From the IMG/VR virus record IMGVR_UViG_3300025112_000155, positions 1 to 26,422 of that record: 26,422 nt of DNA; one strand, given 5' to 3'. The notes under the pieces are model-generated. The model was not told the origin of the DNA, made no database searches, and saw only the letters and a program-made list of their open reading frames with translations. The stretch comes from a virus. This document shows positions 1-26,422 of the stretch, in pieces (the stretch's first letter is position 1; every line of letters begins with the position of its first letter). A program made the translations under genes and the position numbers.

Positions 1-899
1 CGGCTTTGACCCAAACGTTAGCAGCTCTGCGCGAGGAAGATCCTGACCTGCTCAAAGATGCCGGATTTCTAGACGGGGAATTTCAGAGGCTTCTCAATTT
101 CGGACGCGAAGAGATTGAGGATGACTCATTCTCGGAATCGGACGGGGAAGCTATCACGGAGTTCGGACAGATCTGGCAACTCGGAAACCACCGGGTCATG
201 TGCGGGGATAATCGCGATCCGGCACAGGTCAAAGCGCTGATGGGAACAATGAGGGCCGATCTCATTATGAGCGACCCGCCGTATGGCGTTGACTACAAGG
301 GCTCGATCACTAAATCCCGAAATGAGATTGAGGGTGACTCTGTACTAGAATCAGAGTCCTACGAGCAATTGATTACAGATATGCTCACAGCAGCTCACAG
401 CGTCTCAAAACCGGACAGAGGTTTATACCTTTGGTATTCAGATACCCAAGCTGTCGCAATATGCAACGCAGTGGCTGCTTCAGGCTTTAAGCGCTATGCG
501 TGGATCGTGTGGGTCAAGCAGCATTTCAACATGAGTCTCAATCCGCAACACTACAGGCAGAAGCATGAAATGCTCATGTATGCTTCGAGCGGGTCAAAGA
601 TGCCTAGGTGGTACGGCCCGAATAATGAATGCACTGTGTGGGAATATGACAAGCCTATGCAGAACAAATTGCATCCCACAATGAAACCCGTGGAAATGTA
701 TGCAAGGTGTTTGAGCAACAGCAGCAAGATCGGAGATCTGGTCTATGAGACTAATCTGGGATCTGGCACCACGTTGATCGCTGCGGAGCAACTTGACCGT
801 TCCTGTTTTGGGATGGAACTATCTGAGTCCTATTGTGATACAATAATCAATAGATGGCAGGAGCTGACGGGGAAGAAAGCTAAACTAGTCGCAAAGTGA
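1..899 (+). CDS. DNA methyltransferase, N6-adenine/N4-cytosine, beta-type motif order (5' partial)
   Basis: The reading frame is open to the left edge, so the true start is outside; the first possible start inside is a TTG at base 6. The target-recognition and catalytic motif DPPYG lies at about residues 90-94 counted from that TTG, after a beta-strand reading ADLIMS. The HPTMKP segment and the SAM-binding NLGSGTT motif follow near the C-terminus. Catalytic motif before SAM motif is the permuted order of beta-class amino-methyltransferases. Phage relatives often carry a ParB/sulfiredoxin-like domain upstream, which would be cut off here. The SAM motif is odd: relatives usually read DPFxGSGTT, and here the first three positions are E, T, N. 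The likely role is methylation of phage DNA, perhaps against host restriction; the target sequence is unknown. It sits just upstream of the terminase genes, a common place for phage methyltransferases. Confidence 0.85.
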   Translation, partial: ALTQTLAALREEDPDLLKDAGFLDGEFQRLLNFGREEIEDDSFSESDGEAITEFGQIWQLGNHRVMCGDNRDPAQVKALMGTMRADLIMSDPPYGVDYKGSITKSRNEIEGDSVLESESYEQLITDMLTAAHSVSKPDRGLYLWYSDTQAVAICNAVAASGFKRYAWIVWVKQHFNMSLNPQHYRQKHEMLMYASSGSKMPRWYGPNNECTVWEYDKPMQNKLHPTMKPVEMYARCLSNSSKIGDLVYETNLGSGTTLIAAEQLDRSCFGMELSESYCDTIINRWQELTGKKAKLVAK

Positions 900-902
900 G
901 AC
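888..902. repeat. Copy of dispersed palindrome at the methyltransferase stop codon
   Basis: The sequence GTCGCAAAGTGAGAC contains the methyltransferase TGA stop and ends just upstream of the small-terminase start. It is a member of the interrupted palindrome family with N = G on the left arm and A on the right. Confidence 0.6.
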
Positions 903-906
903 ACCC

Positions 907-1338
907 ATGGGAAGACCGCACAAAGAGATCGATTATGAGCTGGCGTATAGGCTGGCGCGCATCCACTGCACCAATGAGGAGATCGCCGCTTGCCTGGGTG
1001 TATCTAGAGCACACTGGTACACTCTGATCAAAAACGATGCTGAGTTGGCCAACGCAGTTGAAAACGCGCGCGGCGAGGGCCGCGCATCGCTCCGCCGGCT
1101 CCAGTGGCAAAATGCGACAGAGGGAAATGTCACTATGCAAATTTGGTTAGGCAAACAGATTCTGTCTCAAAATGATATTTCGCGAAATGAGATTACTGGG
1201 AAGGGTGGCAATGCAATCAGGATCGAAGAAGACGCCGCTGCCGCACGCGAAGTTATCGAGGCTGCAATCCTTCGCGCAACTACCCGAAACAGAGAGGGAC
1301 AGTCTCATATCGAGACTGACACCGACACAGCTCATTGA
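907..1338 (+). CDS. terS: Terminase small subunit-like DNA-binding protein
   Basis: This 143-residue protein begins MGRPHKEID and has a helix-turn-helix at roughly residues 12-45 (TNEEIAACLGVSRAHWYTLI). It then has the helical stretch LRRLQWQNATEGNVTMQIWLGKQ cut short here as a K-Q rich helix, a layout typical of phage small terminases that recognise the packaging site. Its position directly before the large terminase supports the call. The last 128 nt overlap the start of the large terminase gene in a different frame. The C-terminal tail is poorly structured and ends HIETDTDTAH; part of it is written by a copy of the dispersed palindrome (1301-1317). Recognition of the pac or cos site is inferred from family and context. 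Confidence 0.75.
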   Translation: MGRPHKEIDYELAYRLARIHCTNEEIAACLGVSRAHWYTLIKNDAELANAVENARGEGRASLRRLQWQNATEGNVTMQIWLGKQILSQNDISRNEITGKGGNAIRIEEDAAAAREVIEAAILRATTRNREGQSHIETDTDTAH

Positions 1339-2575
1339 CCTAAAATGGGATTGGCGGTTTTGGGCTCGACCTGAGCAGTTACCTCCGCCGGGTGATTGGC
1401 GCGTGTGGCTCATTTTGGCCGGTCGCGGTTTTGGCAAAACGAGAACGGGCGCAGAATGGATCCGCGAGCGTGTCAATTTGGGACAAGCCAAACGGATCGC
1501 CCTCGTAGGCAGGACCGCAGCAGACGTGCGTGATGTCATGGTGACCGGTCAGAGTGGAATCCTAAATTGCTACCCCCCCGATCGACGTCCTTTGTATGAG
1601 CCCTCGAAGCGTCGCATCACTTTTCACAATGGAGCTGTCGCAATATGCTACTCCTCAGAAAAACCAGACCAGCTCCGAGGACCACAGCACGATACAGTAT
1701 GGGCTGACGAGTCAGCAGCGTGGGCATACCCCTATCAGACGTGGGACCAATTGATGTTCGGTCTCAGATTGGGAATCACCCCGCGCTGTGTTGTGACAAC
1801 GACCCCCCGTCCCATTCAGCTAATCAAGGATTTGGTCAGTAGCAAAACGACACACGTGACTAGAGGCAGCACATTCGCAAATCGAGACAACCTAGCTCCT
1901 GCGTTCCTAGAGCAGATCCTCGACAAGTACGCAGGCACAAGTCTTGGAATGCAGGAAATCCATGCGCAGCTCTTGGAGGAGGTACCGGGTGCGCTGTGGA
2001 CTAGAGCCATCATAGACGACCACCGAGTACATCAACCACCTCGTGTCCTAAAACGAGTCGTCGTTGCCGTCGATCCTGCTGTGTCTCAATCTGCGACAAG
2101 CGATGAGACGGGAATTGTAGTCGCGGGGCTCGGGGACGATGGTGACTTCTACGTTATGGAAGACGCATCGATGAGAACCAGCGTTGACCAGTGGGCCCGC
2201 GCTGTAGTGTTTCGCTACAAGATGCACAAGGCAGATCGCATTGTCGCAGAATCGAACCAGGGTGGGGATCTGGTCGATCGCATTTTGCGACAAGTCGACG
2301 ACAGCGTGTGTGTCAAACTGATACACGCATCTAAGGGGAAATACTCGCGTGCTGAACCTGTCGCAAGTCGATACGAGCAAGGTCGTGTGCATCATATTGG
2401 GATTCACCGGGAGCTTGAAGATCAGCTCTGTAGCTACTCTCCCGAGTTCACAAAGAAAAGCCCTGATAGACTGGATGCACTCGTCTATGCCATCACTGAG
2501 CTTGACGCAAAACGAGTCATAGACGTGCGTATCGATGCAAACGCAAACCTGAAATCAGAGAGCTGGGAGTTGTGA
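1211..2575 (+). CDS. terL: Terminase large subunit (packaging ATPase and nuclease)
   Basis: This protein of about 454 residues drives DNA into the prohead and cuts concatemers. The ATPase domain shows Walker A GRGFGKT at about residues 71-77, a Walker B-like TVWADE, and the coupling motif VVTTTPRP. The C-terminal RNase H-like nuclease domain shows VVAVDPAVS, then IVAESNQGG, then a late aspartate in SPDRLDALVYA. The segment WRFWARPEQLPPPGDW before Walker A is characteristic of this terminase family. I chose ATG 1211 because GGGAAGGGTGG lies just upstream; ATG 1172 is also open but has no clear ribosome site. Family-like sequence (FAQLPETERD) is already present inside the overlap with terS, so the overlap seems real. 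The stop codon overlaps the next ATG as TGATG. Confidence 0.92.
   Translation: MQSGSKKTPLPHAKLSRLQSFAQLPETERDSLISRLTPTQLIDLKWDWRFWARPEQLPPPGDWRVWLILAGRGFGKTRTGAEWIRERVNLGQAKRIALVGRTAADVRDVMVTGQSGILNCYPPDRRPLYEPSKRRITFHNGAVAICYSSEKPDQLRGPQHDTVWADESAAWAYPYQTWDQLMFGLRLGITPRCVVTTTPRPIQLIKDLVSSKTTHVTRGSTFANRDNLAPAFLEQILDKYAGTSLGMQEIHAQLLEEVPGALWTRAIIDDHRVHQPPRVLKRVVVAVDPAVSQSATSDETGIVVAGLGDDGDFYVMEDASMRTSVDQWARAVVFRYKMHKADRIVAESNQGGDLVDRILRQVDDSVCVKLIHASKGKYSRAEPVASRYEQGRVHHIGIHRELEDQLCSYSPEFTKKSPDRLDALVYAITELDAKRVIDVRIDANANLKSESWEL
1301..1317. repeat. Copy of dispersed palindrome inside the terS/terL overlap
   Basis: AGTCTCATATCGAGACT has 6-bp perfect arms around a 5-nt centre. It lies in DNA read in two frames, by terS and terL. 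Confidence 0.6.
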
Positions 2576-2611
2576 TGTGTGTATCAATCTCGGAATGGGA
2601 CAGATCCCAAA
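2567..2611. repeat. Direct repeat, copy A (start-codon leader)
   Basis: This 45-bp stretch matches 2761-2805 at about 41 of 45 positions. It contains the end of terL, the TGATG junction, and a leader coding MCVSISEWDRSQ. The two copies are 194 bp apart. Confidence 0.8.
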
Positions 2612-2769
2612 GTGAGACAGAGCGACACCAAGAGAGTCCCATTCCGAGAATGAGACAGGTCTCAAAATGGGAATCGAGGGGCGCGCGAAAATTGCAAAAA
2701 AACGAAGTTGGGGGCGTTAATAAACTGCCATGCAGACTGAGCAAAAAATATTCCGAGGTTGAGCTGTAA
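2575..2769 (+). CDS. Small hypothetical ORF in repeat-rich insert; doubtful gene
   Basis: This is a 64-residue open frame starting at an ATG that overlaps the terL stop. Its first twelve residues (MCVSISEWDRSQ) match those of the next gene (MCVSISEWDKSQ), because the DNA around both starts is a direct repeat. The rest is basic and Ser/Arg/Gln-rich, and much of it is simply translation of clustered palindromic motifs. I recognise no domain. It may be a by-product of an insertion of repeats that duplicated the Mu-F start region, or a short leader whose translation couples terL to the following gene: it ends TAATG on the next start. I give low confidence that its peptide has a function. Confidence 0.35.
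   Translation: MCVSISEWDRSQSETERHQESPIPRMRQVSKWESRGARKLQKNEVGGVNKLPCRLSKKYSEVEL
2588..2649. repeat. 14-bp perfect inverted repeat enclosing palindrome copies
   Basis: TCTCGGAATGGGAC at 2588-2601 is the exact reverse complement of GTCCCATTCCGAGA at 2636-2649, with 34 nt between. The loop holds a further half-matching copy (ATCCCAAAGTGAGAC). The transcript could form a strong hairpin between the terL and Mu-F genes. Confidence 0.85.
2651..2664. repeat. Short perfect palindrome TGAGACAGGTCTCA
   Basis: Two facing half-sites, TGAGAC and GTCTCA, are separated by AG and adjoin the 14-bp inverted repeat. This is the inverse arrangement of the usual motif (arms outward), as expected where two full motifs abut. 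Confidence 0.75.
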
Positions 2770-2805
2770 TGTGTGTATCAATCTCAGAATGGGACAAATC
2801 CCAAA
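2761..2805. repeat. Direct repeat, copy B (start-codon leader)
   Basis: This is the partner of 2567-2611. It carries the TAATG junction and the actual start of the Mu-F-like gene. Confidence 0.8.
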
Positions 2806-3698
2806 ATAGGATTCTCAAGGTCGAGGAAATAAGGGCTGATGATTTTGATGGGGCCACACGACGCGAAGCTAGAAAGATAGAGGCGCGCGCTGTCTCATTA
2901 TCGAGCGCCGTCCGCGCCTATCTCAAAGTGAGAACGAGAAAGCTCGTGCGGGAATTGACCGGAGAAATCAAAGAGACTGGCAAAGTTCTCAGATTGCGAA
3001 AAGCCAAACGCATGAGCAAGGAGCAGAAGCGCTTGCTAAAACTCCTTTCATATTACGGACTTAGGCAGATCACCGATAGTGGCAAAGAGCTAGCCGGGTC
3101 TGAGTGGGTTGTCCCAAATACGTACATAAGCGATTACTTGTCTCAAAAAGAGATTCTGATTCAGCAGCTAGATGCGAATCTGGAGAAGGAATTTCGGGGC
3201 GCAGTCGGGCGAGCGCTTGCTGATTGGATGCAAGAAACTCCCCGTCCCACAATAGGACAAATCTCAGAACGACTCAGAAGCTGGCTCACGGTAGAATCCC
3301 AAAAAGGAGCACCGTACAAATTGAAGCCACTAGGAAATAGGTTTACGGTCGAGGGGCTAGGAGCTAGAGCTAGGATGATTGCACGCACCGAGATAAACGC
3401 CGCTAGGAATTACGGGCGAGTCGAGGCGGGCAAGCTGATAGGGCGGGAATATTTGATTTGGATTGCATCGGACGATGGCAAATCAGGACGAAGACAGCAC
3501 AATAAAATGGACGGTCTCATTGTGAGACAAGGAAAGTTTTTCAAAAATCCCAGAACAGGAGCCCGGTTGAGGTATCCTGGTGACCCCGGCGCGCGGAGCA
3601 AATTTGGGGTTGCTGGTGAAGTGATAAATTGCCGATGTAGTGCCCGTCCCATTTCGGCACAAATGGCAGAGAGACTAAAAGGTGGTATCAATGTCTGA
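2769..3698 (+). CDS. Mu-F-like / SPP1 gp7-like minor head protein
   Basis: This 309-residue protein shows the conserved C-terminal pattern of the phage Mu F family (PF04233-like). ARMIARTEINAARNYGRVEAG is followed by a histidine/asparagine segment (GRRQHNKMDG) and by the closing NCRCSARPI. The N-terminal half is helical and basic. Family members are minor head proteins beside the portal, thought to be carried into the capsid with DNA or to assist portal assembly. The gene overlaps the portal start by 8 nt (ATGTCTGA). Several palindrome copies lie inside it (2921-2933, 3140-3154, 3514-3528); one encodes SQKEI. The first twelve residues duplicate the start of the preceding small frame. In Mu-like phages this gene usually follows the portal; here it precedes it. 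Confidence 0.85.
   Translation: MCVSISEWDKSQNRILKVEEIRADDFDGATRREARKIEARAVSLSSAVRAYLKVRTRKLVRELTGEIKETGKVLRLRKAKRMSKEQKRLLKLLSYYGLRQITDSGKELAGSEWVVPNTYISDYLSQKEILIQQLDANLEKEFRGAVGRALADWMQETPRPTIGQISERLRSWLTVESQKGAPYKLKPLGNRFTVEGLGARARMIARTEINAARNYGRVEAGKLIGREYLIWIASDDGKSGRRQHNKMDGLIVRQGKFFKNPRTGARLRYPGDPGARSKFGVAGEVINCRCSARPISAQMAERLKGGINV
3514..3528. repeat. Near-consensus copy of the dispersed palindrome
   Basis: GTCTCATTGTGAGAC has perfect 6-bp arms around a 3-nt centre, inside the Mu-F-like gene. It is one of the best full-length copies. Confidence 0.8.
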
Positions 3699-5373
3699 AA
3701 ATGAGATTAACGGTAAGTATGATTTTCTCGATGTTCTGGGCTCGACTGGTCTAAACAGGCAAGCAGGGCAGATTGATGAAGAGTGGCTCAAACAACTCCA
3801 AGGGGAGAAGGGTCAGAAAATCTTCACCGAGATGCGCGACAACGACCCGGTTGTAGGCGCGATTCTCTACGCAATCAAAACACTCGTAAGACAGACCAAA
3901 TCCCAAATTAATACAGCGAGCGATGACCCAGTCGCAAAAGAGTACGCGGCTTTTGTCGAGGAATGTATCGAGGACATGTCAGTGACTTGGCCTGATTTCC
4001 TGGCTGAAGTCCTGTCGTTCCTTCCCTTCGGCTGGTCCTATTTTGAGATTCTCTACAAGGTTCGTAGGGGGCACAACGACGATCCCAAATTGAGTAGCTC
4101 ATACGATGATGGTCGGGTCGGTTGGCGCAAGTTCGGGGTGCGCTCGCAAGATACACTCTTCAAATGGGAGTTCGATGATGAGGGCGGTTTGCGAGGGCTT
4201 TGGCAAATGGCCCCGCCTACCTTCGAGCAGGTCTACATCCCATTAGAGAAGGCGTTGCATTTTCGGACTGAGACACACAAGAACAATCCCGAGGGGCGTA
4301 GCATTTTGAGAAACGCCTACCGCTCCTGGTATTTTCTCAAAAGGATACAGGGCGTAGAGGCTGTGGGCGTCGAGCGTGATCTTGCAGGGTTGCCGGTAAT
4401 GCAGGTGCCTGTTGAGCTTTTAGCCTCAAACGCCACCAGCTCTCAAAAGGCTGTCGTTGACGACTTTCGCGATATGATACAGAAGATCCGGCGCGACGAA
4501 TACGAAGGGATCGTCATCCCGTCCGAAACTGACATGGACGGAAACCCCACCGGTTTCAAATTGAGTCTGCTCAGTTCGGGAGGTAGACGCCCGCTAGACG
4601 TTGACCAGATCATCAAGCGTTATGAAAGCCGTGTCGCATTATCGGTCTTAGGCGAGTTCGTTCTCTTAGGTCTCGACGGGGTCGGATCGTTCGCTCTGTC
4701 GAGTAGCAAAACGGCACTCTTTGCGCAGGCGCTCGGGGTGTACCTGCAATCGATCGCGTCGGTGTTTAACGAGCAAGCGATCCCTAGACTCATGAGGCTA
4801 AACGGCTGGAACCAGGTAGAGCATTATCCCAGTTTGTCATTTTCCGATATTGAGACACCAGACGTCCAAGAGATATCAACCGCACTCACCGGGCTAGTCG
4901 GGGCGGGTATCATCACGCCTGATGATGAGCTTGAATCTTGGGTGCGCGATTTTGCGAATCTCCCATCGTCCGATTCTGCGACAGCTCGACGGGATGTTGT
5001 GGATGAGGCTCTCTACGACGAACAGATTCTGCCTCAAGATGAGACAGTCCGAGAGGCTCCTGAACTAGACGAGTCCCAGGATGAGACTGAGACAGAATCC
5101 GAAGTTGAGACAGAGGGAATCGAGACAACCGCAGAAGTACCGGTTGCAGCGGTCACGCTCAACGGGGCTCAGGTTTCATCGCTTCTCGAAATCATACAGA
5201 GCGTTTCGACGGGGCTTCTCCCTAGAGACACAGCTCTCCAGATCATATCAATGGCATTCAACTTGAGTACAGAAAAGGCTGATCTCGTTTTGGGATCGGT
5301 AGGTCGAGGGTTCGAGCCTGATCCCGAAACTGAGACAATCACCGTAGAGGAAAGCGAGCGCACTGATGGCTGA
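3691..5373 (+). CDS. Portal protein, DUF935/Mu gp29-like
   Basis: This protein of about 560 residues forms the dodecameric portal ring at one capsid vertex. The body matches the DUF935-type portal pattern: an early IFTEMRDNDPVVGAILYAIK, then FLPFGWSYFEILYK, a tryptophan-rich wing, the helix GVERDLAGLPVMQVP, and VLGEFVLLGLDG followed by FALSSSKTALF. I chose ATG 3691, after GGTGG and overlapping the upstream stop, rather than GTG 3682. The C-terminal 150 residues are different: an acidic, low-complexity linker full of Thr/Glu (SQDETETESEVETE) encoded partly by palindrome copies, then a short helical segment. It overlaps the next gene by 8 nt (ATGGCTGA). Confidence 0.88.
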   Translation: MSENEINGKYDFLDVLGSTGLNRQAGQIDEEWLKQLQGEKGQKIFTEMRDNDPVVGAILYAIKTLVRQTKSQINTASDDPVAKEYAAFVEECIEDMSVTWPDFLAEVLSFLPFGWSYFEILYKVRRGHNDDPKLSSSYDDGRVGWRKFGVRSQDTLFKWEFDDEGGLRGLWQMAPPTFEQVYIPLEKALHFRTETHKNNPEGRSILRNAYRSWYFLKRIQGVEAVGVERDLAGLPVMQVPVELLASNATSSQKAVVDDFRDMIQKIRRDEYEGIVIPSETDMDGNPTGFKLSLLSSGGRRPLDVDQIIKRYESRVALSVLGEFVLLGLDGVGSFALSSSKTALFAQALGVYLQSIASVFNEQAIPRLMRLNGWNQVEHYPSLSFSDIETPDVQEISTALTGLVGAGIITPDDELESWVRDFANLPSSDSATARRDVVDEALYDEQILPQDETVREAPELDESQDETETESEVETEGIETTAEVPVAAVTLNGAQVSSLLEIIQSVSTGLLPRDTALQIISMAFNLSTEKADLVLGSVGRGFEPDPETETITVEESERTDG

Positions 5374-7000
5374 TACTAAAGCTGAGGCAATCGACAAAGA
5401 AAGCTACCCGTGGAAAACCTGCATACGAGACCAGGTCAAGGCGGGTCATTCTGAGAAATCTGCTGAGAAGATCTGCGGCTCTATCTATTGGGAGTATGGG
5501 CCCGGCAGCAAATCCCAATTTGCGAAACACGAGGACCGTACAGCAGAATGGGGCAGAGTCTACAACGCGGTGCTGAGGGAGACAGGCGACGCGGAGCTAG
5601 CGTCTCAAGTTGCGACAGACAGGACAGGCTTAGACGAGGGATCTCAAACTGAGACAGTCGAAGTCTCGCAAGTACCTAAAATCATTGCGCTTTTAGCTTT
5701 GTCTCAAATTAGGCCGGCGGTCTTGTCTCAAACTGAGAACAAGGAACTGGTGGATATTTGGGATTATTTGCGCTCTGCGTTTTCGCAATTCAAGACAGAC
5801 CCCATGATGAGAGGGCGGATTGTTGCCGCAGCGTCTCGGGCTGTTGAGGAGATCCAGAACCGGAAGCTAGAGCTAGATCCGTCAGAGCTGCACAGAGAAG
5901 CACAGCGGCTCATAGACACTCTACGTCATCAACTCGCGTCTCTAAATAAGACAGGCGTCCCAATTTGGAACGCAGGCGCTCCGGTGGTTTTTGTGGTCTC
6001 CGAGGCCAATGAGATTGATAAGGCGCGGGGGGAATTTTTGTCAGGCCCGGACGGTAGAACCTTCCAAGACCTGTATCTCAACCGTCTCAAATTGCGAAAA
6101 TCTGAGGTCTGTATTTTGGATGTTTCGCAGGTCGAGTGGCTAGAGAAAGCTGATCCTATCGCAGTTATCGCCCTAGGCAGAACAGCCAAGAAAGTGTTGT
6201 TAGATGTCGCAATTTGCAACTTGCCGCATCCCAAAGCTGTAAGGCGTTTCGGGGATAGTGGCGAAGTTGGGCGGAAACTAAAGGCAGTCTCGAAACGACT
6301 CACGTCTCATATTGAGAATTTAAGCCTTGACGCTATGACCACAAATGAGCGACAATCATCAACTGAAGACTGCAACAGTGCAAGCACGCGATCAGGACCG
6401 ATTGATAAGTCCGAAAATGAGACGCCTGCACAGGTTGACGACGTTGGCTCAGAGCCCGATTCGCAGATTGAGACGCGGGGGGACGAGAGGCAGGATATTG
6501 ATTCTGGAACGTCTGAAGCTCAAGATCTGTCTAAGTCGTTGACGGTGCCGATTGCCAAGGCCGACTCGGAGAAAAAGATTGTATATGGAATCGTTCTCGA
6601 TCCGTATCAAATCGATGCACAAGAAGATTGGTGTTCTCCCAAAGCGATAGAAGAGACAGCGCACGAGTGGCTTTCAAAAAGTCGCATTATAGGATTCGAC
6701 CATACAGCCAAGGCTGATGCGTACCCGGTCGAGTCATCGATAATCCCGTACCCAAGTGCTGAGGATTATCAAAATGCGATGGATTGTAAACCGCACCGCG
6801 CCTACAGGATGCCCTTCGGAGACGACGTAGTGCATTCAGGTAGTTGGGTTTTGGGAACGAAGCTCGGTGACTCAGAATGGGACAAGGTGAAAAAGGGCAA
6901 GCTCAACGCTTATTCTATCGGCGGCTACGGCAGGCGAGAACCTATGTCCAAAAATGAGATGCCTAAAGTTGAGTTCGTAGAGTTAACAGAGGATCAATAG
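5366..7000 (+). CDS. Multidomain prohead protease: UDG-like domain fused to XkdF-type serine protease
   Basis: This 544-residue protein has distinct parts. Residues 14-44 (YPWKTCIRDQ ... AEKICGSIYWEYG) form a small Cys-containing module, followed by a helical segment (WGRVYNAVLRETGD) resembling phage ChaB-like pieces. Residues about 198-315 resemble uracil-DNA glycosylase: VVFVVSEANEIDKARGEF, then SGPDGRTFQDL, then VIALGRTAKKVLL, then a late PHPKAVRRFGDSGE that fits the HPS-type motif. The iron-sulfur cysteines of family 4 enzymes are not obvious. An acidic linker (320-400) leads to a XkdF-like protease (402-530): VYGIVLDPYQIDAQ, FDH at 444-446, GSWVLGTKL, and AYSIGG with the likely nucleophile Ser517. 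The protease presumably matures the prohead. Glycosylase activity is inference only. The frame ends at TAG and the scaffold continues in the same frame. Confidence 0.8.
   Translation: MADTKAEAIDKESYPWKTCIRDQVKAGHSEKSAEKICGSIYWEYGPGSKSQFAKHEDRTAEWGRVYNAVLRETGDAELASQVATDRTGLDEGSQTETVEVSQVPKIIALLALSQIRPAVLSQTENKELVDIWDYLRSAFSQFKTDPMMRGRIVAAASRAVEEIQNRKLELDPSELHREAQRLIDTLRHQLASLNKTGVPIWNAGAPVVFVVSEANEIDKARGEFLSGPDGRTFQDLYLNRLKLRKSEVCILDVSQVEWLEKADPIAVIALGRTAKKVLLDVAICNLPHPKAVRRFGDSGEVGRKLKAVSKRLTSHIENLSLDAMTTNERQSSTEDCNSASTRSGPIDKSENETPAQVDDVGSEPDSQIETRGDERQDIDSGTSEAQDLSKSLTVPIAKADSEKKIVYGIVLDPYQIDAQEDWCSPKAIEETAHEWLSKSRIIGFDHTAKADAYPVESSIIPYPSAEDYQNAMDCKPHRAYRMPFGDDVVHSGSWVLGTKLGDSEWDKVKKGKLNAYSIGGYGRREPMSKNEMPKVEFVELTEDQ
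5642..5738. repeat. Three palindrome copies inside the protease gene
   Basis: TCTCAAACTGAGA occurs at 5642-5654 and GTCTCAAACTGAGA at 5725-5738, with a half copy (GTCTCAAATTAGG) between at about 5701. They encode SQTET, SQTEN and SQIRP in one frame. The protein region is a linker between recognisable domains. Confidence 0.75.
6304..6317. repeat. Copy of dispersed palindrome after the UDG-like domain
   Basis: GTCTCATATTGAGA lies at the boundary between the UDG-like domain and the acidic linker. Confidence 0.65.
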
Positions 7001-8053
7001 ATGCCGATAACGGCGCTAACAGATTTGGAAACCGTCGAGGTGAGTTTGGTTCCGGCTGGAGCGAATCTCAAAAAGCGATTTCCCATAATGAAACGAGACG
7101 AGGATAGTTCGATGTCAGATATTCTTCATGCAGTCATTGACGCTCAAACAAGCGACGAATCTCATTTTGACAAAGTCGCAAAATCAGCAAACCTCTCTGA
7201 AGAAGCAGCCGCAGCCGTTAAAGGCGCGATGAAAATTCTCAATGCTTATTCAGACATGATCCCCGCAGAGCAAGCGTTGGCGGTGGTTTCCGAAGGTTTG
7301 GGTGTAAAGAAAGCTACAGAGTTCGAGCGAGGCAAAGAGTCCGAAGGTGCGAAACTTTCCGACGAAGAAAAAGACGAAGAAGACGAAGAGGTCAAAGAGC
7401 TTTCCGAGATGATCACTGAGTCCGAAAAAGCGACAGAGTTCGAAGAAGGTAAAGAGTCAGAAGGCACCACCATTGCTGACGAAGAAGAGGACGCCAAAAA
7501 GGCTGATGAGGATGAAGAGGAAGACGAAGAGAAAGCGGAGAAGGCTAGTCCCAATTCGCTACAGAAATCTCTCGAAGCTCTCGATCCTGCTGTCCGAGAT
7601 CAAGTCACGGCTCTTTGGAAGTCTCAAAAAGAAGCAGTCGCAAAAGCGGACAAGCTCGAAAAGTCTTTAGCCAAAGAGCGAGACGAACGACTCCGAAAAG
7701 AGTTCGTTACCAAGGCCCAGAACGAGTTTCGTTTTGTGCCTGGCAAATCACCCGAGGAACTTGGATTGATGCTCAAGTCGCTTTACGCGATGGATTCTCA
7801 AATTGCGAAAGACATTGAAGGTATCTTCAAGTCTGTAAGCGCGATGGTTGAGAAGGGCGATCTGCTTGATGAACTCGGTTCAAGTATGACTGGCGAGGCT
7901 ACCAGCGGGAGCGCTTACAGCAAGCTGGACAATATCGCAAAAACACGCGTGTCAAAATCGGACGAGTCCTACGCCAAAGCCTTTGAGGCTGCGATGAAGG
8001 CTAACCCTGATCTCTACACAGCGTATCTTAACGAACAAGCCAACCAGGGATAA
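7001..8053 (+). CDS. Head scaffold protein, continuation of the XkdF protease frame
   Basis: This 350-residue protein starts directly after the TAG of the protease gene, in the same frame. Its first residues (LTDLETVEVSLVPAGANLKKRF) resemble the segment that in XkdF-type proteins follows the protease domain within a single chain, so the two genes look like one ancestral protease-scaffold split by a stop. AGAGGA seven to eight nt upstream of the ATG supports separate initiation. The middle is strongly acidic (Glu/Asp runs, residues about 110-185) and contains a duplicated unit, KATEFE-x-GKESEG. A charged coiled-coil-like helix follows (about 205-240). Acidic helical proteins between protease and capsid genes are typical scaffolds that guide capsid assembly and are then degraded. 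Confidence 0.78.
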   Translation: MPITALTDLETVEVSLVPAGANLKKRFPIMKRDEDSSMSDILHAVIDAQTSDESHFDKVAKSANLSEEAAAAVKGAMKILNAYSDMIPAEQALAVVSEGLGVKKATEFERGKESEGAKLSDEEKDEEDEEVKELSEMITESEKATEFEEGKESEGTTIADEEEDAKKADEDEEEDEEKAEKASPNSLQKSLEALDPAVRDQVTALWKSQKEAVAKADKLEKSLAKERDERLRKEFVTKAQNEFRFVPGKSPEELGLMLKSLYAMDSQIAKDIEGIFKSVSAMVEKGDLLDELGSSMTGEATSGSAYSKLDNIAKTRVSKSDESYAKAFEAAMKANPDLYTAYLNEQANQG

Positions 8054-8067
8054 GGAGTCTCAAAATG
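8051..8067 (+). promoter_or_regulatory. Ribosome site with palindrome as spacer and start
   Basis: GGAG at 8054-8057 is followed by TCTCAAAATG. The left half of the dispersed palindrome forms the spacer and its AATG supplies the start codon of the decoration gene. Confidence 0.75.
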
Positions 8068-8439
8068 GCATTCTCAGAAAATATGCAGACGATTAGCTTA
8101 GTTGCTGGGGAGGATCTCTCGTCTAGTCAATACTACTTTGTAGCCGTCGATTCGAGCGGACAGGCAGTACTGACTGGCGACGATGGTAACCCCGTTGGCG
8201 TTGTACAAAACAAGCCCGAGTCGGGCCAGGCGGCTACCATCTGCGTTTATGGTATCTCCAAGCTCTACATCGGAACAGCAGCAGGTCTCGGGACAGGCTA
8301 CAACGTAGGCTGTGATTCCAATTCCGCCGGTAAGGTATCTGATACCGGGTCATTTCGAATGGGGGTTGCGCTAGAAGATCCCACCACTGATGGGGACATC
8401 GTCGCCGTCCTTATCCAGAAAAACGGTAAGCAGGCGTAA
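8065..8439 (+). CDS. Capsid decoration/cement protein, DUF2190-like
   Basis: This 124-residue beta-rich protein has the pattern of DUF2190-type capsid cement proteins: an early AGEDLSSSQYYFVAVDSSGQAV, a middle GVVQNKPESGQAATICVYG, and a closing RMGVALEDPTTDGDIVAVLI. Such proteins are related to the lambda gpD fold and trim the capsid surface to stabilise it. Its position immediately before the major capsid gene is the normal one for phages with a cement protein. Start is set by GGAG and the palindrome-derived spacer. Confidence 0.85.
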   Translation: MAFSENMQTISLVAGEDLSSSQYYFVAVDSSGQAVLTGDDGNPVGVVQNKPESGQAATICVYGISKLYIGTAAGLGTGYNVGCDSNSAGKVSDTGSFRMGVALEDPTTDGDIVAVLIQKNGKQA

Positions 8440-8440
8440 A

Positions 8441-8454
8441 GGAGTCTCAAAATG
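8441..8454 (+). promoter_or_regulatory. Ribosome site with palindrome as spacer and start
   Basis: GGAGTCTCAAAATG precedes and includes the capsid gene start, identical over these 14 bases to the site of the preceding gene. Confidence 0.75.
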
Positions 8455-9417
8455 CCAAATCCAACTAGATCAGATGTGCATGTAAACGCACCTTTGACGA
8501 ACGTCTCAATTGCCTATTTGCAAGATGAGACAAAATTCGTCAGCAATCAGTGCTTCCCAACTTTGGGCGTGCCTAAGCAAAGTGATCTCTATTTTCAATA
8601 TAGTCAAGGGGACTTCCTCAGATCAGAGGCGCAGATGCGCGCCCCTGGTACGGAGTCAGCGGGTGCAGGTTACAACCTGACTACCGCGTCCTATTCTGCG
8701 AATGTTCTGGCTCTGCACAAAGATGTTGCAGATCAAATCAGAGCCAACGCAGATGCGCCGCTCAACATGGATTCAGACGCTACAAAGTTTCTGACTCAAC
8801 AGATGTTGATCAAGCGGGATCTCGACTGGGCAGCCAGCTTTTTTAGCGGCGGATCCTGGACCGGTTCAACAACCGGATCTGACATCACACCAGGAACAAA
8901 ATGGGATGCTAGCGGTGCAACTCCGATCGAGGACATCGATGCTCAGGCAAACTCGGTCGAAGCTAAGACTGGTTTCAAACCAAACATTCTCGTTTTGGGA
9001 ATCGACGCCTTCACAGCCCTAAAAAATAGTGCTGATGTCGTTGACCGAATTCGCTACACACAGACAGGTGTAGTGACTGAGGATATCTTGGCTAGTCTCC
9101 TTGGAGTTGAGAAGGTTGTTGTGGCTCGTGCTGTCTACAACTCCGCACTCGAAGGGGCAACTGATAGTATCAGCAGAATCTACACAGGTGACACGGCTCT
9201 CTTGCTTTATCGCCCTACGTCCCCGTCATTGATGCATCCTTCAGCAGGATACACTTTTGCATGGACTGGGTACCAAGGAGCAGGGCCAGACGGTCAGCGT
9301 GTGTCTCGTTTTCGGATGGATCACCTTCGTAGTGACCGTATCGAAATGGAAATGGCGTATGACCAAAAGCAGGTTTCAACTGTTCTTGGTGCGCGTTTCG
9401 TTACAGTGGACACTTGA
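8452..9417 (+). CDS. Major capsid protein (HK97-fold type)
   Basis: This 321-residue protein has the length and order expected of a major head protein. An N-terminal VNAPLTNVSIAYLQ leads to FPTLGVPKQSDLYFQY, a helical spine (DLDWAASFFSG), the segment FKPNILVLGIDAFTALKN, then ILASLLGVEKVVVARAVYN. The C-terminus reads RFRMDHLRSDRIEMEMAYDQ, a strand-rich finish typical of this capsid group. It follows protease, scaffold and cement genes, which supports the call. No long N-terminal delta domain is present, consistent with a separate scaffold gene. Confidence 0.88.
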   Translation: MPNPTRSDVHVNAPLTNVSIAYLQDETKFVSNQCFPTLGVPKQSDLYFQYSQGDFLRSEAQMRAPGTESAGAGYNLTTASYSANVLALHKDVADQIRANADAPLNMDSDATKFLTQQMLIKRDLDWAASFFSGGSWTGSTTGSDITPGTKWDASGATPIEDIDAQANSVEAKTGFKPNILVLGIDAFTALKNSADVVDRIRYTQTGVVTEDILASLLGVEKVVVARAVYNSALEGATDSISRIYTGDTALLLYRPTSPSLMHPSAGYTFAWTGYQGAGPDGQRVSRFRMDHLRSDRIEMEMAYDQKQVSTVLGARFVTVDT

Positions 9418-9422
9418 TCCTG

Positions 9423-9641
9423 ATGTGGCTCGCGGGGAAACTACTCAAGGTCAAAGTTGATGGTGACAGGTACGAGGATCGTTCAGTGGGCGATCCGGTA
9501 CCTGAAGCCGTCAGGTGGCCCCCTCGTCAATTTGAGGCACACAAAGATCTTGGTTGGATCTATTGGGTTGATCTCGAAACGAAACACAAAAAGAAAACCA
9601 AGCAAAAGCGAAAGCGTCTCACTTTGCAAAAAGAGGTCTAG
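9423..9641 (+). CDS. Small hypothetical protein after capsid
   Basis: This 72-residue protein (75 if it starts at TTG 9414, which would overlap the capsid stop) reads VKVDGDRYEDRSVGDPVPEA then a WPPRQFEAHKDLGWIYWV segment. Short proteins with a beta-hairpin of the type xGxxYxxGDPVPEAxxW and a closing LGWI are common between capsid and connector genes in phages; their role is not established. The C-terminus is a lysine/arginine-rich tail (KHKKKTKQKRKR) that could bind nucleic acid. A second frame overlaps it (9457-9687) but shows no conserved pattern. Confidence 0.65.
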   Translation: MWLAGKLLKVKVDGDRYEDRSVGDPVPEAVRWPPRQFEAHKDLGWIYWVDLETKHKKKTKQKRKRLTLQKEV

Positions 9642-9643
9642 TC

Positions 9644-10087
9644 ATGACATGGAGTTTCAGCGAATCACTATCCGCAAATCTGGATAAGGTCCGGCTGAAG
9701 CTAGGTGATACAGACACCAATGACCAGATACTTCAAAATGAGACAATCAACGCTCTGCTTACTGAGCACAATGATGATGTAGATTTGACTGCGATCTCTT
9801 GCTGTCGAGCGATTATCGCAAAATACAACAGAGCCCTCGATCGAAGCGCTGCCGGCATGTCAGCGAACCGATCGATCATCGTGGATAACTACCGCGATCT
9901 CCTCAAAGAGCTGTTGCAAGCTAATCGCGGCAACGCGGGTGCGCGCTACAAAGGTAGCTACTCCAGAGACCGTCAAGAAACCATCGAAGACGATTCAGAT
10001 TTCATCCTGCCTTTTGCGAGGTCTGGTGAGTTTGACTACCCCGGCACGGGTGAAAATTCTCGTGACCCAGATTGGGACGATGTCTAA
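9644..10087 (+). CDS. Head-tail connector (adaptor) protein
   Basis: This 147-residue protein starts after GAGG. The pattern VRLKLGDTDTNDQILQNETINALL is typical of HK97 gp6/SPP1 gp15-like adaptors that sit under the portal. A helical middle (CCRAIIAKYNRALD) follows, then an acidic, disordered C-terminus. LQNET is encoded by a palindrome copy near 9733-9745. Position right after the capsid block fits. The stop overlaps the next start (TAATG). Confidence 0.75.
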   Translation: MTWSFSESLSANLDKVRLKLGDTDTNDQILQNETINALLTEHNDDVDLTAISCCRAIIAKYNRALDRSAAGMSANRSIIVDNYRDLLKELLQANRGNAGARYKGSYSRDRQETIEDDSDFILPFARSGEFDYPGTGENSRDPDWDDV

Positions 10088-10665
10088 TGGCGAAGCGCAA
10101 ATCCAAAGAAGGGTTAGAGTGGATCTTTGAAGGGGTTTTGAAAAAGCTTCCTATGGTTCTAGAGTCAAAAGCTCTTGAAGCGGCGGAAGTTTGCGCTATC
10201 TACCTAGACAAGTCTACGCGGAAATATCTCAATAAGAGATCAACGGGGACGCTCGCGAATTCCTGGCAAGCTACGCTACTCAGAGATGGGGACGGGGACT
10301 ATACAGCCGGAGCCTATTCCGATCTACCCTATGCCTCAATTCACGAGAGAGGCGGGCGTATCTTTCCGAAGCAAGCAAAAAACCTCGCAATCCCAATAAC
10401 GGACAAAGCTCGAAACATCGGTAGCCCTCGCAACTTTCCCAATTTGCAATACGTGTCCTATAACGGGATTTCTCCGCGCCTGATCGAGATGCCTTCCTTT
10501 ACAGCTCAATACGTTCTCCGTCGCTGGGTTGATATCCCTGGGACGGGGTACATTAGCAAAGCAGGCGAAGCTGCAAAGGATGACGTTGTTGAAATTATCG
10601 GTAATGGTGTCTCTGGTTTAATTGCTAGCCAAGCCCGTGGTGCCAGCCTGATGTATGAGATCTGA
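10087..10665 (+). CDS. Neck/tail completion protein, HK97 gp10-like
   Basis: This 192-residue protein starts at the TAATG overlap (ATG 10087). It carries features of the HK97 gp10 / Mu gpG-type neck family: LANSWQATLL, then YASIHERGGRIFPKQAKNLA, then a C-terminal helix with GYISKAGEAAKDDVVEIIG. These proteins join the filled head to the tail. Family membership rests on motif order and gene position. Confidence 0.72.
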   Translation: MAKRKSKEGLEWIFEGVLKKLPMVLESKALEAAEVCAIYLDKSTRKYLNKRSTGTLANSWQATLLRDGDGDYTAGAYSDLPYASIHERGGRIFPKQAKNLAIPITDKARNIGSPRNFPNLQYVSYNGISPRLIEMPSFTAQYVLRRWVDIPGTGYISKAGEAAKDDVVEIIGNGVSGLIASQARGASLMYEI

Positions 10666-10667
10666 CA

Positions 10668-11123
10668 ATGGGAACGCCACGACGCAGATCTATCTTGTCC
10701 AATATTGGGACAACGCTCGACACGATTAGTGTAGCAAATGGCTACAAGACTAATGTGGCAACGGTCGAGGCTGTTGGCAAAAGTTGGGGCGATATGGGAA
10801 CGGGAGAGAAGCCGTGGGTAGGCTATTCTCCGGGTCGCGAAACGCTACAGTACTTTCCCTTTAATGATATCAAGGTCGCTCTGAGTGTCACTCTGATTTG
10901 CCACATCTCTGCGTCTACTCAATCCGCGCGAAGTTCTGAACTCAATGACCTCCTAGATGATGTCATTGCGGTGTTATCTGTTGATACTACTAGAGGGGGC
11001 GTGGCTATTTCTACGACAGTGAACACAGTAGAGACGGACGAAGGATCACCGGATGCGAATGGTTATGGGTCGATGCTGATCACACTCACAGTTTCTTATC
11101 TCAGAACGACATCGTCATCCTAG
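10668..11123 (+). CDS. Tail terminator-like protein
   Basis: This 151-residue alpha/beta protein begins with the helix SILSNIGTTLDTISVANGYKT, continues with WGDMGTGEKPWVGYSPGRE, and ends with strands ending in LITLTVSYL. That is the usual pattern for tail terminator (HK97 gp11/lambda gpU-like) proteins, which cap the tail tube and set its final length. It lies between the neck and tail tube genes, as expected. Detailed sequence identity is low, so family assignment is moderate. Confidence 0.65.
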   Translation: MGTPRRRSILSNIGTTLDTISVANGYKTNVATVEAVGKSWGDMGTGEKPWVGYSPGRETLQYFPFNDIKVALSVTLICHISASTQSARSSELNDLLDDVIAVLSVDTTRGGVAISTTVNTVETDEGSPDANGYGSMLITLTVSYLRTTSSS

Positions 11124-11136
11124 GAGTCCCAGAATG
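11123..11136 (+). promoter_or_regulatory. Ribosome site with palindrome as spacer and start
   Basis: GGAGTCCCAGAATG is the C-type variant of the GGAG plus half-palindrome start; it overlaps the upstream TAG stop. Confidence 0.7.
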
Positions 11137-11331
11137 AAACTCAGGTACACAGCACATTCGAGCATGGTCATGGGCGGGCGTCTCTTCAAAGATGGCGACA
11201 TCCTAGAGTGCGAATCAGCCGAAGGTAAGGCTCTGATCTCTAGCGGCTTGTGGGCTACTGTTGAAACCCCGAAACCTAAGAAGCCAAAGAAGGCTTCTAG
11301 CAAATCTCAAAACGAGACAGAGGAGGAGTAA
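11134..11331 (+). CDS. Small hypothetical protein, similar in plan to phage Mu-type accessory proteins
   Basis: This 65-residue protein has a short beta-hairpin pattern (MGGRLFKDGDILECE) and a helix plus GLWATVE, then a tail of lysine/proline repeats ending KSQNETEEE. Similar small proteins of unknown role occur before tail tube genes. The SQNET tail is encoded by a palindrome copy at 11305-11317. Strong GAGGAGG at the end of this gene serves the following start. Confidence 0.55.
   Translation: MKLRYTAHSSMVMGGRLFKDGDILECESAEGKALISSGLWATVETPKPKKPKKASSKSQNETEEE
11305..11317. repeat. Copy of dispersed palindrome encoding SQNET
   Basis: TCTCAAAACGAGA is read as S-Q-N-E and adds an acidic C-terminal tail to the small protein. 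Confidence 0.65.
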
Positions 11332-11334
11332 GCT

Positions 11335-12534
11335 ATGGCTTTCCTACTAGGGCGCGATCTTAAATTCTATTGCAAATTAGAGACAATCAACACCCCGGCA
11401 GCAAACTACGGCACACCATCGCAACCGCGTTATGTAGCTGATAGTAATGCTGCGCGGGTTGTCAGCAGTTCCATGGAGTTCACTGTAGCTCGCGAGAATC
11501 GAAACGACGCACGCGCAACACGCTCTGCTCTCGGTCGCATAACAGGAAAACAAGAGGTTTCGTGGTCTGTTGAATCCTACATGTGTCCCAAATCGGGAGC
11601 GGTTCCAAACATTGCTCCGATGCTCGAATGTGCGATGGGATCTGTAGCAACGACAACCTACTCTCTTGCTACTGAGCTGAACACTTTTCAGATGGCTCGC
11701 CTATCTGAGGATGTCATGCGCGAAGAGGTTTTTGGTTGCTGGGTTGATGAGATGACTGTGAGCGCGTCGGGAGGGGATCCCGTAACGATCTCATTTTCGG
11801 GCGGCGCGTGTGAATATGCTCTGACCGGAACTGCGACAACGGATGCAACTAGTTCTGGCAAGGGTCTCACAGTTGCATCAGGTGGAACCAACTTTATGCC
11901 GGGGTCGCTAATTGCGATTGCAGATGTGACTGCTACTGATGGAACAGTTGTTGCGGGCTCTACCAGCGCAACCGATGTTCGACTAGCTACGAGCCGGAGT
12001 TATGCAACATCAAAAGCTGTTACGCCCCACACGCCAGACGGGACATACACAACACACGGCGATCCTATTACGGGAATCTCTGGAACGTTGAGCCTAGACA
12101 GTGAGACAACTCTAAACGTTACATCGTTTGATGTCACTGTCTCAAACGGCGTCAAACCTCTTAGCGACGAATTCGCAAAAAAGGGCACGAGCGATTTCAT
12201 CGAAGGGTTCCGAGATGTGACAGGTACAGTCACAGTTCGCGCAACTAGCGACGCTCTGACGAAGTTTCAGAAGCGGTATCAGCTAGCTCGTCCCGCTTTG
12301 GGAAATCCTACCACTGACACAGTCGGGCCCGCTCCTACTTTTCAGACTCTCGCTCTGACTATCACGCTAGGGAATGTTAGCGGCGCAAAACAGATCATCA
12401 CGTTACCTGCCATCGAGCTTGGTTTTGCTGGTATCGAAATCCCAGAAGCGGAAGAAGCAACAATCGCAATTCCTTTTACTGCGTTGGCTACTGCGTCTAA
12501 TAATGAGATGACGTTCGAATGGAATGCATCATAA
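11335..12534 (+). CDS. Major tail tube protein
   Basis: This 399-residue, beta-rich protein lies between the tail terminator and the chaperone genes, the standard tail tube position. The N-terminus (LLGRDLKFYCKLET) and the repeated patterns ISFSGGACEYALTG and VTSFDVTVSNGVKP followed by FIEGFRDVTGTVTV resemble tube proteins of siphovirus and Mu-like tails. Their barrels stack as hexamer rings. It is longer than many tube proteins; residues about 155-235 (Thr/Ser/Ala-rich) may be an inserted surface domain. No sheath gene follows, so a non-contractile tail is likely. Confidence 0.78.
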   Translation: MAFLLGRDLKFYCKLETINTPAANYGTPSQPRYVADSNAARVVSSSMEFTVARENRNDARATRSALGRITGKQEVSWSVESYMCPKSGAVPNIAPMLECAMGSVATTTYSLATELNTFQMARLSEDVMREEVFGCWVDEMTVSASGGDPVTISFSGGACEYALTGTATTDATSSGKGLTVASGGTNFMPGSLIAIADVTATDGTVVAGSTSATDVRLATSRSYATSKAVTPHTPDGTYTTHGDPITGISGTLSLDSETTLNVTSFDVTVSNGVKPLSDEFAKKGTSDFIEGFRDVTGTVTVRATSDALTKFQKRYQLARPALGNPTTDTVGPAPTFQTLALTITLGNVSGAKQIITLPAIELGFAGIEIPEAEEATIAIPFTALATASNNEMTFEWNAS

Positions 12535-12536
12535 CC

Positions 12537-12551
12537 GTCTCAGATTGAGAC
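12537..12551. repeat. Intergenic consensus copy of the dispersed palindrome
   Basis: GTCTCAGATTGAGAC has perfect 6-bp arms around a 3-nt centre in the 36-nt gap between the tube gene and the chaperone gene. It is not in a gene, so no protein constraint explains it. Confidence 0.85.
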
Positions 12552-12570
12552 AACTAAACGGGGAAAAATC

Positions 12571-12927
12571 ATGGAAGATACGGCTGTCGAGTTTGTGCCC
12601 GACATTGAAGACAACAGAGACAAACCAGAATCAGAGCAGGTGTGGGCTGAGATCTTGCCGATGACAGGGCAAGAGTTACGCACGTATCAACGTGTGATGC
12701 TCAGTGTTAAAGCAGGCTCAAAAATCGCTTACTCAAAAGCTGAGAAGGTTGTGCGATCTATCATGACAGATCGTGTCTTAGCTGTTCACAATTACTCAGA
12801 TATCAAAGGCGTCCCAATTTCGGACGGTGAGCAAGTCTACGAGCGAGGGGAGGCTGCGATGATTGATTCTCTCTATGCGGGTCTGACTGAGATCAGCGTG
12901 CTGAAGGAAGGCCTCAGAAAAAAATAG
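12571..12927 (+). CDS. Tail assembly chaperone, short form (gpG-like)
   Basis: This 118-residue protein lies in the slot between tail tube and tape measure where phages encode the G chaperone. It starts after GGGGA and ends LRKK followed by TAG. Its sequence (WAEILPMTGQELRTYQRVM, then a helical part) is acidic and mostly helical. The short form and the longer frameshifted G-T form normally bind the tape measure and bring tube subunits during tail assembly. The final codons form a perfect -1 slippery site (see the next entries). Confidence 0.75.
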   Translation: MEDTAVEFVPDIEDNRDKPESEQVWAEILPMTGQELRTYQRVMLSVKAGSKIAYSKAEKVVRSIMTDRVLAVHNYSDIKGVPISDGEQVYERGEAAMIDSLYAGLTEISVLKEGLRKK

Positions 12928-12959
12928 AGATCGCCGCTCGGATGATTTTGAGTGGCGAT
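12918..12959 (+). promoter_or_regulatory. -1 programmed frameshift signal: A AAA AAA and stem-loop
   Basis: A_AAA_AAA at 12918-12924 sits in exactly the right phase of the zero frame, immediately before the TAG stop. Five nt later a stem forms: ATCGCCGCT at 12930-12938 pairs with AGTGGCGAT at 12951-12959 (nine pairs, one G-U) with a 12-nt loop. After a -1 slip translation continues through ATA GAG ATC into the frame of the next protein. Slippery heptamer, short spacer, stem and position between tube and tape measure together make this a strong call. Confidence 0.88.
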
Positions 12960-13337
12960 GAGCGCGTCCTGGGATGGGGGTGCTCTAAATGCAAAGGCGA
13001 GGAGTTTGAAGAAGGGGACGAATTAAGAGCAATCCGAAATTGCGACTCGTCCCAGAATAAGAATATCTCGTGGGACTGGATGCCTAGTTTGCGTCGGTGC
13101 CCGTGGTCTCAAATTGACGAAGAGACTTGGATGGTGATCGGTTGGTGGGTTGAATGGCGAGAGTTCAAGGTGTTGCCTTTTGAGGGGTCAGACCTCTTGG
13201 AGCAACCTGCATACGTCATTGAGGTTTTTTCTTTTTTGGGACAACTGAAAAGCGAGGTTGAGCGGAAGGTTGCGGAGAGAGAAAAGAAAGAACTAGAGAA
13301 GCAGCAACGGGCGGCTAGTCGCAAAAGAGGACGATAA
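12924..13337 (+). CDS. T-domain extension of the tail assembly chaperone (gpGT-like), made by -1 frameshift
   Basis: The frame reached after the slip reads IEIAARMILSGDERVLGWGC and runs to TAA, adding 137 residues to give a fusion of about 255 residues. The only internal ATG (12942) lies inside the predicted stem and lacks a good ribosome site, which favours frameshifting over separate initiation. The extension has two early cysteines (GCSKCKGEEF), a tryptophan-rich middle (WMVIGWWVEW) and a charged coiled-coil C-terminus (about the last 40 residues). In lambda the corresponding T part binds tail tube protein while G binds the tape measure; that role is inferred here. Confidence 0.8.
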   Translation: MEIAARMILSGDERVLGWGCSKCKGEEFEEGDELRAIRNCDSSQNKNISWDWMPSLRRCPWSQIDEETWMVIGWWVEWREFKVLPFEGSDLLEQPAYVIEVFSFLGQLKSEVERKVAEREKKELEKQQRAASRKRGR

Positions 13338-13339
13338 TT

Positions 13340-15169
13340 ATGGCAGCAGAGGAAAAAGTAGGGCTCACCTTATACATTAAAGACAAGGCCTCTAAAGTTG
13401 TTGAGGGCCTTGCAAAACGTGTCGGTCTTATCAAGTCCGCTTTTGCGAAAGTCTCAAAGGCGCTGAAAGTTTTCGGGTTTACTGTTGTCGTTGCCAACCA
13501 AGCTCTTGAGCTTATGTCTAAGGGTTGGAGCGCTATCAAGTCAGGTATCACCTCTTCGGTTCAGGCTGCCATCGAGTTGCGAGGGGCGACAGACCCTTTA
13601 GTCAAGTCTTTCAGTCGCATGCAGCGGAAACTTCGGTCTATAAAAGGCACTATAGGAACTTCTTTTTTAGCAGCCTTTAAGGGGATCGGTGAAGCTTTTG
13701 AACCTGCTATAGACAACCTCAAAACGTTCCTCGAAAATAACCGCAAGCTGATTGCAACGAAGATTGTTGAATACCTTTTTAGAGCTGCACAAGCCCTCAC
13801 TGAAGGTATAGCTTTCGGGCTCAACCAAGCAAACACAATTTGGCATACGCTAACGTCAACAATTGATCTCTCGATCATGTCGATCTCAAAATTCGTGGGG
13901 GCGTGGTCTATGGCAATGCTCTCGCTCGAATTCACAGAAGAAGGGCAGAGAGTTCTCAATGAGCGAATTGAGAAAATGTCTGAGATCTACAACGCCGCAG
14001 AGAAGAGAGTGAAAGGTGCAGCCGGTGCGCACCAAGATTACGCGGATGCGATTGAGGCACAAAGGCAGGCGCTCCAAAGGTTAATCGCCGTTCAGAAAGG
14101 CCCTGCTAAAAAAGCTGCGGGAGAGGCGGCGGATGCAGCGGGCAAAACTGGGACAGACACAGCAACTCAGAGGATTAACAAATTCAAAGAGAGGCTAGGA
14201 AAGCTCGCCCCAGAAATTCAGGAGGCTTTCAAAAAAGCGCTAAAAGGGAAAGGTCGCAAAGAGGGAATGCTCATTGCTGAAATTTTCGAGAGAGACTTGG
14301 ATCTCATTTCGAGACGGGTCCAAACACTCAGCAAAGAAACTCTCCCAAAAACAGCAAAAATGCTGGAAGATTCTTTTTCCAAAATAGGAATCAAGTTCGA
14401 TTTCCCCATTGATGAACACAACATTGAATTGATGAGAACTCTTTTTGATTTAGGCGTTAAGGCTCAAGAGGCTCCGTTGCTTTTTGAGAAAGAAGATTTC
14501 AATATACTATGGGACAAGTTGGATCTTACTGCTGAAAAGCTAAAGGCTATGCGAGAGCATCAGAAAAAGCTCAACACTGACACTGTCATTTACGACACCA
14601 TTCTTGCAAACATTCCCAATTTGATATCCGGTATCGGTAACGAGATGGGTAGGGTGATGATGGAAGTAGCTGCTGGTCAAAAAAAGATGGGCCAGGCTTT
14701 CGCGCAACTCATGCAGAGTGCTTTGATGCTAACTATTGAAGTGATCAAGCAGGGTCTAATGGCCTATGCTGTCAAGACTATGGGACTCATAATTGCTGGC
14801 GAGGTAGAGAGTAAAGGGGTTCTTGGCCTAATTACTGGAGCTATTGCGGCCGCAGCAGCGCTTTCTGTTTTTCAAGGTTTGATCAGCGGGATGCCAACGG
14901 GGCAGGTTCAAGCTTTTGCTCAGGGTGGCTTAGTAACAGGGGGCGTCCCAAATCGAGACAGCGTGCCTGCCATGCTAACCCCTGGCGAATATGTGATCCC
15001 AAAACGAGACGTCGATGCCGCTCGATCTGGCGGCAGAGAATCCGGCAGCAGTGTCAATATGACAATCAACACCGCCGTTCCTCCTAGTCGCGGCGAGATG
15101 AAACGCTACATCAGACAGAATTTGATCCCGGCTATGCGAGATCTCAAAGCTCAAGGGGTTGTTGTCTAA
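13340..15169 (+). CDS. Tape measure protein
   Basis: This 609-residue protein follows the frameshifted chaperone, as tape measures do. It is largely helical, with a hydrophobic stretch at about 42-60, a charged helical middle (residues 180-430) and a hydrophobic Ala/Ile/Leu-rich region at about 460-525 that could insert in the host membrane. The C-terminal GGLVTGG ... DSVPAMLTPGEYVI pattern at about 530-555 is highly characteristic of tape measure proteins. The general rule of about 1.5 angstrom per residue would predict a tail around 90 nm. Two palindrome copies encode PNRDS and PKRDV in the conserved glycine-rich part. The stop overlaps the next ATG (TAATG). Confidence 0.9.
   Translation: MAAEEKVGLTLYIKDKASKVVEGLAKRVGLIKSAFAKVSKALKVFGFTVVVANQALELMSKGWSAIKSGITSSVQAAIELRGATDPLVKSFSRMQRKLRSIKGTIGTSFLAAFKGIGEAFEPAIDNLKTFLENNRKLIATKIVEYLFRAAQALTEGIAFGLNQANTIWHTLTSTIDLSIMSISKFVGAWSMAMLSLEFTEEGQRVLNERIEKMSEIYNAAEKRVKGAAGAHQDYADAIEAQRQALQRLIAVQKGPAKKAAGEAADAAGKTGTDTATQRINKFKERLGKLAPEIQEAFKKALKGKGRKEGMLIAEIFERDLDLISRRVQTLSKETLPKTAKMLEDSFSKIGIKFDFPIDEHNIELMRTLFDLGVKAQEAPLLFEKEDFNILWDKLDLTAEKLKAMREHQKKLNTDTVIYDTILANIPNLISGIGNEMGRVMMEVAAGQKKMGQAFAQLMQSALMLTIEVIKQGLMAYAVKTMGLIIAGEVESKGVLGLITGAIAAAAALSVFQGLISGMPTGQVQAFAQGGLVTGGVPNRDSVPAMLTPGEYVIPKRDVDAARSGGRESGSSVNMTINTAVPPSRGEMKRYIRQNLIPAMRDLKAQGVVV
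14945..15010. repeat. Two palindrome copies in the tape measure C-terminus
   Basis: GTCCCAAATCGAGAC at 14945-14959 and ATCCCAAAACGAGAC at 14996-15010 are read in the frame where the usual TGA would be a stop; both carry CGA (Arg) instead. Confidence 0.75.
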
Positions 15170-16293
15170 TGGTTTGGTCATCAGCGGCTTTGACGGCAGC
15201 AGAAATCTTAGGTTTTGATAACGATAAACCCATGCTTGTGGTTCAGCAAGCGAGCACTCCCACCGGGGCGCACTGGACAACCACGGGCGCATATGGTGGG
15301 CCTGATGTGACGCTATCAAGTGAACCCGCTGTTCGTGCATATGATAGTATCGGAAGCTTAGTCACAAGCACAACAGGCGTCGCATCCACTAGCCCCAAGT
15401 ATTTCAATTTCTATTTTACGACATCGATCACTATCGATTCTCTTCTCATTTTGGGACACAACTTCAACTCGATCGGGATCACTAGTGTCTCTCTAGATAT
15501 CGCAGACAATCAGGATTTTGATGAGAAAGTTCGAGAGATTGCAAAGTACGAGATCGATGGGACAACAGATAATCGCATTTTGATAACAAACCTAAATGAC
15601 GACAGTACTACGACGTCTAAGGCCGGCTGTAGTACAACCTCTGGTGATGCTACTGTAGGAATGGCAACCTCTGGTATTCGTGTTGGTGATCTTATTACAG
15701 GGGTTGGTATTCAAAGCGAATCATATGTGGAATCGATCACGGACGCTTCTGAGTTAGAGATGACTAAGACAGCCACAGCCAATAATGGAAGTATCACCCT
15801 ATACCACACGCAGTATGATTATGTTGAGGGCGGTACGGCTGAGAGGTATAGCGGAGTTCAGTATATCCGTCTCAGAATAGTACACGCAGGATCTGAAGAT
15901 CCTGAGTTCGCTGAGTGCCTGCTAGGTTACAGATACCAGTTACAGAGAAATCCTAATTTGCCCTGGGACAATCGCCGCGAGTATTCTGAGACTGTAGACA
16001 GCACAGCCCTTTCTGGTTTAACGAAACGTTACGTTCAATTCAGAGGGCAAGCTCTCCGATCTTTCAGATACCCAATTTGGGAATCTGACGAAATCACGGT
16101 GGTTGAGAATTGGTGGGATGCAATCGAGGACGGGACAAAGCCTTTTGTCTATATTGAGACGCCTAGTTCATCACCGCAAGCCATGATGATGCTGATGGAT
16201 ATTCCTGAATTGGGATTCCCGTTTGTCGGGCCTGTCGAAAGAACTCTAACATTCAATATGACAGAGCAACCGCGATACCTTGCGAGAGAATAG
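15169..16293 (+). CDS. Distal tail / tail tip protein
   Basis: This 374-residue protein follows the tape measure, where distal tail or baseplate-type proteins are encoded. An N-terminal beta-sandwich (YFNFYFTTSITIDSLLILGH) is interrupted at about residues 150-205 by a Ser/Thr/Gly segment (GCSTTSGDATVGM, then GDLITGVGIQSESYVESI) that resembles small beta-domains repeated in phage fibre proteins. The C-terminal part (WWDAIEDGTKPFVYIE, then GFPFVGPVERTLTFNM) is typical of tip proteins. Function is inferred from position and fold pattern. It ends TAG immediately followed by the next ATG. Confidence 0.6.
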   Translation: MVWSSAALTAAEILGFDNDKPMLVVQQASTPTGAHWTTTGAYGGPDVTLSSEPAVRAYDSIGSLVTSTTGVASTSPKYFNFYFTTSITIDSLLILGHNFNSIGITSVSLDIADNQDFDEKVREIAKYEIDGTTDNRILITNLNDDSTTTSKAGCSTTSGDATVGMATSGIRVGDLITGVGIQSESYVESITDASELEMTKTATANNGSITLYHTQYDYVEGGTAERYSGVQYIRLRIVHAGSEDPEFAECLLGYRYQLQRNPNLPWDNRREYSETVDSTALSGLTKRYVQFRGQALRSFRYPIWESDEITVVENWWDAIEDGTKPFVYIETPSSSPQAMMMLMDIPELGFPFVGPVERTLTFNMTEQPRYLARE

Positions 16294-19278
16294 ATGGCAG
16301 GAACGATCACAGCGAATTACCGAAAAGCGATGCGAAAGGCTAACATAGAGCCGATCGTTCAGGTTGCAATTTCATTCACGTCGCCTTCTTCTGTATCTCT
16401 CTACGTCAGCAACGCTCATCATACTACAGCTTACGATCAAGATGCGATCCCGATTCTAATGGGCGTCACTGATGTCACTCAAGATGTTGATCCGGTCAAA
16501 AGAAATTTTGAAATTGGGACTATTCAAATTGAGATTTTGAATGACCCATACGTACGCAGCCTCGTGTCCTCGCATCATTGGTATAACGCGATAGTTTCGG
16601 TGAAGGTAGGGACCGAGACTCTGGCTGAAGCTGAATACATGACTGTGTTTTATGGACAGGTCAAAAGAGTCTACGCTGAATTTGATAAAATCGTTGTTGA
16701 TTGTTCAACACGAAACAGCAAGCTCATAGGGTACGTGACGCCACAGGTCTATACTAACAAACATCCTGCTGAAGTTCTTCGCCTATCTATGAATGCAGCA
16801 GGCGTTGAAGATGGAGCAATTGATACAGCTTCATTTGCGGCAGACGCATTTGCGCCTTTTTCTCATTATTGTTTTTCCTCTTATGGGATTGCGCCATACT
16901 TCAGGACTGATGACGGGCGTGTGATGAGCGGTACGAGCTGGCCTAGCGATTCTCAATTTGGGTCAGTTGGCAATCCTCATTATTCTGAAACACCTACTAC
17001 CAATAACATCATAAAAGTGAGGACCGAGGAGTTCGCTAGAGAGTACTGTGAAATGACAGGGCTGACGTTTCATAATGACACAGCCTCCAAAGCTACTCTC
17101 AGCTTTCCTGATCCTGCTGCCGCAGTCACTCGACACCTCACGACCGATGACTATAGGGATTTTGAGCAAGATCCTGAAAACCTCATTTTCAACTATGTAG
17201 AGTTCTCTTGCGGGTCAGAACAGAATCCGCTGACATTCTCATTAAAGGACTCGACCTCGATCTCTAAATTTGGCGAGGAAAGATACAAAGCATCCACAGT
17301 CTACTTCGCGCCTGGTGCCGCTGTCGGAGCTGACGTAACGTCAACCAGTGGCAAGCCGGGAGGCCCTGGGGTCAACGGTTTTTGTGGGGTGCGGAATCTC
17401 AAAACGGGACAGACGAGCGCAGATCAGATTGATGCAGACAACCCGTTCTATCTCTATTATCGTTCTGGGATCTACAAGACAACCACAGCACACACTGACG
17501 CGATGCCAAACCAAAGCAGCTTTGCTTGGAACGTTGATGCCGTTGGCCAAGAGGACGGTTATGATCGCGGTGTACGGATGTTGGAGATTTCAGGACTCAG
17601 CAATATCGGTGGTGAATCTTTTAGTTCTGCACACGCTTATTATTATTATGACATCACAATCCCGTACCAGTGCGCTGAAAGAATTTTAGATCGCTTTAGT
17701 AACGGTGTTCCCAAAATAACATTTTTTCTAGGTTTGGATCAAATAGATCTAGAGCTAGGCGACACAATCTCAATCGACAATGATTGGTTCGCTAGTCCCT
17801 TTTTGGGACTCGACGGTCTGGATTCAAATACTAAATTTGAGATCACGAAAAAGGAAGTTCGCTGCACTGGGTCCGATATTGGGATTGAGATTGAGGCTGT
17901 GTTTCTCATAACCTCAACATCTCCTAGCGTAACAGCTATCGTTAATCATCCTGGAGAGCTTGAACTTTTACCTCTGCTCCCATCTAAAGGTCTTTCGGTT
18001 AATCTCAACGCGACATCAACGAGTAGCGTTGTTGACGGCTTGAGTCTTCAAGCCACTAGCGGGCTAGGCTATGCGATCAAGTCAGGCAATATGCTTTGTG
18101 GCGGCAACTCTAGAGTGATGGCAAATGACTCACCCGCTTTTACTGCAACAGCTAGCAAGCACACCTATACGGGTTTCGACTCTAGTTCAGGCAACATAAT
18201 CACGACCGAAGTTGCGACATCAGATCCTGAGCCGCCTTTGTCTCAAAACGAGATTCGCATCGGAAAGGTCATATCTGACGGTAGCTCCGTCACATCTATT
18301 GTCGATTTGAGACGGTATGGTGCAACGTCGATTAGGCAGATCGATAAAGAAGCGATCGCCCCTGGACTCACTACGATTTGGAATCCTGGTTTTGAGATGT
18401 GGCCTGATACAGGCAGCGCCCCTCCAGGCTGGACAGCCGCATCAGGCGTACTAGGTACTGACATCATCAGAGAGGATTCTACGACGCACGCGGGGTCTCA
18501 TTCTGCGGAATTTGCCAACACGTCAACCGCAGCAACTCTCACATCAGATCAGATCCCTGTTGTCCCAAATCGAGTCTACAGAGCTTCTGTCTGGCTCAGA
18601 CAAACCGCGGGATTCACTGTCAACGCGAAGATCTATTGGTACCAAAGAGATCGAACGGCATCATCTACAGCTAGCTCTAATATCCATATCTCGTCTCTTC
18701 TTGCGATAAATACATGGGAGCAAAAAGACCTAGCTGTTGCCGCTCCCAGCGATGCAGCTTTTGCTGAGATCTATCTCAACCGCGCAGCTAGCCCCAGCCC
18801 GGCAGGCGTTTGCTATTTTGACGATGTCTCATTTCGAGAAGAGCCCCCTGCATTTTTCGCCTATAACGCAGCAACAACAACACTCACAAAAGCTACTCCG
18901 TCACAGCTCGATTTTCAGACCGCAGTTTATAATTACGGTAGTGGGTACGATACTGGGGCTTATGAGTTTGTAGCTCCGACGGCTGGTCTGTATCAATTTG
19001 AGAGCGCTCTGACTGTAGACACAGGCACAACTACGCTAGCTGACGAGAATCTCGTATTGACTATTAAGCACACAGATCTGGCGAGCGCTGTCACTACAAT
19101 CTTGACTGCGCAAGGTACACATGCCGCTTCGATACAATACTATGTCTACGGACAAATTACGTACCCAATGAGGCAAGGCGAAAAGATTACTTTGTTTGTC
19201 AATCCTCGCATTGACACGCCAGTCCTAGAAAACTCAAAGAACGAATCATTTTTCAGCGGTAGGCGTGTTTCATTATGA
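16294..19278 (+). CDS. Tail hub / tip protein with C-terminal carbohydrate-binding and C1q-like domains
   Basis: This 994-residue protein starts with a hub-like half: IQIEILNDPYVRSL, FYGQVKRVYAEFDKIVVDC, and a Gly/Tyr-rich middle. After about residue 697 a jelly-roll carbohydrate-binding-like module begins NPGFEMW, continues with PPGWTA, HAGSHSAEF and VYRASVWLRQ, and closes CYFDDVSF at about 845. From about 850 to the end a C1q/TNF-like beta-jelly-roll reads FFAYN, then LDFQTAVYNYGSGYD, YEFVAPTAGLYQFE, and ends FFSGRRVSL. The second half therefore looks like a receptor-binding part attached to the tip, probably for a surface glycan. Domain calls are by pattern only. Confidence 0.7.
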   Translation: MAGTITANYRKAMRKANIEPIVQVAISFTSPSSVSLYVSNAHHTTAYDQDAIPILMGVTDVTQDVDPVKRNFEIGTIQIEILNDPYVRSLVSSHHWYNAIVSVKVGTETLAEAEYMTVFYGQVKRVYAEFDKIVVDCSTRNSKLIGYVTPQVYTNKHPAEVLRLSMNAAGVEDGAIDTASFAADAFAPFSHYCFSSYGIAPYFRTDDGRVMSGTSWPSDSQFGSVGNPHYSETPTTNNIIKVRTEEFAREYCEMTGLTFHNDTASKATLSFPDPAAAVTRHLTTDDYRDFEQDPENLIFNYVEFSCGSEQNPLTFSLKDSTSISKFGEERYKASTVYFAPGAAVGADVTSTSGKPGGPGVNGFCGVRNLKTGQTSADQIDADNPFYLYYRSGIYKTTTAHTDAMPNQSSFAWNVDAVGQEDGYDRGVRMLEISGLSNIGGESFSSAHAYYYYDITIPYQCAERILDRFSNGVPKITFFLGLDQIDLELGDTISIDNDWFASPFLGLDGLDSNTKFEITKKEVRCTGSDIGIEIEAVFLITSTSPSVTAIVNHPGELELLPLLPSKGLSVNLNATSTSSVVDGLSLQATSGLGYAIKSGNMLCGGNSRVMANDSPAFTATASKHTYTGFDSSSGNIITTEVATSDPEPPLSQNEIRIGKVISDGSSVTSIVDLRRYGATSIRQIDKEAIAPGLTTIWNPGFEMWPDTGSAPPGWTAASGVLGTDIIREDSTTHAGSHSAEFANTSTAATLTSDQIPVVPNRVYRASVWLRQTAGFTVNAKIYWYQRDRTASSTASSNIHISSLLAINTWEQKDLAVAAPSDAAFAEIYLNRAASPSPAGVCYFDDVSFREEPPAFFAYNAATTTLTKATPSQLDFQTAVYNYGSGYDTGAYEFVAPTAGLYQFESALTVDTGTTTLADENLVLTIKHTDLASAVTTILTAQGTHAASIQYYVYGQITYPMRQGEKITLFVNPRIDTPVLENSKNESFFSGRRVSL
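17396..17410. repeat. Copy of dispersed palindrome in the hub gene
   Basis: ATCTCAAAACGGGAC mixes a TCTC left arm with a GGGA right arm, illustrating the free N position. It is read as NLKTGQ. Confidence 0.65.
18240..18254. repeat. Copy of dispersed palindrome encoding SQNEI in the hub gene
   Basis: GTCTCAAAACGAGAT is read as LSQNEI just before the C-terminal binding domains. Confidence 0.65.
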
Positions 19279-19470
19279 GTCACAAGTATTCACAAGAGGG
19301 CAGATGTTTTTGCTCTCTGGGGCGGCAGGTCTGTTTTCCCCGTACCTGTCGTCCCACTTTCTCACTTTAGGATTTCGCAAAATGCGAAAGTGCGTTAGAC
19401 TTTTAGAGCTAGGACGCAACGGCAGCGGGATCTAGCCTAGACCGGATTGACGGCAAAGGAATGACCAACC
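19279..19470 (+). other. Structured intergenic region with stem-loops
   Basis: This 192-nt gap is the largest non-coding stretch in the window. Three stems stand side by side: 19295-19318 (AGAGGGCA with TGCTCTCT, one G-U), 19324-19350 (GGCAGGT with ACCTGTC, one G-U), and 19355-19392 (CACTTTC with GAAAGTG). The last encloses the perfect palindrome TTTCGCAAAATGCGAAA. A further palindrome TCTAGCCTAGA lies at 19431-19441. No clear T-tract follows the stems, so a simple intrinsic terminator is not obvious, and I cannot find a convincing -35/-10 pair. It may be a leader RNA, RNA processing site or operator before the fibre genes. Confidence 0.55.
19373..19389. repeat. G-type palindrome TTTCGCAAAATGCGAAA
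   Basis: Perfect 7-bp arms around AAA share the CA-AAA-TG core with the dispersed palindrome, here with C/G as N. It lies outside any gene. Confidence 0.75.
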
Positions 19471-19779
19471 ATGGCACAGACACGCGGAACGACCGTTTCA
19501 GCAAAAGCATATACTACAAGCGACACCGACATCCTGAGCTTTCAAGCGAGTCACAATATCAAGCAGGGTACTGTGTTCTATGTCTACGCTTCAACAGTTG
19601 GTACAGCTAAAGTTCACTACAAAGATCCCAGCGGCACGTATCGCGAGATGCAGAGCACGTCGGTAGCTGCTGACGATCTCACCGTTATCAGTTTTGATTT
19701 CCCAATTTCGGATTGCAAGCTGACCTATGTTGGGACTTCGGCGGGCGGCACGATCAACGCCGAAGGGCGGAGTTTCTAA
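19471..19779 (+). CDS. Small beta-rich virion protein, unknown
   Basis: This 102-residue protein begins MAQTRGTTVSAKAY and is rich in Ser, Thr, Val and Tyr with no membrane segment. The pattern (VFYVYASTVGTAKVHYKDPSG, ending LTYVGTSAGGTINAEG) suggests a small beta-sandwich, like short structural proteins before fibre genes. AAGGA lies about ten nt upstream of the ATG. It is the first gene after the structured gap. No family recognised. Confidence 0.6.
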   Translation: MAQTRGTTVSAKAYTTSDTDILSFQASHNIKQGTVFYVYASTVGTAKVHYKDPSGTYREMQSTSVAADDLTVISFDFPISDCKLTYVGTSAGGTINAEGRSF

Positions 19780-19780
19780 G

Positions 19781-22780
19781 ATGCCAAAGATAGTTCAATA
19801 CAATCTGCCTCCGGGCGGGACGGTCACGCAACTTGCCGACAATCTCACCACAGCTTTAGAGATCGAGGGTGTAGATTCAAAAGACTACGTGGTGGTCAAA
19901 ACTGTAGATGGCTCGGAGTCGGTCACTATCAAAGCTGGCGGTGCGGGCACTGTAATTAATGAGTCGGGCCAAATGAAATCTACCGCTTCAGGCGGCTGGA
20001 TGCTTATTTCTTCCGATCCTACAGACACCGCTCCGAACATAATGCCCAGCGGGTCAGATCCCAATACGGGAATCGGGCACTACGGCGGCACGTCAGATAG
20101 CGATGCTCTCTCCCTAATCGCTGGGGGCGTCGAAGGGGTCCGTCTCCAAGAAACAGGCGGGGCGATCACTACTACGATCACGGGCGCGGTCGAGCATACC
20201 GGGGCTTTGGAAGTCAAAGGAGACCTAAGCGTAGCTCTCCAAGGGACATTCACAGCAACGAATAGTAGCGCCGAGATTACTGCCGGAAGTAGCACAGCGT
20301 TTCTTACTGAAATCTTTGAAGGGTCCGCAATTGAGATATTTGAGGGCGATGGTACATCGCGAGGTGTCTACCGTGTTGCCGATGTTGCCTCCAATACTGC
20401 GCTGACTCTAGACACCAACGTCACTGGCTTAAGCTCTAGCCCCTTGACGGGGATGACGGGCAAGACAGATCCAACCCTGTTGGATGTAAAGTCTGGCGAC
20501 GACATGACGTTGTTGGCTGTCACAAATCGCTATGTGAGAATCAACGGTAGGGGCGGGCCTTCAGCGCACGAGCCCACTCATTCAGAGGTTGCCCTCTACA
20601 TTGACGGAGGCGACAACGCTACCGACAACGCCAACGCGACAACTGTAGTGATCCATAGCACGGGTTCAAATGGCCCCAACCTCCAATTCGCAAATTCGGG
20701 CAACGGTAAAGCGAGCTTTTTTACGCAATCAGACAAGCTCTATTTTGACACAGATACCTCCGCTGGCGATATGCTTTGGCGTCCGGGTAAAACTACCTTT
20801 CTCACAATGGACGCGGGCGCTGCGACGACTGTATTTGAGAATTGTAAAGTTGGCGTCAACGACGCAACCCCTCTCGAAAAGTTCACCGTTAAAGCCAGCA
20901 GCACTCACGAAGATGTAATGGGTATTTACAGTGCTACTGATGCCGTTGTGGTTCGCCTAGAGTGTTACGACAATCAATCAGGTGCCGTTCGTGTTGTCGG
21001 GGGTGGAAATAATCAGCACTTGCTTAATGGGCGAGACGGATCGAACGGGTCTGCTGAGTTTAACATTAGGCAGTACGATTGCAACTTCACAGCCTCCTCT
21101 TCGAACTCTGTCAAAATGCTACACATCGATGCCAGCCTAGATGAGGTTGTGATTATCGACGATAGCACAGCGATCGGAGCTGAGCATTTAGACGAAACTG
21201 ATTTTTCGTCACACGCAGAATGGGACGTGACTGGTGACTTTGACGATACGGGCGGGGATGCAGTTTATACGCATTCCTCCGGCGCTGGCACTCTGACGCA
21301 AGTTCAGGCGGATTTAGCGTCAGCTATTCAGGGCGATCGATACTACGTTTTTACCTACACCGTTTCTGGTGTATCGGGCAGCGATATGGCTGCAACGATT
21401 ACAACAGGCGTAGCCCACGAAGCTGTCTCATTAACGGTCAAAACCAACGGGACTTACAAGACTTCGTTTCGAGCTAAAGCCAGCCCCGCTGATTTTGTAA
21501 TCAGCGCAACGTCTACAACTGGTGGGACTACGTTTACCCTAGACGACGTTAGTCTGAAGTCTTGTTCTGGGACTCTCCTTGTGGGAGAGCGTATCAACTG
21601 CGTAGACGGCGGTCTCAATTTAAGAATTGGTGACGTGAATACTGGGGCCGCGCTAGCTGCTAGCACTGGGACCTATAATACGTGTATCGGGCCGAGTGCC
21701 GGAAAAGCCTACGACGCAGGAACGATGAACACCGCGATAGGATACCAGGCTGGCAAGGGTGGCAGCAGTTCAATTGAGGGAACATTCGTCGGATACAATG
21801 CTGGTGCCGCGACTACAGCCTCGAAGAACACAGCGATAGGTGCAGGCGCTTTGGCTGCTACCTCTGGCTCAAGTAATACAGCGGTGGGTAAAGAAGCCGC
21901 GATGCAAACTACCGGTGTTGAAAATACCATAGTAGGATGCGCCGCTGCCCAAGGGAATTGCGGAAGCTATAACGCAGCTTTGGGTTTTGAAGCTCTGAAG
22001 AGCCAAACCTCTGGTGGGGACGGATACAACACGGCTATCGGTTGGAAAGCTGGCGACTCTCTGACAACTACCGGTAAGGGTGTGTATATTGGTGGCGCAA
22101 GCGCAGCCTCTGCGGCATCGGGGGTCAGCAATGAAATCGCAATCGGCTACGCGGCTGTTGGTCAAGGATCTCTCACAGCTACCATCGGAGCTTCTACTTG
22201 CGTTAGTTTAGCGTCGGGCGGTGATGGTATTTGCGAATTGGGTACAAGTAGCAACGGCTTTAAAGCTCTCACTCTGAAAAACGCTTTTACGAACGGGAAC
22301 ACGGGGAACGGTACGTCGTTCTCAATAACGGACAGTAACGGCACACCTCGCAAACACCTAAAGCTCTACAACGCGGGTGGTCTGCAACTCGGGCATGATC
22401 AAACCGACTTCTACATCACCGGTACCACTTTGCGAATCGGGGCCAATGCCGGGGGGATGGGCAATCGTCTTTTATCTATTAGCTTGGACACTGTAGAGAT
22501 TGGTTTTTTCCCTGAGGCTGGAACGCAGCAAGCTTTCACGATGGAGCTAGTGCAAGCGGCAGCATCTAGCTATACGATTACATGGCCATCATCGGCAACC
22601 ACTTACACAGATTATTATTCGAGCGGCAGTGCCGCTGCAAATATTCTATGGGCGGGCGGCGTTAAGCACACAATGAGCACAGCCAACGACGCGATCGATC
22701 TTGTTCAGTTCGTAATGGTGCACGGAGCAAACGGTGTCAAGGTGATCTACGCATCTGTAATTGGTCAAGCATACGCATGA
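19781..22780 (+). CDS. Tail fibre with YadA-like beta-roll repeats
   Basis: This 999-residue protein begins at ATG 19781, one base after the previous stop. The N-terminus (PPGGTVTQLADNLTTALEI) and the pattern PNTGIGHYGGTSDSDALSLIAGG at about 100-125 are typical of phage fibres. Residues about 469-593 form a carbohydrate-binding-like jelly roll ending FTLDDVSLKS. Residues about 627-805 hold about ten tandem units of 16-19 residues with the core NTAIGxxAG, resembling the left-handed beta-roll of YadA-type adhesin heads. The last 95 residues include TITWPSSATTY, WAGGVKHTMSTANDAIDLVQF and a closing VIYASVIGQ, a common trimeric fibre-tip module. The likely role is host receptor binding. Confidence 0.8.
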   Translation: MPKIVQYNLPPGGTVTQLADNLTTALEIEGVDSKDYVVVKTVDGSESVTIKAGGAGTVINESGQMKSTASGGWMLISSDPTDTAPNIMPSGSDPNTGIGHYGGTSDSDALSLIAGGVEGVRLQETGGAITTTITGAVEHTGALEVKGDLSVALQGTFTATNSSAEITAGSSTAFLTEIFEGSAIEIFEGDGTSRGVYRVADVASNTALTLDTNVTGLSSSPLTGMTGKTDPTLLDVKSGDDMTLLAVTNRYVRINGRGGPSAHEPTHSEVALYIDGGDNATDNANATTVVIHSTGSNGPNLQFANSGNGKASFFTQSDKLYFDTDTSAGDMLWRPGKTTFLTMDAGAATTVFENCKVGVNDATPLEKFTVKASSTHEDVMGIYSATDAVVVRLECYDNQSGAVRVVGGGNNQHLLNGRDGSNGSAEFNIRQYDCNFTASSSNSVKMLHIDASLDEVVIIDDSTAIGAEHLDETDFSSHAEWDVTGDFDDTGGDAVYTHSSGAGTLTQVQADLASAIQGDRYYVFTYTVSGVSGSDMAATITTGVAHEAVSLTVKTNGTYKTSFRAKASPADFVISATSTTGGTTFTLDDVSLKSCSGTLLVGERINCVDGGLNLRIGDVNTGAALAASTGTYNTCIGPSAGKAYDAGTMNTAIGYQAGKGGSSSIEGTFVGYNAGAATTASKNTAIGAGALAATSGSSNTAVGKEAAMQTTGVENTIVGCAAAQGNCGSYNAALGFEALKSQTSGGDGYNTAIGWKAGDSLTTTGKGVYIGGASAASAASGVSNEIAIGYAAVGQGSLTATIGASTCVSLASGGDGICELGTSSNGFKALTLKNAFTNGNTGNGTSFSITDSNGTPRKHLKLYNAGGLQLGHDQTDFYITGTTLRIGANAGGMGNRLLSISLDTVEIGFFPEAGTQQAFTMELVQAAASSYTITWPSSATTYTDYYSSGSAAANILWAGGVKHTMSTANDAIDLVQFVMVHGANGVKVIYASVIGQAYA

Positions 22781-22782
22781 TA

Positions 22783-22798
22783 GGAGAGTCCCAAAATG
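22783..22798 (+). promoter_or_regulatory. Ribosome site with palindrome as spacer and start
   Basis: GGAGAGTCCCAAAATG supplies the ribosome site, spacer and start codon of the following gene, as at 8051, 8441 and 11123. Confidence 0.7.
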
Positions 22799-23050
22799 GC
22801 GACGAAAGAAATTCAACAGGTTCAGATCACAGTGATCAAAGATTTCACAACTGGCTCGGTTAGCGTAGCAGCTTGTGGCAACTACAAAGCTGTAGAGTTC
22901 GGAACGAAAGATAATCAGTTTGTTTCATTATCAGAATCGGACGTGGCTAGCGTGCTCCCCGACATCGTCTCTAAAGTAGAGGCAGCGATGGCTGAGGGCG
23001 GGTTTACTGTGACCGAGGCGCAACCTCCAGAAGAGGAAACCGGGGAATAA
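22796..23050 (+). CDS. Small paralogous protein 1, unknown
   Basis: This 84-residue acidic protein reads VQITVIKDFTTGSVSV near its start, then SLSESDVASVLPDIVSKVEAAM, and ends FTVTEAQPPEEETGE. The next gene encodes a protein with the same plan, so the pair arose by duplication. A two-strand beta-hairpin plus helix fold seems likely. Its place between two adhesin genes suggests a small virion or fibre-assembly protein, but I do not recognise a family. Confidence 0.65.
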   Translation: MATKEIQQVQITVIKDFTTGSVSVAACGNYKAVEFGTKDNQFVSLSESDVASVLPDIVSKVEAAMAEGGFTVTEAQPPEEETGE

Positions 23051-23051
23051 C

Positions 23052-23285
23052 ATGGCTCAGAAGAGACTCGATAAGGTAGAGATCGTCATCGTCAAGGATT
23101 TGGCGACGGGCGAGATCCAAGGAACGATGAACGCAATGTGCTGGTCGCCAGAATTAGAGACGAGGTTTGGCGTTAGCCTTCCTCTCTCTGGTGTGGACGA
23201 TATTGCGAACAACGCGGTAGCTGCACTCAAAGAGCACATGGCGGGCGACGGTGCCCACGAAGTCACAGAGGCAGAGGCAGAGTAA
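23052..23285 (+). CDS. Small paralogous protein 2, unknown
   Basis: This 77-residue acidic protein reads VEIVIVKDLATGEIQG, then LPLSGVDDIANNAVAALKEHM, and ends HEVTEAEAE. It aligns along its length with the preceding 84-residue protein (the VIKDxxTG hairpin, the LS-x-x-D helix start and the VTEA tail). The start is one base after the upstream stop and the stop overlaps the next ATG (TAATG). Function unknown. Confidence 0.65.
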   Translation: MAQKRLDKVEIVIVKDLATGEIQGTMNAMCWSPELETRFGVSLPLSGVDDIANNAVAALKEHMAGDGAHEVTEAEAE

Positions 23286-26143
23286 TGATCCCGAGTCCTG
23301 ATATCGGATTTGTGTATCCCAAAACGGGACTCGACGCAGACCTCCGCTTCGACAGTACCCCGAGGTTTGTCTCGACTGGGTCGATGTTTCTTGATGGGGT
23401 GGATGATTGTCTTAACCTTGACGGATTAACCTTCACGACCAGTTCGGCGAATTACTCTTTCACATGCTGGGTTAAAAGTTCAGACAGCACAGCCGACAAG
23501 CGCATTTTCGGCGTTCATTCATCGACATCGAGTGACAGGATCAATATATACTGGGAAAACGCTTCGCTGAGATCATACACATCAGACGGCGCATCGACCA
23601 ACACGTTTGTTGTTGGCGATGTTAGCTTGGACGGGGTTTGGTGCCACTTTGCGTTGACGGTTGGTTCCGGCACATCCGCAAAATTTTATATCGACGGGCA
23701 ATTGGTCGGCACAGATACGCAAATAGATATCGATATGTCCGCTTGCGATTCATTTATTGTAGGTGCCGCCTACGACGAGAACGTCGTGACTACCCTGGCG
23801 GCAAACATCTGCCACTTCGGTGTGTGGCACGACGAGCTGTCCCAATCTGAGATTCGCGCATTGATGACGGCTAACACTTACGCGGAGGCAATCACCAAGG
23901 GTGGCTCAACCCCTCGCGCTTACTACCTGCTCGAAGCTGACGCCGACGATTCAGTGGGGACTCAAGACGGCGCACTCACAAACGGCGCTGTAATTGTAGG
24001 CGACCGCGCCCGGCTCCCTAATGGTTACGACCTCACAGGCAATCAACTAAACGCTGTCCCATTTTCGGGCAGGGCGTGGGCGGGGGACGGAACCGGGGAC
24101 AAGATTGTATGTGGAACAGCTCTTGGTGATGACCTGGGCGACAACTATTCGGGCTCATTCAGTGTCTCATTTTGGGCCAAAAATAGCGAGAACGACGGAT
24201 CGAATAACGACGGGGTGCACGAACTAAATGGTGCCGGGGCAAGCAATCACGGAACACATGCCGCGTACTATTTCAACTCAACCATTCGCTTCGCGCTGGA
24301 TGGCAATGCGTGGTACCGTGCTTGCGATTTGGTGGGCGTCGAGTGGCACCACTTCGTGATGGTCTACACTGCTGGCTCAGAATCGGATTCAAAGGTTTAC
24401 ATCGACGGGCTTGAAGTCTCGGGCACCACCAGTGGAACGTTCCCCGCTGCGGCTGACTTAGATTTTGCTGGGGACACGCTACATCTCGGGTTGCACTACG
24501 ACGCTACGACAGATCTAAACGGCTCGATCGCAGACTGGAAGTTCTTCAAGATTGCGCTGACGGCAGCGCAGGCTCTTGAACTCTACGAGGTTCCTGAGCA
24601 GGTTCTCCCCACAGGTGCGACAGCGGCAAACCTCCGGTCATGGTATCCGTTGGCTGACTACGATATTGCATCGGCCAATAACTTGAACGGCCTGTATGTG
24701 CAGGACTCCGGCGCTCTTGGTGCCCCTGGGCTGTGTACCAATGGCGGCATGGAGTTCAGCCAACCCAACATCCCCCAGCTCGGGCTGCGGTCTAGTTCGT
24801 CTAGGATACTCTTTGATGGTTCTGACGACAAAGTCACCGTTGCAGCCAACGCTGCAATCGATGGGCTCTTTGGGGCGGGCGGCTCGGTGTCGGCTTGGAT
24901 TATGCCGTTCTCTGACGGTGAAAGTAGCGAGGGTAGAATTGTCGATACAACGGATGGCAGCGGGTATAAATTTGATGTGAGGCTAGAGTCGGCTGGCGTT
25001 TGCGGACTCAATTTTTATCACGTGTGGACTGCCGCCGATGGTGACTGGAAGACCTCCTCGACCACCGTGAATATCGGATCTTGGAATCATGTAGCCGTCA
25101 CCTACAACGGTGCGGCTTTTGGCAATGCTCCAGTATTCTATGTGAATGGTTCGCTTGTCGCGACAACCGAAAACACCGGACCTGGGAGTGGGGAGTCCAT
25201 CGAGGCAGATAATGGCATAAAGGTTATCGGCAACAATTCCCCACAAAGCAGGACCTTTGACGGGATCATCAGTGAGGTTGCCTTCTACAAAGGCACCATC
25301 CTAGACGCTGACGCTATAACCGTTATGTACAATTCTGGGATTCAAGGCTTTGACCTCCTGTCCGATTCTGGGAATTACGATAATTCAGGGGACGTTGATG
25401 GATGGTGGAAGCTCGACAACCCCGTGACGATTCAAGACCTCACAGCAAACGACAACGACGGCACCGTTGCAGGCAGTCCCAACATGGCGACTGTCCCAGA
25501 AGGAGACACAGCAGGCTTGTCCGTTTTTGGGACTCTCACGAGCAAGCGGCCTTGGAACGGTGTCGCCGGGGTTGTTGGGTACCAAGCTCAATACAACGTG
25601 CTGTGGGGCAATACTGCAACCCTGCCGCATATCGCCCTAGGTACAAACCTATGGACGATCTCGCTCTGGTTTAAGATTCGCAAAAGCGGAACGGTAGACA
25701 ACGGACGCATCTTTGATTTCTACGACGGCCAGGGTGTGGTTGCGCATGTGCAGGATGCCGACGAGTTTAAGATCTATCTGAAAGGTGCGAGCGGTACACC
25801 GACAGCGGTGCAACATACAATGACGGACGCCCAGATGTATGACACCTGGGTTCACCTCGTTGTGAGAAGAGAAGCGGCGGCAACGTTTAGCTTTGTTTAT
25901 CATCCGCTCGATCAAACGGCTGTTACTATTTCAGATAGCACCGGAACCGATGCGGGCTCTATGACGCCTGACAACAACATCCCGTTTGTTTTGGGCGGCA
26001 CATGCGCAGCGTCAAATCAACGCGGCACCAACTCAGGTGCGGGTCTTGCCGATGTCCGTATCTGGGACGCTGAGTCTATCAGCGATGCGCAAGTTAACGC
26101 GCTCTACGAGAGCGGTGCCAGAATGCTTAGAGGAGATTCATAA
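23285..26143 (+). CDS. Adhesin-like virion protein with four LamG/concanavalin-like domains
   Basis: This 952-residue protein contains four LamG-like (concanavalin-type) beta-sandwich units at about residues 30-195, 262-435, 503-690 and 765-948. Each repeats the same landmarks: an opening FDG-DD or similar, SxSxWxK, a WxHxAxTY-type strand, xxYIDGxxV, and a closing xIxDxxFxxxxLSxxQ-AL segment, for example GVWCHFALTV, EWHHFVMVY, SWNHVAVTY and TWVHLVV. Such domains bind glycans or proteins and are used as phage host-recognition modules. The units are divergent from one another. No enzyme motif is seen and no signal peptide. Confidence 0.85.
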   Translation: MIPSPDIGFVYPKTGLDADLRFDSTPRFVSTGSMFLDGVDDCLNLDGLTFTTSSANYSFTCWVKSSDSTADKRIFGVHSSTSSDRINIYWENASLRSYTSDGASTNTFVVGDVSLDGVWCHFALTVGSGTSAKFYIDGQLVGTDTQIDIDMSACDSFIVGAAYDENVVTTLAANICHFGVWHDELSQSEIRALMTANTYAEAITKGGSTPRAYYLLEADADDSVGTQDGALTNGAVIVGDRARLPNGYDLTGNQLNAVPFSGRAWAGDGTGDKIVCGTALGDDLGDNYSGSFSVSFWAKNSENDGSNNDGVHELNGAGASNHGTHAAYYFNSTIRFALDGNAWYRACDLVGVEWHHFVMVYTAGSESDSKVYIDGLEVSGTTSGTFPAAADLDFAGDTLHLGLHYDATTDLNGSIADWKFFKIALTAAQALELYEVPEQVLPTGATAANLRSWYPLADYDIASANNLNGLYVQDSGALGAPGLCTNGGMEFSQPNIPQLGLRSSSSRILFDGSDDKVTVAANAAIDGLFGAGGSVSAWIMPFSDGESSEGRIVDTTDGSGYKFDVRLESAGVCGLNFYHVWTAADGDWKTSSTTVNIGSWNHVAVTYNGAAFGNAPVFYVNGSLVATTENTGPGSGESIEADNGIKVIGNNSPQSRTFDGIISEVAFYKGTILDADAITVMYNSGIQGFDLLSDSGNYDNSGDVDGWWKLDNPVTIQDLTANDNDGTVAGSPNMATVPEGDTAGLSVFGTLTSKRPWNGVAGVVGYQAQYNVLWGNTATLPHIALGTNLWTISLWFKIRKSGTVDNGRIFDFYDGQGVVAHVQDADEFKIYLKGASGTPTAVQHTMTDAQMYDTWVHLVVRREAAATFSFVYHPLDQTAVTISDSTGTDAGSMTPDNNIPFVLGGTCAASNQRGTNSGAGLADVRIWDAESISDAQVNALYESGARMLRGDS
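23316..23330. repeat. Copy of dispersed palindrome near the LamG gene start
   Basis: ATCCCAAAACGGGAC is read as YPKTGL. It shows the C/G version of the N position on both arms. Confidence 0.65.
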
Positions 26144-26422
26144 TGGGACAGTGGAGCTGGACCTATATGCTAGTCCCATTATCGGACTTAGAGAACGAGT
26201 TGCCTACGCGGCGCTTTGATTGGATCGAGACAGACGAGGACGGCAATCAAACCGACGTCCGCGCTACGTTTCTAAACTCTGGGTGCTGTAGGAAATGTGG
26301 GCTTGGCGCAAAGAGCGACACGTACCAGATCTTTAAGTGCTCTGACTTGAGCTTTATCGATGGAGACCCTCAAGCGTTTCTCAATTTAGGATACACGTTG
26401 ATGAGTCAACTAGAGGCATCAG
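26143..26422 (+). CDS. Unknown cysteine-containing protein (3' partial)
   Basis: An ATG overlapping the upstream stop (TAATG) opens a frame that runs to the right edge without a stop, giving 93 codons. It begins MGQWSWTYMLVPLSDLEN and contains SGCCRKCGLGAKSDTY and then FKCSDLSF, a possible metal-binding cysteine group. I recognise no family. It is likely another virion-associated gene of the fibre block. Confidence 0.6.
   Translation, partial: MGQWSWTYMLVPLSDLENELPTRRFDWIETDEDGNQTDVRATFLNSGCCRKCGLGAKSDTYQIFKCSDLSFIDGDPQAFLNLGYTLMSQLEAS

Follow-up and report, generated by a model that had tools for sequence, protein, structure and literature searches.

A uracil-DNA glycosylase-like domain fused to an XkdF-type prohead protease in a family of viral head-gene proteins

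The fusion gene and its neighbours

The window analysed here (the whole 26,422-nucleotide stretch of virus record IMGVR_UViG_3300025112_000155) carries, in order, a DNA methylase gene (6-899), the small and large terminase subunits (the latter at 1172..2575), a Mu F-like head morphogenesis protein (2769..3698), a Mu-type portal protein (3682..5373, E=2e-33) and a fusion gene (5366..7000), which starts with ATG and encodes a protein of 544 amino acids. On the 3′ side follow a scaffold-like ORF (7001..8053), a cement (decoration) protein (8065..8439), the major capsid protein (8452..9417, E=1e-80) and the tail genes; from the large terminase subunit onwards, every feature given here with coordinates lies on the plus strand. 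The fusion protein begins with an accessory module (residues 9-81; 5390..5608), which varies among relatives and matches positions 238-309 of phrog_24841, a family of unknown function. A helical module, H2 (residues 106-184; 5681..5917; E=1e-10), comes next and is also found in the large polyproteins described below, upstream of their nucleotidyltransferase. It is followed by a uracil-DNA glycosylase (UDG)-fold domain (residues 195-312; 5948..6301), a low-complexity linker (residues 326-391; 6341..6538) and an XkdF/S78_2 protease domain (residues 392-544; 6539..6997).

In the protease half, Pfam Peptidase_S78_2 (PF14550) matches residues 396-523 with E=2.1e-17 (63.7 bits against a curated cut-off of 24), and the protease family profile covers residues 392-537. 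Both protease motifs are present, FDH at 444-446 and AYSIGG at 515-520, and His446 and Ser517, the probable catalytic pair, align with the conserved His and Ser of relatives. XkdF has been proposed as a head-processing peptidase (PMC7824862), and the window protein shares with this family (PF14550, phrog_3017) not only the two motifs but also the position between portal and capsid genes, with the portal upstream and the cement and capsid proteins downstream. The XkdF proteases of isolated phages that we examined start near their own N-terminus, whereas the window protein has 390 residues before its protease and its scaffold-like part forms a separate ORF. Since the isolates lack such an extension, head maturation in general does not depend on it.

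The separate ORF (7001..8053) lies in the same frame as the fusion gene and begins right after its stop codon. It contains MPITALTDLETVEVSLVPAGAN, followed by sequence rich in Asp, Glu and Lys, and phrog_13547 was its sole match. Its start resembles the C-terminal end of a protease domain, which makes protease and scaffold look split over two ORFs; judged from these features, it probably encodes the rest of the protease together with a scaffold. In relatives L002, L004 and L006 these ORFs are not merely adjacent but share 1-4 bases.

Several further observations concern the DNA of this region. The N-terminal part is variable, with further mobile modules in L006, L007 and L014 (KDDPKTPAKPSER..., GVQEEA..RREHGRGGT...), and many isolated phages (Synechococcus S-CBS4, Vibrio, Roseobacter) share the N-terminal stretch of L033. 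Within the linker, dS between the window and L002 is 0.02 against about 0.6 in the flanks, with a dN/dS of 1.8, and the same trend is seen in other sequence pairs. An overlapping gene was rejected as the cause, as no other frame is open in all relatives; recombination or a DNA or RNA element is a possible explanation.

A 13-bp near-palindrome, TCYCANNNTGRGA (fuller form RTCTCAAAWYGAGAC), is dispersed over the whole window and is about 50-fold over-represented (for example at 889, 1303, 1762, 2605, 2660, 2782, 2921, 3515, 5642, 5726, 6305, 12538, 15444 and 23840). Counting both strands, TCYCANNNNGRGA occurs 48 times against 0.9 expected and TCYCANNNTGNGA 34 times against 0.5. It occurs both between genes and within them, there in each of the three codon frames, which implies that it acts at the DNA level, and it is present in the close relatives L002, L006, L007, L004 and L014 but absent from the rest of the family. 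By analogy with stoperators, it may be bound by a DNA-binding protein of the phage or of the host. In the Mu F-like gene of L006 (1851-3248), an N-terminal insertion consists of repeats of the dispersed motif (CTCAATCTGCGAATT...) and is rich in Ser, Gln and Asn.

A UDG fold with an altered active site

The window sequence on its own gives little indication of a glycosylase. Pfam UDG matches it at E=0.19, the single sequence found no UDG in the PDB sequence file, and its searches returned chance matches only in phages and none in bacterial genomes. A degenerate DNA pattern for PHPxAxRxxGDSGE run on IMG/VR recovered 75 contigs, all encoding the UDG-like domain. Two patterns for motif A recovered 25 contigs (20 of them known before) and 18 contigs (17 known before); the others also encode the module and the protease. 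In total the module is found in 81 IMG/VR contigs besides the window. Of 48 modules, 34 match Pfam UDG at E<=0.01, the clearest down to 1e-25, and a long-class consensus query of bacterial genomes found only UDG-like loci (Pseudomonas, Kribbella and others). A profile of the 20 window-class modules alone gave only three matches in the PDB, all of them family-4 UDGs (E 0.014, 0.22 and 0.26); once long-class homologues were included, 4zbx was matched at E=1.9e-18.

Structure prediction leads to the same fold. An AlphaFold2 model of residues 193-329 made from 48 sequences has a mean pLDDT of 89.9 and a pTM of 0.83, compared with a pLDDT of 67 for an earlier model from 6 near-identical sequences. 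It superposes on the Thermus thermophilus family-4 UDG 1ui1 with Z 14.2 and an rmsd of 2.1 Å over 123 residues, followed by 4zbx (Z 13.8), UdgX (about 12) and MUG/TDG (about 10). The best matches are all UDGs, and Foldseek agrees (1l9g, E=5e-7). Together, the clear UDGs among the pattern-found relatives, the window-class profile and the model make the assignment firm: residues 195-312 or thereabouts have a UDG-type fold and are homologous to UDGs, although from one sequence alone this would have been a guess. A preliminary description, made from the window sequence by itself, had proposed just such a domain fused to an XkdF-type protease and had suggested structure prediction of residues 190-320 as a check; the fusion and the fold are both borne out.

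Family 4 UDGs (T. thermophilus 1ui1, S. tokodaii 4zbx) and UdgX resemble the window module over the whole domain (Z 12-14), in motif order and in the His and Arg of motif B. In UdgX, Glu52 of motif A activates the attacking group, Asn91 and His178 hold the uracil and Arg184 of motif B binds the substrate; E52 mutants are impaired (PMC10359453). In the window protein the E52 position is Ser212, within the motif A equivalent VSEAN (211-215; 5996..6010). At the aligned positions family 4 has GEAPG and the long phage class GASPG; neither VSEAN nor GASPG conforms to the family-4 motif GE(A/G)PG. The preliminary description had read this pentad as SEANE, one residue out of register. Asp252 (6119..6121) takes the place of Asn91, and Leu225 (6038..6040) that of the Phe of PFVG. 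Compared with family 4 UDGs and UdgX, the window protein also lacks the stretch that links the Asn to the ALG strand. A set of Fe-S cysteines is absent from every class (0-3 Cys per module among the 48 modules), and the UdgX motifs GEQPG and KRRIH of the R-loop were not found in the window module.

The DNA-binding motif B, PHPKAVRR, is retained in the window protein, with His288 equivalent to His178 and Arg294 to Arg184, and is extended by a family signature, GDSGExxRK, which family 4 UDGs and UdgX do not have (PHPKAVRRFGDSGEVGRK, residues 287-304; 6224..6277). The His, Pro and Arg of motif B and GDxGExxRK are conserved in both classes; the His is present in 48/48 modules, as is Arg or Lys at the Arg position. 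The His belonged to one search pattern, but it is also kept in contigs found without that pattern. We rejected the possibility that GDxGE conservation is an artefact of the search, as the two motif A patterns, which do not include GDSGE, recover the same contigs, and the extra contigs that they add carry GD[S/R/K]GE or GNSGE.

In all 20 compact-class (window-class) modules the Phe position is Leu, the Asn position is never Asn and mostly Asp, and the motif A Glu position is Ser, Glu or Ala (Glu in 6/20), followed by Glu or Lys. The 28 other modules retain Asn in 27 cases and Phe in 21, with Ala or Ser for the motif A Glu. The DNA-contacting portion is thus retained and the portion that cleaves the glycosidic bond altered, and from these alignments the window protein is most likely a pseudo-glycosylase. 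Loss of catalysis may not be uniform across the window class, and the catalytic state of the long class is uncertain. The doubts previously voiced over the active site were well founded, and the accompanying suggestion that the domain acts on uracil in incoming DNA now looks unlikely for the window protein, in which the motif A Glu, the Asn and the Phe are all replaced.

Compact and large forms, and their nearest known counterparts

Segment HMMs built from an alignment of 17 large relatives were run on 71 proteins, and the protease was present in 64/65 scored proteins with an intact 3′ end. Among ORFs complete at both ends, 30 proteins are of a compact kind (one or more helical modules, UDG, protease) and 16 of a large kind, H1-H2, nucleotidyltransferase, ligase, OB, UDG, phosphoesterase-like domain and protease, one of which has no scored OB part; two further complete ORFs have only UDG, phosphoesterase-like domain and protease. 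The large forms span roughly 1000-1500 amino acids, include a variable segment between nucleotidyltransferase and ligase and in some cases add a methyltransferase or metallo-beta-lactamase-type domain. The ATP-dependent ligase is well supported (Pfam E=1e-19, PDB profile E=4e-23), and its lysine is invariant in all 17 large relatives, with KxDG often KxNG. The nucleotidyltransferase has GS...DxD in nearly all, with a weak Pfam match (E=0.008). The phosphoesterase-like domain reaches E=9e-4 at best with Pfam LigD_N, under the curated cut-off, and on this sequence match would be LigD-like rather than LigD. The window protein has none of the ligase, nucleotidyltransferase and phosphoesterase parts.

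On the protease tree the label switches between compact and large about five times, and the compact form is not one clade. Two of the odd rows, L075 (a fragment) and L063 (a long branch), are unsure; the enzymes may have been either lost or gained, and not necessarily in a single reductive event. In the archaeal ANMV-1 virus (L104, 3200-5800), an annotated ATP-dependent DNA ligase matches the large polyproteins, with weak nucleotidyltransferase- and phosphoesterase-like parts, an OB-like part and no UDG or protease match. In a viral structure library, the 892-residue protein A0A516MCN4 matches the UDG model closely (TM 0.80, 30% identity), and at least one deposited virus therefore probably carries the UDG-fold domain unannotated.

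The preliminary description called the fusion unexpected. It is not an isolated case, since the same module occurs in the 81 further viral contigs, many of them with ligase and nucleotidyltransferase, but in the open-access literature it is still unexpected: text searches found no paper that joins XkdF and uracil-DNA glycosylase, and neither a UDG-XkdF nor a ligase-UDG-protease fusion is described there. Two apparent precedents were rejected, the 'DNA methyltransferase' of RHph_I4 (QIG76081), which has 200 amino acids and matches the protease from residue 4, and the UDGs of MTATph1, MT836093 and MT838420, which are not fused to a protease. A UDG fold is also reused within a larger protein in phage DNA polymerases, such as that of phiLo (9qhs), but these are replication enzymes rather than head proteins and the match is weaker (E 4e-3).

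The closest kind of known protein is the polyvalent protein (Iyer et al., 2017, PMC5512222), such as P1 DdrB and the MuF fusions: multidomain proteins with nucleic-acid enzymes, encoded among head genes. They have been proposed to be packaged and injected, the DdrB peptidase domain processing the protein before packaging (PMC5512222). The large relatives likewise combine several enzymatic or nucleic-acid domains in a single polypeptide encoded among virion genes, and the window protein is a compact version. In the window family, however, it is the head maturation protease itself that supplies the peptidase, and searching the text of PMC5512222 for UDG, glycosylase, DNA ligase fusion and XkdF found none of these.

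A proposed role in the virus head

We favour a scheme, to which we would give an even chance, in which the window gene encodes a prohead protease with a UDG-fold DNA-binding module that enters the procapsid, is cut free and is perhaps injected. The fusion protein would be made between the portal and scaffold genes and would be drawn into the procapsid through its protease half; head proteases of the XkdF type act inside the procapsid, and a domain fused upstream would be carried along. During maturation the protease could then cut the variable low-complexity linker, where cleavage between module and protease would be expected and which would be a natural release site. A fragment of some 35-40 kDa would thereby be set free; it would probably remain inside the head, attached to the packaged DNA, and might enter the host with it. 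In the large relatives the same route would supply a set of enzymes for DNA ends and base damage.

The most serious competitor holds that the UDG fold is a protein-protein module that places or times the protease by contacting portal, scaffold or capsid; it would have no functional contact with DNA and would be digested or lost when the head matures. The catalytic residues are gone while the surface is strictly conserved, the module is always beside the protease, and compact forms retain only helical module, UDG and protease, all as expected of an adaptor. Nevertheless, conservation falls on the loop with which UDGs contact DNA (the H178 and R184 positions), with additional Arg and Lys, and in the large relatives DNA enzymes are part of the same polypeptide; we regard a purely structural role as rather unlikely. 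Less probable again is an active enzyme of altered mechanism that would still excise uracil or some other damaged base from phage DNA, whether packaged or incoming. The motif B His is invariant, the long class keeps Asn, usually Phe, and GxSPG, family 5 has GLAPA, without Glu (PMC10359453), so that Glu is not essential in every family, and with ligase, nucleotidyltransferase and phosphoesterase-like domains as partners a repair path would be complete. Against this stand the changes at the motif A, Asn and Phe positions of the window protein, its lack of Fe-S cysteines and the impairment of UdgX E52 mutants (PMC10359453).

Between the window and L002, dN/dS is 0.079 for the UDG domain, 0.075 for the protease and 0.20 for the helical module; these ratios indicate that the UDG-fold domain is under strong purifying selection and is not decaying. 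That it should be a functionless remnant of a former repair polyprotein, as the lost catalytic residues and the absence of a middle segment that the long class has might suggest, is hardly credible, being already contradicted by a dN/dS of 0.08 and by residues invariant in distant contigs, and the compact form recurs.

Returning to the DNA-binding module delivered by its protease, a wider and more tentative version, possible but in our estimation doubtful, would embrace the whole family. The nucleotidyltransferase, ATP-dependent ligase, UDG-fold reader and phosphoesterase-like domain would form one polyprotein with the prohead protease, a capsid repair kit taken into the procapsid, cut free and injected to mend the genome on entry; the window phage would keep only the module that binds damage or ends. 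Phages are known to package effectors.

In conclusion, the family ties DNA-repair enzymes to a head maturation protease, an arrangement in which one gene would provide targeting, release and cargo. This gives a simple rule that can be tested: the part of a polypeptide upstream of an XkdF protease may be capsid cargo. In the window protein, strong selection has continued to act on a glycosylase fold whose catalytic residues have changed and which carries a new conserved motif, GDxGExxRK. The recurrence of the fusion, joined in the larger forms by a DNA ligase and other nucleic-acid enzymes, suggests a DNA-handling module built into the virus head.
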